Source of the DNA: Akkermansiaceae bacterium
GTDB taxonomy: Bacteria; Verrucomicrobiota; Verrucomicrobiia; Verrucomicrobiales; Akkermansiaceae
NCBI GenBank assembly: GCA_013001695.1
Contig: JABDMC010000311.1
Location: forward strand, 1 to 63,036
Reading direction: 5' to 3'
DNA length: 63,036 nucleotides
The notes beneath the pieces were generated by a model, which was given only the letters and a program-made list of their open reading frames with translations, searched no databases and had not been told where the DNA came from. Positions 1-63,036 of this stretch are shown here, piece by piece. Numbering within the stretch: the first letter of the stretch is position 1; each line of letters begins with the position of its first letter. A program made the translations under genes and the position numbers.

Positions 1-813
1 GAGTTGCACTGCATCAACCGCAAACACAAGCAGCACGGTGATCGGAGACAGGTTGGTCTGAAAAGTCCAGCACCTGACAAGCCCATCAAGGTTCGTGTGG
101 CATCTTATAATGTGGAGTTCGGCAAAAGCGCGACCCCGGAACAGATCGGTGAAATGTTCAAGCCGTACAAACTGGACATCATCGGTTTTGACGAAGCTCC
201 AGATGGCAACTGGACGGCGCGCGTCGGCAAAGTACTCGGGATGAAATACAACTATGTGGGCAAGATTTCATCGGCCAACCACAAGAATAAGTACAAGACG
301 ATTCTCAGCAGGACACCGCTGGAAGGCACTGAAGAACACGAACTCACGGGCCGTGGTTGGAATCCCGCATCGGTTGTCAGAGCAGTGACTCAGATTGATG
401 GAGTTTCAGTCGCATTTTACTCCCTGCATATCTGCAAGTCGGGCGCCAATGACGGTCATGCGCATAGCCTTGCGACCAAAGTTCTACCTGAGGAGGCAAC
501 TGGGAGGGTTATCGTCGTTGGGGATTACAACAACAACATCGGCGACGCTGCCATGAAAACGGTCGAGGGGGCAGGGTTTAGAGCAACGTGGAACGATCTG
601 AAGATTGATGTCTCCAAGGCGTTTACATACAACGCCCAGAATCCCAAGGAGAATCTCGGTGTGATCGATCACATTTTGTACAGTAACCTGCCTGGCGCGG
701 AGGCAACAGACGGAGGCATAATCGAGCTAAAAGATCCTTTGTCTGATCACAAACCGATCTGGGCGGAGATAGCATTCCCTCGAAAATCCAAGAAGGTAAG
801 CGGCTCTGAATAG
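1..813 (+). CDS. Endonuclease/exonuclease/phosphatase-fold protein, 5' truncated by window edge
   Basis: The reading frame is open at the left edge, so the true start and any signal peptide lie outside; the first possible start inside is a TTG at 4. The EEP (DNase I-like) fold is recognised from its ordered metal and catalytic motifs: VASYNVEF near residue 32, the Glu of GFDEAPDGNW near 61, GDYNNN near 173, and the C-terminal SDHKPIW, where SDH is the classic catalytic Asp-His pair. Family members hydrolyse phosphodiester bonds in nucleic acids, lipids or phosphoinositides; the substrate cannot be told here. The stretch has visibly lower GC and more A/T-ending codons than the rest of the window, which hints at recent transfer. 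It ends with TAG at 811-813. Confidence 0.8.
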   Translation, partial: ELHCINRKHKQHGDRRQVGLKSPAPDKPIKVRVASYNVEFGKSATPEQIGEMFKPYKLDIIGFDEAPDGNWTARVGKVLGMKYNYVGKISSANHKNKYKTILSRTPLEGTEEHELTGRGWNPASVVRAVTQIDGVSVAFYSLHICKSGANDGHAHSLATKVLPEEATGRVIVVGDYNNNIGDAAMKTVEGAGFRATWNDLKIDVSKAFTYNAQNPKENLGVIDHILYSNLPGAEATDGGIIELKDPLSDHKPIWAEIAFPRKSKKVSGSE

Positions 814-960
814 ACGGAACATCGCCAACCAAAGCGTTGCACAGCGACGTGGTAAACCACGCGCGTGAACGCGAACGTCAGGAGTCGAATCTGCCGGCCC
901 ATGGGATTGCCCTTGCGACCATGCTGCACCGCCTGATAATGGCGAGAGGGAGGTGAGAGC

Positions 961-1422
961 TTGGCCTTGATCGAATCGCAATCGACGGAAATTGCCGCAG
1001 AGGCGGAGTCCGTGTGGAACGTCATCACGGACATTCGTCACGCGGCAAACGTGATTTCGGGAATCAAGGAAATTCAGATTCTCGAGGAGGCTGCCGGTCC
1101 GCACTTTGTGGGATTGAAGTGGAAGGAAACCCGGGAGTGGATGGGGAAGGATGCCGTGGAGGTCATGTGGATCACCGACGCGTGCGCCCCAACGTTCTAC
1201 GAGACCCGCGCCGAGAGCCATGGCTCCGTATACCAATCCAGATTCGAGCTGGAGCCGACAGAATGCGGGACGCGCCTGACGATGCAGTTCAATTGCCGGC
1301 CGGAAACCATCGGCGCCAGGATCATGTGGATCCTGATGGGGTGGATGGCAAAGAGGTCTCTTCGCAAGGTGATCGCCCAGGACTTGAAGGACGTGAAAAG
1401 CGCCGTTGAAAATGCGCAATGA
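961..1422 (+). CDS. SRPBCC (START/Bet v1-like) family protein
   Basis: 153 residues that fit one SRPBCC ligand-binding domain: an N-terminal strand (IESQSTEIAAEAESVWNVITD) followed by a helix-grip pattern and a long C-terminal helix (SLRKVIAQDLKDVKSAVENAQ). The family binds hydrophobic small molecules or acts as a cyclase/dehydrase; no catalytic residue can be assigned. The start is a TTG supported by a strong ribosome binding site, AGGGAGGTGAG, about 6 bases upstream. No signal peptide is seen, so it is probably cytosolic. It stands alone with roughly 150 bp of empty sequence on each side. Confidence 0.8.
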   Translation: MALIESQSTEIAAEAESVWNVITDIRHAANVISGIKEIQILEEAAGPHFVGLKWKETREWMGKDAVEVMWITDACAPTFYETRAESHGSVYQSRFELEPTECGTRLTMQFNCRPETIGARIMWILMGWMAKRSLRKVIAQDLKDVKSAVENAQ

Positions 1423-1569
1423 TGGTTGCGACCAGGTGCTGAGTGGAACTCCCGGACCAGGCGCGCCATGCAACGAATCGTTGCAGCGGAGGTTTGGCCG
1501 GCCGCCCCTTTTTGCCGGCGCCAACACCGCCGTCGGGTCGCATGCCGCTGAACCAGGGCGATCGTCCAT

Positions 1570-2058
1570 GTGATGCACTATCGCGAGATTACTCCAGGGG
1601 ACATGCCGGCCATCTTCGAGGTCCGGGTCAAGACATGGCACAACCCCCATGGTGCCGAGGAGCTGGAGAGGATGGGCATCACACCCGACTCGGTACGCGG
1701 GATGTTGCGGGAAACGCATCGTGGCTGGCTGGCGGAAGCAAACGAAGAGGTCGTCGGATTCGTGATGGGCAACAAGCAGACCGGCGAGATGTGGGTGATC
1801 GCCGTGTTGAAGGACCACGAAAACCGGGGGATCGGAAGATCCCTCATGCGGTTGATCGAAGACTGGCTGGTTTCCGAGGGGTGTGATGAATTGTGGCTGA
1901 CGACCGACCCCGATGAGAATTGTCGCGCGGTGGGTTTTTACAGGCATCTTGGGTGGGAAGACTGGAAGATGGAAAGCGGTGATCGCTTCATGAGAAAACG
2001 AAGCGATCAAGTCGTGGCCGACCAACAGGCCGCCCGCCGCGATGGGAAGGCGCCGTGA
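1570..2058 (+). CDS. GNAT family N-acetyltransferase
   Basis: A 162-residue protein with the full GNAT fold: N-terminal REITPGDMPAIFEVRVKTW, the central strand MWVIAVLKDHENRG, and the acetyl-CoA pyrophosphate loop ENRGIGRSLMRLI (R/Q-x-x-G-x-G/A type) near residue 86, then the C-terminal motif AVGFYRHLGWE near 118. It should transfer an acetyl group from acetyl-CoA to a primary amine of unknown identity. The start is GTG at 1570 or the ATG directly after it. The last 20 or so residues are charged and lie outside the domain. Monocistronic. Confidence 0.85.
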   Translation: MMHYREITPGDMPAIFEVRVKTWHNPHGAEELERMGITPDSVRGMLRETHRGWLAEANEEVVGFVMGNKQTGEMWVIAVLKDHENRGIGRSLMRLIEDWLVSEGCDELWLTTDPDENCRAVGFYRHLGWEDWKMESGDRFMRKRSDQVVADQQAARRDGKAP

Positions 2059-2391
2059 ATGCTCCCATTCTCGAACCGGAATCCGGAGGGCGCCCCCGGC
2101 CGCCTTGGGCCGCCCGATCACAATATCGCCTTTGCCTGCCATGCAATGCCCCGCCTGCCTCCGGAAAGCGGGATTGAATCGCGCCATTGGGCCATGCTCG
2201 CCGGGGCCGGAACGTCCGGGATTTCGCGGCCGGGCGACACCTGCGGCCCGCGCCCCGGCCCCCCTGAGGCGGCGGCCATCCCTCGGAGGCGGCGGCCATC
2301 GCGCCTCGACTCCCCGAAGTCCAAACCGTAGAACGACCCGAAGCCGGGACCGTCGGCGGTGGCCGGCGGCACCCCTCCCGAATTGATTGCG
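2059..2391. other. Intergenic stretch with a short direct repeat
   Basis: About 330 bp of GC-rich sequence between the acetyltransferase and the lipoprotein, with no convincing gene on either strand. It holds a perfect 15-bp direct repeat, GAGGCGGCGGCCATC, at 2266-2280 and 2286-2300 (20-bp period). No promoter or terminator stands out. Confidence 0.5.
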
Positions 2392-2613
2392 ATGAAGATG
2401 AGACGCGCTGCCGCCATGGGGGCCATCGCCGCCAGCCTGACGCTCGGGACCAGTTGCAGCGCCATCCTCGACTCGCTTCTCGAAAGTGATTCGGACAGGT
2501 ACGAGGAGCGCCGCAGGAAAGCGTACGAAAGCAAGGGAGTAGATCCCGAGCGCGCAAGGCGCATGGCCTTCGAAGACAAGGTGTGGGGCGGGAGTCCCAC
2601 CGTGATACGATAG
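2392..2613 (+). CDS. Small putative lipoprotein, function unknown
   Basis: 73 residues starting MKMRRAAAMGAIAAS and leading into a lipobox-like LGTSC with the Cys near residue 22, so the mature product is probably a lipid-anchored peptide of about 50 residues. The mature part is highly charged (SDSDRYEERRRKAYESKG) and ends WGGSPTVIR. The frame is open upstream to 2359 with another start, but the start at 2392 is the one that places the signal peptide correctly. I do not recognise the family. Confidence 0.6.
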   Translation: MKMRRAAAMGAIAASLTLGTSCSAILDSLLESDSDRYEERRRKAYESKGVDPERARRMAFEDKVWGGSPTVIR

Positions 2614-2674
2614 CACCGGCCTTGTCTCCGCGCCGCCGGCGGACCACGCGGCGTGACGTGAGGCCCGCGAGATT

Positions 2675-3028
2675 ATGACCATAAAGCGAATTGTGCCCGA
2701 CATTTCATCGGAGCAGATGGATGAGAGCCGGAAGTTCTATGCCGGGTTTCTTGGGTTGGAGCTGGCGATGGACATGGGGTGGGTGCTGACCTTCGCGTCC
2801 CCGGGCAATCCGACGGCCCAGATCACGGTGTTGCAGGCGTCCACCTCGGCCATCCCGAATCCGGACGTGTCCATCGAGGTGGAAGACGTCGACGCCGTGC
2901 ACGCCAAGGCCGTGGAGCTTGGCCTCAAGGTTGTCTACCCGCTGACGAACGAGCCCTGGGGTGTTCGCCGCTTCTTTGTGGAAGACCCGAATGGCGCGGT
3001 GGTCAACATCCTGAGCCACGAGAAATGA
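2675..3028 (+). CDS. VOC (glyoxalase/bleomycin resistance) superfamily protein
   Basis: 117 residues with two beta-alpha-beta-beta-beta units: DISSEQMDESRKFYAGFLGLEL at the N-terminus and DVDAVHAKAVELGLKV followed by RRFFVEDPNGAVVNIL at the C-terminus. The FYxxxLGLE and FVEDPNG motifs are typical of single-domain vicinal oxygen chelate proteins that dimerise to form a metal site; the C-terminal metal ligand position is occupied by Asn/Val-rich sequence, so catalysis is uncertain. It may be a dioxygenase/isomerase or a drug-binding protein. Cytosolic. Confidence 0.85.
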   Translation: MTIKRIVPDISSEQMDESRKFYAGFLGLELAMDMGWVLTFASPGNPTAQITVLQASTSAIPNPDVSIEVEDVDAVHAKAVELGLKVVYPLTNEPWGVRRFFVEDPNGAVVNILSHEK

Positions 3029-3119
3029 AGTGGCCCGGCAAGCGGCGGCCCCGCGCTGGCGGGGCAGATTTTACAGAAAATTGACGGCAATCGGGCCCTT
3101 GCCACTTTACAATGGCGGC

Positions 3120-3482
3120 ATGCGGACGAACACCATTTGCCTTTCGGTGGTCATCGCGATCGCCACCGCCGCTTCCGCCGTGGCAGGTGGAGGCGCCTGC
3201 CGGTTCAAGGCTGATGGATTGCCGCTGTTGAGCCAGTCGCCCGTGCTGGCGGATATCCTCACCTCCCGGTTTTCCGTCGTGGAGGATGGCCGGATGGGCC
3301 CCATGGACGCGCCATTCGATGGAGGCCGGCGCTACACGTACATGGAGTTTCGTGCATCGACGACGTCGAAGAGCGGGGAGAAGTTCATCATCAGGCTCCA
3401 TTTCAAGAGGGCGGGCAAGGAGGCCCCGGCATTCGAGCGGGCCGAGTTTCTGCCCGTGAAGGATTTCCCCGACGGGAAGTGA
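3120..3482 (+). CDS. Exported hypothetical protein
   Basis: 120 residues beginning MRTNTICLSVVIAIATAASAVAG, a clear Sec signal peptide with cleavage expected after about residue 22. The frame is open to 3030, but the start at 3120 is the one that yields the signal peptide. The mature part has one Cys (GGACRF) and ends in a charged beta-rich segment (FIIRLHFKRAGKEAPAFERAEFL). No domain recognised. It sits upstream of another small exported protein (3628) in the same direction, and the two may be related in role. Confidence 0.6.
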   Translation: MRTNTICLSVVIAIATAASAVAGGGACRFKADGLPLLSQSPVLADILTSRFSVVEDGRMGPMDAPFDGGRRYTYMEFRASTTSKSGEKFIIRLHFKRAGKEAPAFERAEFLPVKDFPDGK

Positions 3483-3627
3483 CCTGACCCGGCAACCCGG
3501 ATGCAAAGGAACGAACCAGCCGGCGGGCAACGACCTCCGGCTCACCGCGGCGGCCCGCGCCTCGGGATTTGCTTGCCAATGGGAAGGGCGGGGGGCAGGT
3601 TGCATTAAATTCCGCCAAATCAACAAA

Positions 3628-4128
3628 ATGAAACCGACCCGCTTTTGCATTCTGCTTTGCGCCCTGATGATGACTCCGGCAATCGCCGAAGATGAGCCGC
3701 GGCCGTGGGGCCGGGTGGTCTTCGAGGTTCCCGGCGAGGACGAGAATGCCGTCGTGAATGTCGAGGGGACCAAGGACCTCGCGAAGGTGACGGTGAAATG
3801 GGGCAAGCAGCAGATGGAAGTCCCCTCCGCGGAGTTTTCGGAGATCAATGACCCCCGGCTCTCGACCGCCGAACTCCTCTTCGGGGAAGGGTATTACGGG
3901 AAGTTCAAGGAGGGCGAGGAACCGGTTCCGCATGTCCTGGTCGAGATGGAGTTTGGAACGCGCTCCGAGTTCGGAACGTTTGCGAGCGTGAAGTTTCTCT
4001 TTCACGGCGGCAAATACCAGGAGCGGATCGTGCTGACTCCCACCGGGCCGAACACGTGGACGGAGTACCGGAAGAGCCCCGGGAAGTCCCCGGTCGAAAC
4101 CGGGACGACCACCAAGCTCCCCCGCTAG
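3628..4128 (+). CDS. Exported hypothetical protein
   Basis: 166 residues with an N-terminal signal peptide (MKPTRFCILLCALMMTPAIAE). The mature part is acidic and predicted mostly beta (WGRVVFEVPGEDENAVVNVEG, ELLFGEGYYGKFKEGEE, VKFLFHGGKYQERIVLT). No recognised family. About 27 bp upstream is TTGCATTAAATTCCG, a partial match to the motif found in the glucanase locus downstream. Two 30-bp direct repeats follow the stop codon. Confidence 0.6.
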   Translation: MKPTRFCILLCALMMTPAIAEDEPRPWGRVVFEVPGEDENAVVNVEGTKDLAKVTVKWGKQQMEVPSAEFSEINDPRLSTAELLFGEGYYGKFKEGEEPVPHVLVEMEFGTRSEFGTFASVKFLFHGGKYQERIVLTPTGPNTWTEYRKSPGKSPVETGTTTKLPR

Positions 4129-4143
4129 GCGGTCTGCTTCACC

Positions 4144-4242
4144 GTCCGCCTGGCCTCCACCGGGACAAGCCCGGTGGGGGGCGTGACCAGAGGCATGCTT
4201 GCCCGCCTTGCGGTCCGCCTGGCCTCCACCGGGACAAGCCCG
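4144..4242. repeat. Pair of 30-bp direct repeats, palindromic core
   Basis: The same 30 bases (starting GTCCGCCTGGCCTCCACC, ending AAGCCCG) occur at 4144-4173 and 4213-4242, a 69-bp period. In the first copy the core continues into a perfect hairpin CCACCGGG-ACAAG-CCCGGTGG (4157-4177). In the second copy the right arm is degenerate. This looks like a REP-type element pair; no other copy was noticed in the window. Confidence 0.6.
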
Positions 4243-4292
4243 TGAGGGGCCTTGGCGACTGGCAGGCCGAGCGCTGCGGGGCAGGCGGATGG

Positions 4293-4328
4293 AAAATGAA
4301 ACGGCGGCCACCCGAAGGTTGCCGCCGT
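4293..4328 (-). terminator. Intrinsic terminator of the secreted multi-module protein
   Basis: On the minus strand, a near-perfect 12-bp stem (ACGGCGGC..ACC / GGT..GCCGCCGT, one mismatch) is closed by a UUCG tetraloop and followed by TTTCATTTT. It lies about 120 bp after the stop codon of the gene at 4447-6405. Confidence 0.75.
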
Positions 4329-4446
4329 CTCAATTGGATTGCCTGCGAAAAGCGAGTTGTCAGCCTGCCGGACTGAGAACCTTCAAAGCTTGATCGAGCC
4401 CACCCGATCCACCGATGAAGATCGGGAGGGGCTGAAGCGGGGCCGG

Positions 4447-6405
4447 TCAGGGGAGCTCGACCCGGTAGAACTTGGCGGGGGGCGTCACCGCATCGATGAA
4501 CGAGAGGTCGCTGCCGTCCGACAGGAGGGCCGGGCCAAGGTTGGTGAAGCTCTGGAGGTCGGTGGAGCACTGCGGCTGGTAGCTCTTGCCGGCCATGGAT
4601 TCCCAGCAGACCTGGACGGCGTCGCCGACGGTGGTCGTCAGGGTGTTCACCACGTTGTCGGTTGCGACCGCGAGGGTCAGGTCGTCGATGAGAACCTCCC
4701 CGAGGCCGCCCTCCACCGCGCCGGTGGCGGCGAAGATCTGGATCAAGGCGGTGTCGGCGTTGGCGGGGGCCACCAGGTCGTCAACGAAGGTTTCCAACCA
4801 GACGCCGTTGCCTCCGGCGAAGTTGTTGAAGCCGACGCCGCCTCCCAGCGGGGCGCCGATGTCGTCGAGCCACTGCACCCGGAACTGCTGGACGTAGCTG
4901 ATGCCGCTGCTGATCTGCTTGGCCCAGAAGGAGAACCGGTAGGTCGCCCCCGGGGTGATGGTGCCGCCGGCGGCGGTCACGTTCTGCTGGATCTCGGCCT
5001 GGTTCGCGTCCGTGGTCATGCCGTTGTCGACCTTGAGTTGCAGGGAGGCGTCGCCGCTGCGCTTGTCACTGGTGATGCGGGTCGGGAGCTGCGTCCCGAT
5101 GCACTGCCACGACGCGGGGCAGAGCGGGTCGAATTCATCCGGGATCTCGAAGTCGCCGTTGACGGCGACATCGTTCAGGACGGTGGCAATTTCCTGGACG
5201 CGGTAGAACGGCGAGCAGCTCGCATCGAAGACGGAGGTGGCGGTGTCGCCGACGATGAGCGGACCGAGGTCCGACCAGGTCGAGTTGTCCGCGGACTCCT
5301 GCGGCTGGTAGGAATTCTCCAGGTTCGACGGCGACCAGCCCACGATCTTGCCGGTCTTGATGTCGATGTCGAGTTCCTGCGGGGCGGGGGGGATGAAGCT
5401 GACATTGTCATAGCCCACCGAGGACCCGGGGCCCCAGAGCGGGACGACCTTGATGTTGTCGGCGGTCGGGGGAATGAGGACCTCGAACGAGTAGGTCTCC
5501 CAGGTGGTGCCGTCGCCGATCAGGGCGGGCCGCATGTCGCCGGTGTCCCCGAGGAAGGTGGCGCCCTCGAGGAACTCGATTTTCAATCCGCCGATCTCGG
5601 TGCCGCTGAGGATCGTCATGTCGAGGGTGAAGGTGACGAGATCGCAGCCGGAGAGACCGATCGACTCGAGCAGGATGGGGGCGCCGGCGTTGGCGACCCA
5701 GATCCCGAAGCCGTTGCCGTTGTTGGTCATGACGCCGTAGCCGTCGGGGTTGCCGCCGGTGGCCGGGTAGGAAAAGCTCGTGTCGGGCCCGCCGAGCTCA
5801 AACCAGGAGGCCGCGCCGTTCTCGAAGTCGCCGTTGGGGAGCGGGGGCTGGGGGATCGGGGTCGGATCGACACAGATGTTGTCGTAGCCGACGGAGGACC
5901 CGGCGCCCCAGAGCGGGACCACCTTGATGCCGTCGGCATTGAAGGGGATGGCCGCCTGGAAGGAGTAGGTCTCCCACGTCGAGCCGTCGCCGATCAGCGC
6001 CGGGAAGATGTCGCCGGTGCTGCCCACGCCGGTTTCGCCCATGAAGAAGTCCACCTTGAATCCCCCGATGCTGGTGCCGGAGAGGATCTTCATGTCCTGG
6101 AAGAAGGTGTAGCCTTCGCCGGCGGAGAGACCGAGGGTGGCCAGCGGGATGGGCGCCCCGTCGTTGGAGATCAGGATGCCGAAGCCGCCGTCGTTGGCGC
6201 TGTGGTCGATGACCGCGTGGCCTCCGGTGTTCCCACCGGTTTCCGGGAAGCTGAAGACGAAGGTGCCGTCGCCACTGGCGGTCAGCCAGGTGGCCCCGGC
6301 GGTGGTGGAAAAGTCCCCGTTCGGGACAAAATTCGGGGCGCCGAAGAGCGGCAGGGCGGCACCCAGCAGGGCGCCGAAGACGAGCAATTTGCAGTGGTTT
6401 TTCAT
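4447..6405 (-). CDS. Secreted multi-module protein with tandem carbohydrate-binding-like domains
   Basis: 652 residues with a signal peptide (MKNHCKLLVFGALLGAALPLFG). Two homologous jelly-roll-like modules of about 155 residues follow (starting NFVPNGDFSTTAGATW near 25 and PLPNGDFENGAASWF near 189); both carry GDGxTWETYSF and end PLWGxGSSVGYDN, a CBM4/9-like pattern. A 'SYQPQESADNSTW' module comes next, then a third NGDFE jelly roll near 415 and a final SYQPQCSTDLQSF module ending FYRVELP. No catalytic domain is present, so it probably binds polysaccharide or the cell surface. It is divergent from the GH81 glucanase gene, which suggests glucan as ligand (inference). The motif AAGTTGCATAAAGTTGCA lies about 71 bp upstream of its start. 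Confidence 0.75.
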   Translation of the reverse strand: MKNHCKLLVFGALLGAALPLFGAPNFVPNGDFSTTAGATWLTASGDGTFVFSFPETGGNTGGHAVIDHSANDGGFGILISNDGAPIPLATLGLSAGEGYTFFQDMKILSGTSIGGFKVDFFMGETGVGSTGDIFPALIGDGSTWETYSFQAAIPFNADGIKVVPLWGAGSSVGYDNICVDPTPIPQPPLPNGDFENGAASWFELGGPDTSFSYPATGGNPDGYGVMTNNGNGFGIWVANAGAPILLESIGLSGCDLVTFTLDMTILSGTEIGGLKIEFLEGATFLGDTGDMRPALIGDGTTWETYSFEVLIPPTADNIKVVPLWGPGSSVGYDNVSFIPPAPQELDIDIKTGKIVGWSPSNLENSYQPQESADNSTWSDLGPLIVGDTATSVFDASCSPFYRVQEIATVLNDVAVNGDFEIPDEFDPLCPASWQCIGTQLPTRITSDKRSGDASLQLKVDNGMTTDANQAEIQQNVTAAGGTITPGATYRFSFWAKQISSGISYVQQFRVQWLDDIGAPLGGGVGFNNFAGGNGVWLETFVDDLVAPANADTALIQIFAATGAVEGGLGEVLIDDLTLAVATDNVVNTLTTTVGDAVQVCWESMAGKSYQPQCSTDLQSFTNLGPALLSDGSDLSFIDAVTPPAKFYRVELP

Positions 6406-6476
6406 CGGTTTCTGGGGTGTTGCAGGCAGCGGGCAGGATCTGGGGCCGTGGGGGGGACCACGCCGAAGCCGTTCTC

Positions 6477-6494
6477 TGCAACTTTATGCAACTT
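6477..6494 (-). promoter_or_regulatory. Motif copy A, AAGTTGCATAAAGTTGCA
   Basis: Read on the minus strand the 18 bases are AAGTTGCATAAAGTTGCA, a direct repeat of TTGCA with a 10-bp period. It is identical to copy B at 9188-9205 and ends 71 bp before the start codon at 6405. Likely a regulator-binding site or shared promoter element. Confidence 0.55.
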
Positions 6495-6668
6495 GGACGG
6501 CGCCCTCTTTCCGGGCAAGGAAATTCGTGTCCTTGGCGCCATCCGGATTATCAGGAATCCCTTGGCGTCCACCGCTCAGACAACATCGGATGGGAGCAAA
6601 TGGCGTCCCGAACCGCGCCACCGCGCCGGCAGAAAACCTTCCGGCGGGAGATCCTCCGGGGCCCCGGG

Positions 6669-6684
6669 TTGCAATAAAATGCAA
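6669..6684. promoter_or_regulatory. Motif copy C, TTGCAATAAAATGCAA
   Basis: A variant of the same motif: its reverse complement reads TTGCA-TTTTA-TTGCA, keeping the 5-base spacing, and in the forward direction it is followed by TTCGG just like copy B. It lies 125 bp upstream of the GH81 start. Confidence 0.45.
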
Positions 6685-6809
6685 TTTCGGGTTGCCAGGC
6701 GGACCGGGCGCGCTTGGGGTGGATCCCATGGAGGATGGGCGACGGCCGTTCCGGCGCGCCCGGATCGCCCCGTCCGGGACCCACCCTTTCCACGAAACGA
6801 TCCGCAGCC

Positions 6810-9104
6810 ATGAGATTCCTCCGCGCTCCATCAGACCAACCGAGGCGAGGCCCGGGTTCCGTCCGGATCCTCATGGCGGCCGGACTGGCGCTCGGCTGCG
6901 CTTGGGCCGGCGGCGCGGCGGGCCGGGACATCGTGCCGCTCGGGGCCGGCAGCTACACCACGAAGCGGCCCGATGCCTGCAAGCCCCTGCCCGAGCGCAT
7001 CTTCGTGACGGGCGGCCTCAAGGGCCCGACCCCCACCAACCAGTGGTGGAGTTCCCTGGTCTGGCAGCAGTTCTCGCAGAACATGTTTCCGCATCCGCTG
7101 GTGATCGCCTGCGAGGCCGGGGGCCTTGCGGTCAGCTACCCCGGCTCGCACATCAGCGGCGCCGCCGGACACATCCTGGGCAGCGGCATCCCGAAAGGCG
7201 GGGATTTCGTGATCGGCCTCACCACCGCGGACGCATTTCCGGCGGCGAATTGCGCGGGGTATTCCGACTGGTTCGTCACCGCGGAGTTCTCCACGGGGGC
7301 GGCGACCCTGCGGACCAGCTTCGGACACGGCAGCCCCTTCGTGTTCTGCCGGCAAACCGGCGGGAAACCCCGAATCCGTTTTGCGGAGCCACCCCGGATC
7401 TGGGCGGGCGGCGAGACCGACGCGGTGCTCGGCGTCACCTTGCGGGGGCACCATTACGGATTATTCGGGGCGGGCGGGTCGACCTGGAGCGGGCGTGACG
7501 GCCGGGTGCTCACCAACGAGACCGCGAAAGACTACGTGTCGGTCGCCTTGCTGCCGGATGATCGTCCCGAGACGCTCGCCTTGTTCGCGCGCCATGCCCA
7601 CAACCACGTCGTCGGGACCCGCGCCGTCCCGAATGTCGCGGGGGGCCGGCTGCACACGACCTACCGGTGGACCACCGATGCGATGGAAGGGGAGGGCTCC
7701 GGCACGCTCTTCGCGCTCTATCCCCACCAGTGGCGCTACACGGGCGCGCCCCTGACGGACCTCCGCTACGCGTCGGTTCGCGGGACCATGAAGGTCGCGG
7801 AGGGCAGCGAGTTCAAGACCACGGTCCCCGTCCAGGGATTGCTCCCGGTCCTGCCGGCGGAGGGCATTCCCGATCGCGCCAGGATGCGCGCCTACCTCAA
7901 GGAGGAAGCCGGCAAAAAGCCGGCCGCCTATCACGACACCTACTGGGAGGGGAAGCACCTCGGAAAGCTCGCCACCCTCTGCGGCATCGCCGGATTGATC
8001 GACTCCGGGGACCTCGAGGCGGAGTTCCTCGGGGAGATGAAAAGGCGTCTCGAGAACTGGCTGACGGCCTCGCCGCGGGAGGGCTCCCCCCTCTTCTACC
8101 ACAACGCGACGTGGGGCGCGCTCATCGGATGCCGGCCGTCCTACGGCAGCGATTCCGAGCTGAACGACCATCACTTCCACTACGGCTACTTCATCCGCGC
8201 CGCGGCGGAAGTGGCCCGGCACGACCCGGAGTGGGCCCGCGCCTGGGGGCCGATGATCAACCTCGTCATTCGCGACATCGCCTCGACGGACCACGACGAT
8301 CCGATGTTTCCGTACATTCGTTGCTTCGATATCTACGCGGGCCATTCCTGGGCCTCGGGACATGCCAACTTCGGCGACGGGAACAACCAGGAATCGTCCT
8401 CGGAGTCGATGAACGCATGGTACGGGCTGATGTTGTGGGGGGAAGTCACGGGGAACGCGGAGATCCGCGACACCGGCATGTTCCTCTACAACACCGAGCG
8501 CACCGCCGTGGAGGAATACTGGTTCGACGTGCGGGGAGCCAACTTCCCGGACGATTTTCCGCACGTTGCCTTGGGGATGATCTGGGGAGGCAAGGGGGCC
8601 TTCGGGACCTGGTTCTCCGGGGAGATCGACTGCATTCACGGGATCAACTGGCTGCCCTTCACGCCGGCGTCGATCTACATGGGCCGGTTCCCCGATTACG
8701 TGGCGAAGAACCACGCCCGGCTGGTGAAGGAGCGTTCCGGCGGCGGCGACTACAACGTGGGATGGGGGGATCTGGTGGTCATGTTCAACGCCCTCGCCGA
8801 TCCCCGGTCGGCGGCGGCCTTCATGGACGCCAACCCCGCCTGCAAGCTCGAGCCGGGAAACACCCACGCCTTCATGTATCACTGGATCCACACCCTCGAC
8901 CGGCTGGGCCTCAACGAGGCCGCTGTGACCGCGGACCACCCCTTCGTGAACGTCTACCGGAAGGAGGGCCGCAGGACCTACGCCGCCTACAATTTCGGGG
9001 CCGAGCCGCTCGAGGTGCGGTTTTCGGACGGGACCACCCTCTCGGCGGCCCCCCGGACCCTGACCGTCCGGCCCGGAAACAAGGGCCCGGCGGCGGAAGA
9101 CTAG
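6810..9104 (+). CDS. Glycoside hydrolase family 81 endo-1,3-beta-glucanase
   Basis: 764 residues. The start at 6810 gives a signal-like N-terminus (MRFLRAPSDQPRRG.. RILMAAGLALGCAWAGGAAG); the frame is open further upstream. GH81 hallmarks are plain: PTNQWWSSLVW near 75, LNDHHFHYGYF with the conserved Asp near residue 453, and GDGNNQESSSESMNAWYG with the conserved Glu pair near 529-533. The length matches one catalytic domain with its N-terminal beta-sandwich; no CBM is attached. GH81 enzymes are inverting endo-beta-1,3-glucanases, acting on laminarin or fungal/algal cell-wall glucan. The enzyme is probably exported. Neighbours are a divergent binding protein, a prepilin-like protein downstream and a LacI regulator. 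Confidence 0.9.
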   Translation: MRFLRAPSDQPRRGPGSVRILMAAGLALGCAWAGGAAGRDIVPLGAGSYTTKRPDACKPLPERIFVTGGLKGPTPTNQWWSSLVWQQFSQNMFPHPLVIACEAGGLAVSYPGSHISGAAGHILGSGIPKGGDFVIGLTTADAFPAANCAGYSDWFVTAEFSTGAATLRTSFGHGSPFVFCRQTGGKPRIRFAEPPRIWAGGETDAVLGVTLRGHHYGLFGAGGSTWSGRDGRVLTNETAKDYVSVALLPDDRPETLALFARHAHNHVVGTRAVPNVAGGRLHTTYRWTTDAMEGEGSGTLFALYPHQWRYTGAPLTDLRYASVRGTMKVAEGSEFKTTVPVQGLLPVLPAEGIPDRARMRAYLKEEAGKKPAAYHDTYWEGKHLGKLATLCGIAGLIDSGDLEAEFLGEMKRRLENWLTASPREGSPLFYHNATWGALIGCRPSYGSDSELNDHHFHYGYFIRAAAEVARHDPEWARAWGPMINLVIRDIASTDHDDPMFPYIRCFDIYAGHSWASGHANFGDGNNQESSSESMNAWYGLMLWGEVTGNAEIRDTGMFLYNTERTAVEEYWFDVRGANFPDDFPHVALGMIWGGKGAFGTWFSGEIDCIHGINWLPFTPASIYMGRFPDYVAKNHARLVKERSGGGDYNVGWGDLVVMFNALADPRSAAAFMDANPACKLEPGNTHAFMYHWIHTLDRLGLNEAAVTADHPFVNVYRKEGRRTYAAYNFGAEPLEVRFSDGTTLSAAPRTLTVRPGNKGPAAED

Positions 9105-9122
9105 CGGATTCGAAGGGGGTGG

Positions 9123-9138
9123 GGCCGCAGGAGCGGCC
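9123..9138 (+). terminator. Possible weak terminator after the GH81 gene
   Basis: GGCCGC-AGGA-GCGGCC hairpin 18 bp after the GH81 stop, followed by TAATGTATTTA rather than a clean T run. Weak evidence. Confidence 0.3.
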
Positions 9139-9187
9139 TAATGTATTTACGTGGTAATTTTCCCTTGCTCGGCGCAAATCCCGCGGT

Positions 9188-9205
9188 AAGTTGCATAAAG
9201 TTGCA
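9188..9205 (+). promoter_or_regulatory. Motif copy B, AAGTTGCATAAAGTTGCA
   Basis: An exact copy of the 18-bp motif at 6477-6494, here on the plus strand, ending 76 bp before the probable start (9282) of the prepilin-like gene. The near-equal distance to the start in copies A and B supports a regulatory role. Confidence 0.55.
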
Positions 9206-9281
9206 CTTCGGCCATCGGCCACATTCCGCGAGCGATCTGGAGAGGGGAGGCGCTCCCCGGAGGCAGCAAATTTCAGCGAAT

Positions 9282-12200
9282 ATGATGAGATTCAGGCAAT
9301 CCGCCGACCCCGGACCGATGGGTCGAATGAAGCACCGAGCCGCGGGCCTGTTGGGGCGTTCGCCCGGGAGCAAGACGCCCCGGGGGAGGTCGGCTCACGG
9401 AGGCTTCGCCCTGATCTTGACGATCACGATCCTGGTCTTGCTGGCCACCGTGGCGATCGGGCTCCTGTCGCTGTCGACCCTCACGGTGCGCTCGGCGTCG
9501 CGGAACGCGGCGCGGGCCGAAGCGCGGGCCAACGCGCGCCTCGCACTGCAGCTCGCCATCGCGGAACTGCAGAAGACGGTGGGCGACGACCGGCGCATCA
9601 CCGCCAACGGATCGATCATCGAGGGGGGCGAGCGTCTTCACGCCGTCGGGGCGTGGGAATCGTGGTCGCCCCGGATGACGGCCGAGCCGGGGGGACGGGC
9701 CCCCAACTACCAGGGCGAGAAGCAGACCCGCTTTCTGCGGTGGCTCGTCTCGGGCAAGGAGGATGATCTCAGCGAGCTCGACTGGGCCAAGGCGGCGTCC
9801 TCCGGGGACGCCGATCTCGAGATGTTCCGGGAGAGCGCCGACGGATTCTCCCTGCAGGCCTCCCCGCTCGGGATCGAGGCCGGCGCGGGGAGGGGCTCCA
9901 TCGCCTGGGCCGTTTCCCAGGAAGCGACCAAGGCGAAACTCAGCGTCGCCGGCCCGGAGCGCGACCAGCGGGTGACCAACGACGACCTGCAGGTCCAGCC
10001 GCGGCCCGCCACCGCCTCCACCGAATACTTCGGGCAGCCCGAAGACGACTGGAATCGGCGGGCCATGCGGGTCGTCGGCATCAAGCAGGCGGCCCTCGAC
10101 CCGGACCTCTGGAAAGGACCGGAATCCACCGCGGGGGGAGCGCATTTCACCGGCACCGGGGCCGGGCTGCTGACCAATGTGGTCACCGGCGGCCTCAAGA
10201 CCGACCTCAACCTCGGGTTCGAGATGTCGGAGGCCAACTTCAACGCCCCCCGGTGGGCGAGCGGCTCCCGCGCCTTCAAGAACCCCTTCCACGGCGACAC
10301 CGAAACCGCCTTCAAGATTCCCTCCAGCTACGAAAACCAGCGGGCCCTCTATAGTCCGCTGGACAACCGCGGCGCGTGGAAGGTGCAACGCACCTTCTGG
10401 CCCGCCAACGTCGAATACTACTTCCCGGTCAGTTCGGTTCCCACCTTCCATTCCCTGCGCTCCTTCTACCGGCTGCCATATCACCTCTACTCGACGGACT
10501 CCGGCCTGACGGTCTTCGAGCGGCCCATCGACCACGTCGCCGGCGAGGCCAGCAAGGTGAGCCGGGGATTCTTCCCGCCCCCGAGCGACACCGTCGACGC
10601 CGACAAGACCCAGGTGGGCATCCGCCCGGTGATGGATCGCGTCATGTTCCTCATCAGCGGGGGGCTGTCCTCCGGCAACGAGCTGCGCCTCGTCATCACC
10701 CCGGTGGTGACCCTCTGGAATCCCTACAACGTGGCCCTCGAGATCGAGGGCAGCGTGGCGCACGTCTGGATCGACATCCCCTACGATTTCCGCTGGCGGA
10801 CCTACGGGTCCAACGGCCGCCTCGCGTCGAATGACTACATGTACGTCTCGGGCCTGATGGGCAAACAGTTCAATGCGCAGGACCATGCGCGCAGCGTGGA
10901 CCCCTACTTTTACGCGGCCATGACGGCCGACGGACAGCCGCTGAGCACCAGCGGGAAGGTGAAGCCGATCCGGTTCGAGCCGGGCGAGGTCCGGGTCTTC
11001 GCCCCGGCCCGGCAGGAACTCCAGGACTATGACGTCAGCGGCTCGATCCGGGACCGGACCCTCTTCCTCCGGCCGGTGGACAGCCTCGACCAGTTCACCA
11101 CCAAGGGCGGCTTCTCGGTGCCCACCAAGAACTTCGTCCGCAACCAGGGCTTCGTCCGGAAGCTCGCGCCGAACCAGACGGCCCAGTTGACCTTCGCGGC
11201 CATCCCGGGCGAGGACTATCCGTTCTACATCACCGTGGAGGACGCCACCCGGGCGAAGGGCACCAATCCCTCGGCCGCCGAACGCGGCAAGGCCGTCGTC
11301 GACGTCCTCGCCAACAACTTCTCGCGCAGCGGCGAGGTGGTGAACTTCAGTTCGCCGCGGATCCCCTACAACAAGCTCAAGCGCGAGCCCGTCCCCGTCG
11401 GGGTGCTGGAATCCTACCACCGCGTGGCCCGCGACGGCAGCAACGCCCAGATCGCGGACCTCGTCTACACCGGCAACCCGCGCCAGCCGTGGATGAACCC
11501 CTTCATCACCCGCACCGAGTTCAAGACCGGCCCCCAGTACCAGATCCGCATGCGGGCGGTCTCGTCGTTCAACGGCGTCCTGCAGTCCGCCAATGGCGGC
11601 CGGTCGGCGTATTACGGGGCCTCCCAGACGCCGAATGGCGGGCGCACCCACCTCTCGTTCTTCGAGGTGCCGAGCGCCCCGCTCTTGTCGCTCGCGGGCT
11701 TCCAGCACGGCGATTTTTCCTCCAATCCGTTCGCTCCCGCGAACCAGGTCGGCAACAGCTGGGCGAGCGCCTACGTCCCCCGGAACCGCGTGAGCGAAGG
11801 GCCCCTCGAGGTCGACCATTGTTATCTCCTGAACGAGGCCCTCTGGGACGGGTGGTTCTTCAGCGGCGCGGCCCCGTCCCTGTCCTTCCGGTCTGCATCC
11901 GGGTCCCCGGACGTCTGGAACAATCCCCCGGCCCGCGTCTCGCGCCCCATGGCCACCGTGCTTCGCGAGTTTCTCGACGACCCCCTGGCGAACCCCCTGC
12001 GCAACCCGCGCATGCGGCCGGTCCCGGGCGCCGCCCGCGACCCGGAGCTGGTCGATTCCCTGCTGCTGCCCGAAGGCTGCCTCAAGATCGCCGGGTCCCT
12101 GATGGTCGACGGGGCCTTCAACGTCAACTCCACCAGCGTCGATGCATGGACGGCGGTCCTGTCGGGGCTGCGCGGGGCCACCTTCGACGTCGAGGGAAAT

Positions 12201-12830
12201 CCGGTCGACGTCGGCGAGGTCACGCCCTTCCCGAGGTTCCGTGACCCCATGGGGACCGCCAACGACAAGTGGCAGGGCTACCGGACCCTCACCGACGAGC
12301 AGGTCCGCGCCCTTGCCACGGAGCTCGTCGAGGAAGTGCGCGCGCGCGGCCCGTTCCTCTCGCTCGGCGAGTTCGTGAACCGGCGCATCTCGAACGACGC
12401 GCGCGGCCTGCGGGGCGCCCTGCAGGAGGCCATCGACCGCGCCGGGCTCAACGAGGTGGCTCTCGAGGAGAGCTTCCCGACCGACGCCTACGAGCGTTCC
12501 AGCCAGCGGAACATCGCCCCCAACGACACCGCGGTGGGAATCCCCGGGTACCTCACCCAGGCCGACGTCCTGAAACCGCTCGCCCCGGTGATCACGGTGC
12601 GCTCCGATACCTTCACGATCCGTGCCTACGGGGACTCGAGGGACGCCACCGGCAAGGTCATCGCGGAGGCGTGGGCCGAGGCCGTCCTGCAACGATATCC
12701 CGAATTTCTTGATTCTTCCGACCCGGCCTATACACCGATCGAGGGGCTCAACCCGATCAACGCGAAGTTCGGCCGCCGGTTCCGCATCATCTCGTTCCGC
12801 TTCGTCCCGGAATCGGAACTCACCGCCTGA
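9282..12830 (+). CDS. Very large prepilin-like (PilX/Verru_Chthon-type) protein
   Basis: About 1182 residues from the start chosen at 9282 (later in-frame ATGs at 9318 and 9327 are also possible). Near residue 43 comes a type IV prepilin-like segment, HGGFALILTITILVLLATVA, followed by a heptad-rich helix full of Ala and Arg (RSASRNAARAEARANARLALQLAIAELQKTVGDDRR). This N-terminus, with a huge beta-rich C-terminal part, is a signature of Verrucomicrobiota and resembles the Verru_Chthon cassette protein A group. Function is unknown; presumed processed and assembled by a type II secretion/pilus system. It shares motif B with the glucan-binding gene and is followed after 22 bp by an exported protein, so it may be part of the glucan-utilisation regulon. 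Confidence 0.75.
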   Translation: MMRFRQSADPGPMGRMKHRAAGLLGRSPGSKTPRGRSAHGGFALILTITILVLLATVAIGLLSLSTLTVRSASRNAARAEARANARLALQLAIAELQKTVGDDRRITANGSIIEGGERLHAVGAWESWSPRMTAEPGGRAPNYQGEKQTRFLRWLVSGKEDDLSELDWAKAASSGDADLEMFRESADGFSLQASPLGIEAGAGRGSIAWAVSQEATKAKLSVAGPERDQRVTNDDLQVQPRPATASTEYFGQPEDDWNRRAMRVVGIKQAALDPDLWKGPESTAGGAHFTGTGAGLLTNVVTGGLKTDLNLGFEMSEANFNAPRWASGSRAFKNPFHGDTETAFKIPSSYENQRALYSPLDNRGAWKVQRTFWPANVEYYFPVSSVPTFHSLRSFYRLPYHLYSTDSGLTVFERPIDHVAGEASKVSRGFFPPPSDTVDADKTQVGIRPVMDRVMFLISGGLSSGNELRLVITPVVTLWNPYNVALEIEGSVAHVWIDIPYDFRWRTYGSNGRLASNDYMYVSGLMGKQFNAQDHARSVDPYFYAAMTADGQPLSTSGKVKPIRFEPGEVRVFAPARQELQDYDVSGSIRDRTLFLRPVDSLDQFTTKGGFSVPTKNFVRNQGFVRKLAPNQTAQLTFAAIPGEDYPFYITVEDATRAKGTNPSAAERGKAVVDVLANNFSRSGEVVNFSSPRIPYNKLKREPVPVGVLESYHRVARDGSNAQIADLVYTGNPRQPWMNPFITRTEFKTGPQYQIRMRAVSSFNGVLQSANGGRSAYYGASQTPNGGRTHLSFFEVPSAPLLSLAGFQHGDFSSNPFAPANQVGNSWASAYVPRNRVSEGPLEVDHCYLLNEALWDGWFFSGAAPSLSFRSASGSPDVWNNPPARVSRPMATVLREFLDDPLANPLRNPRMRPVPGAARDPELVDSLLLPEGCLKIAGSLMVDGAFNVNSTSVDAWTAVLSGLRGATFDVEGNPVDVGEVTPFPRFRDPMGTANDKWQGYRTLTDEQVRALATELVEEVRARGPFLSLGEFVNRRISNDARGLRGALQEAIDRAGLNEVALEESFPTDAYERSSQRNIAPNDTAVGIPGYLTQADVLKPLAPVITVRSDTFTIRAYGDSRDATGKVIAEAWAEAVLQRYPEFLDSSDPAYTPIEGLNPINAKFGRRFRIISFRFVPESELTA

Positions 12831-12852
12831 ATCGTATCCCTCCAAGCATCTC

Positions 12853-13527
12853 ATGAAGACCCTCCACATTCTCCTGGCCCTCGCGGCCGCCGCGGCGACG
12901 CCCGTCTCCGCCCTCACGCTCCGGATTCTTCCGTGGGATGACAACGTCGCGGAACGAAAGCTGGCGATCGCCTTCGGCGAGAAGACCGTCGAAACCGGCT
13001 ACCTTCATCCCGCGGCCCGCTCCGAGCCGATCTCCATCCCGGCCACCGCGACCGGCCTGCGGCTCCTGGCCCTCGACCGCAATGGCGACGACGGCAAGCC
13101 CGCGGCGGTGCCCCTCCGCGTCCCCGCCGGGGTGCGGAAGCCCCTCCTCCTGATTCTTCCCGACCAGAAGTCGAAGGCCGGGGTCCGGCCCCTCATGATC
13201 GAGGACGACCAGTCGGCGTTCGGGTGGGGGACGATCCGGCTCATCAATGTCAGCGCCAAGCCGGTGGTCTTTCGTTGGGACAAGGACGCCAAGCTGGTTC
13301 CCCCGGGATGGAAGGCCGTCAATGTCGACCCGGAAGGCGATTCGCGCAACATGGAGGTCTTCCTCTACTACAAGGAGGATCTCAAGAACCCGATCTACAC
13401 GGCGGTGTGGGAGCACCGCACCGACATGCGGCAACTGGTGTTCGTGGTGCCCAGCGCGAACGCCGCCGCGGGCCCGTTCCTCTTCAAGTTCGTCCCGGAG
13501 ACCCGGTTGCCCGCCCCGGCGGAGTAA
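12853..13527 (+). CDS. Exported hypothetical protein following the prepilin-like gene
   Basis: 224 residues with a signal peptide (MKTLHILLALAAAAATPVSA). The start at 12853 is chosen because it begins this signal. The mature part looks like two beta-sandwich halves, with PLRVPAGVRKPLLLILPDQ in the middle and WEHRTDMRQLVFVVPS near the end. No domain is recognised, although proteins of this type accompany the large GFALI prepilin-like proteins. The 22-bp gap suggests co-transcription with the preceding gene. Confidence 0.65.
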   Translation: MKTLHILLALAAAAATPVSALTLRILPWDDNVAERKLAIAFGEKTVETGYLHPAARSEPISIPATATGLRLLALDRNGDDGKPAAVPLRVPAGVRKPLLLILPDQKSKAGVRPLMIEDDQSAFGWGTIRLINVSAKPVVFRWDKDAKLVPPGWKAVNVDPEGDSRNMEVFLYYKEDLKNPIYTAVWEHRTDMRQLVFVVPSANAAAGPFLFKFVPETRLPAPAE

Positions 13528-13551
13528 CCCGCCGCGGAGCCCCGGGGTGCA

Positions 13552-14607
13552 TCACGGCGTCGGGGGCGCCACCGTCCCGCCCGGCCGCAGCTTCCCGGAA
13601 ATGTAGATGTGCTGTTTGCCGGCGAAGCGGTTGCGGATCCGCGCCGCCAGCCGCTCCGCCCCGGTCATGCCGATCGCCCGGAAGGGAATCTCCACCGTCG
13701 TCAACGAGGGGCTCGATCCGGAGCGCTCGATCCCGTCAAACCCGGTGACCGAGACGTCCTGCGGCACCTTCAGCCCGTGCTCGCGGAGTCCGCTCACGAG
13801 GTCGTAGGCCTGGTGGTCCGCGGCGCAAACCCATGCCGTGACCCCGTCCTTCGTGCGCTTGGCGGCCGTCTCGATGCTCCGCGGGACCCCGGCCTCGGCG
13901 TGGGGGAACATCCCGATGATGTCATTCGGCGGCACCTCGATCTTGAGCCGCGCCATCTTCTCGATGAAGGCGCTGTAACGCCGGAATGACCAGCTCGCTT
14001 CGACCGGGTAATCCCTCGTGTAGAAGCCGATTCGCCGGTGCCCCTCGGTCACGAGGTGATCGATGACCGACGAGACGCCCGAGTAGTGATCGACATCGAC
14101 ACAATCGATGGTGGTGTGCTCGAGCTGTTCCACCAGCGAAACGAGCGGAAATCGCAGGGCGAGTTGATCGATCACCGGCTGGGGAAACGGATAGATCAGG
14201 AGCACCCCGGTGGCCTCCCGCTTCGTGAGGGCTTCGATCTCGCTGAATTCCGGATCGTCGAGGCTCCGGACGCCGGGAGGGACGAGATTGACGTCGGTCC
14301 GCACCCCGTGCAGCTGGGCGTGCTCCGAGACCCCGGCGAGGATCTGTTCCCCCGGACTCTGGTAGTCGCCGTGAAAGTACTCATCCGGATCGCTGCAAAT
14401 CAGCACCTGGAACCGGGGCCGCTGCTTGGGGCGCTTCGTGGTCGGGGCCCGCGTCTCCATGTGGGTGTAGCCGATCTCGGCCGCCACCTGGAAGACCTTG
14501 GCGCGCGTCACGGGGCTGATCCCCGCGTGGTTTGTGAAGCAACGGGAAACCGTCGCTCTCGAGATTCCGAGACGATCCGCGATGGCTTGTTGGTTGACTT
14601 CCGACAT
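13552..14607 (-). CDS. LacI family transcriptional regulator
   Basis: 351 residues. The N-terminus NQQAIADRLGISRATVSRCFTNHAG is a textbook LacI helix-turn-helix (residues about 5-28) with the hinge SPVTRAKVFQVAAEIGY. The rest is a periplasmic-binding-protein-like sensor domain (GVLLIYPF near 137, GHRRIGFYTRD near 194, VSVTGFDGIERS near 296, LTTVEIPF near 311). LacI proteins dimerise and bind palindromic sites, releasing or gaining DNA affinity on sugar binding. Its position next to GH81 suggests it senses a beta-glucan product and controls the TTGCA-motif promoters; this is inference. No motif copy was seen in front of its own gene. Confidence 0.9.
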   Translation of the reverse strand: MSEVNQQAIADRLGISRATVSRCFTNHAGISPVTRAKVFQVAAEIGYTHMETRAPTTKRPKQRPRFQVLICSDPDEYFHGDYQSPGEQILAGVSEHAQLHGVRTDVNLVPPGVRSLDDPEFSEIEALTKREATGVLLIYPFPQPVIDQLALRFPLVSLVEQLEHTTIDCVDVDHYSGVSSVIDHLVTEGHRRIGFYTRDYPVEASWSFRRYSAFIEKMARLKIEVPPNDIIGMFPHAEAGVPRSIETAAKRTKDGVTAWVCAADHQAYDLVSGLREHGLKVPQDVSVTGFDGIERSGSSPSLTTVEIPFRAIGMTGAERLAARIRNRFAGKQHIYISGKLRPGGTVAPPTP

Positions 14608-14989
14608 AACGGTTCGGGCAGCGGTTTGCTACAGGCGGGAGCGGGGAAACGCAAGGGTGGGGAGAAGGGACCCGCGTCCGGTGGCCGGGCCGCCCGCCGC
14701 CCGAACCGCCGCGCGGCACAGGGAAAATGAGGCGGAAGGGCCATGCGGGCCACCATCCCGCAGGCCGGATTTTCCCGCGGCGCGGCTGGAATTGGACCGC
14801 CCCCCGGGTGGGGGCGGCCGCGGCCCGCCAGCGGCCGGACGCAAGACCATGGCCGGCGGTGCAGATTGCACGATCCCCGGACGCCCCATGGGCCCTGCGG
14901 GGGCGCGCGCCGACGGGAAGGCCCCGTTCCCGGGGGCATTCGCGGCTGGCATGAGTCCTGCGATCCGGGTGGCCCATCATCACCATCGA
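14608..14989. other. Intergenic stretch between divergent LacI and OYE genes
   Basis: About 380 bp, GC-rich, with no credible gene. A short palindrome GTGCAGATTGCAC is at 14859-14871, but nothing else supports it as an operator. Confidence 0.5.
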
Positions 14990-16123
14990 ATGAGCGAAAA
15001 CATGAAGCACCTCCTCTCGCCCCTCCAATGGGGGGATCTCCATCTGGCCAACCGGGTCGCCATGGCGCCCATGACGCGCGGACGCGCCAAGGACAACCTG
15101 CCGAACGACCTCATGGCGGAGTACTATCGCCAGCGGGCCTCGGCCGGAATCCTGGTCACGGAAGGCACCTTTGTCTCCAGGGAGGCGATCGGCTGGAAAG
15201 ATGCCCCGGGCATCTGGTCGGCGGACCAGGCCGCGGCTTGGAAGGCGACGACCAACGCGGTGCACGCTCACGGGACTCCGATTTTCCTGCAACTCTGGCA
15301 CACCGGCCGGGCCTCGCACAGCGACTTCCACGACGGTGATCTCCCCGTGGCGCCGTCGCCGGTAAAGCACGAGGGCGACCAGATCCGGGTGCCCTCCGGC
15401 GAGAAGAAAGATCACGAGACGCCCCGCGCCCTGGAGACCGACGAGATCCCCCGCGTCGTTCAGGATTACCGCAAGGCCGCGGAGAATGCGAAGGACGCCG
15501 GGTTCGACGGGGTTGAGATCCACGCCGCGAACGGCTACCTCCTCGACCAATTCCTGCAGAGCAAGACCAACAAGCGGGACGACGAGTATGGCGGGAGCGT
15601 CGAGAACCGCTTCCGGATCCTGCGGGAGGTGGTGGAAGCCTGCCAGGAGGTCTTTCCGGCGGAACGCGTCGCCGTGCGCCTCTCCCCGAACGGCGCCTTC
15701 AACGACATGGGCTCGCCCGACTTTCGCGAAACGTTCACCCACGTGATCAAGGAGCTTTCGGGCTACGGCCTCGCCTACCTGCACGCCATCGACGGGCTCG
15801 ACTTCGGGTTCCACGAGCTTGGCGAGGCCATGACCCTCGAGGAGATCCGCGCGCTCTATCCCGGCCGCCTGATGGGCAACTGCGGGTACAAGCGGGACGA
15901 GGCCGACCAGCAGATCGCCGCGGGACATGCCGACCTCATCGCCTTCGGGCGCCCGTTCATCAGCAACCCCGACCTGGTGGAGCGTTTCGCCAACGACTGG
16001 GAGTTCAACGCGGAGAGCGACCAGGAGACCTGGTATGGCGGCGGCGCCGAGGGTTACACCGACTTCCCGGCCTATGTGAAGGCCGCGGAAGGCGAGCAGG
16101 AACTCACGGCCGGCGTTCGCTAG
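14990..16123 (+). CDS. Old yellow enzyme family alkene reductase (NADH:flavin oxidoreductase)
   Basis: 377 residues from MSENMKHLLSPLQWG; an upstream in-frame ATG at 14951 is possible but adds an unlikely His-rich leader. It is a complete FMN-binding TIM barrel: NRVAMAPMTRGRA near 17, FLQLWHTGRASH near 100, DGVEIHAANGYLLDQFLQ near 172 (the His/Asn pair that binds the substrate carbonyl), SVENRFR near 200, and DLIAFGRPFISNPDL near 318 for FMN phosphate. Such enzymes reduce activated C=C bonds with NAD(P)H. It forms a likely operon with the aldehyde dehydrogenase that starts 37 bp downstream, pointing to detoxification or use of reactive carbonyls. Confidence 0.9.
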   Translation: MSENMKHLLSPLQWGDLHLANRVAMAPMTRGRAKDNLPNDLMAEYYRQRASAGILVTEGTFVSREAIGWKDAPGIWSADQAAAWKATTNAVHAHGTPIFLQLWHTGRASHSDFHDGDLPVAPSPVKHEGDQIRVPSGEKKDHETPRALETDEIPRVVQDYRKAAENAKDAGFDGVEIHAANGYLLDQFLQSKTNKRDDEYGGSVENRFRILREVVEACQEVFPAERVAVRLSPNGAFNDMGSPDFRETFTHVIKELSGYGLAYLHAIDGLDFGFHELGEAMTLEEIRALYPGRLMGNCGYKRDEADQQIAAGHADLIAFGRPFISNPDLVERFANDWEFNAESDQETWYGGGAEGYTDFPAYVKAAEGEQELTAGVR

Positions 16124-16159
16124 GCCATCCGTCCCCGAAGCACCTCAACAATACGATTT

Positions 16160-17554
16160 ATGAGCACCGTCAGCGAAAAGCCGACCTCCATCAAGAGCGT
16201 CAACCCCGCCACCGGAAAGGAACTGCGGAAGTTCCTGCCGCAAACGAAAAGCGAGGCCCTGCAAGCCGCCGACAAGGCCCACGAGGCGTTCGGCGGGTGG
16301 AAAGCGACAAGTTTCGCGGAACGGAGGGAGATCGTCCTGAAGTTCGCCGCCGCCCTGCGCGAGCGGAGCGGGGAATTCGCGAAGCTGATCACGAAAGAGA
16401 TGGGCAAGCGGATTTCCGAGGCGCGCGACGAGATCACCTTCTGCGCCGAAATCGCGGAGTTTTACGCGAACGGCGCGGAGGAGTTTCTCTCGGATCACTC
16501 CATGGACGTCGACGATGCGGATGCCTATATCCAGTATGCACCGATCGGCGTGCTGGTGGGGGTCATGCCGTGGAACTTCCCGTTCTACCAGGTGACCCGC
16601 TTTGCGGCGCCCAACATCATGGCGGGCAACACGACCATCGTGCGCCACGCCAGCATCGTCCCGCAGTGCGCCGAGGCCATCGAGGCACTCTTCGCGGAGT
16701 GCGGGCTTCCCGACGGGGTGTTCACGAATCTCCTCATCCCCCACGAGTTCATCAAGCCCCTGATCGAGCACGATCACGTGCGGGGCGTGTCGCTGACGGG
16801 CAGCGAACCGGCGGGGCGGTCGGTGGCGGCCATCGCCGGCAGGAACCTCAGGCCGACCGTGCTGGAACTCGGCGGCAATGATCCCTTCATCGTTCTCGAG
16901 GACGCCGATCTCGAGTCCACGATCGAGATGGCCGTCAAGGGGCGGATGGTCAATTCCGGCCAGTCGTGCGTGGCCGCGAAGCGCTTCATCGTCGTGGAGG
17001 AACTGGCCGACGAGTTCATCAAGGGACTGAAGGAGGGGATGGGGGCCCTGAAACTCGGGGATCCGATGGATGAGGACACCGATGTGGCGCCGCTCTCCTC
17101 GGAGGAGGCCGCCCGGGACCTCGATGAGAAGGTGCAGTCCGCGATCCGGGCCGGCGCCACGGTGGTTCTCGGCGGCGGGCGCCCGGACCGCGACGGCGCC
17201 TTCTACAACCCGACGATCCTGACCGATGTCGCCCCCGGCACGCCGACCTTCGACGAGGAGCTCTTCGGCCCGGTGGCGACGGTTTACCGCGTCAAGGACG
17301 AGGCCGCTGCGATCGAGTTGGCGAACAACTCGTCGTACGGGCTCGGCGGCTCGGTCTACACGAGGGACATCGACCGCGGCCGGAAGGTCGCCGAGCAGAT
17401 CGACACGGGCATGATGTTCATCAACCAGCCGACCAACTCGCAGGCCGAGCTCCCGTTCGGTGGCGTGAAGAATTCCGGTTACGGCCGCGAGCTATCCAAG
17501 CTCGGCATCCTGGAATTCGTGAACAAGAAGCTGATCCACGCGAAGAAGGGCTAG
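16160..17554 (+). CDS. NAD(P)-dependent succinate-semialdehyde-type aldehyde dehydrogenase
   Basis: 464 residues, the normal length of an ALDH monomer. Visible landmarks are VMPWNFPFYQVTR near 137 (coenzyme site), SLTGSEPAGRSV near 213, the general base Glu236 in LELGGNDPF and the nucleophile Cys270 in NSGQSCVAAKR, and EELFGPVATVYRV near 368. Overall pattern (short N-terminus, MGKRISEARDE, GMMFINQPTNSQAELPFGGVKNSGYG) matches the GabD/Sad succinate-semialdehyde group, but other aldehydes cannot be excluded. Cytosolic. Together with the adjacent OYE reductase it would handle alpha,beta-unsaturated and saturated aldehydes in sequence. Confidence 0.9.
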   Translation: MSTVSEKPTSIKSVNPATGKELRKFLPQTKSEALQAADKAHEAFGGWKATSFAERREIVLKFAAALRERSGEFAKLITKEMGKRISEARDEITFCAEIAEFYANGAEEFLSDHSMDVDDADAYIQYAPIGVLVGVMPWNFPFYQVTRFAAPNIMAGNTTIVRHASIVPQCAEAIEALFAECGLPDGVFTNLLIPHEFIKPLIEHDHVRGVSLTGSEPAGRSVAAIAGRNLRPTVLELGGNDPFIVLEDADLESTIEMAVKGRMVNSGQSCVAAKRFIVVEELADEFIKGLKEGMGALKLGDPMDEDTDVAPLSSEEAARDLDEKVQSAIRAGATVVLGGGRPDRDGAFYNPTILTDVAPGTPTFDEELFGPVATVYRVKDEAAAIELANNSSYGLGGSVYTRDIDRGRKVAEQIDTGMMFINQPTNSQAELPFGGVKNSGYGRELSKLGILEFVNKKLIHAKKG

Positions 17555-17607
17555 GAACCGCGGAATGCCGCGCCGCAGCCCTCGCCGCGCCGGCCCCGCG
17601 CCGTGCG

Positions 17608-18444
17608 TCACGGCACCGAGGACACCTCGGGCGCCGCCGGCGGGATGATCAGCACCGCGGCGCCGTCGAGCAGGGCGCAATCCGCGCCTCGCTTCACGTA
17701 CATGTCTCCACCCAGCCGGTAGATGCCGTTGGCCTTGCAGGCGTTGCCGCGGCTGGCGCCGAGGAGGGTCCCGCTTGCGAGGGGCGTGAGACGAATGAAC
17801 TGGCGGGACGGTCCGGTCCCGGCGGCGGGCCCGGGGTCGTGGATGGCGAGGACGTCGGGCTGCGCTTCGCCGTCTCGGCCGGCGCCGTAACCCACCGCGG
17901 TGACCCAATGACCGGTGATGCGGCGATACTCGTCCTTGGCGGGATCGATCTTGTACCAGCCGACGCTCAGCCAGACCGACCCGTTGCGGGCGAGGGCGGC
18001 CTGGATCCACCGCAGGCGGGGAGGGTGGGTGCCGGCGCTCAGCGCCCGCTCGTGCTCGCGATATCCCTGGAACTTGAGATAGTAGTCGCGCACCCCGCGC
18101 TCGCGAAGGAACCGCTGCACCCCGTGCATGAGGGGATTGACGCGGGTGCCCGTCCTCTTCCTGGTGTTCATGTAACCCAGCGAGCCGAGACGGTTGGCGA
18201 GGTCGTACTGCGAGACGCCTTCCCACTGGAGATCGTCGCCGAAGATGGCCCAGAGGGAATTCGAGACCGCCACCGGTCCGCAGTGGTAGCGGCCCCCCAT
18301 CGGGAAGTTCCCCGCCGGATCGGTCTGGGTCAGGTCGGGGACCTCGCGGGCCGGCATGAATCGTCCGGGGTCCCGCGCCTCATCCGCGGCCAGCATCCCC
18401 GGCGCGAGGACGATCGCGAGGAGGGGCGTGATGCGGGAGGCCAT
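17608..18444 (-). CDS. Secreted C39-like papain-fold peptidase
   Basis: 278 residues with an N-terminal signal (MASRITPLLAIVLAPGMLAA). The catalytic triad of a C39-like fold can be placed: Cys55 in RYHCGPVAVSNSL, His179 in TGHWVTAVGYG and Asp203 in LAIHDPGP. Unlike bacteriocin transporters there is no ABC module, so it is a free exported protein that cleaves, or merely binds, peptides. It converges on the aldehyde dehydrogenase gene and is divergent from a small unknown gene, with no clear functional partner. Confidence 0.75.
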   Translation of the reverse strand: MASRITPLLAIVLAPGMLAADEARDPGRFMPAREVPDLTQTDPAGNFPMGGRYHCGPVAVSNSLWAIFGDDLQWEGVSQYDLANRLGSLGYMNTRKRTGTRVNPLMHGVQRFLRERGVRDYYLKFQGYREHERALSAGTHPPRLRWIQAALARNGSVWLSVGWYKIDPAKDEYRRITGHWVTAVGYGAGRDGEAQPDVLAIHDPGPAAGTGPSRQFIRLTPLASGTLLGASRGNACKANGIYRLGGDMYVKRGADCALLDGAAVLIIPPAAPEVSSVP

Positions 18445-18672
18445 TCCCGAATCCTATCGCCGGATGGGGCCCGTCCGCAAGGCACGATGCTGCCGCCGCC
18501 GCGGTTCGCGGGCGGGAGGCGGCGGGACGGGGTTCCCACGGGCGCCGCATCGATCCGCCGGTCCTCGCCGATATCTCCGGGGCCCGGTGATTTTTGCGGG
18601 TGATTCGCGGCTCGGGCTTGAATGCTGGACGCCGGCGGGGACGGGGTTATCCTGTCGAGAGACGCACCGACC

Positions 18673-18939
18673 ATGGACATCACCAACAAGACCACCAAGC
18701 CGCTCAGCATTCCCCTGCCGGCCGGGAAGAAGCTTTTCCTCGCCCCGGGAAAGACCGGCCAGGTTTCGCCCAAGGCGCTCAAGCATCCGCCGCTCGCCAA
18801 GCTCATCGATGCCGGGGATGTCGAGACCGCGGAGGGCGGCCCGCAACGGCCGGGAGCCACCGGGGGAAGCAAGGCGGGTCCCGCCACCGGATCCCACCAC
18901 GGCGGACCCGGCGCCATGCGGCAGTCCGGCGACCGCTGA
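18673..18939 (+). CDS. Small hypothetical protein with Gly-rich tail
   Basis: 88 residues, starting MDITNKTTKPLSIPLPAGKK. The first 55 residues form a compact beta-rich unit (LFLAPGKTGQVSPKALKHPPLAKLIDAGDVE), and the rest is a Gly/Pro/Ser-rich tail. The unit resembles small proteins that I associate loosely with phage or contractile tail clusters, but no such genes are nearby, so I make no functional call. The ORF can be extended to 18622; the start at 18673 is preferred because the conserved-looking part begins there. Confidence 0.5.
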   Translation: MDITNKTTKPLSIPLPAGKKLFLAPGKTGQVSPKALKHPPLAKLIDAGDVETAEGGPQRPGATGGSKAGPATGSHHGGPGAMRQSGDR

Positions 18940-18980
18940 AGCGTCGCCGCGGCGACGGATGCGACCGTCGCCCGCGCTCG

Positions 18981-19730
18981 TTACTGCGCCTTCTTGGCGC
19001 TCCTGTTGCGGCGCGCCACGATCCCCTCGAGCTTCTTCGCCTCGGCGGCGAGCACTTCGGGCGGGATGCGCGCCGGCTTCACCGGCGTGCGGTCCAGGGC
19101 GTCCCCCGCGCCCAGCGGCTTCCAGCGCAGGTTCCGGTACCAGACCGGGTCGCCGTGGTCCTGCAGGCTGAGGTGCGCCCCGCGGGCGGCGAGGTCGCCG
19201 CCGCGCTTCTTGAGGAGGTCGACGTGGAAGGCGTAGGCCGGGTCCCCGTAGTCGAAGTCGATGACCTTCTCGCCGTTCAGCCAGTGCTGGATCACGCTGC
19301 CCTTGCAGACGATGCGGCCCGTGTTCCACTCGCCGGGCGGCTTGGTGGCGTCGCGGCTCGGCTGCATGCAGAAGTAGAGCGAGGCGGCGCTGGTGCGGGG
19401 ATTCCCCCCGTCGGCGTGCTTCCCGTTGTCGAGGATCTGGTATTCGTACTGGGTCGGCCGGTAGTAGACGCCGCTGTTGCTGCCCGGGGCGACCTTCCAT
19501 TCAAAGCGCAGATCGAAATCGTCGGGCACCTTGGTGGTGGCATAAACCAGGCTGCCCCCCTTGCCGGTGCGGGTGATGGCGCCGTTCTCGGTCACCTTCC
19601 AGTTGCCGCGGTGCGTCCATCCGGACAGGTCCTTGCCGTTGAAGAGCGGGGTGAACCCCTCCTCGGCGGCGCCGGCGAAGGCGGCGGTGGCCGCGGAAAG
19701 TCCCGCGAGAAGCATGCGTCGTATCCTCAT
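18981..19730 (-). CDS. DUF1080 (3-keto-disaccharide hydrolase-like) secreted protein
   Basis: 249 residues with a signal peptide (MRIRRMLLAGLSAATAAFAGA). One DUF1080 domain fills the rest: GFTPLFNGKDLSGWTHRGNW near 25, the conserved DFDLRFEWKVAPGSNSGVYYRP near 72, EYQILDNGKHADG near 97, PGEWNTGRIVCKG near 131, and SLQDHGDPVWYRNLRW near 188. This concanavalin-like fold is linked to hydrolysis of 3-keto-glycosides. It is downstream of two sulfatases on the same strand (115 bp gap) and may act on desulfated sugar. Confidence 0.9.
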   Translation of the reverse strand: MRIRRMLLAGLSAATAAFAGAAEEGFTPLFNGKDLSGWTHRGNWKVTENGAITRTGKGGSLVYATTKVPDDFDLRFEWKVAPGSNSGVYYRPTQYEYQILDNGKHADGGNPRTSAASLYFCMQPSRDATKPPGEWNTGRIVCKGSVIQHWLNGEKVIDFDYGDPAYAFHVDLLKKRGGDLAARGAHLSLQDHGDPVWYRNLRWKPLGAGDALDRTPVKPARIPPEVLAAEAKKLEGIVARRNRSAKKAQ

Positions 19731-19845
19731 CGGAGCAGGATACTCGCCGGCGTCCCGCGTCTTTCACGGAGTGCCGCCGGGATGGCCGTCACCGCATCAT
19801 CGTGCGGACGCCGGGCCGGGGCGCCGGGGGCGTCCGGCCGGGCCC

Positions 19846-21219
19846 TCAACGCGGCTTGACCTCCGCGGCCCACGCCTCGTGCATGGCCCGGAGTTCCGCG
19901 ACGATCCCGGGCCGGTCCTTCGCGTGGTCCTTGACCTCCGGCTCCGGGTCGGTGAGCCGGCGCAGGGACACGTCCGGTTTCCCGTCGGTCCCGAGCAACT
20001 TCCACTCGCCCCGCCGCACGGCCCACTGCTTGTGCCACTGGAAGTGAAGCACGCCGCGATAGTTCGATTCGGCCTCGGCGGATGCGATGATGGGAACGAG
20101 ACTGTGGCCGTCGAGCTTGGGGGCGTCGTCCCCCGGCGCGATCCCGCAGAGCTCGAGGACGGTCGGAAACCAGTCCATGGCGGTGATCGTCTGCCGGCGG
20201 ACCGCTCCCTGCGGCAGCTTGGCCGGATAGCTGATGATGGCCGGCACCCGGATGCCGCCTTCGAGGAAGTTGCCCTTGTGCCCGATCCACTTCCCGGTGC
20301 TGCCGCCGCCGCTGGCGCCGTAGAAGTGGTCCTTGGGCAACCCGCTCTTGTGATTCTCGACGCGGATCACGATCCTGGTCTCCTCCGAGTGCCCGTTGTC
20401 GCTCATGAAGATGACGATGGTGTCGTCCCGGATCCCGAGGGCCTCGAGCTTCCCGACGACCTGGCCGATGTAGTGGTCGGTGGTGCTGACGATGGCGCCG
20501 TAGGACCGGCGGGCCGGGTCGGGGAGGTCGTCATAGAGCGCTTCGAACCGCTTCAAGGCCTGCTCGGGGTAGTGCGGGATGTTGAACGGGACGTAGAGGA
20601 AGAACGGGCCGTCCCGGTTCTCCTCGATGAATTCCAGCGCGCGCCGCACCATCATTTCGGGAAAATAGCTTCCCGCGGCGTCGAGCACCTCCTCGGTCCC
20701 CTCGTAGAGGTCGTGGTAGCCGGACCCGTGCAGGAAGTAATGATTGTAGTTGTCGATGAAGCCGTCGCGGATGCCGAAGAACTCGTCAAAGCCCTGCTTC
20801 TTCGGCCCGTGGTCCTTGTGCGCGCCGAGGTGCCACTTTCCGAAGAGGGCGGTCCGGTACCCGGCGGGCTTGAGCGCTTCCGCGAGGGTGAGTTCCTCGA
20901 GGGCCATGTTGATGCCCTTGGCGCTGTTCATGTCGCCCTGCGTCCAGTGGCGGACGCCGCCGCGCTGGGGATGGCGCCCGGTCAGGAGGGCGGCGCGCGC
21001 CGGACAACACACGGTGTGCGCGTAGGCCTGCGTGAAACGGACCCCGGTCGCGGCGAGCTTGTCGATGTGCGGCGTATGCAGGTCGGTGGAGCCGTAGCAG
21101 TTGGCGTCCAGCGTCCCCTGGTCGTCGGTGAACAGGATCACGACGTTGGGCGGTGCCGCCGCGGGGAGCGGCCACGGAAGGAGAAGCAGGCAGAGGAGAG
21201 CTTGGGTGCGGGGATTCAT
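19846..21219 (-). CDS. Secreted FGly-dependent sulfatase
   Basis: 457 residues, signal peptide MNPRTQALLCLLLLPWPLPA. Metal-binding Asp pair in VVILFTDDQG (Asp32-Asp33). The sulfatase signature is VCCPARAALLTGR, with Cys71 (C-x-P-x-R) to be converted to formylglycine; GKWHLG and MSDNGHSEE follow near 126 and 276. It removes sulfate esters, probably from a glycan, in the periplasm or outside. No sulfatase-maturing enzyme gene lies in the window. Gene order on the minus strand (sulfatase 22862-21249, 29-bp gap, this gene, DUF1080) suggests one operon. Confidence 0.92.
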   Translation of the reverse strand: MNPRTQALLCLLLLPWPLPAAAPPNVVILFTDDQGTLDANCYGSTDLHTPHIDKLAATGVRFTQAYAHTVCCPARAALLTGRHPQRGGVRHWTQGDMNSAKGINMALEELTLAEALKPAGYRTALFGKWHLGAHKDHGPKKQGFDEFFGIRDGFIDNYNHYFLHGSGYHDLYEGTEEVLDAAGSYFPEMMVRRALEFIEENRDGPFFLYVPFNIPHYPEQALKRFEALYDDLPDPARRSYGAIVSTTDHYIGQVVGKLEALGIRDDTIVIFMSDNGHSEETRIVIRVENHKSGLPKDHFYGASGGGSTGKWIGHKGNFLEGGIRVPAIISYPAKLPQGAVRRQTITAMDWFPTVLELCGIAPGDDAPKLDGHSLVPIIASAEAESNYRGVLHFQWHKQWAVRRGEWKLLGTDGKPDVSLRRLTDPEPEVKDHAKDRPGIVAELRAMHEAWAAEVKPR

Positions 21220-21248
21220 CGGGAGCGTTGGTGCTTGGATTTCGAGGG

Positions 21249-22862
21249 TCACCTCCTTCCGCCGGCATCGGTGCGCTTCTCCCAGGCGGCGTGGAGTTTG
21301 CGGAGAGCGGCGACTTGATCGGGATGCCTGGCGGCGAGGTCGTGGAGCTCGGTTCCGTCGGCGTCGAGATTGTAGAGTTCCCACGGTTTCCGGCCTTCCC
21401 GGACGAGCTTCCACGGGCCCTTGCGCACCGCCTTCCCCTTGGCGTGCGCCCAGAAGATGGCCTCCAGCGGGGCCGCGGGCCTTGCCGAACCGGTGAGGAC
21501 CGGCAGGAACGTGCGGCCTTCCATTGCGAGGGGCTTCTCGCCCGCGCCATCCGGTCGAGGCCACTCGACGCCCGCGGCCCCGACCAGGGTCGGCATGATG
21601 TCGATGACGTGGCAGACGCGGGCATTGAGGCTGCCGGGCGTGGGTCCCTCCGTCGCCCCGCCGCGCTTGATCCGCTCCGGCCACGAGACGATGAGCGGCG
21701 AGCGCGTTCCGCCCTCGTGGTCATGCTGCTTGAAGAGCCGGAAGGGGGTGTTGCTGGCGTTGGCCCACCCATACCCGTAGCTCTGGTAGGTGTGCTCCGG
21801 TCCCGGCATGTGTTCCGGCAGGTTCCCGGGGATCATCGGCTTGCCGTCGCGGGTCTTCTCCGGGAGGTAGGCCCCCTTGCGGCCGGGACCGTACTCCACA
21901 TGGCAGCCGCCATTGTCGTGCATGTAGAGGATGAGCGTCTCCGCAAACTCGCCGCTCTCCCTGACGTGCTGCACGACGCGGCCGATGCCTTCGTCCATCA
22001 CGGTGACCTGGGCGGCATAGACCTCCATCCGGCGCTGCTGCCAATCCCGGTGAGCGGCCTCCTCCCATGCCGGAACGTCCGGGTGGCGCGGCGAGAGGGC
22101 CCATGCCGGGTCGACCACCCCGAGTTCCTTCATGCGCGCGTGCCGTTGTTCCCGGAGCTTGTCCCAGCCCATGGCGTATTTCCCCCTGTACTTGGCGATG
22201 TCCGATTCCCGGGCGTGCAACGGCCAGTGGGCCGCGGTGTAGGCCATGTACAGGAAGTAGGGTTTCTCCGCGGCGCGTTCCCTGTGCTCCCGCAGGAACG
22301 CGAGGGCGTTGTCGCTGATGGCGTCGGTGTAGTAGTAGCCGGGATCGTCCGCGAAGTCCGCGGAGGCGTCCTGGCCGTCGCGGACCAGGGAGACCGGAGC
22401 ATAGAAGCTCCCCGCACCGTGAATCGTCCCGTAAAAGCGGTCGAAGCCGCGGTGGTGGGGAGCATTCGGGCCGTCGGGGCGCTGCGGGTCGGAGAGGTGC
22501 CACTTCCCCGCCATGTAGGTCCGGTATCCGCCGTCGCGCAGGATCTGCGGCAGGGTGATGGCGCCCGGGCGCAGTCCGCCATCCGCGGATCCGTTCCGCG
22601 GAAGGGCCGTCTTCGGGTACTGGCTCGTCATGAGGCTGGCGCGCGTCGGCCAGCACATGTTGTTGACGTAGAAGTTCGTGAAGCGCACCCCTCCCTTGGC
22701 AAGGTCATCGAGGTGCGGCGTCCGGATCTCTCCCCCGTAGCAACCGAGGTCGGAGTAGCCCATGTCGTCCGCGATGATCAGGATGATGTTGGGCGCCTTG
22801 GCCGGACTGGCGCCCGCCAGGCCCAGGGCGATGAGAAAGGGGAGGAGCGTCCGAAAATTCAT
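21249..22862 (-). CDS. Secreted arylsulfatase-type sulfatase
   Basis: 537 residues with a signal peptide (MNFRTLLPFLIALGLAGAS). Metal-binding DD in IILIIADDMGYSDLGCYGG near 32; signature NMCWPTRASLMTSQYP with Cys70 as the formylglycine precursor; AGKWHLSDPQRPDGP near 117; LYMHDNGGCHVEYGPGRKG near 317 supplies further metal and sulfate ligands. C-terminal sub-domain ends with PWELYNLDADGTELHDLA. Typical S1-family sulfatase of the PVC bacteria acting on sulfated polysaccharide. It is first in the minus-strand operon and divergent from a third sulfatase (81 bp apart). Confidence 0.92.
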   Translation of the reverse strand: MNFRTLLPFLIALGLAGASPAKAPNIILIIADDMGYSDLGCYGGEIRTPHLDDLAKGGVRFTNFYVNNMCWPTRASLMTSQYPKTALPRNGSADGGLRPGAITLPQILRDGGYRTYMAGKWHLSDPQRPDGPNAPHHRGFDRFYGTIHGAGSFYAPVSLVRDGQDASADFADDPGYYYTDAISDNALAFLREHRERAAEKPYFLYMAYTAAHWPLHARESDIAKYRGKYAMGWDKLREQRHARMKELGVVDPAWALSPRHPDVPAWEEAAHRDWQQRRMEVYAAQVTVMDEGIGRVVQHVRESGEFAETLILYMHDNGGCHVEYGPGRKGAYLPEKTRDGKPMIPGNLPEHMPGPEHTYQSYGYGWANASNTPFRLFKQHDHEGGTRSPLIVSWPERIKRGGATEGPTPGSLNARVCHVIDIMPTLVGAAGVEWPRPDGAGEKPLAMEGRTFLPVLTGSARPAAPLEAIFWAHAKGKAVRKGPWKLVREGRKPWELYNLDADGTELHDLAARHPDQVAALRKLHAAWEKRTDAGGRR

Positions 22863-22900
22863 GGGATGGTCCCGGCCACTAGACCATGCGGTCCGCGATG

Positions 22901-22930
22901 GGAAAGAATTTCCTTCGGGAGAACGTTCTC
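22901..22930. promoter_or_regulatory. Two palindromes in the divergent sulfatase promoter
   Basis: GGAAAGAATTTCC (22901-22913; 5-bp arms around GAA) and GAGAACGTTCTC (22919-22930; perfect 12-bp palindrome with a central CG) lie side by side in the 81-bp gap between two divergent sulfatase genes. The central-CG palindrome has the look of a LacI-type operator. A GGGG Shine-Dalgarno-like stretch follows before the ATG at 22944. Confidence 0.4.
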
Positions 22931-22943
22931 AGGGGACCACCTC

Positions 22944-24461
22944 ATGAAGCACCTCGTCGTTTCCCTGCTCTCCATCTTCGCGGCTTGTTCGCTCCTTCCC
23001 GCGGCGTCGAAGCCGAACATCATGGTCTTCCTCGTGGACGACATGGGCGTCATGGACACCTCCGTCCCGTTCCTGACCGATGCCGCCGGGAAGCCGAAGC
23101 GCTACCCGCTCAACGACTACTACCGGACGCCCTCGATGGAGCGCCTCGCGAAGCTCGGGATCCGCTTCAACAACTTCTACGCGATGAGCGTCTGCTCGCC
23201 GACGCGCATCTCGATCATGAGCGGCCAGAACGCCGCCCGCCACGCGGCCACGAACTGGATCTCCCCGGACAAGAACAACCGCGGAACGAAGGGGCCGCCG
23301 GAATGGAACTGGAAGGGGCTGAAGAAGGGCGACGTGACGCTCCCCGGCATTTTGCAGCAGAACGGCTACCACACCATCCACGTCGGGAAGGGGCACTTCG
23401 GCCCGAGGAATTCGGAAGGCGGCGATCCGGCGAACCTCGGATTCGATGTCAACATCGCGGGCGAGTGTTTCGGCGCCCCGGGAAGCTACTACGCGAAGGA
23501 TGACTACGGCGCCAAGACGAAGCGCAAGAACCACGCCGTGCCGCACCTCGAGGCCTACCACGGGACCGGAACATTCCTGACCGAGGCGCTCACCCTCGAG
23601 GCGAAGAAGGCGGTCGCGAAGGCCGTGCAGGACGACCGGCCGTTCTACCTCTACTTCTCACACTATGCGGTGCACGCCCCGTTCCACTCCGACCCGCGAT
23701 TCGCGGCGCATTACGCCGACTCCGGCAAGCCCGGGAACGCGCAGGCCTTCGCGACGCTCATCGAGGGGATGGACAAGTCGCTCGGCGACATGCTCGACCA
23801 GTTCGAGGAACTCGGGGTCGCGGAGAACACGCTCGTCTTGTTCCTCGGCGACAACGGGTCCGATGCCCCGCTCGGTCACCAGCACGCCGTGGCGTGCGCC
23901 GCGCCCCTGCGGGGGAAGAAAGGGGCCCACTACGAGGGCGGCATGCGGGTCCCCTTCATCGCGGCATGGGCCAAACCGAGTCCCGGGAACGCCTTCCAGA
24001 AGCGGCTCCCCCTTCCCGCGGATGCCATCCAGTCGCAGGCCGCGGCGGTGCATGACCTCTTTCCGACGATCCTCACCGTCGCGGGGGGCAAGGCCCCGAA
24101 GAAGCACACCGTGGACGGCATCCCCCTCCAGACCCTGCTCACCGGCAAGCCCGACCCGGACCGCCGGCAAACCTTCCTGATGCACTACCCGCACGGGCCG
24201 CACCGCAGCAGCTACTTCACGGTCTGGCGCGACGGCGACTGGAAGTTGATCCACCACTACTTCCCGTCGAAGGAATCCGGGGGCGGGCATCACCAGCTCT
24301 ACAACCTCGCGGAGGACCCCTTCGAGTCCACCAACCTCGCGACCGCCCGGCCGGACGAGCTGGAGCGCATGGGGAAGGGACTGGCGGCGGCCCTTGACGC
24401 CCACGGCGCGCTCTACCCCGTCGATGGCGACGGCCGGCCCGTGAAGCCCCGGTTGGAGTGA
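22944..24461 (+). CDS. Secreted sulfatase
   Basis: 505 residues with a signal peptide (MKHLVVSLLSIFAACSLLPAA). Metal ligands in MVFLVDDMGVMDTS (Asp32-Asp33), signature SVCSPTRISIMSGQN with Cys84 as formylglycine precursor, HVGKGHFGP near 150 and LFLGDNGSDAPLG near 299. C-terminus ends in the usual YNLAEDPFESTNLA. An AGGGGA ribosome binding site sits 8 bases before the ATG. The stop codon TGA (24459-24461) is inside the REP palindrome at the left end of the RAYT element. Confidence 0.92.
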   Translation: MKHLVVSLLSIFAACSLLPAASKPNIMVFLVDDMGVMDTSVPFLTDAAGKPKRYPLNDYYRTPSMERLAKLGIRFNNFYAMSVCSPTRISIMSGQNAARHAATNWISPDKNNRGTKGPPEWNWKGLKKGDVTLPGILQQNGYHTIHVGKGHFGPRNSEGGDPANLGFDVNIAGECFGAPGSYYAKDDYGAKTKRKNHAVPHLEAYHGTGTFLTEALTLEAKKAVAKAVQDDRPFYLYFSHYAVHAPFHSDPRFAAHYADSGKPGNAQAFATLIEGMDKSLGDMLDQFEELGVAENTLVLFLGDNGSDAPLGHQHAVACAAPLRGKKGAHYEGGMRVPFIAAWAKPSPGNAFQKRLPLPADAIQSQAAAVHDLFPTILTVAGGKAPKKHTVDGIPLQTLLTGKPDPDRRQTFLMHYPHGPHRSSYFTVWRDGDWKLIHHYFPSKESGGGHHQLYNLAEDPFESTNLATARPDELERMGKGLAAALDAHGALYPVDGDGRPVKPRLE

Positions 24462-24476
24462 CGGCTTTAGCCGTTC
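24452..24476 (+). repeat. Left REP-like palindrome of the RAYT element
   Basis: 25 bases starting GTTGGAGTGACGGC and containing the hairpin ACGGCT-TT-AGCCGT. Its inverted copy is at 25250-25274 with a single T/C difference. It overlaps the sulfatase stop codon. Confidence 0.75.
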
Positions 24477-24564
24477 TCGAGGGTTCACCCGCTGCCGAAG
24501 CGCCACTCCGGGGGCATTGGGGATGACTCGACCGATGCGATCTCCCGTGCGACAAGCATGACGA

Positions 24565-25200
24565 GTGATGTATGCGTGGCGAAGAATGACGGAGAGCGAA
24601 CGAGAGGCCGTCCTTCGCGCCCGGAAGCAGCACGGGCAACCATGGCATTCCGTTCCGTGCATTGATTCTGGCCGGCGCGCCTACATGATGACGGCCGCCT
24701 GCTTCGAGCACCGGCCACATATCGGGTTCTCCACCGACCGCATGAACAGCTTCCGCGACGAGCTGCTTGCAGCCATTCGCGAAATGGACGGCCTTGAGGA
24801 GCTCATTGCCCGGGTGCTCCTTCCCGATCACGACCACTTTCTCTGTCACGCCACCGATATCAGGCAATGCAAGAAAGACCTTGGCCTTCTGCACGGCCGC
24901 ACCTCCTTCAATTGGAACAAGGATGAGAATCGCGCGGGCCGCAAGGTGTGGTTCAGGGCAGCAGAGACGGTGATGAAGTCCGATCGGCACTATTGGGCGA
25001 CCGTGAACTACATCCACCGGAACCCCGTCCGGCACGCGTGCGCGCGGGCTGCGGAGGACTGGACGTGGTCGAGCCTGGCAGATTGGAGGAAGGGCGCAGG
25101 TGTGGCGGCATTGTCAAACCTCGAGGAGGAATTCCCCGTCGATGAATACGGGAAGGGCTGGGATGATGACGACCTCTCCGCGTGGAAGGCCATGGCGTGA
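24565..25200 (+). CDS. REP-associated tyrosine transposase (RAYT, Y1_Tnp)
   Basis: 211 residues from GTG at 24565 (ATG at 24568 and 24586 are alternatives). The HUH-like motif is seen as LLPDHDHFLCHA near 90, where most relatives have MPNHVH. The second landmark YIHRNPVRHACARAAEDWTWSS near 150 carries the catalytic Tyr and the usual NPV. RAYTs cut single-stranded REP hairpins and move them around the chromosome but are normally single-copy, domesticated genes. Flanking inverted REPs (24452-24476, 25250-25274) are the expected substrate. Probably functional: no frameshift or stop. Confidence 0.88.
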   Translation: MMYAWRRMTESEREAVLRARKQHGQPWHSVPCIDSGRRAYMMTAACFEHRPHIGFSTDRMNSFRDELLAAIREMDGLEELIARVLLPDHDHFLCHATDIRQCKKDLGLLHGRTSFNWNKDENRAGRKVWFRAAETVMKSDRHYWATVNYIHRNPVRHACARAAEDWTWSSLADWRKGAGVAALSNLEEEFPVDEYGKGWDDDDLSAWKAMA

Positions 25201-25249
25201 CGGATCACGGCCTCGCGGGTTGGCATTTGCCATCGGGACTACTCTCGCG

Positions 25250-25274
25250 GAACGGCTGAAGCCGTCACTCCAAC
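25250..25274 (-). repeat. Right REP-like palindrome of the RAYT element
   Basis: Read on the minus strand it matches the left copy at 24 of 25 positions (hairpin ACGGCT-TC-AGCCGT). It starts directly after the ThuA stop codon at 25275-25277. Confidence 0.75.
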
Positions 25275-26276
25275 TCACTTCCGCAGCTCGAACTCGCGCA
25301 CCGAAGGCTTGCCGGTCCCCGGGAAGTCCTCCGGGACCGGCTGGGTGACCTTGCCGGTGGCGGCCCATTCGCAGCCGCGGAGGAAGGTCACGATGAAACC
25401 GACGCACTCGAACGAATAGTCGTCGTGTCCGAGGGTGGTGTGGAAGACGCGCCCCTTGCCGTAGTCGATCGTCATCAGCATCGGCTCGTTGCGCCCGGCC
25501 TCCTGCAGCTTGGGGGTGTCGCAGGCGGTGGCGAGGACGGTCATGTTCTCGGCCGGCCCGCGCAGGAACGAGTAGCACTCGTCCTTGGAGTGCATCCAGA
25601 AGTCCGGGACGCCCTTCGTGATGGGATGCTCCTTGTCACGCATCGTGATGAGAAATTCGCTCTGCGGCCCGTGGGCGCCGCACTTCCCCGGGCTGGTGTC
25701 GCGGACGAGCTTCCCGTCCTTGTCGTAATAGACGTAAGGCCCGCTTTTCTCGTTGCGGCCTCCCCAGCCGCCCACGCCGATCATCTTGTTGAACTCGGGC
25801 CATTCCGGCCAGCTGTTGTCCGCGGCGTGCACCACGGCGAGGCCCCCGCCGTTCTTCATGTAGGTCTCGAACTTCCGCTTCGTGTCTTCCGGCCAGCCGG
25901 CGGCCTTCCATCCGAAATTGCTGACCACCAGGTCGTACTTCGTGAAGTCCGGGTCGAAGGCGGGATCGGGCTGCGGCTCCTTGAGCTTCTCCGACTCGCC
26001 GGCCCCGGCGAGCGGCAGCCAGTCCTCTTCGCGCTCCCACTTCCAGATGAATTTCGTCCGGGCCACGTCGACGTCGAACAACCCCGATTCCTCGAGGTAT
26101 TGTTTCATCATGATCGTCGACTTCGGCCAGACGGCGTGGTTGTTCTGACCATCGACGATCAGGGCTTTCATCTTCCCGGCGGCACTTGCCCATGGCGTGC
26201 AGGCGAGAAGAGCAAAAAGCAAGAAGATCCCGGAAGCGGTTCGGAAGGGCGGCAGGTTGGGGCGATGGATGTTCAT
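25275..26276 (-). CDS. Secreted ThuA-domain protein
   Basis: 333 residues. The start at 26276 gives MNIHRPNLPPFRTASG followed by the hydrophobic IFLLFALLACTPWASA signal; the frame is open to 26339. The ThuA (GATase-1-like) fold is recognised from KALIVDGQNNHAVWP near 36, YDLVVSNFGWKAAGWP near 112, GGGLAVVHAADNSWPEW near 143, KEHPITKGVPDFWMHSKDE near 214 and GKGRVFHTTLGHDDYSF near 274. ThuA proteins take part in trehalose/keto-sugar use and are abundant in PVC bacteria, often with DUF1080. Last gene of the minus-strand redox block. Confidence 0.88.
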   Translation of the reverse strand: MNIHRPNLPPFRTASGIFLLFALLACTPWASAAGKMKALIVDGQNNHAVWPKSTIMMKQYLEESGLFDVDVARTKFIWKWEREEDWLPLAGAGESEKLKEPQPDPAFDPDFTKYDLVVSNFGWKAAGWPEDTKRKFETYMKNGGGLAVVHAADNSWPEWPEFNKMIGVGGWGGRNEKSGPYVYYDKDGKLVRDTSPGKCGAHGPQSEFLITMRDKEHPITKGVPDFWMHSKDECYSFLRGPAENMTVLATACDTPKLQEAGRNEPMLMTIDYGKGRVFHTTLGHDDYSFECVGFIVTFLRGCEWAATGKVTQPVPEDFPGTGKPSVREFELRK

Positions 26277-26350
26277 GAGATGGAGTGGTTCTACGCGATA
26301 CGTGCCCCCAACGGAATTTCTAAGCCGCGAAATGCACACATTTCACCCGT

Positions 26351-26896
26351 TCAGGAGCCGGCGCCCTCGCGCACGCGCCCGAGGATCGATCCGATCGATG
26401 GCCGGTCGGCCGGGCCGGACCCGACGTGGTGCAGGCGGACGATCCCGCCCGGGTCGACGAGCACATCGCCGCCGAGCTGGGTGACGTCGCTCCCGGGCCG
26501 GTGCAGCCGCCGGCCCCTGGCCATGAGCTTGAGGTAAGCCCGGATCGCCGGCGGTCCGTAGAGATCCCACGCCTTGCCGCGCATCATGCCGCAGGCCCGG
26601 TAGAGGCCGCGGTCCCGGTCAAGGAGCAGGGGCCATTGGAGCCCGGTTTCCCGGACGTAGGCCTCGGCCATCGGCCCGTGGTCGAAGGTCACCACGGCCA
26701 CCGCCACATTCGCGGCCTCGAGTTCGTCCTGCTTCCCGCGCAACTGCGTGAGGTGTTCGCGGCACGGCAGTCAGCCGAGGTGCCGGTGAAAGACGAGCAG
26801 CAGCCAGCGGTCCCGGTAGTCGCCGAGGGTGTGCACCCGGCCGGCGAGGTCCGGCAGCGAAAATTCCGGGGCGGATTTGCCGGTGAGATCGGACAT
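26351..26896 (-). CDS. Peroxiredoxin-like (AhpC/TSA) protein, candidate selenoprotein with TGA at residue 42
   Basis: Read from ATG at 26896, the frame gives 181 residues interrupted once by TGA at 26773-26771 (codon 42). The sequence around it is LLLVFHRHLG-[TGA]-LPCREHLTQLR: the TGA falls exactly where AhpC/TSA-type redox proteins have the catalytic Cys of a CxxC, and the second Cys (45) is intact. Both sides keep the thioredoxin fold: SAPEFSLPDLAGRVHTLGDYRDRW before it, AVAVVTFDHGPMAEAY and GGDVLVDPGGIVRLHHVG after it. A SECIS-like hairpin lies at the expected distance. The simplest reading is a Sec-x-x-Cys peroxide reductase; a nonsense mutation is the alternative. It is 73 bp after CopA and 74 bp before ThuA, same strand. 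Confidence 0.7.
26735..26752 (-). promoter_or_regulatory. Candidate bacterial SECIS hairpin
   Basis: In the mRNA sense, bases 19-36 after the TGA read CUCACGC-type 5' arm, loop AGUU, and GCGCGGG 3' arm (CGC/GCG, one A-C mismatch, then C-G, U-G, C-G). The loop begins 26 bases after TGA and has a G within its first two positions, as bacterial SECIS models require. A competing longer stem (CCGCG..CGCGG) surrounds it. Confidence 0.5.
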
Positions 26897-26969
26897 GGGA
26901 CGACGGGACATTCCTGACCGTCCCGGGCGGTTCGTCAACTCATTCCGTCCGCGGCCGATTCCCCGGCCG

Positions 26970-29144
26970 TCAGTCCATCTTCATCCTGCGCAGGCGCAGG
27001 GCGTTCGAGATCACCGACACGCTGGAGAAGCTCATGGCGGCCCCGGCGATCATGGGGCTCAGGAGGGTGCCGGTGAAGGGGAACAGGATGCCGGCGGCGA
27101 CGGGCACGCCCACCGCATTGTAGACGAAGGCGAAGAAAAGGTTCTGGCGGATGTTGCGCATCACGGCCCGGCTCAGTGCGATGGCCTTCGCGATCCCGGA
27201 GAGGTCCCCCTTGACGAGGGTGATCCCGGCGCTTTCGATGGCGACGTCGGTCCCGGTGCCCATCGCGATGCCGACGTGCGCCTCGGCGAGGGCGGGGGCG
27301 TCGTTGATGCCGTCGCCGGCCACCGCCACGACGGCCCCGTTTTCCTTGAGTTCCCTGACGAGCGCGATCTTGTCCCCGGGGGACAACCCGGCGCGGACTT
27401 CGTCGATGCCGAGGGCGCCGCCCACGGCCTCGCCCGTCCGCCGGTTGTCGCCGGTGGCCATGATGACGCGGATGCCCTGCCGGTGCAGGGCGGCGATGGC
27501 GGCAGGCGTGGTCTCCTTGACGGGATCCGAGATGCCGATGATGCCGAGGGCGCGATCGTCGCCGGCCACCCACACCACCGTCTGGGCCTCTTCCTCGAGT
27601 TGCGCGGAGCGGGCGGCCAGGTCGTCCGGGATGGCGACCCCGTTGGCGCGCAGGAAGTCCCGCTTGCCGACGCGGATCGTGGCCCCGCCCACCCGGCCCG
27701 AAACGCCCCCGCCGGTCGTGGATTCAAAGTGCTCCGCGGCGGGAATGGCGAGGGCCCGCGCCGCATCGACGATGGCGCGCGCCAGCGGATGCTCGGAACG
27801 GCTCTCGAGCGAGGCCGCGAGGGCGAGCATTTCATCCGCACTGCCGCCCCCCGCCGCGGCGCGGCTGGTGACGCGCGGTTCCCCGGCCGTGAGCGTGCCG
27901 GTCTTGTCGGTGAGGAGGGTGTCGACCTTCCCCGCGAGTTCAATCGCCTCGGCATTCTTGATGAGAATCCCCGCCTGCGCGGCGCGGCCGACCCCCACCA
28001 TGATCGACATGGGCGTCGCGAGACCGAGGGCACAGGGGCAGGCGATGATGAGAACCGCCACGGCGTTGACGATCGCATACGCCATCGCGGGGGCCGGCCC
28101 CCAGACCGCCCAGGCCCCGAAGGTGACGACCGCAACCAGGATCACGGCGGGAACGAAGTAGCCCGCCACGGTGTCGGCGAGCCCCTGGATCGGGGCGCGG
28201 CTGCGTTGGGCTTCCGCCACCATCCGCACGATCCGGGAAAGCAGGGTGTCGCCCCCGGTCCTGTCGGCGCGCATCACGAACGACCCGGTCTGGTTCACGG
28301 TGGCGCCGATGACCGGGTCGCCGTCTCCCTTCGCCACCGGGACCGGTTCGCCGGTGATCATGGATTCATCGACGTTGCTCCGGCCCTCGGTGATGACCCC
28401 GTCGATGGGGACCTTCTCCCCGGGACGAACGCGCAGAAGGTCGCCGCGCTGCAGGTCGTCGACGGGGACTTCCTCTTCCCGGCCGTCGCGCAGCCGGTGC
28501 GCGGTCTTGGCGGCGAGGCCGAGCAGGGATTTGATGGCCTGCCCGGTCCGGCTGCGGGCCCTCGCCTCGAGAAGCTGGCCGAGCAGGACGAGAATCGTGA
28601 TGACCGCCGCGGCCTCGAAGTAGAGCCCGACCTCGCCGTCCTTCCGGAACGACTCCGGGAAGATTCCGGGGGCCACGACCGCCACGGCGCTGAACACATA
28701 CGCCGCGCCGACACCCATCATGATGAGGGTGAACATGTTGGGGTTGCGGTTCAGGATCGACCGCCAGCCCTTCACAAGGAGAAACCCGCCGCACCACGAG
28801 ACCACCACCGACGTCAGCGCAAACTCGATCCACTTCGCCACCCCCTTGGGAACGAGATCGTGCAGCTGCAAGCCGGGGATCATTCCGCCCATGGCGAGCA
28901 GGAACACCGGAATCGTCAGGACCAGCCCCGTCCAGAACTTGCGGGTGAGGGTGCGGATCTCGGCGGCGGCGTGCGGGTCGTCCGCGCCGGGAGAAACCGG
29001 CTCGAGAGGCATGCCGCATTTCGGGCAGTCTCCGGGCTGGTCCGCGGCGACCTCCGGGTGCATCGGGCAGGTCCACTGTCCCGGGCGCGCCTGCGATTCG
29101 GCGGGACCCGGCGGGGTGGTTTCATGATGACAGCAGTCCGCCAT
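26970..29144 (-). CDS. CopA-type copper-translocating P1B ATPase
   Basis: 724 residues from MADCCHHET; an earlier in-frame ATG at 29201 would add 19 residues. Instead of a classical HMA domain the N-terminus carries Cys4-Cys5-His6-His7 and a heavy-metal-binding zinc-ribbon-like domain (CPMH at 26-29, CPKCGM at 40-45). The P-type core is complete: TGEP phosphatase loop near 270, membrane motif ACPCAL near 368, phosphorylation site DKTGTLT near 411, SEHPLA near 455, GDGIND near 620. Transports Cu(I) out of the cytosol. The preceding gene encodes an azurin-like copper protein, so it may also supply copper to it. Confidence 0.92.
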
Positions 29145-29245
29145 GATTTCAGGGGTGGCCGGCGGCGCTTCGGCCCCGGCGCCCGCATGGACCCATAGCA
29201 TCGCTCCCCACTGCGGGAAGTATTCTTTTCCGGCGCGGGGGCCGC

Positions 29246-31798
29246 CTACTCGACGATCATCTCCCCCCGCATGATCATCCAGTGGCCCGGAAATGTGCAG
29301 ATGTACGGGTAGCGGCCGGGTGGGCGGGGCGCGTCGAAGACGACGAGATCCTTGTCGCCACCGTTGATGACCGCGGTGTGGAAGACGACGCCGGGATGAT
29401 CGGGGACGTAGGCTTTCCCGATGGCGTTGGGATCGGCGAGCATTCCGTCCGCCAGCCTGCCGATCGCTTCGGCGGTGCCCGGCTTGACGATCACGAGGTT
29501 GTGGGGAATGACATCCGTGTTCTCGAAAAGAAGACGGATCCGTTCCCCGGCCTTCACGGTGAACTCCTTCCGGTCGAACTGGAGCCCGGTGACGGCCTTC
29601 ATCGTGATGGCGCGCCCGCCCTGCAGCTTCGGTTCGTCCCGCTTCTTCGGTTCCGGCCAGCGGATGCGCAGGACCAGATCGCGCGGCTTGTTCGGGACGG
29701 CCGCAACGAGACCGGGGGCCCCGTCGAAGCGCGGCCCGAGCCGCTTGACCGTCGGAAACAGGTTCACCTCGAAACGGGATCCGTCGCTTGCCACCAGCCG
29801 GCCGTGGAGGTGGAACTGCATGACCGGCATCAGGTCCGGAATCTCCACGAACACCGTCCGGGCGTCGTCGAGGACGCGCGCGGAGGCGATCGCGACGGAG
29901 TCGTGGCCGATGGTATCCGGCTTGTGGACCGAGAACTCCGGCGAGCCGTACTGGCCCGCGTACTGGTAGTTCCACTGCTGGGCAAACCAGTTGGACACCT
30001 GTTCCGCGGCGGCGCGATCAAGCGGCCTGCTGAAGGTGACCGCGATGCCGTTGGAGTGGATCCTGAAGCCGACCGGCAGGTCGGCCGGCTTGGCGGTGTA
30101 GCGGACGCGCTGGAAGCAGCCTTCCTCGATGGCGTAGTCACCCCAGCCTTCCGACCCGGTCACGTAGAGCTGGCCGTCGTGCGGGCTGAACCGGGCCCGG
30201 TTCGGGGCGGCGAGAAAGTCACCCCGCAGCGGCACCGCCGCGCCCTGCTTCACGCCGGTGCTTGCGTCAACCAGGACGGCGTAGTGCGTGCTGTTGCCGT
30301 AGCTCATGGCCAGCAGTTGGCCCGCCAGCGGGCCCCAGCCGGAGCGGTGGTCCGCAAAGACCAGCCCCCCGGTCGAGTTGTCGACCCCGCGCGGCACAAA
30401 ACACAACGGGGGATCGATGGTCCGGCCCCGCTTCGCGCCGAGGCCGAAGAAGCGCCCGTCCCGCGACTCCAGGATCATGGATGCCGGCGTCCATGTGCCC
30501 TCCTGCGGGGCGGTGACCACCATCCCGTCGCGGCGCACCCCGATGCCGTTCGGGTTCCGGATTCCGGTGGCCAGCGTCTCGAATGACTTCCCGTCCGGCG
30601 GGACCTTCACCGTGCCGATATGCTTCGTGGAAAAATAGAAATTCCCCGCCGCATCGCGCTGCAGATCGGTCGCGTAATCGTGGCCCCCGATCGAGGTCGG
30701 ATAATCGCAGAAATTCTCGAAATGGTCGGCCTCCCCGTCGTCGTTGAGGTCGTGGAGGCGCAGGATGCGGTCCTTGCACAGGACGTGCACGACGTCATCG
30801 ACGATCACGAGGCCGAGCGGTTGGTTCAACCCGGCCGCGAACCGGCGCCAGGTGACCTCCCGCAGCCCGGCATCGATCCCCTTCACGATCCAGACGTCGC
30901 CCATGATGGTGCTCACCGCGGCGTCCCCGTCGGAAAAGAAGTCGTGGCCGGCGAGGAACATGAGCGCCCGGTACGGGTTCTCGAGGGGCACCGGGATCGT
31001 GTCGATGGTGTAAGGCCGGTCGTCGGGACCCCGTTCGCCCGCGGCGGTGAAGGTCCAGGTCCATTCCGGCTTCGCGCCGTCGATGGCGGCGCGCACCTCC
31101 TCCATCGTCACCGGCCGGCGCCGCACGCCGGGCGTCCCGCCGTCCTCCCGCATGGTGACCTCCTCGATCCTTTCCCCGCCGTCGAGGCGGTAGTGGATGA
31201 ACCGGGCCCCGCCCGCGAGGAAGTAACCGAGGAACTCGCCCTGGCGCGCGGTGAAGTCCAGCGGTTGCACGTCGTCGCCGGCGTAGACGTTCTCCACGAT
31301 TCCCCACCGCCGGTCCCCGAACCGCACCCGGCCCCGCCAGTAGCTCTCGAAGGCGAGCGTCCCGGGGTTGAACACGAAGGTCACGGGCTCCTCGTCCGTG
31401 CCGAGCTGGAAGGTCAGGGCCTTGGGAACCACCTTTCCCGCGCCGCGCAGGGTGCATGCGACGACATCGCCGACATCCATCTGTGCCCAGGAATCGTCCT
31501 GGTGGCTGTTCTGGCTGAAGCGCCCCGAGTGCCCCCAGCGGCCGCCGTCGAGGCCGGGGAAGGCCGGCAGCACCTCCCCCGGTTCCGGCGGGTGGTCGAG
31601 ATACCACGCCGCCTGCCGTTCGTAGAAATCGTAGATCCGCGACTCATTGACCGCGGCGGCCGTGTGGTCGTGCCGGTCCCGCCCGCCCGCCGGATCCGCG
31701 TACGGCAGGTCGATGGGCTTCCCGTCCTGCGTCTCGGGCTTCGCGTCGAGTGCGTGCACTCCCGCAAGAATGACGGATAGAAGCCAGGCCGGGCGCAT
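29246..31798 (-). CDS. Secreted DUF6797/beta-propeller protein with C-terminal azurin-like copper domain
   Basis: 850 residues with a signal peptide ([16 protein letters not shown]). Residues about 25-260 match the DUF6797-type N-terminal region ([20 protein letters not shown]). A six-bladed propeller follows ([68 protein letters not shown]), like PQQ/sorbosone dehydrogenase-type proteins. The last 120 residues are a cupredoxin: His766 (PHNLVIV), Cys834, His839 and Met843 in [11 protein letters not shown], spaced as in azurin, form a type 1 copper site. Likely a periplasmic oxidoreductase passing electrons to its own copper centre. It precedes the Cu ATPase gene on the same strand. Confidence 0.85.
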
Positions 31799-31887
31799 GG
31801 AGGAGGTATACCTCGCCGGCGGCGGGTTCTTATCGCCCGCTGCCCCGGATCGCGGGATTCTTCGCGGTTTGCGTGCCGCCGGCGGAT

Positions 31888-32538
31888 TCACGCCACCGTC
31901 TTGACGGCCACGAGCCCGAGGTGGTCACCGGTGTCCTCGGCGCGGTCCGAAATGTGCACGATGCGCTCCACCGCCTTGCGGAGATGCAGCTTCGAGGCGA
32001 GATCCAGCGACGAGTCGAAAATGGAATTGGTGAGTTCCCACTCGATGTCGTCGGCAAGGGACTCCTGGATGCTCACGTCCGCCGTCAAGGTCCGGACTTC
32101 CTCGGTCTTGCCCTTCGGCTTGAAGAACGTCTTCACGGCCTCGCCGAGCGGCTTCACGGCCCCGAACGAGTTGGCGAGGAGTTTGCGAAATATCGGGGCG
32201 AATTCCTCCGGAATGGCCGGCTTCTCGCTCAGGAAAAAGGTCGCGCAGGCCTCCGCGGCATTCGGGACCCGGTCAAACATTTCGATCAAGGTGTAGATAT
32301 CGCCCCGGACGAGGGGAAGATAGGCGCCGGAGTGCAGCTTGTCGGCGATGGCGCGCTCGAGTTCGTCGGCCTTGGCCTCGAGCTTGCGGACCCGGTTGCG
32401 CAGGTCGCGGGCCGCGGCAAGATCACCGCCGAGGTAGGCGGCCACGGCCTGCTCGGCTTCCGTCACACAATCTGCGGAGACATCGAGGTACTCGTGGGCG
32501 AGCTCTGCGACCTCCTGTTCTTTCTTGAATATCTTCAT
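31888..32538 (-). CDS. DUF47/PhoU-like protein (PiT accessory)
   Basis: 216 residues, all helical, starting MKIFKKEQEVAELAHEYLDV. It matches the DUF47 (TIGR00153, PhoU-like) family: ARDLRNRVRKLEAKADELER near 47, IYTLIEMFDRVPNAAE near 83 and DLASKLHLRKAVERIVHISDRAEDTGD near the end. These proteins normally sit beside PiT transporters and are thought to regulate them. Here the PiT stop codon is 14 bp upstream, making it the last gene of the phosphate operon. Confidence 0.9.
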   Translation of the reverse strand: MKIFKKEQEVAELAHEYLDVSADCVTEAEQAVAAYLGGDLAAARDLRNRVRKLEAKADELERAIADKLHSGAYLPLVRGDIYTLIEMFDRVPNAAEACATFFLSEKPAIPEEFAPIFRKLLANSFGAVKPLGEAVKTFFKPKGKTEEVRTLTADVSIQESLADDIEWELTNSIFDSSLDLASKLHLRKAVERIVHISDRAEDTGDHLGLVAVKTVA

Positions 32539-32552
32539 CGGGTGTTTTTTTG

Positions 32553-33611
32553 TCAGGGGTTGGTTCCATTCATGATCCAGAGGATGAGCCTGTAGGTCAA
32601 ACAAGAGAAGAGTGCTGCGCCGGTGGGAGCGAGGACCCAGCCGCCGACAATCTGGGCGATGTTGCGGCCGCTGACGACCGCCAGGCCCTTGGTGAGGCCC
32701 ACCCCGATGACCGCCCCGACCACCGCCTGGGAGGTCGATACGGGGATGCCGAGCATCGAGAAGAAATGCACCCCGAACGCCGCCGAGGCCTGCGCCGCGA
32801 AGGCCCCGCCCAGGTCGAGGGGCGTGATGTTCTTTCCCACCGTCTCGGTGACGCGGCGCCCGAAGGTGAGGGCCCCCACGGCCATCGCGACACCCCCGAG
32901 GAGGGCGAGGCCCGCCCCGTGGGCGGGATACTTGTTGAGGAGCGGGCCGATGGCATTCCCGACGTCGTTGGCGCCCAGCGAATACGACACGTAACAGGCC
33001 GCCACGATCACCAGGACCGAGAGGACCCTCGTCCATGCCAGGGTGTTCACCTTCCGCGAGAACCAGCCGAGCAGCAGGTAAAAGACGAACGCGAGGGTCA
33101 TGCTGAGGATCGGGCTGAGCACCCAGCAGCCGACGATCTTCTTGAGGACCGCCAACTTGAAGAATGCGCCGTCGAAGCCGACGATCCCGACGCCGACGCC
33201 GGCCACCCCTCCCACAATGGCCTGCGAGGTGGAAACCGGGATCCGGGTGAAGGTCGCCATCGTGACGAACAGCCCGGCGGAGAGCAGGGCCACGAAGACC
33301 GCGAGATCCGGGAGACGCTTCTCCGGGAAGCGCTCCGCGAGCTTCGGCGGCGGCTCCCCGCCCCGGGCGTCCCGGTAGGATTCGCCGGAAGTGATCACGA
33401 TGCCCTTCCCCACCGTCTTCATGACATGGTGTCCCTGCAGGACGCCCCCGAGGATCACAAAGAGGCCCATGAGCAGCGCGGCCCGCCGGAACGGCATGAT
33501 TTGCGCCCCCACCATGGTGCCAATGCAGTTCGCGGCGTCATTGGCCCCGATGTTCCACCCCACGTAGAAGCCCGCGGCGAGGAGCACCAGCGTGATGACC
33601 AGCGGCGACAT
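32553..33611 (-). CDS. PiT family inorganic phosphate transporter
   Basis: 352 residues, about ten membrane helices. The duplicated PiT signature is present: GWNIGANDAANCIGTMVG near 18 and YSLGANDVGNAIGPLLN near 210, plus the substrate-pathway repeats PVSTSQAIVGGVAGVG (near 125) and PVSTSQAVVGAVIGVG (near 294). It imports metal-phosphate or phosphate with protons or sodium. It begins 1 base after the PPK2 stop codon, so the two are almost certainly translated from one message. Confidence 0.93.
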   Translation of the reverse strand: MSPLVITLVLLAAGFYVGWNIGANDAANCIGTMVGAQIMPFRRAALLMGLFVILGGVLQGHHVMKTVGKGIVITSGESYRDARGGEPPPKLAERFPEKRLPDLAVFVALLSAGLFVTMATFTRIPVSTSQAIVGGVAGVGVGIVGFDGAFFKLAVLKKIVGCWVLSPILSMTLAFVFYLLLGWFSRKVNTLAWTRVLSVLVIVAACYVSYSLGANDVGNAIGPLLNKYPAHGAGLALLGGVAMAVGALTFGRRVTETVGKNITPLDLGGAFAAQASAAFGVHFFSMLGIPVSTSQAVVGAVIGVGLTKGLAVVSGRNIAQIVGGWVLAPTGAALFSCLTYRLILWIMNGTNP

Positions 33612-33612
33612 A

Positions 33613-34521
33613 TCAGTGGTCCGTGCCGCTCTCGTAGAACTCCGCCGCCGGAAGGACGATCTTCGGATCCGGGGTGCGGACGATCTCCTCGTCCTTGCCG
33701 GGGTAGTCGAGGGAGGCGAGGAAATGCCGGAGACAGTTGATGCGGGCCCGCTTCTTGTCGTCGGACCGGATCACGATCCACGGCGCGTGCGGCAGGTCGG
33801 TGTGCCGGAACATCGCCTCCTTGGCCTCCGTGTATTCATTCCACATGGCCAGGGCGGCCCGGTCGATGGGGCTCAGCTTCCACTGCTTCAGCGGGTTGCG
33901 CTCGCGCGACCGGAACCTCCGCGCCTGCTCGACGCGGCTCACCGAAAACCAGTACTTGAAGAAGATGATGCCGGTTTCCACGAGCATCTTCTCCACCAGC
34001 GGGCAATGCTCGAGGAACTCCTCGTACTCGTCGTTGTTGCAGAAGCCCATGACGCGCTCCACCCCGGTCCGGTTGTACCACGACCGGTCGAAGAACATCA
34101 TTTCGCCGCGAGTCGGGAAATGCTGGATGTAGCGCTGGAAGTACCACTGCCCCTGTTCGCGGCGGGTCGGCTTCTCGAGGGCCACCACCCGGGCGTGCCG
34201 GGGGTTGAGGTGCTCCATGAAGCGCTTGATGGTGCCGCCCTTGCCGGCGGCGTCGCGGCCCTCGAAGAGCGCGACGATTCGTCGCCCGTCGCTCTTCACC
34301 CAGTCCTGCACCTTCATGAGCTCCGCCTGGAGGAGGGCCTTGGTCCTTTCATACTCCCCGGTGCGGAGCGGTTTGTCGTACGGGTAGCCGCCGTCCCGGT
34401 AGAGGGTCCGCAGCGTCTCCGCCTTCGAGAGGTCGTCGCGGTCTTCCGGCGGATCGGACGTGAAGTCGCGGGGCAACCGCTCGCGGGGGTCGCTCGATGC
34501 ATCTCGGCTTTTGGAGTTCAT
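33613..34521 (-). CDS. ppk2: Polyphosphate kinase 2 family protein
   Basis: 302 residues from MNSKSRDASSD; the frame is open to 34554 but 34521 fits the family better. The PPK2 P-loop kinase core is intact: Walker A GRDAAGKGGT at 88-97, EKPTRREQGQWYFQRY near 121, Walker B MMFFDRSWYNRTGVERVMGF near 143, and the lid REQ/RERNPLKQWKLSPID near 207. PPK2 enzymes move phosphate between polyphosphate and nucleoside mono- or diphosphates. The gene lies between an NptA-like exporter/importer and PiT in a phosphate operon, which couples uptake to polyP metabolism. Confidence 0.93.
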   Translation of the reverse strand: MNSKSRDASSDPRERLPRDFTSDPPEDRDDLSKAETLRTLYRDGGYPYDKPLRTGEYERTKALLQAELMKVQDWVKSDGRRIVALFEGRDAAGKGGTIKRFMEHLNPRHARVVALEKPTRREQGQWYFQRYIQHFPTRGEMMFFDRSWYNRTGVERVMGFCNNDEYEEFLEHCPLVEKMLVETGIIFFKYWFSVSRVEQARRFRSRERNPLKQWKLSPIDRAALAMWNEYTEAKEAMFRHTDLPHAPWIVIRSDDKKRARINCLRHFLASLDYPGKDEEIVRTPDPKIVLPAAEFYESGTDH

Positions 34522-34566
34522 GGCTCGACGGGAATTGCGGCTGCAGAAACGCAACGCGGCGGCGCG

Positions 34567-36357
34567 TCAGGCGCGGTCGGACGGGGGTTGCTTCGCGCCG
34601 GTCATCTTGTCGACCTCCGCGGCGATCCGTTCCGGGTGCTCCTCGGCGCCCGCCAGTTGATGCAGGGCCTGCATGACGTTCAGGGCGAAGTTCCCGATCT
34701 TCTCGAGGTGGTTGTTGATCTCCATGTTCAGGATCTCGGTCTTGAGATCCGGTTCCGGCTGGCCCATGCGTTCCATTGACTGGCGGTTGAGCTGCTTGCG
34801 GCGGGCGTCGATCCGATCTTCGAGGGCCTCGGCGTCCCGCAAGGCGCCGATCGATACCGTCTGGAACATCTGCTCGTTGTAGAGGGCGATGAAGCGGCCC
34901 ACCAGTTCGGCGAACTCCCGCACGCCTTCGACGGCCTCCGCCGAGAAGGTCCGTTCCTTGCGGTAGCGGCGCTGCGCGAACTTCACCAGCCGGTAGATCA
35001 CATCGGTGATGGTCTCCAACTCGGCCACGATCCGGATCATCTGCGAGACTTCCGTCGCATTCTGCTGGCCGATCTCGGCCGCCGAACATCGCACCAGGTA
35101 TTCGGTGATCTCCTCGGTCATCTCGTCGGCCTCATCCTCCATGGCCCGCAGTTCGAGAACCCGCTCCGACAGGTCCTCGTGCGGGTTGTTGAAGACCTCC
35201 ACGAACCCGTCGAACATCTGCTGGGTCAGCCGGGCGAGTTCGACCGTGGCCTTCTCGGCCTCCGGGAGGTTCAGCTCCCCGGTATGCACGAGATTCTGCG
35301 TGAAGTACTTGAGGCGGTAGCGTTCCGGCTCGCTGGGCGGCTCCTTCACCCATCTCGTGACGACCCGCGCGATGAGCGGGACAAACCCGATCAGGAGGCA
35401 GATGTTGACGAAGTTGAACGAGGTGTGGAACACCGCGAGCTTGAAGCCGATGTCGCTGGTGTGCTTCTCGGTGCGCAGCGATTCGGGAAGGTGGAGCGAG
35501 AGCCACTCGACGAGTTGCGCGAAGAGCGGAAAGGCCGCCAGCATCCACAGCACCCCGAGGATGTTGAACATGAAGTGCGCGCGGGCCGCGCGCTTGGCGT
35601 GATGATTCGCCCCGAGGGCCGCCAGCCATGCCGTCACGGTGGTCCCGATGTTTTCCCCCAGCACCACGAAGGCGGATTCCTCGAAACCGATCCACCCGTT
35701 GATGGCGAGGGTCACCGTGATGGCCATCGCCGCCGAGGAGGACTGCACCACGAGGGTGAGGAGCACCCCCAGGACAAGGAAAATCAGGTAGGACGCGTAG
35801 CCGTGCCCGCTGAGGCCCTTGATCATTCCGAGGAACTGCTCGGCTTGCGCGACAATGTCGACGTCATCGCTGGCCAGCATTCCCTTCACATCGGGGACGG
35901 CCTCCTTGAGAAGGCCGAGACCGAAGAACAGGAGGCCGAAACCGATGGCCGCTTCCCCGAAGTTCTTGATCCGGTTCTTGCCGATGAAAAAGAGCGGCAG
36001 ACCGAGCCCGATGATGGGAATGGCGACCTTGGAGAGGCTGAATTTCCCGACCGCCGCGATGATCCACGCCGTGACGGTGGTGCCGAGATTGGCGCCCATG
36101 ACGACCCCGATCGACTCGAAGAGGGTCAGGAGGCCGGCGTTCACGAAGGACACCACGATGACGGTGGTCGCCGAGGACGATTGCAGCAGGCAGGTGATGC
36201 CGAATCCGGTGCCGACTCCGGACAGCCGGTTCTTCGTCATGGTGGCCATGACGTGGCGCATGCGCTGGCCGGCGACCTTCTGAATCCCCTCGCTGAGGAT
36301 CTTCATCCCGTAGAGGAAGACGCCAAGGCTGCCGAGAATGTTGAGAAGCGTGAGCAT
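34567..36357 (-). CDS. Na/Pi cotransporter (NptA-like) with C-terminal PhoU domain
   Basis: 596 residues; MLTLLNILGSLGVFLYGMKI at 36357 is the natural start, although the frame is open to 36471. Two Na/Pi cotransport repeats show the GxxxTxxxQSSSAT motif: CLLQSSSATTVIVV near 52 and LVVQSSSAAMAITV near 196, each followed by GANLGTTVTAWI or GENIGTTVTAWL. After about eight helices comes a PhoU-like helical domain (LARLTQQMFDGFVEVF to the end). It moves phosphate with sodium, possibly outward. First gene of the four-gene minus-strand operon, 45 bp before PPK2. Confidence 0.92.
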   Translation of the reverse strand: MLTLLNILGSLGVFLYGMKILSEGIQKVAGQRMRHVMATMTKNRLSGVGTGFGITCLLQSSSATTVIVVSFVNAGLLTLFESIGVVMGANLGTTVTAWIIAAVGKFSLSKVAIPIIGLGLPLFFIGKNRIKNFGEAAIGFGLLFFGLGLLKEAVPDVKGMLASDDVDIVAQAEQFLGMIKGLSGHGYASYLIFLVLGVLLTLVVQSSSAAMAITVTLAINGWIGFEESAFVVLGENIGTTVTAWLAALGANHHAKRAARAHFMFNILGVLWMLAAFPLFAQLVEWLSLHLPESLRTEKHTSDIGFKLAVFHTSFNFVNICLLIGFVPLIARVVTRWVKEPPSEPERYRLKYFTQNLVHTGELNLPEAEKATVELARLTQQMFDGFVEVFNNPHEDLSERVLELRAMEDEADEMTEEITEYLVRCSAAEIGQQNATEVSQMIRIVAELETITDVIYRLVKFAQRRYRKERTFSAEAVEGVREFAELVGRFIALYNEQMFQTVSIGALRDAEALEDRIDARRKQLNRQSMERMGQPEPDLKTEILNMEINNHLEKIGNFALNVMQALHQLAGAEEHPERIAAEVDKMTGAKQPPSDRA

Positions 36358-36627
36358 TGGGGAGGAAGGAAACAGGTTGGGGCCATCGAAGACCAAATGG
36401 GGCGGCGGTGAAAAACATTTTGGCCACCGCGATGCTTGATGCGCACTCTTCGCCAAAATTCGCCCACCCAAGGGGCAATCTGACCGCCTCCCGGAGGGAT
36501 GGAAATCCCCCCCGCTGCGGATAAGTCGGCCCGCGATATCCCGCCCGCGGGAAAATCACGCGCAGGCGGGCGGCCCGGGAACCAGGAGAGGCAGGGTCGG
36601 TCTGCGCCGGTCTGCCGCGGCCCGCCG

Positions 36628-37833
36628 TCAACGGGTCCCCGGGTGACGGGGGGCTTCCTCGGGCTTCCCGGGGAGGAGGCGGGACGACCCCGGGCGCACG
36701 TCGGGATGCAATTGCAGCGCCGGGGCCGGGCCGAGCTCGAGGCAATCGAGCCCGAAATAGTGGCCGCTGGACTTCGGGGATTTTGCCGCGACCCGGACGA
36801 CGATCTCGTTGGAACCGGCGGCGAGGGTCACGACGCCGAGCACCACGCGCGGTGAGCGCGTCACGCCGGGCGCGTACCCGTCAATGCGCCCGCCGAGCGG
36901 CGTCAACGTCCCGCCCTGCCGGAGGTGCAACTGGACCACCCCGAAGTCCGGGGCGCGGGTGAAGTAGGCCGCGATCCGGTGCGTTCCCGCCCGGGGCCGG
37001 TCGAGCCGCAGGGTGAGTTCCGCGCCTTGGGTCGCATTCCAAAACAACTGGGTGTTCCCGCTCCAGCCGGTCCCGAAGGGCTTCATGTCCTGCCGCGATG
37101 CCTGGCCCGCGGAGGCCCGCGCCGCGCCGGCCAGCGATTCCCCCTCGACGATCGTGGGGGCGGCCGCGAGCGGCCGGAGCAATCGGGGCACGATGGGCCC
37201 GAAGGTGGCCGGACTGCTTGCCTGCTTGAGCTGACCGAGCACGGCCGTGATCTCAGCCGGCGGCGGCGGGGGGGGAGGCGGCGGAGGCGGACCCGGCCGG
37301 GCGGCCGCTTCCCGTGACAGGGCGGCGGCGCGGGCCGGGTCGACGCCGTAGACCGTGAGCGGGAGCCGCGTGGCGCGCACGATGGAATCCAGCGGCAGCA
37401 TGCGGTCGCCGTCCGCGTTCACGGCGCACTTCACGACCACTCCAAGGGCGTTGTGGTTCAGCCACGGGTCGTCGTTGCAGCGGACTTCGCTCACCATCGA
37501 GCCCGGAAAGTCGCCCTCGAACTTGATGCGCTCGACCGCGAGTTTTTGCCGGCTGTCGTAGGAACAGGAGGACTCCACCCAGAGGGCGTGCTTGATCCGC
37601 GAGGAGGTCTTCGAGAAGAAGCCGCCCTTCTTCAGGGAAAACCCCTTGGTCCCCTTGACCTCCACCACCACGAGGACCCCCCGGAGGGCGTACTGGTGGA
37701 CGGAATCACCGGGGACACCCGTGGCGCTGACGAGTTCGACTTCTTTCCAGGAGAGTTGGTCGCCGGCAGGGGCGGTCGCGGTGAGTCCCGGGAGGAACAT
37801 CGCGGCGACGATCAGGCGCGGGTCGTTTTTCAT
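36628..37833 (-). CDS. Exported protein with poly-proline linker and CBM-like C-terminal domain
   Basis: 401 residues with a signal peptide (MKNDPRLIVAAMFLPGLTATAPAG). The N-terminal half (about 25-175) is beta-rich with two Cys residues (SSCSYDS, EVRCNDD). A run of about ten prolines near residue 183 links it to a C-terminal beta-sandwich (FGTGWSGNTQLFWNATQGAELTL, GTHRIAAYFTRAPDFGVVQ, GHYFGLDCLEL), a pattern of CBM-like domains in PVC secreted proteins. It ends in a basic, Pro-rich tail. Function unknown; likely binds a surface or glycan. Confidence 0.6.
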   Translation of the reverse strand: MKNDPRLIVAAMFLPGLTATAPAGDQLSWKEVELVSATGVPGDSVHQYALRGVLVVVEVKGTKGFSLKKGGFFSKTSSRIKHALWVESSCSYDSRQKLAVERIKFEGDFPGSMVSEVRCNDDPWLNHNALGVVVKCAVNADGDRMLPLDSIVRATRLPLTVYGVDPARAAALSREAAARPGPPPPPPPPPPPAEITAVLGQLKQASSPATFGPIVPRLLRPLAAAPTIVEGESLAGAARASAGQASRQDMKPFGTGWSGNTQLFWNATQGAELTLRLDRPRAGTHRIAAYFTRAPDFGVVQLHLRQGGTLTPLGGRIDGYAPGVTRSPRVVLGVVTLAAGSNEIVVRVAAKSPKSSGHYFGLDCLELGPAPALQLHPDVRPGSSRLLPGKPEEAPRHPGTR

Positions 37834-38026
37834 GGGTCCATCCTTTCGTCATCGATTCAGGGGGGACCGGTCCCTGACACCCTCCAGCCGCACCCGGACA
37901 ATTTCCACCCCGAATTTGCGGGAAACTTCGCAACTGGCGGCGGTCCGTCCTGCCGGATTGTTCAGGAGCGCGAACCCATCGACGCCGCCGGCCCGGGGGG
38001 GCGGGCCGGACGGCGGTCCGGGGGGC

Positions 38027-39883
38027 TTAACGGGTGGCCGGTTCCCGGGGGGACTTCCCCTCGCGGATCACGACGGGGTCCCCGCCGTTGTGCTCGGCTT
38101 CCTCCGCCATGAGGACCACCTCGCTTCCGGACTTCACGGCCACGCCGCGCACCGTCAGTTCGTCCCCGGCGCGGAGGCGCGAGTCCAGGCTCCGCGGCGG
38201 GCCCAGATCGACCGTGATGGTGCGCCCCTCCGCGGTCTCGAGACGGGCAAGCTGTCGCTGCTGGTCCCGCACGTCGATGGTGCGGGTCGACACGACGTCG
38301 CCGGTCACTTCATGTTTCCCGCGATCGCCGCGACGGATCCCGGAATCCCCGTCCGCCGCGGGACGGCCGCCGAGCGCCACGGTGCGCGCCAGCATCACCG
38401 GCTTCCCGCTCCCGGTCTTGACCAGCGGACCGCTGGCCTTGATGCGGTCGCCCTGCCGGACGGGAAACCGGCGCTCGCTCACCGGACCGAGGTCGACCAG
38501 CAGTTGCCGGTCGTTGCGGTCCTCCACCGTGACGGTGAGGCGCTCGCTTCCGCGCACTGACATCTTCTCGCGGCGAAGCACCGTGCCGGCGATGCTGCGG
38601 TCATTCTTGCCGGCCCTGGCTTCCTTCGTCCGCTCGGCCCGGTTGATGTGCACCTTCCGGCCGTCGTGGCGCAGTTCGCAGGCCATGATGACGCGGCGGT
38701 CGCCGACCTTCACCGGCGCGCCGCACACTTCGATGCGGTCGCCGGTCTCCAACTCGGCATCGATTTCCTTGGCGGGCCCGAGGTCGGCGAGGATCTTCTT
38801 GTCCTTCCCGGTCGCCACGATGGCCACGAGGTGCGGGCGCCCGGTGCGGGTCACGGTGCGGGTGCCGGCCACTTCCCCCTGCACCGTCTGCCGCTCACGC
38901 TCGATTGCCGTCGATTTCCCGTCCACCGTGGCCCGCTGGGCCACGAGGAGCTGCTTGTCACCCACGGTCACGAACGGGCCGCGAACTTCGAGGCGGGAGT
39001 TCTCCGAGACATCAAGCCGCCCGATCCGGCCGGACGGGCCGAGGTCCACGAGGCAGGTGTCCCCGTCGTCCTTCCTGACCATCGCCACGAGGTGTTTCGT
39101 GTCGCGCACCGCGACGCGCTTCGTGTCGACGACCTGGCCGGCGACCCGCCGCTCGCGCGCATCCCCGGTCCGGTCCGCGGCGAAGGTCCTTCCGTTCCGG
39201 ATGACGCCCCCGTCGAACGTCGCGGTGTCGATGTGATCGTAGATCCCGTCGTCGTCCTCGTCGTAGAACGCGTAGTATGCGTCGTAGTCGCCGTCCCCGT
39301 CATGGTCGAACCACGAGTAGGAGAAGTTGTAGGTGCCATCCTGGTCCCAGTCGCCGTAGAACGCGTAGCCGTCGTCCCAGTAGTCGTAGAACCAGTTGTC
39401 GCCGCCGTAGCGGGTGTCGTAGCCGTACTGGCGGTCCGCCTCGCCGCCGGTTTTTGCGGTCGTGCCGCGGCGGTTCTCCTTGCGGGCCTTGCGTTCAAGC
39501 TTGGCGCGCGTTTCCCCGCGGTCTTCCCGCATGTCCTCGCGGCGCTCCCGGATCCGCTCCGCGGTCTCGTCGTTGTAGAGGCTGCCGATCCGCTCGGGCT
39601 CGAAGTCGGAGGCGTAGGGGTAGGGCCAGTCGCTGTCGATGTCGCTGCCGGTGTCTTCGGATCGGTCGTAGGTCTCGTCGTCCCAGCGGAATGCGGATTC
39701 GTCGGTCGGGTTGTAGTCATTTCCGTCGAACCACTCCGTGATGTCGAGCCAGCCGTCTTCCTCATAATAGCGGGTGGAGTCCCACCAGTCCTTGTCGGCG
39801 TGGGCCGCGCCGGTCGCGAGGATCGCGGAGGCGACGGCCGCCGCGGCCGCTGTTCGTGCTCTTGCTGATTTCGTCTGTCGCAT
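38027..39883 (-). CDS. Exported acidic protein with four tandem OB-like repeats
   Basis: 618 residues. The start at 39883 begins the signal peptide (MRQTKSARARTAAAAAVASA). Residues about 30-215 are rich in Asp, Tyr and Trp (DWWDSTRYYEEDGWLD, YDYWDDGYAFYGDWDQDG) and include DxDGDxD-type Ca-binding-like loops (FDHDGDGDYDAYYAFYDED). Then come four repeats of about 80-100 residues, each with V.G.V...+.V.VR, LVA.V, VDLGP, GD.I.V.G..V..G and VLMA, suggestive of an OB-fold/beta-barrel. No known family is recognised. The protein may bind calcium and assemble outside the cell. Divergent from the 20-repeat protein (426 bp apart). Confidence 0.65.
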   Translation of the reverse strand: MRQTKSARARTAAAAAVASAILATGAAHADKDWWDSTRYYEEDGWLDITEWFDGNDYNPTDESAFRWDDETYDRSEDTGSDIDSDWPYPYASDFEPERIGSLYNDETAERIRERREDMREDRGETRAKLERKARKENRRGTTAKTGGEADRQYGYDTRYGGDNWFYDYWDDGYAFYGDWDQDGTYNFSYSWFDHDGDGDYDAYYAFYDEDDDGIYDHIDTATFDGGVIRNGRTFAADRTGDARERRVAGQVVDTKRVAVRDTKHLVAMVRKDDGDTCLVDLGPSGRIGRLDVSENSRLEVRGPFVTVGDKQLLVAQRATVDGKSTAIERERQTVQGEVAGTRTVTRTGRPHLVAIVATGKDKKILADLGPAKEIDAELETGDRIEVCGAPVKVGDRRVIMACELRHDGRKVHINRAERTKEARAGKNDRSIAGTVLRREKMSVRGSERLTVTVEDRNDRQLLVDLGPVSERRFPVRQGDRIKASGPLVKTGSGKPVMLARTVALGGRPAADGDSGIRRGDRGKHEVTGDVVSTRTIDVRDQQRQLARLETAEGRTITVDLGPPRSLDSRLRAGDELTVRGVAVKSGSEVVLMAEEAEHNGGDPVVIREGKSPREPATR

Positions 39884-40309
39884 TGTTCTCGGTTGGTTTG
39901 GTTGGAGAAGCAGCCGGGAACCCGGCCGGGCTTTGCCCCATGAAGAGCGCACCCGGCGTGCCAGCGGGCGACGGCGGCCGCCCGCGCCACCTGTCAGGGG
40001 GCTGCGGAGTCAAGGTTGCCGATTGCACTCCGTGATGCCGGTGCAGCTTGCGACCCCGCGGGGCGCGTCATCCATGCATTCTGAACCCCCCGGCCCGCGC
40101 CGGGGGTGGCGCGGTGCGGGAAAACACGCAGGTCGGCGGGATGCGGGGGACACTCGAACGAACAGATGGGGACCGACGACCTTCCGAGGGCCGATCAGAA
40201 AGATATTGTCTCCCCGCGCGAGATGCCCTGAAGTATGAAGGATTCCGGGTCTCCGCCGAGGCCGTGGCCACGAGGATGGGGATTCCGGACGGAACAACCA
40301 CCGCACACC
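39884..40309. other. Divergent intergenic region between two repeat proteins
   Basis: About 430 bp without a convincing gene. It contains a strong hairpin CCCCCGGC-CCGC-GCCGGGGG (40087-40106) with no following T run, so it is more likely a structural element than a terminator. No -35/-10 pair can be assigned with confidence. Confidence 0.5.
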
Positions 40310-43300
40310 ATGCACCAACGCACCATCTCCGCCGTTCTCTCGATCTCACTCCTCCTCGCCGCCGCCCGCGCCCCGGGGCAAACAACCAACCCGTGCAAGC
40401 TCAGCGGCCCGATGCCGGTGGGCGGGCGCATCCAGGAGTACCAGCAGACTCCGGACGGAAGCCACGTGGTGTATATCGCCGATCACGGCGCGGATGGCCT
40501 CTTCGAGCTGTTCAGCGCCCCGGTCGCAGGCGGCACCGCCGTCAAGCTGAGCCAGCCGCCCAACGAGTTCTGGATCATGCAGACCCAGCCGAAGATCAGC
40601 CCCGATGGGAACTGGGTCGTCTTCCGGGCCACGGTCCGCGCCAACAACACCCTGGCGCTCTTCAGCGTGCCGGTGACCGGGGGGCCGGTGGTGGAGCTCA
40701 CCGGGGACATCCCGCTCGGGGGGAGCTTTCCGCTCGAGTATGAGATCACCCCGGACAGCAGCCGGGTCATCTATCTCGTCCGGCAGGCCCCGGCGAACAC
40801 GGTGGCACTCTACAGCGTCCCCATCGGCGGCGGATCCAGCACGCAGATCAATCCCGTGGGCGCCTTCGGAAGCACGGCGTCGCAGGGGTTCCGGATCAGC
40901 CCGGATGGGAGCCGCGTGGTGTACCGGGCCCGGCAGGATACCTCCGCCACCGAGCTCTACAGCGTCCCGAGCACGGGCGGAGCCTCGGTGAAGCTGAGCG
41001 GGCCGATGGTGGCGGGCGGGAACGTGGACTTCGGCACCGTGATCAGTCCCGACGGGACGCGGGTCATCTACCGCGCCGACCAGGACACGAACGGCAAGTT
41101 CGAGTATTACAGCGCGCCGATTCTCGGAGGCGGCGCGGTCAAGATCAGCGGTCCGCTGATTGGCAACGGGGACGTTCGGACGGGGGCGCTGATCAGCCCG
41201 GACAGCCTGTGGGTGGTGTATCTTGCGAACGCGGAGGTGAGCGGCCGGGTGGAACTGTACAGCGTGCCGATCGCCGGGGGGGCGGCGGTGAAGCTCAACG
41301 GGTCGCTGGTGACCGGCGGCAATGTGAGCAGTTTCATCCAGATCAGCCCGGACAGCAGCCGGGTCGTCTACCTGGCCAACCAGGACAACCGGTTCACGGA
41401 CGAACTGTACAGCGTGCCGATCGCCGGGGGGACGGACGTCAAACTGAATGGCACCCTGTCGGCAGGCGGTGAGGTATCGAGAGACTTCCAGATCACGCCG
41501 GACAGCAGTTACGTGGTGTACCTTGCAGACCAGGACGATCCCCTGGCGGTGGAGTTGTACCGCGTGCCGCTGGCGGGCGGGACGCCGGTGAAGCTGAACG
41601 GCCCGCTGGCTGCGGGCGGATTCGTGAGCGTGGCGAACCAATTCGCCATTTCGGCGGACAGCAGCCGCATCGTCTACAGTGCGCAGCAGGACGCCCGGGA
41701 GAACTACGAGGTCTACAGCCGCCCGCTGGTGGGCGGGACGATCGTGAAGCTCAACCCGCCGGTTCCTCCCGGCGGCGACCTCACACGGCCGCTCATCACG
41801 CCGGACGGGGCCACCGTGACGTATACCGGCGACGGGGAGACCGAGGGCGTGAGGGAGGTCTTCAGCGTTCCGATCGACGGAGGCACCGCGGTGAGGGCCA
41901 GCAACTCGACGGCCATCGGTGGGGACGTGGAGACCGTTCTGGTTTCGCCGGACGAGAGCCACGCGGTCTATCTCGCCGACCAGGATTTCCACGAGGTGGT
42001 TGAACTCTTCAGCGTCCCGCTGGCGGGCGGGACGCCGGTGAAGCTCAACGGGATCCTCGCCGGCGACGGTGACGTGGACCCGAATTTCGCGATCAGCCCG
42101 GACAACAGCCGGGTGGTGTATTTGGCCGACCAGGATACGGGCGGGGTGGGCGAGCTCTACAGCGTCCCCCTGACCGGGGGCGCGGTGGTGAAATTGAACG
42201 GGCCGCTCGTATCCAGCGGGGAGGTCCAGCCGGAATTCACGTTCACCCCGGACGGCGGCCGGGTGATCTATCGCGCCGACGAGGAGACGAACGGCGAGTA
42301 CGAACTCTACAGCGTCCCCAGTGCGGGAGGGGCGGCCGTGAAGTTGAACCCGCCCCTCGTTCTCGGCGGGGACGTCCTGCCGGAAATCGCCGTCACGCCG
42401 GACAGCAGCCGGGTGGTTTACCGCGCCGACCAGAACACCAACGGCGTGGACGAACTCTACAGCGTGCCGGTGGCGGGAGGGCCATCCCTGAAGCTGAACG
42501 GCGCCCTCGTCGCCGGGGGTGACGTCGAACCCGACTTCCAAGTCAGTCCCGACGGTTCCCGTGTCGTCTATCGCGCCGACCAGGAGAGCAACGCCCTCGT
42601 CGAACTCTACAGCGTGACACCCGGCGCCGAGACGCGCGCCAAGCTCAACCCCGCGCTGGTGGCCGGCGGCGACGTGTCTTCCTTCCTGATCAGCCCGGAC
42701 GGCGAAACCGTGGTCTACATCGCCGACCAGGAGACCGACGGAAACAATGAACTCTACAGCGTGCCGATCGGGGGCGGCAGCCCGGTCAAGTTGAACGATC
42801 CCGGCGTCAGCGGCGAATTGGTGGACAGCGCCAGGATCAGCCCCGACGGCAGCCGGGTGGTATTCCTCGCCACCGATTCGCCGGGTGGGACGCTGGAACT
42901 GTTCAGCGTGGCGATCGGGGGCGGCAGCGTGGTGCAGCTCAATCCGCCGTTTCCGGCTGGAAACGGTTTCGCCCCGGGCTACAAGATCAGCCCCGACAGC
43001 AGCCGCGTCGTTTTCCTCGGGGACCAGGACACTCCCGGGCAGTTGGAGCTCTACAGCGTCGCGATCGGGGGCGGCACCGCGGTGAGGCTCAATGCGGTTC
43101 TCCCGGCGGGGGGCGACGTGGAATCCGACTACGTGATCACCAGCGCGAGCACGCACGTCGTCTACCGCGCCGACCAGGATACCAACGACGTCATCGAATT
43201 GTATCGGGTGCCCATCGCGGGCGGGGCTCCGCAGAAGCTGAACGATCCCGTGCCGGCGGGAGGCAATGTGCTGCCGGGGATCGCCACCGCCGCGGTGGGC

Positions 43301-44854
43301 AGCCGGGTGATTTTCCGCGCCAACCAGGACAGCGCCGCGGTCGATGAACTCTACGCGTGGAAGGCGCAGGCCGTCTGGCAGAGCAGCGGGGGAGATTGGT
43401 CCGCCACGGGAAACTGGTCCGGCGGTCTCGTTCCGGACGCCGCGACGGGGGCCACCATCGCGATCCCGGCGGTGGCGCAACTCGACGGCGGTCCGGTTCC
43501 TGCGGAGGCGGTCTCCCTCCGCCTCGGCGGGGGGTCCGGCCTCTCGGTGCTGCAGTTGAACGACGACGCGAGCCTCTCCCTCACCTTCGGGCTGGAGATG
43601 CTGCCCGGCGGGGTGCTGCGCGGCGACGGCACCGTCACCACCGGTTCCGCGCCGGTCACGATCCCGGCGGGGGCGGAGCTCCGGGCCGGGGAGGGCGAGC
43701 GCCTCACGCTGCAAAGCGGAGCGGTGGACAACGCGGGAAGCATCGAGGCGTCGGGCCGGGCGCCGCTCACCGCGGAGGTGGAGATCTCCGGAGCGGTGAC
43801 CAACGTGGCGGGCAGCGGATTGATATCCGGCAACGACGCCATCCTGCGCATGCCGGCGGGCCTGACGAACGAGGGAGCGGTGGCCTTCGGCGGAGGCCTC
43901 AGTGAGGTGCGCGGCGAGATCAGCAACGAGGGGAGCGGAATCATCCTCGTGTCGGCGGGCGGCAGCGCGCTCTTCTGGGACGACGTCAGCAACGGCGCCA
44001 ACATCAACGTGAGCGCCGCGGGCGGGTTGCAGAGCACCGCGGCCTTCTTCGGGGCACTCTCGGGCAACGGGGTTCTCGGCGGCGGGCACGTCTTCATCGA
44101 GGGCGACGCCCGGCCGGGGTTCAGCGCCGGGACCATGGCCTTCGGGGGGGACGTGAGTTACGGGCCGCTGGCGGCGCTCGAGATCGAGATCGGGGGGACC
44201 GACCCCGGCAGCGGCTACGACCGCATGACGGTCGCGGGGCACCTCGAGTTGGGCGGCACCCTGGAGGTCACCTTCATCGACGGCTTCGTGCCGTCCGCGG
44301 GGGATGTCTTCGACGCCTGGGACGCCGCATCGGTGGGGGGAGAATTCCTGGCGCTGCGCCTCCCGGCCCTCCCGGCAGGGCTCTTCTGGCATTCGGCGGA
44401 CGTCAACACCACCGGTGAACTGCGGGTGGGGCTCACTCCCGAGACCTACCCGGGGTTCGAGGCCATCTACGGACTCACCACCCCGCCCGGCGGGGACGAG
44501 GAGGGCGACGGCCTCGCGAACATCTTCGAGTACCTGCGGGCGGGCAACCCGAACGTGCCCGACTTCACGGGCGGGGTGCTGGAATACGTTCACCTCGGCG
44601 CCGAGGACGAACTGTCGTTCGTGGTGGCATCACCCGCCGGGCAGGACGTGGTGGTGGAACTCGAAACCTCCGTCACGCTCGGGGACGACAGCTGGAGCGT
44701 GCTGGCGAGCCGGACCGGCAACGGCCCGTGGTCGGGATCCGTTCCGCCGGTGGTGACCCCGGCCGGCGACGGGCTTGTGACGGTGACGGTCACCAACCCC
44801 CTCGCCGGGGAGACGAAACGATTCTACCGCCTGCACGTGCGTCTCCTGCCCTGA
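40310..44854 (+). CDS. Giant secreted protein with 20 tandem TolB/PD40-type repeats
   Basis: 1514 residues with a signal peptide (MHQRTISAVLSISLLLAAARAPG); the frame is open to 40235 but 40310 begins the signal. From residue 30 to about 1013 are 20 tandem repeats of about 49 residues with consensus KLNGPLVAGGDV....ISPDSSRVVYLADQDTNG.. ELYSVPIAGGTAV, the PD40/TolB beta-propeller type; that makes two or three propellers. Then comes a right-handed beta-helix/autotransporter-passenger-like region (about 1014-1370: GSGLISGNDAILRMPAG, VLGGGHVFIEGDARPG) and a C-terminal module ending ETKRFYRLHVRLLP. No catalytic motif. Likely a surface protein. Confidence 0.75.
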   Translation: MHQRTISAVLSISLLLAAARAPGQTTNPCKLSGPMPVGGRIQEYQQTPDGSHVVYIADHGADGLFELFSAPVAGGTAVKLSQPPNEFWIMQTQPKISPDGNWVVFRATVRANNTLALFSVPVTGGPVVELTGDIPLGGSFPLEYEITPDSSRVIYLVRQAPANTVALYSVPIGGGSSTQINPVGAFGSTASQGFRISPDGSRVVYRARQDTSATELYSVPSTGGASVKLSGPMVAGGNVDFGTVISPDGTRVIYRADQDTNGKFEYYSAPILGGGAVKISGPLIGNGDVRTGALISPDSLWVVYLANAEVSGRVELYSVPIAGGAAVKLNGSLVTGGNVSSFIQISPDSSRVVYLANQDNRFTDELYSVPIAGGTDVKLNGTLSAGGEVSRDFQITPDSSYVVYLADQDDPLAVELYRVPLAGGTPVKLNGPLAAGGFVSVANQFAISADSSRIVYSAQQDARENYEVYSRPLVGGTIVKLNPPVPPGGDLTRPLITPDGATVTYTGDGETEGVREVFSVPIDGGTAVRASNSTAIGGDVETVLVSPDESHAVYLADQDFHEVVELFSVPLAGGTPVKLNGILAGDGDVDPNFAISPDNSRVVYLADQDTGGVGELYSVPLTGGAVVKLNGPLVSSGEVQPEFTFTPDGGRVIYRADEETNGEYELYSVPSAGGAAVKLNPPLVLGGDVLPEIAVTPDSSRVVYRADQNTNGVDELYSVPVAGGPSLKLNGALVAGGDVEPDFQVSPDGSRVVYRADQESNALVELYSVTPGAETRAKLNPALVAGGDVSSFLISPDGETVVYIADQETDGNNELYSVPIGGGSPVKLNDPGVSGELVDSARISPDGSRVVFLATDSPGGTLELFSVAIGGGSVVQLNPPFPAGNGFAPGYKISPDSSRVVFLGDQDTPGQLELYSVAIGGGTAVRLNAVLPAGGDVESDYVITSASTHVVYRADQDTNDVIELYRVPIAGGAPQKLNDPVPAGGNVLPGIATAAVGSRVIFRANQDSAAVDELYAWKAQAVWQSSGGDWSATGNWSGGLVPDAATGATIAIPAVAQLDGGPVPAEAVSLRLGGGSGLSVLQLNDDASLSLTFGLEMLPGGVLRGDGTVTTGSAPVTIPAGAELRAGEGERLTLQSGAVDNAGSIEASGRAPLTAEVEISGAVTNVAGSGLISGNDAILRMPAGLTNEGAVAFGGGLSEVRGEISNEGSGIILVSAGGSALFWDDVSNGANINVSAAGGLQSTAAFFGALSGNGVLGGGHVFIEGDARPGFSAGTMAFGGDVSYGPLAALEIEIGGTDPGSGYDRMTVAGHLELGGTLEVTFIDGFVPSAGDVFDAWDAASVGGEFLALRLPALPAGLFWHSADVNTTGELRVGLTPETYPGFEAIYGLTTPPGGDEEGDGLANIFEYLRAGNPNVPDFTGGVLEYVHLGAEDELSFVVASPAGQDVVVELETSVTLGDDSWSVLASRTGNGPWSGSVPPVVTPAGDGLVTVTVTNPLAGETKRFYRLHVRLLP

Positions 44855-44967
44855 CACCCGCGGGAGAACGCATCCTGCATGGTGGCACGGGGGCGGGCAT
44901 CAGTCCGCCTCGGGATGCGCACGCCCAAGCGCCGCGGTCCTCTTCGGGGCGAGCCCCGTCCGGGCCG

Positions 44968-45927
44968 TCAATCCAGCTCGATTCCCTCCGCGATCACGAC
45001 GTGCTGGAGGGCTTCCTCCATGGTGCGCCGCACGCCGGCGGTGGTGCGGTGCAGGAAGGCATGGAGGCGGGCGTCCTGCGGATTGCGGTCCTCGCACTCG
45101 CGGCTGTACTTCTCGAAGGCGCAGAGCCCCTGGAGGAGGCCGGCGAGATGCTGGGGACACTCGCACTCCACGGTGGTCGAAATCCGCGACAGCCGCCCCA
45201 GCTGGTCCCGCGCGTAGAGCCGTTCCGGGATCGGCGCGGACTCGTCCATCGGGAGCGCCGGCTCGCCGGGTTCGGGCGCGCTCAACTGCACAAGGCACTC
45301 CCGTTGCAACTGCCGGTCGCTCACCGGCGCCCGCAGGAGCGTCAATCCCTCGATGGCGCGCGCCAGGGCGGTGGCGGTCTTGGTTGTCGTGAACCGGTAG
45401 ATCAGGATGCTGCGGACCGTCCCGGCACGCTTCACCAGCTCACGCACGGCCGGGATGGTTTCGGGGAAGAGCGTGTCGGTCTCGATGACGACGAGATCGA
45501 CCGATGGCGGCTCGGGGTCCGCAAGAGCGGCATCAAGATCGTCGTAGCGGACCACGGACGCCGCATCGAAGATGCTGTTCTCGCCCGCCAGTGAAGCGGT
45601 CCCGGCTCCGGCCGCGAGGAGGCGATGTTCCGCGGTGGTGCGGATGCGCTCCGGCGGCTCGGCCGCGCTTTCCTTGGCGAGACGCGCCTCGAGTTGCTTG
45701 CGCGAGAGAGTCGCGATGTTGCTGATGGCATGACCGCGAGCGGTGAGCCGCTTCATCAACACGAGCCGCTCGACGTCCTCCGCGCTGTAACGACGCCGAT
45801 TCGTCTCGGTGCGCTGCGGGACCACCGCCCCGTAGCGCTTCTCCCAGACCCTGATGTTCGGGGCGCTCAGCCCCGTGCGGCGCACCACCGCCCCGATTCC
45901 AAAGCGTTCCCGAGATCTTGCCGACAT
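44968..45927 (-). CDS. MerR family regulator with B12-binding-like C-terminal domain
   Basis: 319 residues. Residues about 10-75 are a MerR winged HTH (FGIGAVVRRTGLSAPNIRVWEKRYG, TNRRRYSAEDVERLVLMKRL). The rest resembles the CarH/LitR layout: helical segment then a Rossmann-like domain (VDLVVIETDTLFPETIPAVREL, VRSILIYRFTTTKTATALARA). The His-containing cobalamin-ligand motif (DxHxxG) and the E-x-H of light-sensing CarH are absent, so B12 binding is doubtful. A pair of 11-bp direct repeats 29-50 bp upstream is the spacing CarH-type proteins use. It is divergent from the small ORF/Dps cluster and probably controls it and itself. Confidence 0.85.
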   Translation of the reverse strand: MSARSRERFGIGAVVRRTGLSAPNIRVWEKRYGAVVPQRTETNRRRYSAEDVERLVLMKRLTARGHAISNIATLSRKQLEARLAKESAAEPPERIRTTAEHRLLAAGAGTASLAGENSIFDAASVVRYDDLDAALADPEPPSVDLVVIETDTLFPETIPAVRELVKRAGTVRSILIYRFTTTKTATALARAIEGLTLLRAPVSDRQLQRECLVQLSAPEPGEPALPMDESAPIPERLYARDQLGRLSRISTTVECECPQHLAGLLQGLCAFEKYSRECEDRNPQDARLHAFLHRTTAGVRRTMEEALQHVVIAEGIELD

Positions 45928-45955
45928 GCTGGGAGCCTAGTGCGAGTCGCGCAAA

Positions 45956-45977
45956 AGTAAACAAAAAATAAACAAAA
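45956..45977 (-). promoter_or_regulatory. 11-bp direct repeats, probable MerR operator
   Basis: On the minus strand TTTTGTTTATT and TTTTGTTTACT follow each other head to tail (11-bp period), and a degenerate third copy (TTTGCGCGACT) follows. They lie in the AT-rich divergent region between the MerR gene and the small-ORF/Dps cluster. Confidence 0.55.
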
Positions 45978-46059
45978 TGCCGATTGTTTGGGTTTTGTTG
46001 CGGAATTTGCTAGGAAATCCCCCAGATGATGTAAACTAGACCGCAACAAAGACCAACCA

Positions 46060-46272
46060 ATGAACATGATCAACCGACTCCCACAGACCACCCGCCTGCT
46101 CCTGAGGCCCCAGACGCGAGAGCGCATGCGGCCCAAGCGTTCGGAACAGGAAAGTTACCTGCAGCTTCTCAGCGCCATTGTCGAGAAGCCCTATGAAGAG
46201 GTGCGACAGCAAGCCGGGGTGGCCGCGCAGACGGCGCCCCGCCCGGAGCGCGAACCGAGGATGGAGCGATGA
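46060..46272 (+). CDS. Small basic hypothetical protein
   Basis: 70 residues, rich in Arg and Glu (MNMINRLPQTTRLLLRPQTR to PRPEREPRMER). No signal peptide or domain. Its stop overlaps the ATG of the next small ORF by four bases (ATGA), so translational coupling is likely. It is the first gene of the plus-strand cluster divergent from MerR. Weak on its own, but supported by the coupled arrangement. Confidence 0.5.
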   Translation: MNMINRLPQTTRLLLRPQTRERMRPKRSEQESYLQLLSAIVEKPYEEVRQQAGVAAQTAPRPEREPRMER

Positions 46273-46454
46273 GCAGCATTATCTTTCTTGGGGTTTCCGG
46301 ACCCATCGTGCTTCTGATCGCCCTCTGCAGGCAAGCGAGGGCCGGACAGTTCAAGCGGGCCCGGAGACTGGCCCCCACGCGACGCCAACCGAAGAAAGCG
46401 GAACGGGCCCGCGTCTTCCGCCCGCAATTCTCACCGCAAACCTACCAATCCTGA
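46269..46454 (+). CDS. Small membrane-anchored hypothetical protein
   Basis: 61 residues. One N-terminal hydrophobic segment (SSIIFLGVSGPIVLLIALC, residues 2-20) is followed by a strongly basic tail (RQARAGQFKRARRLAPTRRQ). It overlaps the previous ORF by ATGA and ends 2 bp before the HTH gene. The composition is like a small inner-membrane peptide with a cytosolic basic tail; function unknown. Confidence 0.5.
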   Translation: MSSIIFLGVSGPIVLLIALCRQARAGQFKRARRLAPTRRQPKKAERARVFRPQFSPQTYQS

Positions 46455-46456
46455 AC

Positions 46457-46753
46457 ATGAACTACACCTTAAACCTGTTTCCCGGGAGAAGGGGATTTCT
46501 CAAGCGCAGCCCGATGTTCGCGGTCCCGCGAGTTTCGGTGGCGAAGCCGTCCGCGATGGTCGCGGGGCGCATCCGCAGGCTGGTCAGCTCAGGGACTCTT
46601 CGCCCGGGCGGCCAGGTGCCATCTCCGGAGCGTCTCTCTGCCATGACCGGAGTGTCCCGTCAGGACTGCCTCGAGGCAGTCAGCCACCTCCTCGAAAAGA
46701 AAGTCGTGCGGCAAGAGGTCGACGGTCAATTGTTCGTCGCGGACGCGGTTTGA
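46457..46753 (+). CDS. GntR-like winged-helix DNA-binding protein
   Basis: 98 residues from ATG at 46457. Residues about 25-90 fit the GntR-type winged helix: VAGRIRRLVSSGTLRPGGQVPSPERLSAMTGVSRQDCLEAVSHLLEKKVV, with the wing VVRQEVDGQLFVA. There is no effector domain, so it may be a stand-alone regulator. It lies in the small-ORF cluster, 63 bp before dps. Confidence 0.7.
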   Translation: MNYTLNLFPGRRGFLKRSPMFAVPRVSVAKPSAMVAGRIRRLVSSGTLRPGGQVPSPERLSAMTGVSRQDCLEAVSHLLEKKVVRQEVDGQLFVADAV

Positions 46754-46816
46754 CCCGCGGCCGGTCGGACAGGGCGGCCAGGACGAGCAATCGAGCAAAT
46801 CTACCCACTCAATAGA

Positions 46817-47311
46817 ATGAACCAGACAATAACCAAGAAAAGCGAGAAAACAGAAGTCCCGGAAAATGCCGGGAGCGAGCAGGTTGTAACCGCCCTCCGA
46901 CAGGTGGTGGCAGATACCTACGCCCTGATGGGTCAGACCCATCTGTGCCACTGGAACGTGAGAGGTCCCGGATTTTTCGCGCTCCACGAGGCCTTTGAGC
47001 AACAATACACCGAGTTGTTTGAGGCCGTCGACGAGATCGCGGAGCGGGTTCGAGCCCTCGGGGCCCTGGCGCCCGGGGGCCTCGGAAACCTTGCCGCCAT
47101 GGCCGGAATGACCGAGCTGAATGAAGATGCCGGTGCGAAAGAGATGGTGCGCCATCTCGCCGCCGTTCACCGCCACACCGTCGCCAATCTGACCAGGGCC
47201 CGTGACCTCGCCGGCGAGGCGGATGACAACGAAAGCGAGGATCTCGTGATTGCGCGCATCCAGGTGCACGAGAAGACGATCTGGATGCTGGAGAGCTTTC
47301 TGGAGGAGTAG
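46817..47311 (+). CDS. dps: Dps family DNA-starvation/ferritin-like protein
   Basis: 164 residues. The Dps signature is clear: THLCHWNVRGPGFFALHEAFEQQYTELFEAVDEIAER (about residues 41-77), which holds the inter-subunit ferroxidase His and Asp/Glu ligands. It forms a 12-mer that binds DNA and stores iron while using up hydrogen peroxide. The 25-residue charged N-terminus could contact DNA. It is the last gene of the MerR-divergent cluster, so control by the MerR regulator or GntR-like protein is likely. Confidence 0.93.
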   Translation: MNQTITKKSEKTEVPENAGSEQVVTALRQVVADTYALMGQTHLCHWNVRGPGFFALHEAFEQQYTELFEAVDEIAERVRALGALAPGGLGNLAAMAGMTELNEDAGAKEMVRHLAAVHRHTVANLTRARDLAGEADDNESEDLVIARIQVHEKTIWMLESFLEE

Positions 47312-47459
47312 CGACAGACCGGTCCCCCGTTTGGTGTGGCGGGGGGCCGGGGAGGAGGTGGGCGATAGCCGGTGCAAGGATAGGGGATCGTGGGGAAGAA
47401 GGGCGGAGAACGAGGAGTGTTCAACAATCGTCTCCCGCAGCCCTTCCCTCGGCGAACAG

Positions 47460-48731
47460 TCACGTGTTCGCTTCCGGCGGTTCATCCTCGCCGGCCGCGG
47501 AGGCCCGTGAAGGCAGGGCCCAGGCGAGGATGAGGAAGCCCATGGTCCCCGCGAGGCTCGACCCGATGAGGATGCCGAGGCGTTCGCTGCCATCGTAGGC
47601 GAGGCCGCCGCCTTCGAAGGCGAGCGAGCCGATGAAGAGGCTCATGGTGAATCCGACCCCGCAGAGGAGGGAAACCCCGGCGAGGGCGCGCCAGTTCATG
47701 CCGGGGGGAAGGCCGGTCCAGCCGAACGCCACGCCAAGGGAGGCCATGAGGAAGACGCCGATGAACTTGCCGGCCACAAGCCCGAGGATGATGCCGAGCG
47801 GGACGGGGCTGAGGATGGACTCCGGCGAGAAGCCTTGCAGCGGCACCCCGGCGTTGGCGAGGGCGAAGACCGGCAGGATGACGAAGGCCACCGTGCCGTG
47901 CAGGCGGTGCTCGAGGGACTTCAACATCGATGGTCCCCCCGGAAGGGACGGGCGCAGCGGGATGAAGAAGGCGAGGGTCACCCCCGCGAGGGTGGCATGA
48001 ACGCCGGACTTCAGGACCGCAACCCACAGAACAAAGCCGGTGAGCAGGTAGGCGGGCAGGCTCGAGACTCCGCGGCGGTTCAGCACGAAGAGCACCACGA
48101 GGGCGGCCGCCGCCACCACCAGGGAGGCCAGGGAAACCTGCGCCGTGTAGAAGATGGCGATGATGAGGATCGCCCCGATGTCATCCATGATGGCCAGCGA
48201 GACGAGGAAGACCTTCAGCGAGATGGGCACGCGCGACCCGAGGAGGGAGAGAATCCCGAGGGCGAAGGCGATGTCGGTGGCGGCCGGGATGGCCCACCCC
48301 TGCATGGCCACCGGGTCGCCCCAGTTCATGGCGGCATAGATCCCGGCGGGCACCGCCATCCCGCCGATCGCCCCGAGGCCCGGGAGCACGAGCCGCTCCG
48401 GCCGGGACAGCTCGCCCTCCAGCAACTCCCGCTTCAACTCCAGCCCGATGAGAAAGAAGAAGACCGCCATGAGGCCGTCGTTGATCCACAGGAGGAGCGG
48501 CTTTTCGAGGTTCAGGGCCCCGGCGCGGAACTGCAACGGGATCTCCAGCAGCGCGTCGTAGAGCCCCCGCGCCGGGGTGTTGGCGAGGATCATCGCGGCC
48601 ACGGTGGCCACGATGAGGAGGATCCCGCCGGCCGCTTCCAGGCGGAGGAAGCGGCGCAAGGCGGCGCCCGCGTCAGGCAGGCGCCGCCCACTCGACGGGG
48701 ACGGGGGAGGGCTGAGGAGCGTGCTGTTCAT
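47460..48731 (-). CDS. nhaA: NhaA-type Na+/H+ antiporter
   Basis: 423 residues with about twelve membrane helices, slightly longer than E. coli NhaA. Key motifs are in place: WINDGLMAVFFFLIGLELKRE near 83, WAIPAATDIAFALGILSLLG near 152 (includes the TDxA segment), VFLVSLAIMDDIGAILIIAIFY with the functional Asp-Asp pair near 179. It exchanges cytosolic sodium for protons and sets pH/sodium balance. The following region has an eRF1-like gene just upstream on the same strand (48751), so the two may be co-transcribed. Confidence 0.93.
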   Translation of the reverse strand: MNSTLLSPPPSPSSGRRLPDAGAALRRFLRLEAAGGILLIVATVAAMILANTPARGLYDALLEIPLQFRAGALNLEKPLLLWINDGLMAVFFFLIGLELKRELLEGELSRPERLVLPGLGAIGGMAVPAGIYAAMNWGDPVAMQGWAIPAATDIAFALGILSLLGSRVPISLKVFLVSLAIMDDIGAILIIAIFYTAQVSLASLVVAAAALVVLFVLNRRGVSSLPAYLLTGFVLWVAVLKSGVHATLAGVTLAFFIPLRPSLPGGPSMLKSLEHRLHGTVAFVILPVFALANAGVPLQGFSPESILSPVPLGIILGLVAGKFIGVFLMASLGVAFGWTGLPPGMNWRALAGVSLLCGVGFTMSLFIGSLAFEGGGLAYDGSERLGILIGSSLAGTMGFLILAWALPSRASAAGEDEPPEANT

Positions 48732-48750
48732 GGTCAGGACTTCGGGACAC

Positions 48751-49809
48751 TCAGCCAGCCAGCGGCAAGACCGCGGCGGGCTTGGCGGGCAGGTAGCGCA
48801 GCAGGCAGCCTGCGCCGCCGTTGCGCTCCAGCAAACTGCTGTCCCGCACCGTCTCGATCGGCAGGTCCTGCTGGGCGGCGAGCCGCACCAGGCGCTCGCG
48901 CTCCGGGGCGGGGAGATCCGTCGAAAGGATCAACTGGTCCGCCTGGTGGGCCTCGATGGCGCGCAGCGTCGCCTCGAAGCCGACCACCGCGAGCCCGCCG
49001 GAGCGCACCGCGGAGTCGAGGCGGCGCACCGCGTCATGACTCTCCCGGTGCTCCTCGCCGAGGAAGACCGCGATGGACTCCTCGACGACCTCCGGGATGG
49101 TGCCGGCATGCACTCCGGTCCGCAGCTCCCCGGCCACCCGGGCCGCGAGGTGCTTCGGAAGCTGGTCGCGCAGGCGGTTCACGAAGCGCGGCTCACCGGC
49201 GAGGATGAGGGCGTTGTGGCCGCGCTTCGCCATGAGGCGCTCGATGACCGCCACCTTCTCCTTCACGAACTTCTCGTCGCGGTCCCGGCGGTGGTTCTGG
49301 TAATGCTCCCGGGTCCACTCGCGCCCGAGGCGCTCCCGCAGGCCGGGACGCTCCGCGAGCAGGGCCTCGGAGACCTCCCCGAGGTTGATCTCGAAGATGC
49401 GGGCCGATTCGGATGTCGTCACCACCAGCACGAAGCGGTGGAAGCGGTCCTTCAGCTCCACCAGCGGGAAGATCACCGGCAGGCTCCCGGCGTGAAACTG
49501 CGTCTCGACCGGGGCCGCGAGCGGCAGCGGCAGGACCATCGGGTAGTCGCCCCAGCGGCAAAAGACCGCCAGGCTCCGCCCCGGGCCGGCGCCGTCCAGC
49601 GCCGTCATCACCTCCGCCAGCGCATCGTCAAAATCCCGCAGCTGATCGCCCCGGAAACTGTGCCGCGCCAGCGCCGCCCATGCCTTCAGCTCCGCCTGGC
49701 GCTCGTGGCGGGGCCCGTCCAGGTCAAAATACGCGCTAATCACCGGCGAGTCCGTCTCCGGAAGCGCCGCCAGCGCGATGACATGCTTTCTCAGGTCCAA
49801 TTGCTTCAT
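48751..49809 (-). CDS. Bacterial archaeo-eukaryotic release-factor (baeRF)-like protein
   Basis: 352 residues with a three-part layout like eRF1/Pelota: an N-terminal alpha/beta domain (SPVISAYFDLDGPRHERQ), a middle RNase-H-like domain (RFHRFVLVVTTSESARIFEINLGEV and GHNALILAGEPRFVNRL) and a C-terminal L7Ae-like domain (ADQLILSTDLPAPERERLVRLAAQQDLPIETV). The GGQ motif of true release factors is absent. Such baeRF proteins are thought to act on ribosomes, perhaps in hibernation or rescue. Divergent from a small winged-helix regulator with a palindromic site between them. Confidence 0.75.
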   Translation of the reverse strand: MKQLDLRKHVIALAALPETDSPVISAYFDLDGPRHERQAELKAWAALARHSFRGDQLRDFDDALAEVMTALDGAGPGRSLAVFCRWGDYPMVLPLPLAAPVETQFHAGSLPVIFPLVELKDRFHRFVLVVTTSESARIFEINLGEVSEALLAERPGLRERLGREWTREHYQNHRRDRDEKFVKEKVAVIERLMAKRGHNALILAGEPRFVNRLRDQLPKHLAARVAGELRTGVHAGTIPEVVEESIAVFLGEEHRESHDAVRRLDSAVRSGGLAVVGFEATLRAIEAHQADQLILSTDLPAPERERLVRLAAQQDLPIETVRDSSLLERNGGAGCLLRYLPAKPAAVLPLAG

Positions 49810-49857
49810 TTTTTCACTGCCCCCGGGGTCTCTTTTCTCTTGATTGCTCCGAGGGAC

Positions 49858-49887
49858 GCCTCAATATACACGAATAATAATTGAGGC
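49858..49887. promoter_or_regulatory. Palindrome in the baeRF/winged-helix divergent promoter
   Basis: GCCTCAAT (49858-49865) and ATTGAGGC (49880-49887) form a perfect inverted repeat with 22-bp centre spacing, in AT-rich sequence 27 bp upstream of the regulator's start. A good candidate operator for the winged-helix protein at 49914. Confidence 0.5.
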
Positions 49888-49913
49888 AAACAAAAACCTG
49901 AAAAAAATGTCGT

Positions 49914-50210
49914 ATGAAGGGATCGCCTGACTCGAAATGGACCTTTTTGACCAATCACACCCACGTGATGGTGGTCCTCGACCGCAATCCCGCGGCCCGG
50001 ATCCGGGACATCGCGCTGGAGGTGGGGATCACCGAGCGGGCGGTGCAACGCATCCTCTCGGATCTCGCCGGGGACGGCTACCTGCGGGTCCGCAAGCGCG
50101 GACGGCGCAACGAATACACCATCGCGCGCCGCCAGCGCCTCCGGCATCCGCTCGAATCGAAGGTGTGCATCGGGGACGTCCTTGATCTCGCCTCGGAGCA
50201 GGTGGAGTGA
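49914..50210 (+). CDS. Small winged-helix (MarR/ArsR-like) regulator
   Basis: 98 residues. The HTH is DRNPAARIRDIALEVGITERAVQRILSDLAGDGYLRVRK, followed by the basic wing RKRGRRNEYTIARRQRLRHPL. No effector-binding extension. It is divergent from the baeRF/NhaA pair; the palindrome 27 bp upstream suggests autoregulation. Start at the ATG of AATGTCGTATGAAGG; upstream sequence is A/T-rich and promoter-like. Confidence 0.8.
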   Translation: MKGSPDSKWTFLTNHTHVMVVLDRNPAARIRDIALEVGITERAVQRILSDLAGDGYLRVRKRGRRNEYTIARRQRLRHPLESKVCIGDVLDLASEQVE

Positions 50211-50291
50211 CGCCGCCCCGTTCTCCGCCACCGGCGGCCCCTGATCTTTCCTTGTGGCGCGGGAAGGCCCCTTCTATGAAGAGCCCGTCGC

Positions 50292-50717
50292 ATGATGTCC
50301 CCCACTTCGGTCTTCGAGGCCCTGCAACTGGCGATCTGCCCGGTGATTCTCATCTCGGCCTACGGGCTGCTTCTGCTCAGCCTCACGAACCGGCTCGGGC
50401 GCGCGATCGACCGGGCCCGTCTCCTGCTGCGTGACGAGAACCTCCACAGCGACCTGCAGGTGATGATCCTGATGCGGCGGGCCCGCTGGATCCGCCTCTC
50501 GATCCTGTTCATCGTGGTGGCGATCGTCTCGGCGGCGTCCCTCGTGCTCGTCCTCTTCACCTCCGTTTTCCTCCAGATTGACGCGAAACTGATCGTGTGG
50601 GCCCTCTTTGCGGCCAGCTTGTTCAGCCTCGTCGTGGCCCTGAGCTACTTCATCAGCGAGGTCTTCTACTCGCTGAGCGCCCTCGAGGCCGAGTTCGACC
50701 GGAGCGCCATGGACTGA
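50292..50717 (+). CDS. DUF2721 family membrane protein
   Basis: 141 residues. Three predicted membrane segments: ICPVILISAYGLLLLSL near 15, LSILFIVVAIVSAASLVLVLF near 70 and ALFAASLFSLVVALSYFI near 103. The cytosolic loop TNRLGRAIDRARLL after the first segment is diagnostic of DUF2721. Function unknown. It follows the winged-helix gene by 81 bp in the same direction. Confidence 0.85.
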   Translation: MMSPTSVFEALQLAICPVILISAYGLLLLSLTNRLGRAIDRARLLLRDENLHSDLQVMILMRRARWIRLSILFIVVAIVSAASLVLVLFTSVFLQIDAKLIVWALFAASLFSLVVALSYFISEVFYSLSALEAEFDRSAMD

Positions 50718-50746
50718 CCACCGGGGGGCCGCGCCCCGGGAGCGGT

Positions 50747-52039
50747 CTACTCGAACCCGATTTCGCTCCGCTTCACCTCGAGCGTGTGGACGGCTTCGCC
50801 GTCGATGTTGATGATGGTGTACTTCACCGTCGGGTCGTCCGCCTGCAGGTCGAAGTCGACCCGGCCGAACGACTGCTTCTCGTTGTAGCCGAACAGCGAC
50901 GACTTGATGATCCGGTGGACGTGCTGGTTCGTGAGTCGCGACGAGCTGAACTCGTAGAGCGGGTACATCCCGTCAATCTTCGTGTCGATCCGGTAGGCAT
51001 CGGAGCGGTGCCGGTCGGCCGAGAGGACGATGACGCCGGGGATCTTCTCGTCGGCGATGAACTGGTAGAGGCGCCGGCGCTCGCCGTCGTAGCCGTCCCA
51101 GGTGTCCTTCGATCCCGGCTTCACCTTCGGCGCCATCGGGACGTTCGAGCAGATGACGGTGAAGGTGGCGGGCTGCCGGAGGGCCTTCCGGAGCCACTCC
51201 ATCTGCACGGGGCCGAGCATCGACGGGTCGTCCCCCTTCGGCGACTCGCGATAATACCGGCCGTCGAGCATGATGAAGTGGACCTTGCCGATAGTGAAGT
51301 CGAACCAGCAGCCCGGATGGGCCTCGCCGCCGCCGTAGGACGGGTTGTCCCAGTTCTCCCTGAAGATCTTCCACACCTCGCGCTTCCAGGCGGGCTTGTC
51401 GATCTCCGGGCCGCCCCAGCCGTCGTTCGTCGTGAAGTCGTGGTCGTCCCAGATCGCGTAGATCGGCACCCGCCGCGCGAGTTGGCCCCACTCCGGCTGG
51501 CTCTGGCGGCGGTAGTAGTGGAAGCGCTGCATCGCGGGGGTCTCCGGATCGTCGATGTAGACGTTGTCGCCCAGCAACAGCAGGGCGCGGGGATCGATGG
51601 CCCGGATCGTGTCCCACATGCGCTCGTTCTCCACCACGTACCCGGCCCCGCCGCCGAACGCGATCGTGAAGCGGTCCGCCGGGGCGCCCTTCTTCAGCGA
51701 GGTGTCCGGCAAGGTCCGCTTCCACGGCCACGTCCCGGCGTCGAACTTCCACGCGTCCGGCCTGCCCCGGGCGATATCCAGCAGCAGCCTGGTGTGATCG
51801 GGATTGACCTTCGCCGCCGCGGAAGCCTCGAGATAAGCGATCGCCTCGGCCGTCTTGCCCTGCAGGATGAGCTTGAGGGCGTGCGGGTGGATCCGCTTGG
51901 TCTGTCCCGTGGCCTTCTCGGGCTTCTCGTTGTTCACCCTCGGGGCCGAGGCCTGCGCCCGGAGCGGCGGCGCAATGGTGAAGCCCGCCGCCAGGACGAC
52001 ATGGAGCAACAGCTTGGTGATTCGCGTCGTGATCGTCAT
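50747..52039 (-). CDS. Secreted PhoD-like metallophosphatase
   Basis: 430 residues with a signal peptide (MTITTRITKLLLHVVLAAGFT). A metallophosphatase core is visible: WDTIRAIDPRALLLLGDNVYID near 142, VPIYAIWDDHDFTTNDGWGG near 190, VHFIMLDGRYYRES near 239 and GVIVLSADRHRSDAYRI near 319. Unlike classical PhoD the N-terminal GSC/A metal motif is replaced by AFGGGAGYVVENE. Cleaves phosphate esters outside the cytosol. The next gene upstream (SASA esterase) runs in the same direction, 61 bp away. Confidence 0.85.
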   Translation of the reverse strand: MTITTRITKLLLHVVLAAGFTIAPPLRAQASAPRVNNEKPEKATGQTKRIHPHALKLILQGKTAEAIAYLEASAAAKVNPDHTRLLLDIARGRPDAWKFDAGTWPWKRTLPDTSLKKGAPADRFTIAFGGGAGYVVENERMWDTIRAIDPRALLLLGDNVYIDDPETPAMQRFHYYRRQSQPEWGQLARRVPIYAIWDDHDFTTNDGWGGPEIDKPAWKREVWKIFRENWDNPSYGGGEAHPGCWFDFTIGKVHFIMLDGRYYRESPKGDDPSMLGPVQMEWLRKALRQPATFTVICSNVPMAPKVKPGSKDTWDGYDGERRRLYQFIADEKIPGVIVLSADRHRSDAYRIDTKIDGMYPLYEFSSSRLTNQHVHRIIKSSLFGYNEKQSFGRVDFDLQADDPTVKYTIINIDGEAVHTLEVKRSEIGFE

Positions 52040-52100
52040 ATCATGTTCTTCGGAAGAGGGTCAGTCCTACCGCGGCCGGGACCGGGGACCAAGATCCGGG

Positions 52101-53600
52101 TCATGGTTTCTCGTATGAGGCTTCCGTCGTGAAGGGCGACGCCGGAAGGCCGCCGCTGTTGTAAAGCAGCGGGCCGACGGGGCGATTGGTGTAAGCGTAG
52201 CGGACCGCCACCGGATCCTCGACCCCCTTGCCGGAGACGACCAGCGTGTCGGCCGCCAGCCCGGAACCCGCCGCCGGATCGATCCGGCCCTCGGCCCAAT
52301 GCCAGGTGCCGTCCCTGCCTTGAATCGACAACCACGGGATCCCGGCATCCGGCGCGGGGACGGGCGGGGCGTAGTTCTCCTTGCGGGCCACCATCAGGCC
52401 CTGCGCATGGTCGAAGAAGATGCGGATCGTGGCGCCCTCGATCCGGCACCGCGTGTAGAGCGGGCCGCTGGGCGCGATCTCGCTGCGGCCGTAGTCGTGG
52501 TGCAGCGCCCAATGCGCGAGGCGTTCGCCGACCTCCACCTTGTTGGCGGGGTGCTCCTTCTCGCCGCCGATGTCGATGGCCACCGCCATGCCGGTGTTCG
52601 TGATGCCCAGCGCCCGGCGTTGCGCCTCGCGGATGCGGGCCCGCCCGTCGCCCATCGCCGGGTTGTCGTCCGGCGAGCGGCCGATCCCGGCGAGCTGCAC
52701 GAAGTAGAACGGGAAATCCCGGCCGGAGCCTGTCGAAGGGTCGCCCGGCCCCCACGACTTCCGCCAATCGGCGATCATCGCTTCCATTTTCAGGAAGTAG
52801 GTGTGCCCTTCGCTCGCGTTGGCTTCGCCCTGGTACCACAGGGCCCCGCGCATGCCGTAACCGACGAGGGGCGCCAGTCGCTCGCGATACAGTCCGCCGT
52901 AGGTCACCTTCTTCTTTCCGGCCTCCGCCCCGGGGAGACCGTCCGGGGGAACGCGCATCCACGACTCGATCCGGGAGCCGCCCCGGCAGGCGTTGACCAG
53001 CCCGACGGGCACCTTCAACTCACGGTGCACCTTGCGGGCGAAACAGAATCCGACCCGCGTGAATTCCCCCACCGACCCGGGGACCGCCATTCGCCAGCCG
53101 TCCGGAGCCGAGATGTGCCGGATCGCGGGGAAGTTGGACTCGAGGAGGTTGTCCTTCGGGTCCTGGTTGGCGTGGTTGTGCCGCACCTTGGCGGCCATGT
53201 TCGACTGGCCGGAGCACAGCCACACCTCGCCGACGAGAATGCCGGAGAAGGTCCGGCGCGCCTCTTCGCCGTCGAGCTCCGAGGCGACCGCCAGGGTCCG
53301 CCCCTTCGGCGCCTCGCGCAGCGAATCGAGCGCGTCCGCCGCCATCGGGTCGAGCGCCACCTTCCAACGGCCGTCGTTGCCGGCGACGGTCGATTTGGAT
53401 TGCCCGGCGAACTGCACCGTCACCCTGGCGCCCGGGCGGGCCCGGCCCCAGACCGGAACGGCGATGGCCTGCTGGAACACCGCATGATCGCCAAAGACGG
53501 GGGCGCATTGCAGCTCCCCGGCGATGCACAACGGACCGGAGGCCAGCAGGGCCGCGAGGCAGGCGGCGGACAAGAAGAGCGTATTCGGGTGTCGTGGCAT
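52101..53600 (-). CDS. Secreted sialate O-acetylesterase (SASA) family protein
   Basis: 499 residues from MPRHPNTLFLSAACLAALLASG (signal peptide); the frame is open to 53642. SGNH-type catalytic residues: Ser in WLCSGQSNMAAKV near 143, Asn/Gly-rich VGLVNACRGGSRIESW near 215, GALWYQGEANAS near 259, and the C-terminal Asp-His dyad in DIGGEKEHPANKVEVGERLA near 341. It removes acetyl groups from sialic acids or other sugars. A short insertion, PGDPSTGSGRD near residue 288, breaks the expected loop and looks like a repeat element (separate entry). Confidence 0.87.
   Translation of the reverse strand: MPRHPNTLFLSAACLAALLASGPLCIAGELQCAPVFGDHAVFQQAIAVPVWGRARPGARVTVQFAGQSKSTVAGNDGRWKVALDPMAADALDSLREAPKGRTLAVASELDGEEARRTFSGILVGEVWLCSGQSNMAAKVRHNHANQDPKDNLLESNFPAIRHISAPDGWRMAVPGSVGEFTRVGFCFARKVHRELKVPVGLVNACRGGSRIESWMRVPPDGLPGAEAGKKKVTYGGLYRERLAPLVGYGMRGALWYQGEANASEGHTYFLKMEAMIADWRKSWGPGDPSTGSGRDFPFYFVQLAGIGRSPDDNPAMGDGRARIREAQRRALGITNTGMAVAIDIGGEKEHPANKVEVGERLAHWALHHDYGRSEIAPSGPLYTRCRIEGATIRIFFDHAQGLMVARKENYAPPVPAPDAGIPWLSIQGRDGTWHWAEGRIDPAAGSGLAADTLVVSGKGVEDPVAVRYAYTNRPVGPLLYNSGGLPASPFTTEASYEKP
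52725..52742 (-). repeat. In-frame copy of the CTTCGACAGGCTC short repeat
   Basis: On the minus strand it reads CCCTTCGACAGGCTCC. This core is a short palindrome-derived repeat that I recall as widespread in bacterial genomes, giving PSTGSG when read in this frame. Here it lies inside the esterase gene without breaking the frame. Confidence 0.45.
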
Positions 53601-54073
53601 CGTGGTTCGCTTCGGGAGGCCTGGCCGAAGGGGTGGCCGCACTCTGGGCAGGGCGCGCCTCGATCGGAATCACGGAATGCCCGCAATCTCCTTTTCCTAC
53701 GGAACAGGCCACGCGCGGTTTTCCATCATGTGCGCCCCGCCTGCCAGGCGCTACCACCGGAGCCTTGCCGGAACGCCGCGGGAATTTGTAGGGCGGGCGC
53801 CCCGCCTGCCGAAATCCGTTCCGCGGCGATCCACCTCCTGCATCGCGTGCCCTTCGGGCCGGCCCCTCCTCCGCCGATATCTCCCGCTCCAATCGGGCCA
53901 GGCCCGGATCCCGGCCGCTCCCCGAGGTCGTCCGGCACCACGGTTCGTTCGTTGTGCCGGTCCGGAGCGGCATGCGCCCACCCGATCGTGGCGGCCACCC
54001 GGCCGGAATCCGGTTGCCTCCCACCGCACGGATCCTATAAGGGCAACGGTCGGCACCGACCCTTGTGACCTCC
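53601..54073. other. Divergent intergenic region with repeats
   Basis: About 470 bp between the SASA esterase and the M60 protein, both starting outward. It has a 14-bp direct repeat GCGCCCCGCCTGCC (53732-53745 and 53797-53810). No gene of its own was supported; open frames seen there are GC-rich noise. Confidence 0.5.
53732..53810. repeat. Hairpin repeat GCGCCCCGCCTGCC, two copies
   Basis: The second copy is part of a perfect hairpin GGCGGG-CGC-CCCGCC (53792-53806), preceded by TGTAG. Similar TGTAGGGC.. palindromes are common between genes in PVC and other high-GC genomes (from memory). The first copy lacks the left arm. Confidence 0.45.
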
Positions 54074-57000
54074 ATGAAAACCTGTTCCACCGCCTCCGCC
54101 ATCCTCGGCCTCCTCCTCACTGCCGCCGCGGCTCCCGCTGAAGTCATCTTCACCGAGGACTTCGAGTTCCCGGTGGTCAGCGGCTACGTTCAGTCCACAC
54201 CCGGACTGCGGCCGGTGGTCGGATGGATCGGCGCCCGGCAGGGGTTCAACAGCACCCGCCACGGACTGGTCAACAAGGACGGGGGCGACTTCACCGCGCC
54301 CGACCCCAATCACCAGGGATACGCCTTCCGCTACACGAACTCGGGTCTCTCCACCGCCGAAGACGTCCTCGATGACCTCCAGGCCGGCGTGACCTACACG
54401 GTGACCTTCGATGCGGTCCGCGACGAGGGACTCAACGACGGCACGCGCTACAACGTCCAGCTCGTGGCCTTTGCCCCCGGCGTCGCCCGGGACGATGTCC
54501 GCAGCATCCCGGCCGGCAGCACCCTGCTGGCGAGCCGGTCCGGAGACGCCCCGAGCGACGGGACCATCGAAACAGTCAGTTTCAGTTTCACCTCGGACGC
54601 CGTGATCGACGCGGCCGACATCGGCAAGGATCTCGGGATCCGCCTCGTGGGCGCCACCACCTCCGCGATCATCGACAACGTCGAGCTGGAGGTCTTTTTC
54701 CCGATGCTGGTCGCCCCGCCCTACCGGGCGTGGCTGGACGCCGGGGACATCGACCTGACGTGGAACAACCTGCCCGCGAACGTGGGCGCGGACACCTGGG
54801 TCGACGTGTGGTTCGGCACCGACCCGGGAGCGCTTGCGAAGGTGGTCGATGCCGGGGCGGACGCGGCGAACCGGACCACCGTGACGGTCAACGCCCCCGT
54901 CGATGACACCTACTACTGGCGGGTGGATTCCTACCTCGAGGGCAGCCCCACCGGCACCCCGGTGGAAGGCAATCTCTTCGTCTTCCAGGTGGGCGTTCAG
55001 CCGCAACCCGGGGACGACATCCTGCCGACCGTCACGGCCCTCAAGGACCACATCGAGGGCACCGCCCCCCTGAGCGCCGGTGAGATCGAGGATCTCATCG
55101 CGACGCTCATCTTCAACCAGACGCTCTTCGGGGTCAACGCCGCCACCATCCAGGGGTGCCTCGACCTCGTGGAGTCCTATGACACCAACATCGGACCCAT
55201 CTGGATCTCCGGCAGCCCGAAGGCCGGCGGCTTCACCCGCAGCTCCGCCGCCCCCGACATCCACTGGGCCGTTTACCTCGTCATGCAGTCCATCATGGAC
55301 GACATCTACCAGGCCGACGTCCTCGCGGCCCACGAGGGAATCCTCGACGGCTTCCTGTTCGGCAGCGCCGCCAACTTCCCGGGGTCGGTGGCCCCGCCCG
55401 CCGACCCGAACAACACGCACACCGCCACCATCAGCGGCAGCTACGCCGACACCTTCGGGCGCAACACGCAGGGGGACGGGCCGGGGACCTTCGCGCGGAA
55501 GCCCACCGGGACCTACCTTGCGCCGGGGACCATCGCCACCGTCACGGTGCCGGCCCCCCTGGTGGATGCCGGGTACAAGGTCCGCGTCGGCTGCCACTCG
55601 TGGGATTTCTCCAACCGGCCGTCGATCAAGCGCCTCGACCGGATTTCGGCCACCTACCCGATCACCGGCCTCCAGACCAGGGTAGCCAACCCGCACGGCG
55701 GCGGGATCTACATCGAGGTCCCCTTCGGCGCGAATGCCGGGGTGGTCGACGTCGACATCACCGGGGCGGTGCGCTCGCCGTATTTCTCGGCGAAGAGCTT
55801 CCACACCACCACCCTCGGCGAGTGGCAGACCACCGAGCGCAATCACACCGCGCCGTGGGCCGACTTCCAGACCGAGAAGTTCATGATGCAGGTCCCCACG
55901 AACTGGATCTACGCCCTGGATGACCCCGCCACGCTGCTGGCCGACTGGGACGCCGCCATGGACGCCATGAACGACCTCATGGGCTTCCCGTACATCCGCG
56001 GCAAGGAGACCATGTATCCGCAGGTCGACATCCTCAATCGCGCCTCGGTGTTCGCCCCGGGATATCCCTCCGTCAACACCAAGGACAACCCCAACAACGA
56101 CAGCTACAGCGGCTACCGCAACCACCACCTCGTCCGCGGCCCGCAGTTCGCGCCGGACTACGAGTTTCACGAGCAGGGGCACGCCTACTTTTTCCCGAAG
56201 TTCGGCGGGGAGAGCGAGTCCGCCGTGAACCTGCACCACGTCGCCGTGCAGCACCGGAAGTTCGGCGAGACCCTCGACCAGGCCTTCGCGGAATCGCGCG
56301 GGTTCGGCGGGAATCCCAACCGGACCCTCGACAACAGCGCGGTGGCGTGGATGTGCTGCTTCAACTTCTCGCCGCGGGAAGTCCCCATGGCCGACTGGGA
56401 GAAGGCCTACCAGCTCAAGGGACACGCCAAGTTCGTCGACATCGTGCGGATCTTCGGGACCTGGGACGGCCTCGATGAGTTCTTCCGGTCCTACATGGAG
56501 GACGACGAAAACGGCACCCTCCCGGCGAACCCGGCCTCCACCGACGAACTGCTGCTGCGGATGTGCCGCAGCACCGGCGTGAACATCCTGCCGCTCTTCC
56601 ACTTCTGGGGGATCGTCCCGCAGGACCGGTTGGCGCTCCGGGCCACCCTCGCATCCGAGGGGATCATGCTTTCCACCGACATCCTGAACCGCCTCAACTA
56701 CTACGCCACCCTGGTCCCGGCCGACAACGCCGCCTTCCAGGCCTTCGCCACCGGCTGGTGGGGATCCCCGCCGAGCATCAACGGCTTCGCCACCGAGCGC
56801 GAGCACGCCCGGCAGTGGGACGCCACCCCGCTCTACGGGACGGGCGACCAGCAGCGCAGCGAGGCCACCAACCCGGGCGAGATCTACAACGAGAACTCCG
56901 CGGCCGACATCACGGGGCGCATCGACGAGATCATCGAGCTCTACTACGTGGACCTCGACGACACCCCGCCGTCGCCGGACCCGATGGGCTTCGCCATGCC

Positions 57001-58252
57001 CCCGGCCGCCACCGGTCCGGACTCCATCATCATGACCGCCACCACCGCCGAGGACGGCAACGGCGTCGAGTACTACTTCCAGTGCCTGACCGCCGGCGGC
57101 CACGACAGCGGCTGGCAGACGAGCCCGAGCTACACCGACACCGGGCTTGCGCCGGACACCGAGTATTCCTACGTGGTGCGGGCCCGCGACCAGAGCCCCG
57201 CCCAGAACCTCACCGCGGACTCGAGCCCGGCCTCGGCCACCACGGGGAGCGGCCTCCCGTCGGGGACCCTCTTCACGGAGGGCTTCGAGGACCCCGACGT
57301 CCCCGGCTACAGCCAGAACACGGTCCCCTACAACGTGGTCCCCTCGAATGTCACCTGGGTGGGCGCCACCCAGGGGTTCGGGGCGAACCGGCGCGGGCTC
57401 ACCGACAAGGCCGGGGGCGACTTCAGCGCGCCCGACCCCAACCAGCAGGCCTACGCCTTCCGCTACACCAACTCCGGCCTCACCACCGCCCAGGGCGTGA
57501 TCGGCACCCTCGAGGAGGACACCACCTACACGGTCACCTTCGACGTGGTCCGCGACGACGGCCTGAATGCCGGCACCCCGTACTCGATGGAGTTGGTCGC
57601 CTTCGGCCCGGGCGATGACAACGCGGCCCGCAACGAGTGCCGCGGGAACCTTCGTCCTGGCACCATCCTCGCGACCGCGGCCGGCAACGCGCCGGGCGAC
57701 GGCAGCTTCGCCACCATCTCCATTGATTTCACCCCCGACCCCGGCACGCACGCCGCCGACATCGGCAAGGACCTCGGGATCCGCTTCCTCGGCGCCACCA
57801 CCAGCGCGCTCATCGACAACGTGCAACTGACCGCCATCGGCCCCGGGAACAGCTTCGCCGACTGGATCGCGGGCTTCGACGTCGGCGGCCAGACCGGCCT
57901 CACCGACGACTTCGATCTCGACGGGCTGGGCAACGGGGTGGAGAACCTCCTCGGCACCGACCCGAGCGTCTCCTCCACCGGCCTCGTCTCGGGGACCGTG
58001 AGCGGCGGGACCTTCACCTTCACCCACCCGCAGAATCCCGATCCGGCCACGGACCTCACCGCGACCTACCGGTGGTCGAAGGACATGGCCAACTTCCTGG
58101 CCGACGGCGCCACCGACGGCGAGGGGACCACGGTGGACTTCACCGCCCAGCTCGACACCCCCGAACCGGGCACCACCACCGTGACGGCCACCGTCAGCGG
58201 GGCGGCCACCGGCAAGCTGTTCGTGGACGTGGAAGTGACGCAGAACCCGTAG
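54074..58252 (+). CDS. Secreted M60-family metallopeptidase with duplicated flanking domains
   Basis: 1392 residues with a signal peptide (MKTCSTASAILGLLLTAAAAPA). A jelly-roll-like domain (about 23-210) is followed by linker segments, then a peptidase M60 core: the gluzincin motif HEQGH at residues 699-703 and the third ligand Glu in FGGESES (about 713). After an FN3-like domain (about 975-1055) the first domain is repeated (about 1063-1255) with very similar sequence (PDPNxQxYAFRYTNSGLxTA, AADIGKDLGIRxxGATTSA). A thrombospondin-3-like calcium segment (DDFDLDGLGNGVENLLGTDP) and a beta domain end the protein. M60 enzymes cleave mucin-type O-glycoproteins. Confidence 0.85.
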   Translation: MKTCSTASAILGLLLTAAAAPAEVIFTEDFEFPVVSGYVQSTPGLRPVVGWIGARQGFNSTRHGLVNKDGGDFTAPDPNHQGYAFRYTNSGLSTAEDVLDDLQAGVTYTVTFDAVRDEGLNDGTRYNVQLVAFAPGVARDDVRSIPAGSTLLASRSGDAPSDGTIETVSFSFTSDAVIDAADIGKDLGIRLVGATTSAIIDNVELEVFFPMLVAPPYRAWLDAGDIDLTWNNLPANVGADTWVDVWFGTDPGALAKVVDAGADAANRTTVTVNAPVDDTYYWRVDSYLEGSPTGTPVEGNLFVFQVGVQPQPGDDILPTVTALKDHIEGTAPLSAGEIEDLIATLIFNQTLFGVNAATIQGCLDLVESYDTNIGPIWISGSPKAGGFTRSSAAPDIHWAVYLVMQSIMDDIYQADVLAAHEGILDGFLFGSAANFPGSVAPPADPNNTHTATISGSYADTFGRNTQGDGPGTFARKPTGTYLAPGTIATVTVPAPLVDAGYKVRVGCHSWDFSNRPSIKRLDRISATYPITGLQTRVANPHGGGIYIEVPFGANAGVVDVDITGAVRSPYFSAKSFHTTTLGEWQTTERNHTAPWADFQTEKFMMQVPTNWIYALDDPATLLADWDAAMDAMNDLMGFPYIRGKETMYPQVDILNRASVFAPGYPSVNTKDNPNNDSYSGYRNHHLVRGPQFAPDYEFHEQGHAYFFPKFGGESESAVNLHHVAVQHRKFGETLDQAFAESRGFGGNPNRTLDNSAVAWMCCFNFSPREVPMADWEKAYQLKGHAKFVDIVRIFGTWDGLDEFFRSYMEDDENGTLPANPASTDELLLRMCRSTGVNILPLFHFWGIVPQDRLALRATLASEGIMLSTDILNRLNYYATLVPADNAAFQAFATGWWGSPPSINGFATEREHARQWDATPLYGTGDQQRSEATNPGEIYNENSAADITGRIDEIIELYYVDLDDTPPSPDPMGFAMPPAATGPDSIIMTATTAEDGNGVEYYFQCLTAGGHDSGWQTSPSYTDTGLAPDTEYSYVVRARDQSPAQNLTADSSPASATTGSGLPSGTLFTEGFEDPDVPGYSQNTVPYNVVPSNVTWVGATQGFGANRRGLTDKAGGDFSAPDPNQQAYAFRYTNSGLTTAQGVIGTLEEDTTYTVTFDVVRDDGLNAGTPYSMELVAFGPGDDNAARNECRGNLRPGTILATAAGNAPGDGSFATISIDFTPDPGTHAADIGKDLGIRFLGATTSALIDNVQLTAIGPGNSFADWIAGFDVGGQTGLTDDFDLDGLGNGVENLLGTDPSVSSTGLVSGTVSGGTFTFTHPQNPDPATDLTATYRWSKDMANFLADGATDGEGTTVDFTAQLDTPEPGTTTVTATVSGAATGKLFVDVEVTQNP

Positions 58253-58874
58253 GACGGGACTACGGTTGGTTCGGGGGGCGGGTCAGTTGTCCGCCCGCCC
58301 GCGCGCGCGGAAAAGCAACGAGGGCGTGGTGGAGCAGGCCGCCATGGCGCTGAGGATCAGTTCGTTCGGCAGGACATCGCGCGATGACCGCCGCCGTCCG
58401 GCCTTGCGCCCGTCGGGATGCGCTTCCATCGCCGACAAGTGCAGCTATCGCTGCGGATCGTCGTGGCCGGACTCGCGGCGGGTGCGGCGCTGGGTTTCAT
58501 GGTGGCACTGCTCGTCGGCGAGGGACCGGGCCGGGACGCCGCCGCCGGCAAACCGATGCTGTGCCATTCGGGCCAGTCCCTCTTATGACTCGACGCGGGT
58601 GTCTGGTCTTCTGACCACGCGCTGCTCCCCGGACTGGGACCTGCCCGTTGGCAACCCGCCGTGGAACTTTGGCGAGATCAACAGGCCCATCCGCCCGCAG
58701 CTCTGCCTTGCGGGCATCGAGAAAGAAGGGCCCGGCGAGGCCTGTATCAAGGCGGTCATTTTCGGACCCGGCCGTCCCGCCGGGCGACCCACGCTCGAAA
58801 CCCGGCCGGACGAAAAGAATGGACCGAGCAGGCGGCGCCTGGTTTGCCGGGGTGGAGCGCATCGAATCAGTCCC
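58253..58874. other. Intergenic region, one possible small gene
   Basis: About 620 bp between the M60 gene and the hydrolase gene. The only supported content is the small membrane ORF at 58418-58588. Other open frames there do not look like proteins. Confidence 0.5.
58418..58588 (+). CDS. Possible small single-pass membrane protein
   Basis: 56 codons: a basic start (MRFHRRQVQL), a membrane span (IVVAGLAAGAALGFMVALLVG, residues about 14-34) and a tail with one Cys. Too short for firm calling; it is supported by the classic positive-inside layout and by falling in an otherwise empty 620-bp gap. No ribosome binding site is obvious. Confidence 0.35.
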   Translation: MRFHRRQVQLSLRIVVAGLAAGAALGFMVALLVGEGPGRDAAAGKPMLCHSGQSLL

Positions 58875-60680
58875 ATGAAGCAATTGTTGATCTACTTGTT
58901 CCTAATCTTCCCGGCCACGGCGCTGGCTGCGGAGACCTTCACCCCCTACGGGCCCGGGGAGGTTCCGCAAAGTGCGGCCGATCTCTGGAAGGGCTACGAC
59001 GCCCGCGAGGAGCCCCTCGATGTCCAGGTCGTGAAGGAATGGAAGGCGGAGGGCGTGGTCACGCGGTATGTGACCTTCACGGTCGGCACCTTCAAGGGAG
59101 CCGAGGCCCGCATCGCGGCCTACTATTCCTTTCCCGAGAACGGCAAGAAGAACGCCGCGTTTGTCTGGAGCCACGGCGGCGGCCAGCGGGCCGAGAGGGG
59201 CCGCGGGATCTATTTCGCCAGGCAGGGCTTCGCCACCGTCGACATCAACTGGCTCGGCCGGCCGATGGAGGACGGGATCGAGGTGAACACCGACTGGGGA
59301 AAGGTCGACCCGACGCAGGGGCCGAGGTTTTACGCCAAGGCCCTGCGGAAAGGCTGGAAGCGCGATCTCCAACCCGACGAATACTCGATCGATCCGGTTG
59401 CCAGCCCGCGGAATGCCAACTGGTTTCTGCTGGCCGTCGCGGCGAGGCGGGCCATCACCTTCCTCGAGCAACAGCCGGAGGTCGATCCGGACCGGATCGG
59501 ATTCTCGGGCTTCTCGATGGGCGGAATGATCACCGCGCTGACCGCCATCGATTCGCGGCTGAAGGCGGTGGCCCCCTTTGTCGGCGGCACCGGATTCAAG
59601 CACGTCGATTTCCCGGGCGGGATTGAAGGCAGCAGCCTTCGGACTCATCTCAGGGACGTGGAGCTCTACCGGCAAACCATCGATCCCGGCGCCTACTGGC
59701 CGCTGGTGGGGTGTCCCGTGATGTTCATCAGTTCCTCCAACGATTTTCATTCCGCCTTCGACCGGATCTACCAATCGATGGCCTTGTTGCAGCATCCGAA
59801 CTGGCGGGTCAGCACCAACATCCATCACAACCACGGTCCCGGGCCGGAACAGTGGGTGCTCTTGAACCTGTGGTTCGACCAGTACCTCAAGGGAATCCCC
59901 CGGCACATCCCCGTCACGCCCCCGTCGACCTTCGAGGTGGATGGCGACACGGCGACCTTCACCGTGACCCCCGCGGACCGGGATCGCCTCGTGAACACGG
60001 AGGTTTACTTCAGTTACGATCCCAATGCGCGAACGCGCTTCTGGGTGCGGTCCGAGGCGACGGAATCGGGGGGCGCCTGGTCCGTGGCCCTGCCGGTCCA
60101 CGAGGATTTGCCGCTCTATGTCCATGCGCTCTGTCGCTATCGCCTGGATCGGAAACAGCCGCTGGAACGGGGGGAAGCCACCACCTTTGTGTTGAACTCC
60201 CTCGAACAGTCGTGGGTCCCGGAGACCATCAACCTGGAGTCGCTCCCGAAGATGGCGAAGACGACGCTGGTCGAGGACTTCCGCCATGGCATCCGGGACT
60301 GGGGGACGCGAGACCAGCGGGGCATCAAGACCTACAAGTTCCAGAGCCCCTTCCTGGATCGCTCGAACGCAAGGAAGTTGTCCCTGACCATCGATCCCCG
60401 GGGGAAACCGCTCTCGTTGCGATTGAACGCCGGAAGCAAGTTCCTGAGCCGGGAAGACAATCTCGGTGAGTTCACCTTCGCCACCCGCGTGCAGGGGCAA
60501 GGTCCCCGGCAAGTCGTGATCGACCGGAAGGACTTCAAGAACGCCGACGGCAAGACGCTGGAATGGTCGAAAATCGCCACCTTCGAGGTCTCGCTGGTCG
60601 ATGCGGAATCCAAGGCGAAACTGGATCTGACCTCGAGCGAGGGTCATGCCATCCTGCAGCGGATCGAGATGGTGGATTGA
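58875..60680 (+). CDS. Secreted alpha/beta hydrolase (acetylxylan esterase/dienelactone hydrolase-like)
   Basis: 601 residues from ATG at 58875, which starts the signal MKQLLIYLFLIFPATALA; the frame is open upstream. Catalytic triad: Ser in DRIGFSGFSMGGMIT near 218, Asp in MFISSSNDFHSAF near 290, and His in SDINIHHNHGPG-type IHHNHGPGPEQW near 317. The N-terminal part (DVQVVKEWKAEGVVTRYVTFTVG) is like acetyl-xylan esterase/cephalosporin-C deacetylase proteins. The C-terminal 250 residues form an extra beta domain. Probably removes acyl groups from polysaccharide. Monocistronic. Confidence 0.78.
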   Translation: MKQLLIYLFLIFPATALAAETFTPYGPGEVPQSAADLWKGYDAREEPLDVQVVKEWKAEGVVTRYVTFTVGTFKGAEARIAAYYSFPENGKKNAAFVWSHGGGQRAERGRGIYFARQGFATVDINWLGRPMEDGIEVNTDWGKVDPTQGPRFYAKALRKGWKRDLQPDEYSIDPVASPRNANWFLLAVAARRAITFLEQQPEVDPDRIGFSGFSMGGMITALTAIDSRLKAVAPFVGGTGFKHVDFPGGIEGSSLRTHLRDVELYRQTIDPGAYWPLVGCPVMFISSSNDFHSAFDRIYQSMALLQHPNWRVSTNIHHNHGPGPEQWVLLNLWFDQYLKGIPRHIPVTPPSTFEVDGDTATFTVTPADRDRLVNTEVYFSYDPNARTRFWVRSEATESGGAWSVALPVHEDLPLYVHALCRYRLDRKQPLERGEATTFVLNSLEQSWVPETINLESLPKMAKTTLVEDFRHGIRDWGTRDQRGIKTYKFQSPFLDRSNARKLSLTIDPRGKPLSLRLNAGSKFLSREDNLGEFTFATRVQGQGPRQVVIDRKDFKNADGKTLEWSKIATFEVSLVDAESKAKLDLTSSEGHAILQRIEMVD

Positions 60681-60763
60681 GGCCGCCATGAAGGCGCACC
60701 CCTCACGTTCCCTTTGATCTTCGGCGCGCGCGATTGCGGCTGAAGCCCCCGGGATCGCCCCGC

Positions 60764-60796
60764 AAAGAAACGGGCCCCGCGTCGCCGCGGGGCCCG
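60764..60796 (-). terminator. Intrinsic terminator of the mono-haem protein gene
   Basis: On the minus strand an 11-bp perfect stem CGGGCCCCGCG/CGCGGGGCCCG with a 4-base loop is followed by TTTCTTT. It lies 32 bp after the stop codon of the gene at 60828-62825. Confidence 0.85.
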
Positions 60797-60827
60797 GTGG
60801 GGGTTCGGTTGGCGGTGCGATGCGGGC

Positions 60828-62825
60828 CTAGTGCGGGGCCGCGACGCGCGGCGCCAGGGCCACGAGGAAGCACGGCATGTTCGCCGCGAAGTCGAGGTCC
60901 GCCTCGCGCCGCAGGAGGTCGTTGAAGGTCCGCGGGACGCCCGAAACCGGATCCGGCATCGGCATGTTGGTGCCCATCAGGAAGTTCGAGAGACTCGCCT
61001 CGACGCCCGGGTTCCGTTGTCCGACGTGCACGAAGGGGAAGGAGCCCACGCCGCCCGGCGGGAACGACGGAGACCCCGAGGCCTCGCCGCCATGGCAACC
61101 GCTGCAGGTCGCGGCGGAGAAGAGGTGGCGCGCGTCGTTGTTCGCGATGCCCGGGCCATTCCAGTGGAACGACGGGAAGGGAACCTCCGCCTTCGCGGCC
61201 TGGAAGGGACTCGCGCCCGGCCACAACGCCGGAACGACGTGCAGGCCCGCAAGGATGTCGGTCTCGAAGGTGTTGATGTAGTCGACGAGCGTCGTCGATC
61301 CCTGGAAGCCCTGCGCCGGCGTCTGCGCCACCACCACCTCGGTGAGGTGGTTCGGCGTCGGCGTCGACCCGGTGATCTTGAACTCCCGCAGCGTCCACGG
61401 ACCGCCGAGGAAGTTGTTGGTCCGCAACTGGTTCAGGGCGCTGCCATTCGGCTTGCCGGGATCGGCATTTGCCAGCGACGAAATGTCGGTCAGCGCTTCG
61501 AGAGCCGTGTTGAACACCGGGCCGAAGGGAAAGAGACCGGGATCCGAGAGGGCCTGCCAGTCCTGCGCGTAGCTGCGCACGTTTGCGCAGCCCGAGATCG
61601 GCACGCCGAATTCCCAGATGACGGTGAGCGGAAAGGCATTGCAGGTATCGAGGTCCATCGCGCAGAACACGAAGCGCAACTCCCCGGCATTGCCGGTGGC
61701 GTAGGCCGATCCCTCGCGCAGGTCGATGCGGTTCACGATGGCCGTCAACCGGAAGGGGGCGTTCACCGGGTCGAAGGGATGATTCCCCTCCGCGATGTTC
61801 TTCGCGTTCCACTTGTCGATGAGGCTCGTCTGGATGGCGCCGCCCCGGTCCGGGACGGGGTCGCCGTTGATGACGTTGAAGGCCTCGAACTGCTGGATCC
61901 AGTGCTGCGCCATCTCACTGGCGGTGACGCCGGTGAGGGGCGTGTTGGCGGCCTGCTCCATCAGGAACCCGAAGGTCCACTTGCCCATGGGCGTGCCGGT
62001 GCCGCTGCAGGGGTCGAAGGTGCGGTCGGGATCCTCGACCACCGAGAGGTCGGTGATCATGAGGGAGCGCTCCGGGGCGACCATCGAGGACGCGCCGAGG
62101 ACCGGCCGGGCCGTCGCGGCGGTCACGGGTTCCGCGTCGACCCGCGTCGAGAACGGGAAGAGCCGCACGTCTTCCCCCACGGTGGCGGGATCGGGCAGGG
62201 GGAAATCGCCCTTGAACTCGCGCCCCGCGAACTGCGGGACCCGGCCGTTCTCCAGCTGTTGCAGGCGCGTCAAGCCGGCCGTCAATTCCTCCCGCAACCG
62301 CTGGGCTTCGCCCGCCGGGAGGGGACCCGCGAATTCGCCGGGTCTGCCGGTGGGATCCATCAGGACCACCCCGAACGGCATCAGGAGCGGAAAGGTGCCG
62401 CCCAATGCCGGGTCGTCCTTCAGGACCTGCGCCCTGGCGTCCCACCGCACGACGAGATTGCCGTCCCGCAGGGAGATCTCGGTGGGCGAGGCGCTCGCTC
62501 CCGCCGGGAAGGTGCCTTCTTCCAGGAGCGGCAGCGGCTCCGTGCCGAACCCGTCGCCCCCGATCGTCGAGCGCAGGCGGACCAGCTTCTGGGCCGCATC
62601 GATCGGCACCATGAAGACCTTGGTCCGCTCCGCCTCCGGCACTTCCGCTTCCGTCGTGAAGTTCTGTCCGCCGTCGACGCTGACTTCCAGCTCCGAGGGC
62701 GGAAGGAGCACCTCGACGCGCACTTGATCACCGACCTGTTCGATCGACTTGATTTCCTGTCCCATGACGGTGCTCGCTGCCGCGAGGCACACCATGGCCA
62801 TCCGATGCATTGCTTTTGGTTTCAT
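60828..62825 (-). CDS. Secreted mono-haem c-type protein, function unknown
   Basis: 665 residues; the start at 62825 gives the signal MKPKAMHRMAMVCLAAASTVMG, though the frame is open upstream. The protein has several motifs of an uncharacterised family (WTFGFLMEQ, AIVNRIDLREGSAYATGNAGELRFVFCAM near 410, LTVIWEFGVP near 448). A single c-type haem motif CSGCH (in FSAATCSGCHGGEA) near 585 is followed by SFPFVHVGQRNPG. Probably periplasmic; role in electron transfer is unknown. Clear terminator downstream; nothing recognisable beyond it to the window end. Confidence 0.75.
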   Translation of the reverse strand: MKPKAMHRMAMVCLAAASTVMGQEIKSIEQVGDQVRVEVLLPPSELEVSVDGGQNFTTEAEVPEAERTKVFMVPIDAAQKLVRLRSTIGGDGFGTEPLPLLEEGTFPAGASASPTEISLRDGNLVVRWDARAQVLKDDPALGGTFPLLMPFGVVLMDPTGRPGEFAGPLPAGEAQRLREELTAGLTRLQQLENGRVPQFAGREFKGDFPLPDPATVGEDVRLFPFSTRVDAEPVTAATARPVLGASSMVAPERSLMITDLSVVEDPDRTFDPCSGTGTPMGKWTFGFLMEQAANTPLTGVTASEMAQHWIQQFEAFNVINGDPVPDRGGAIQTSLIDKWNAKNIAEGNHPFDPVNAPFRLTAIVNRIDLREGSAYATGNAGELRFVFCAMDLDTCNAFPLTVIWEFGVPISGCANVRSYAQDWQALSDPGLFPFGPVFNTALEALTDISSLANADPGKPNGSALNQLRTNNFLGGPWTLREFKITGSTPTPNHLTEVVVAQTPAQGFQGSTTLVDYINTFETDILAGLHVVPALWPGASPFQAAKAEVPFPSFHWNGPGIANNDARHLFSAATCSGCHGGEASGSPSFPPGGVGSFPFVHVGQRNPGVEASLSNFLMGTNMPMPDPVSGVPRTFNDLLRREADLDFAANMPCFLVALAPRVAAPH

Positions 62826-63036
62826 GTGTATGCTTGGTTTCTCGTTGCGGAGAGTGGCAGGCCGTTGGCCATCAACTCCGTCGCGAAATCGTTCATTCCC
62901 CGTGGACCGCTCCGGACTCCGCCGCCCTGATTCCGCGCGGGGTTTCCGTGCCGCCGCCTCATCGCGCCGCACCACGATGGTGCCGCGATACCCGGGCAGG
63001 GCCGGACGCCCAGCCACAACAGGACCAGCAAAGGAG

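Follow-up and report, generated by a model that had tools for sequence, protein, structure and literature searches.

Among the described systems closest to the locus reported here is TnpAREP of E. coli (4ER8) with its REPtron, and the likeness covers the fold, the HUH-Y core, the Y...NP signature, the tagged hairpins flanking the gene and the dispersed REPs. Among the Y1 transposases, the published rows of subclass 2.8 are eight proteins, all from cyanobacteria, whose tags are GT[AG]G, according to the accessible part of its description (Quentin et al. 2018, PMC6006769). In the accessible sections of PMC3733652, REPs of the PVC group lie mostly between co-oriented or convergent ORFs, downstream of genes, and carry the tags GTAG, its degenerations GYAG, GYRG, GTRG and GTMG, and GTGG; the GTAG-tagged REPs of Opitutus terrae and others described there come from the same superphylum as our locus and are likewise linked to a RAYT. 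REPINs, in the excerpt of PMC3116915 at hand, are inverted REP pairs that form a mobile unit, and for E. coli a class of REPs lying no more than 15 nt from a stop codon has been described (PMC12306157, in part).

We compared with these systems a locus from an Akkermansiaceae bacterium (assembly GCA_013001695.1, contig JABDMC010000311.1). The window is the whole stretch of 63,036 nucleotides that was analysed, and its features are listed in Table 1. A first-pass annotation had described a RAYT ORF between two inverted palindromes matching at 24 of 25 positions, the left one containing the sulfatase TGA, the right one adjoining the ThuA stop and the element as a whole filling the gap between the convergent genes. 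All of this was borne out: the arms are inverted copies of 25 nt with one difference (96% complementary), and the ORF coordinates leave 813 bp between the two stops (24462-25274), which the element occupies. The sulfatase ORF ends with TTG GAG TGA at 24461, its stop and last two codons lying inside the left arm, and the minus-strand ThuA ORF has its stop at 25275-25277, directly adjoining the right arm. Both REPs have the layout GTT-GGAG-TG-ACGGC-TTYA-GCCGT, a short unpaired foot followed by a 5-bp hairpin. With up to 3 mismatches allowed, the window holds two occurrences of the 19-nt REP core (0.06 expected), and none of 100 shuffles gave as many. Further, the window contains three consecutive sulfatase-like ORFs at 19846-24461; the last, on the plus strand, is the one checked against Pfam, and the other two run on the minus strand.

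Table 1. Features of the element and its neighbours, in window coordinates
Feature	Position	Strand	Remark
Sulfatase (PF00884), upstream neighbour	22944..24461	+	
Left REP	24452..24476	+	GTT + tag GGAG + TG + hairpin ACGGC-TTTA-GCCGT
Sulfatase stop TGA, from left REP	24459..24461	+	
RAYT gene	24568..25200	+	210 aa from ATG; GTG 24565 also possible
HUH motif D88-H89-D90-H91 (numbered from GTG 24565)	24826..24837	+	clade norm NHYH
E134 codon, aligned with E. coli TnpAREP E100	24964..24966	+	tracks REP tag base 2
Codon of presumed catalytic tyrosine Y149 (YIHRNP)	25009..25011	+	
Right REP, inverted	25250..25274	-	matches genome consensus perfectly
ThuA-domain protein (PF06283), convergent downstream neighbour	25275..26339	-	

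The stem of the window REP is a perfect 5-bp helix with a TTYA loop, unlike the bulged stem of the E. coli REP, and its tag is GGAG, where E. coli has GTAG and the canonical REP tag is GTAG or GT[AG]G. GGAG also differs from the tags reported in the accessible sections of PMC3733652 and is absent from the main text of PMC6006769, PMC3733652, PMC8266576 and PMC12306157; no paper on a RAYT or TnpAREP with GGAG was among the matches listed. A hairpin at each stop of two convergent genes could also act as a bidirectional intrinsic terminator, a use that the first-pass annotation had suggested. No T-tract and no terminator-like site was found in 24300-25400, and the other copies of the REP lie mostly between co-oriented genes, some of them just before start codons. 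We consider a terminator scarcely credible.

The ORF was listed from GTG 24565 (211 aa), while the start used by the relatives corresponds to the next codon, ATG 24568. Its protein matched the NCBIfam profile NF047646 (REP_Tyr_transpos) with an E-value of 3.4e-16 and 59.4 bits, below the curated cut-off of 80, and a Pfam search gave no match at E 0.001. An AlphaFold (AF2) model, for which 70 of the 75 relatives listed from fetched loci were used, reached a pLDDT of 89.5. Its best PDB match was 4ER8, E. coli TnpAREP bound to REP (Foldseek E 6.6e-8), and VIA-align superposed 158 residues of the two at 3.1 A (Z 15.3; next row Z 8.8), with about 16% identity over the fold. The window YIHRNP aligns with YIYINP of 4ER8; thus the Y...NP signature is present in place of the Y...Q of IS200/IS605 transposases. 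Unlike E. coli TnpAREP, the window RAYT has an N-terminal extension and HDH in place of HUH: both His of the motif (PDHDHF) are kept, with Asp between them where RAYTs have a bulky hydrophobic residue. By strict criteria the protein is therefore a deviant relative of the RAYTs that works or worked like one, and not a typical member. The divergence of the motif had been noted in the first pass as DHDHFL versus NHVHLL; the divergence stands, with NHYH and not NHVH as the norm of the clade.

A scan of genome_contigs gave 312 stretches encoding relatives, 80 of which were kept (81 loci with the window); one scan of viral_contigs, in which viral spread was considered, gave none. The clade is found mainly in Verrucomicrobiota, Acidobacteriota and Planctomycetota, and relatives in these phyla and others share the anatomy of the element. 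The HUH motif was NHYH in 74 of the 81 rows, NHWH in 3, and DHYH, NHDH, NQYH and DHDH (the window) in 1 each. At the 81 loci we counted 402 tagged TTNA-loop hairpins outside RAYT genes and 2 inside, with at least one tagged hairpin at 77 loci, at least two at 74 and none at 4. Stem pairs 2-4 vary among the hairpins of the relatives with the pairing kept. The tags of the 402 hairpins were GGAG (183), GTAG (109), GGTG (36), AGAG (29), GTTG (16), GGGG (11) and others (18), and 56 of the 74 loci with two or more hairpins had a single tag only. In a swapped-flank control, which is blunt since REPs of different genomes are alike, 30 of 81 loci lay above the 99th percentile, the window not among them. 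No clear offset was seen for a fixed CT or CA cleavage dinucleotide beside the hairpins of each tag class. By the accessible description of subclass 2.8 (HYH, a proline-rich N-terminus, about 199 aa, YIHYNP), the clade resembles that subclass, sharing NHYH, a length of about 200 aa, YIHxNP, the proline-rich N-terminus and flanking REPs, with the window protein lacking HYH. The tags differ, being G[GT][AT]G or AGAG in the clade versus GT[AG]G in the published rows of subclass 2.8.

The palindrome is dispersed through the genome: a count proposed by the first-pass annotation gave 14 copies at up to 3 mismatches in 5.13 Mb (399 contigs) and 0 for the reversed-pattern control. Two copies, C194 and C396:7853, carry compensating stem changes. 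Neighbour orientation was taken from a self-trained gene caller, not otherwise validated. Among the 12 copies outside the window, 8 lie between co-oriented genes, 1 is clearly convergent (C194), 1 possibly so (C106) and 1 divergent (C125), and orientation was not assigned for C60, where the stretch from the hairpin to the contig end has no called gene. The enrichment at convergent gene ends for which the first-pass annotation had proposed a check was therefore not seen. In all 12 (11 gaps) the distance to the neighbouring called gene is shorter from the tag than from the hairpin. This bias would fit REPs that are the outer ends of longer decayed elements, but an inverted partner scoring above every shuffle was recognisable beside two distant copies only, C117 and C194. 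Nearly all members of this REP family are solo, unlike the REPINs in the portion of PMC3116915 at hand.

The gene boxed by inverted hairpins resembles IS200/IS605 elements, and the whole 823-bp unit might be an IS200-like transposon, autonomous and still mobile as one piece. We regard this as very improbable: a second copy of the whole unit was not seen, since the further two members of the clade that this genome encodes are only 41% and 47% identical to the window RAYT; the other copies are solo REPs; and the window protein is deviant. As a separate observation, two REPs in direct orientation lie 92 bp apart at G000:C361:1572-1687, each followed by similar sequence. The repeat CACCGCTGATGGACGCTGATGAACGCTGAT has 7 matches in the genome at up to 3 mismatches (control 0), 3 of which are within about 35 bases of window-REP copies (G000:C396:7884, C162:4624, C361:1603).

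To place the presumed insertion, orthologues of the sulfatase were collected (97 of 189 genomes had a match at E 1e-120; 30 loci fetched, one being the window). All 29 orthologues read (66-71% identical) terminate at most a few residues from the end of the window protein, typically with KPxLP before the stop where the window has KPRLE, and none of the 29 has the REP at that end. Since the ends coincide, the REP is placed at what was already the end of the gene, whose last codon it seems to have rewritten. Of the earlier suggestion, insertion at gene ends or terminator use, the placement at a gene end is supported. ThuA was downstream at 0 of the 29 orthologue loci within the locus fetched, congeneric ThuA loci showed no convergent sulfatase neighbour, and no element-free convergent sulfatase-ThuA pair was found among 14 congeners, the 29 orthologue loci and the ThuA loci. 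Neither the window REP nor, at E 0.001, a RAYT of the window clade was present in any of the 14 congeners.

The REP supplies an in-frame TGA to the sulfatase and to a gene on C396, completes a TAG at C194 and, as the right arm, abuts the ThuA stop. By the gene calls, 4 of 14 copies (window left and right, C194, C396:7853) thus have the beginning of the REP within a stop or adjoining one, and together with the E. coli class of REPs within 15 nt of a stop described in the available part of PMC12306157 this speaks for REPs kept at gene ends for an action on RNA, with a hairpin at most 15 nt from the stop slowing ribosomes or shielding mRNA, exapted here as a 3'-end regulator of sulfatase and ThuA. 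Most copies are not at stops, though; the REP is kept in no congener, and its absence at this place in all sulfatase orthologues argues against a conserved role. We find such exaptation unlikely.

Taken with the sub-threshold profile match and the fold, the cognate tagged hairpins on both sides of the gene and at scattered sites elsewhere in the genome bear out the first-pass reading of a RAYT with terminal REPs. We conclude that the element is very probably a REPtron, in which two inverted cognate REPs enclose a RAYT gene. This is a known kind of element, and the window example is ordinary apart from its deviant active site. In the mechanism that we propose, the RAYT would most likely have read the unpaired GGAG tag and the 5-bp hairpin with its TTYA loop, cut and joined single-stranded REP DNA via a covalent tyrosine link, and thereby scattered roughly a dozen solo REPs through the genome. 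An insertion into the 3' end of the sulfatase gene would have brought in the GGAGTGA of the REP that now supplies the stop there. Any effect of the REPs on the mRNA of the neighbours would be secondary.

The window RAYT has an intact ORF. Of the 56 columns whose conservation across the other 80 rows is at least 90%, it breaks 12, the most of all 81 rows (median 2); a truncated row (L207) breaks 11. Its end branch measures 1.17 versus a median of 0.29 and is the only one flagged as long. Because the HUH motif and other conserved sites deviate, we think that the protein is weakened or no longer active, and we take the window copy for an old REPtron that is perhaps inactive. A function that has changed but been retained would fit as well. 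Plain pseudogene decay as the sole reading was rejected, as the reading frame is open: drift without selection along so long a branch should have broken it, so that the gene need not be dead. In an Acidobacteria MAG (L165), a RAYT with NHDH has nearly identical inverted flanks of about 80 nt on both sides, which suggests recent activity, so that HDH need not mean inactivity.

The genome carries a second full-length clade member on contig C133 (G000:C133:1-7326, L256), with the canonical NHYH. Its REP, AGT[T/C]CCGCCTTCAGGCGG, has 26 matches at up to 1 mismatch (reversed control 5 at up to 2 mismatches). In the stretches read, these REPs form 8 inverted pairs of 106-161 bp on several contigs, and these REPIN-like units recall the mobile unit described in the consulted part of PMC3116915. 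Three such inverted pairs stand in a row on C141. We read C133 as the younger REPtron and the window as the older.

What is new here is the variation of the tag within the clade and its link to one residue. When the columns of the alignment were scanned against the individual tag positions, a single pair stood out, base 2 with the E134 column (normalised mutual information 0.60; next column 0.29). Window E134 aligns with E100 of 4ER8, and position 100 of the E. coli protein is named among the GTAG-interaction residues in the accessible parts of both PMC6006769 and PMC8266576, in the latter as D100. A prediction was fixed before 47 further loci were tested, of which 12 at least 90% identical to known ones were dropped. 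The remaining 35 held-out loci comprised 18 with a standard tag, 10 without a hairpin of this form and 7 with a non-standard string. Asp was present at all 12 held-out GTAG loci, and the other six (GGAG 4, GGTG 1, AGAG 1) had Glu (3), Ala (2) or Pro (1). Asp also occurred at 11 of the 17 loci without a standard tag, and Asp alone is therefore not proof of a T-tag.

Across 95 pooled rows, T at base 2 was paired with Asp in 35 cases and with another residue in none, and G with Asp in 7 and with another residue in 53. Pagel's dependent model was favoured over the independent one (LRT 37.0, 4 df, p 1.8e-7) on the whole quick tree, in which many forks are weak, and under it the change from G to T is essentially confined to an Asp background. 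Where branches were well supported, the tree-aware pairs numbered 2, too few for a test. E. coli TnpAREP has Glu with GTAG, contrary to a general code, and together with the 7 Asp/G-tag rows this makes the association clade-specific and correlational. Within the same genome, the window combines E134 with GGAG, and C133 combines Asp with GTAG in 14 of the 16 REPs of its eight pairs. From these alignments we see about an even chance that in this clade the residue at E134 reads base 2 of the unpaired tag, in which case Asp would permit T (GTAG, GTTG), Glu or another residue would go with G (GGAG, GGTG), and the residue would change first with the whole REP population following. No report of a link of Glu/Asp to G/T was found in our literature searches, which took in only a minority of subscription papers.

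REPs are common bacterial repeats, and how a RAYT recognizes its own REP alone and how enzyme and target change together are poorly understood. If the proposed reading is true, a single conservative substitution could be enough to retarget a REPtron, and the window (E134 with GGAG) and C133 (Asp with mostly GTAG) would form a matched natural contrast in one genome. A large clade whose naturally varying tag follows one residue would offer a direct test of RAYT-REP recognition.

Follow-up and report, generated by a model that had tools for sequence, protein, structure and literature searches.

A gene on the minus strand of the 63,036-nucleotide stretch of Akkermansiaceae DNA analysed here (hereafter the window) almost certainly encodes a peroxiredoxin-like, SelL-related oxidoreductase in which UGA codon 42 is read as selenocysteine (Sec) through SelB and a downstream hairpin, giving a Sec-x-x-Cys redox pair. 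The original prediction that this TGA encodes Sec is supported by an alignment column holding only TGA or Cys, by a covarying hairpin behind the codon, and by the presence of selA, selB, tRNA-Sec and selD in the host genome.

A reading frame containing a single internal TGA

The gene and its two redox codons are placed as follows.

26351..26896, minus strand: predicted SelL-related redox selenoprotein gene, 181 amino acids with Sec as residue 42, terminal TGA at 26353-26351
26771..26773, minus strand: in-frame TGA, codon 42, candidate Sec (first residue of U-L-P-C), the column compared across homologues
26762..26764, minus strand: TGC, Cys residue 45 of the Sec-x-x-Cys pair, invariant in 13/13 Sec members

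Re-reading the sequence returned every position first given for this gene: the ATG at 26896, the TGA at codon 42 (26773-26771) in the context HRHLG-U-LPCREHL, and a further 139 residues that run to the terminal TGA with no other in-frame stop. The translation of this frame is MSDLTGKSAPEF...VFHRHLG-[TGA]-LPCREHLTQLR... A second in-frame ATG lies at 26911, 5 codons upstream of the ATG at 26896. The start at 26896 is favoured by the starts of homologues (e.g. MSDLTGK in L053), leaving a small uncertainty. It had also been anticipated that an ordinary gene finder would miscall the gene, and the list of open reading frames indeed gives just a 130-amino-acid 3' fragment (26743-26351) with a TTG start.

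Comparison of the window gene with L050 yielded a dN of 0.31 and a dS of 1.54 before the TGA, and a dN of 0.23 and a dS of 0.83 after it. As dN is much smaller than dS both before and after the codon, the part of the gene downstream of the TGA is evidently under selection as protein.

TGA or cysteine at the codon-42 column

Among about 85,000 species genomes scanned, 12 close homologues were identified, 51-70% identical to the window protein over nearly its whole length. Eleven belong to the Planctomycetota, Desulfuromonadales/Geobacter, Desulfobulbaceae, Hydrogenedentota or Acidobacteria (the Geobacter sequences being L054 and L055), and the twelfth is from an uncultured bacterium; the closest relatives by identity are planctomycetal. 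When aligned, all 12 carry a TGA at exactly the codon-42 column, followed by LPC, and a further search of one Planctomycetota class added one extra member, again with one in-frame TGA. Among 27 distant relatives the same column holds Cys in 26 and TGA in the remaining one. The column, where Cys or Sec had been expected, thus contains nothing else.

The simplest alternative is that the TGA is a true stop, produced either by recent pseudogenisation or by a sequencing error in what is really a Cys codon. A single point change turns TGC or TGT into TGA, and the gene is missing from the sister genomes of the genus, both of which would suit such an origin. Against this, the TGA is shared by 12/12 separately assembled homologues, coding constraint persists past it, the hairpin behind it is kept beyond coding needs, and the frame is otherwise free of in-frame stops. 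Sequencing error at codon 42 is very unlikely in particular, because 12 separately assembled genomes share this TGA and a thirteenth also has an in-frame TGA. We therefore regard a true stop of either kind as highly improbable and retain the reading of codon 42 as Sec.

Variation at this column was also seen closer to the host. Two distant relatives from the same order have a TGA of their own there: L031 (G090:C38:3495-3953), in the context RHPG-U-PFT, and L092 (G101:C55:289781-290206), in the context RHYG-U-IFC. These suggest repeated exchange of Cys and Sec at this position, although the TGA of L031 is doubtful because its genome, G090 (83% complete), gave no selA match. In the host itself, a Cys paralogue (L086, contig C290:3981-4439) with the motif RHFGCTFTRQ coexists with the Sec form.

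A hairpin conserved behind the TGA

The region immediately following codon 42 contains the following element.

26735..26752, minus strand: SECIS-like hairpin, 7-bp stem (26752-26746 / 26741-26735) and AGUU loop (26745-26742)

The distance from the UGA is 19 bases to the start of the stem and 26 bases to the start of the loop, both of which are as expected for SECIS elements of bacteria. The loop was found where it had been placed, starting at 26745 (AGTT) with a G in an early loop position. In the window, the element reads CTCACGC-AGTT-GCGCGGG and forms 6/7 pairs, with one A.C mismatch and one G.U. Taken singly it is moderately stable (-7.2 kcal/mol, equalled by 1.5% of synonymous recodings), and it is one of the weaker hairpins in the family.

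The family as a whole is far more informative. We aligned the 60 bases from each TGA for 13 sequences, comprising the window and its 12 homologues; this alignment is gap-free and the AGUU loop lies at an identical distance from the TGA in 13/13. Because the hairpin sits inside coding sequence, the key control was synonymous recoding, carried out with each gene's own codon use. Across the 13 sequences, 87/91 pairs are formed, versus 58.2 +/- 4.0 expected and a maximum of 72 in 2000 recodings, while the AGUU loop, seen in 13/13, would be expected in 1.9/13. Furthermore, stem covariation reached 0.498 versus 0.186 on shuffling, with 0/500 column shuffles scoring as high and every slid register scoring lower, and the codons CAG TTG are invariant across the 13 sequences. 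The hairpin is conserved among these homologues beyond coding needs and far beyond chance.

Selenocysteine machinery in the host genome

An Rfam search of the window gave no match and no tRNA was found within it, so the Sec machinery was sought genome-wide. The host assembly (5.13 Mb in 399 contigs, 97% complete, 0.6% contaminated) contains selA (482 bits), selD (378 bits) and selB (286 bits), the last carrying both the beta-barrel and the winged-helix domains of SelB. It also contains a tRNA-SeC, whose anticodon is TCA; this scored 69.8 bits against the Rfam model and was confirmed with ARAGORN. With all four components located, the caveat attached to the original prediction, that the host machinery was unproven, no longer applies. 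These genes lie on other contigs than the window, and their tie to the selenoprotein gene is made via binning. The host selD (L018, contig C106:8706-9632, minus strand) is itself Sec-encoded, with an in-frame TGA in the context SCAG-U-ASKLG.

Other lineages are known to read through UGA, and codon 42 might in principle be decoded as a standard amino acid, Trp or some other, through nonsense suppression or a change of code. The host, however, possesses a dedicated tRNA-Sec(UCA) together with selA, selB and selD, and relatives align Cys, not Trp, at codon 42. Furthermore, TGA is still a stop in this organism, because the selenoprotein gene and the adjacent ATPase gene both end in it. Decoding as a standard amino acid consequently has next to no probability in our estimation. 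On the basis of homologue conservation and host machinery we reject the pseudogene, sequencing-error and code-change readings, and continue with Sec at codon 42.

The machinery is also widespread among the genomes that carry a TGA homologue, with selA in 12/12 and tRNA-Sec in 11/12. Within the host's own genus, selA was found in 13/14 other sampled genomes, from which we conclude that Sec decoding is general in the genus. The SelL-related gene, on the other hand, was not detected when the other 14 genomes of the genus were searched. In this lineage it must accordingly have been gained horizontally or have survived losses.

Several other candidate selenoproteins were encountered during this survey. 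The host has a second, L090 (contig C47:101-406, minus strand), a Bcp/Prx-like sequence with a TGA in DTPG-U-VQQ and a lipoprotein-like N-terminus ahead of this motif; a piece of it had no match in Pfam, possibly through having been cut in the wrong frame. Two other Prx-like proteins from genomes of the same family, L094 (G026:C5, HW-U-PFC) and L095 (G060:C29, AF-U-PPC), contain in-frame TGAs and are probable further selenoproteins.

Protein family, fold and proposed mechanism

The read-through protein matches the NCBIfam model NF040769, 'SelL-related redox protein', scoring 174 bits where the cut-off is 120 and aligning over model positions 1-171 of 173. The same model is matched by each of the 12 homologues. 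Within this family the window protein falls in a ULPC Sec subgroup, whereas distant members from its own phylum mostly have Cys at the column, in CxxC or CxxT. A Pfam AhpC-TSA domain is also recognised (69 bits), with the UxxC motif. By contrast, scores for the NCBIfam peroxiredoxin equivalogs fall far under their cut-offs (27.5 versus 260 bits for PrxQ, 15.3 versus 270 for PrxU), and the motif, FHRHLGULPC, departs from the T/S-x-x-C/U of canonical peroxiredoxins.

An AlphaFold model built from a 13-sequence alignment adopts a thioredoxin/peroxiredoxin fold with a mean pLDDT of 89.7 and a pTM of 0.88. U42 lies just ahead of helix 43-54 in this model, where redox motifs usually sit. The initial description of the protein as 'peroxiredoxin-like' holds at the level of the fold but not as a precise family assignment, which is better given as SelL-related, or Prx-like with UxxC.

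Canonical peroxiredoxins such as AhpE and Bcp/PrxQ have the thioredoxin fold and AhpC-TSA domain in common with the window protein. Their peroxidatic residue, however, sits in a TxxC/TxxU motif, whereas the window motif is UxxC. The TxxU motif of peroxiredoxins has been described, as has SelL, a Prx-like protein common to prokaryotes and eukaryotes (PMC2398784). Animal SelL, the namesake of NCBI's bacterial family, contains two Sec residues (PMC3473315); it is likewise Prx-like, but the second residue of the pair is Cys in the window protein, not Sec. Prx-like thiol:disulfide oxidoreductase selenoproteins were reported in 2006 in Geobacter, Desulfotalea and Syntrophus (PMC1794560), and UxxC/UxxU members of PF00578 have been predicted with high confidence (PMC13188914, PMC9312934). 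The window protein resembles this group (reference WP_010940744.1) in its Pfam family, its UxxC motif and the occurrence of its homologues in relatives of Geobacter and Desulfobulbaceae. We also considered the name 'ULPU-containing selenoprotein' (PMC5029168) for the ULPC protein and dropped it; our search turned up no sequence or description for it.

Among solved structures, the second-ranked by fold is human prostamide/prostaglandin F synthase (PDB 9usa; TM 0.76, rmsd 1.8), which is 22% identical to the window protein. Its C44/C47 pair has the same spacing as U42/C45, although the human enzyme has Cys where the window protein has Sec, and its structure was solved as a C44S/C47S mutant.

We infer that Sec-tRNA(UCA) and SelB would insert Sec at UGA codon 42 during translation, with SelB binding the AGUU hairpin. 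Motif and fold suggest that Sec is most likely the attacking residue, on a peroxide or a disulfide, and that the Cys three positions on would serve as the resolving or partner thiol, the oxidised form being a selenenylsulfide. The probable role of the protein is thus thiol:disulfide or peroxide redox through the Sec-x-x-Cys pair, and we infer that it most likely reduces a peroxide or disulfide substrate with electrons from a thioredoxin-like donor.

Genomic neighbourhood

The upstream neighbour of the selenoprotein gene is a P-type ATPase gene.

26970..29111, minus strand: heavy-metal (copper-type) P-type ATPase, with Pfam domains E1-E2_ATPase, Hydrolase and HMBD

This gene lies 73 bases from the selenoprotein ATG on the same strand, and is a possible operon partner. 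Upstream of the ATPase, an 881-amino-acid protein (29249-31891, minus strand) ends in a plastocyanin/azurin-type copper-binding domain, and together the two look like a copper-related stretch. We also considered whether the selenoprotein gene shares an operon with the ThuA-domain gene downstream of it; no such neighbour was recognised beside any homologue, and we make no such claim.

The arrangement bears on function, and is compatible with Sec at codon 42: the protein could serve in copper or heavy-metal handling with the adjacent ATPase, and not in general redox defence. A heavy-metal P-type ATPase is found directly upstream and on the same strand both in the window and, in a distant bacterium, at L059 (Desulfobulbaceae), where the ATPase (270-2945, plus strand) is 56% identical to that of the window over 740 residues. 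However, the available flanks of the other 11 homologues, several of them short, yielded no ATPase frame with a DKTG motif, and the proteins have no recognised metal-binding motif beyond U-x-x-C. Adjacency in 2/13 cases is a lead and not a conclusion, and we consider a copper or heavy-metal role unlikely. The more specific proposal, that the ULPC gene arrived horizontally with or beside the P-type ATPase and that its product serves copper homeostasis as a redox partner dependent on selenium, seems more doubtful still. General redox activity through the Sec-x-x-Cys pair is the role that we prefer.

Significance

The window gene is a well-supported member of an already described selenoprotein family, and teaches nothing new about selenocysteine itself. 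Its value lies firstly in correcting the annotation of one gene, and in offering a clean example of how a standard ORF list can reduce a selenoprotein to the 3' fragment alone, supported in this case by full host Sec machinery and strong SECIS covariation within the family. More generally, the 13-sequence hairpin alignment, with its 7-bp stem, invariant AGUU loop and invariant CAG TTG, could help to find more members of the family.
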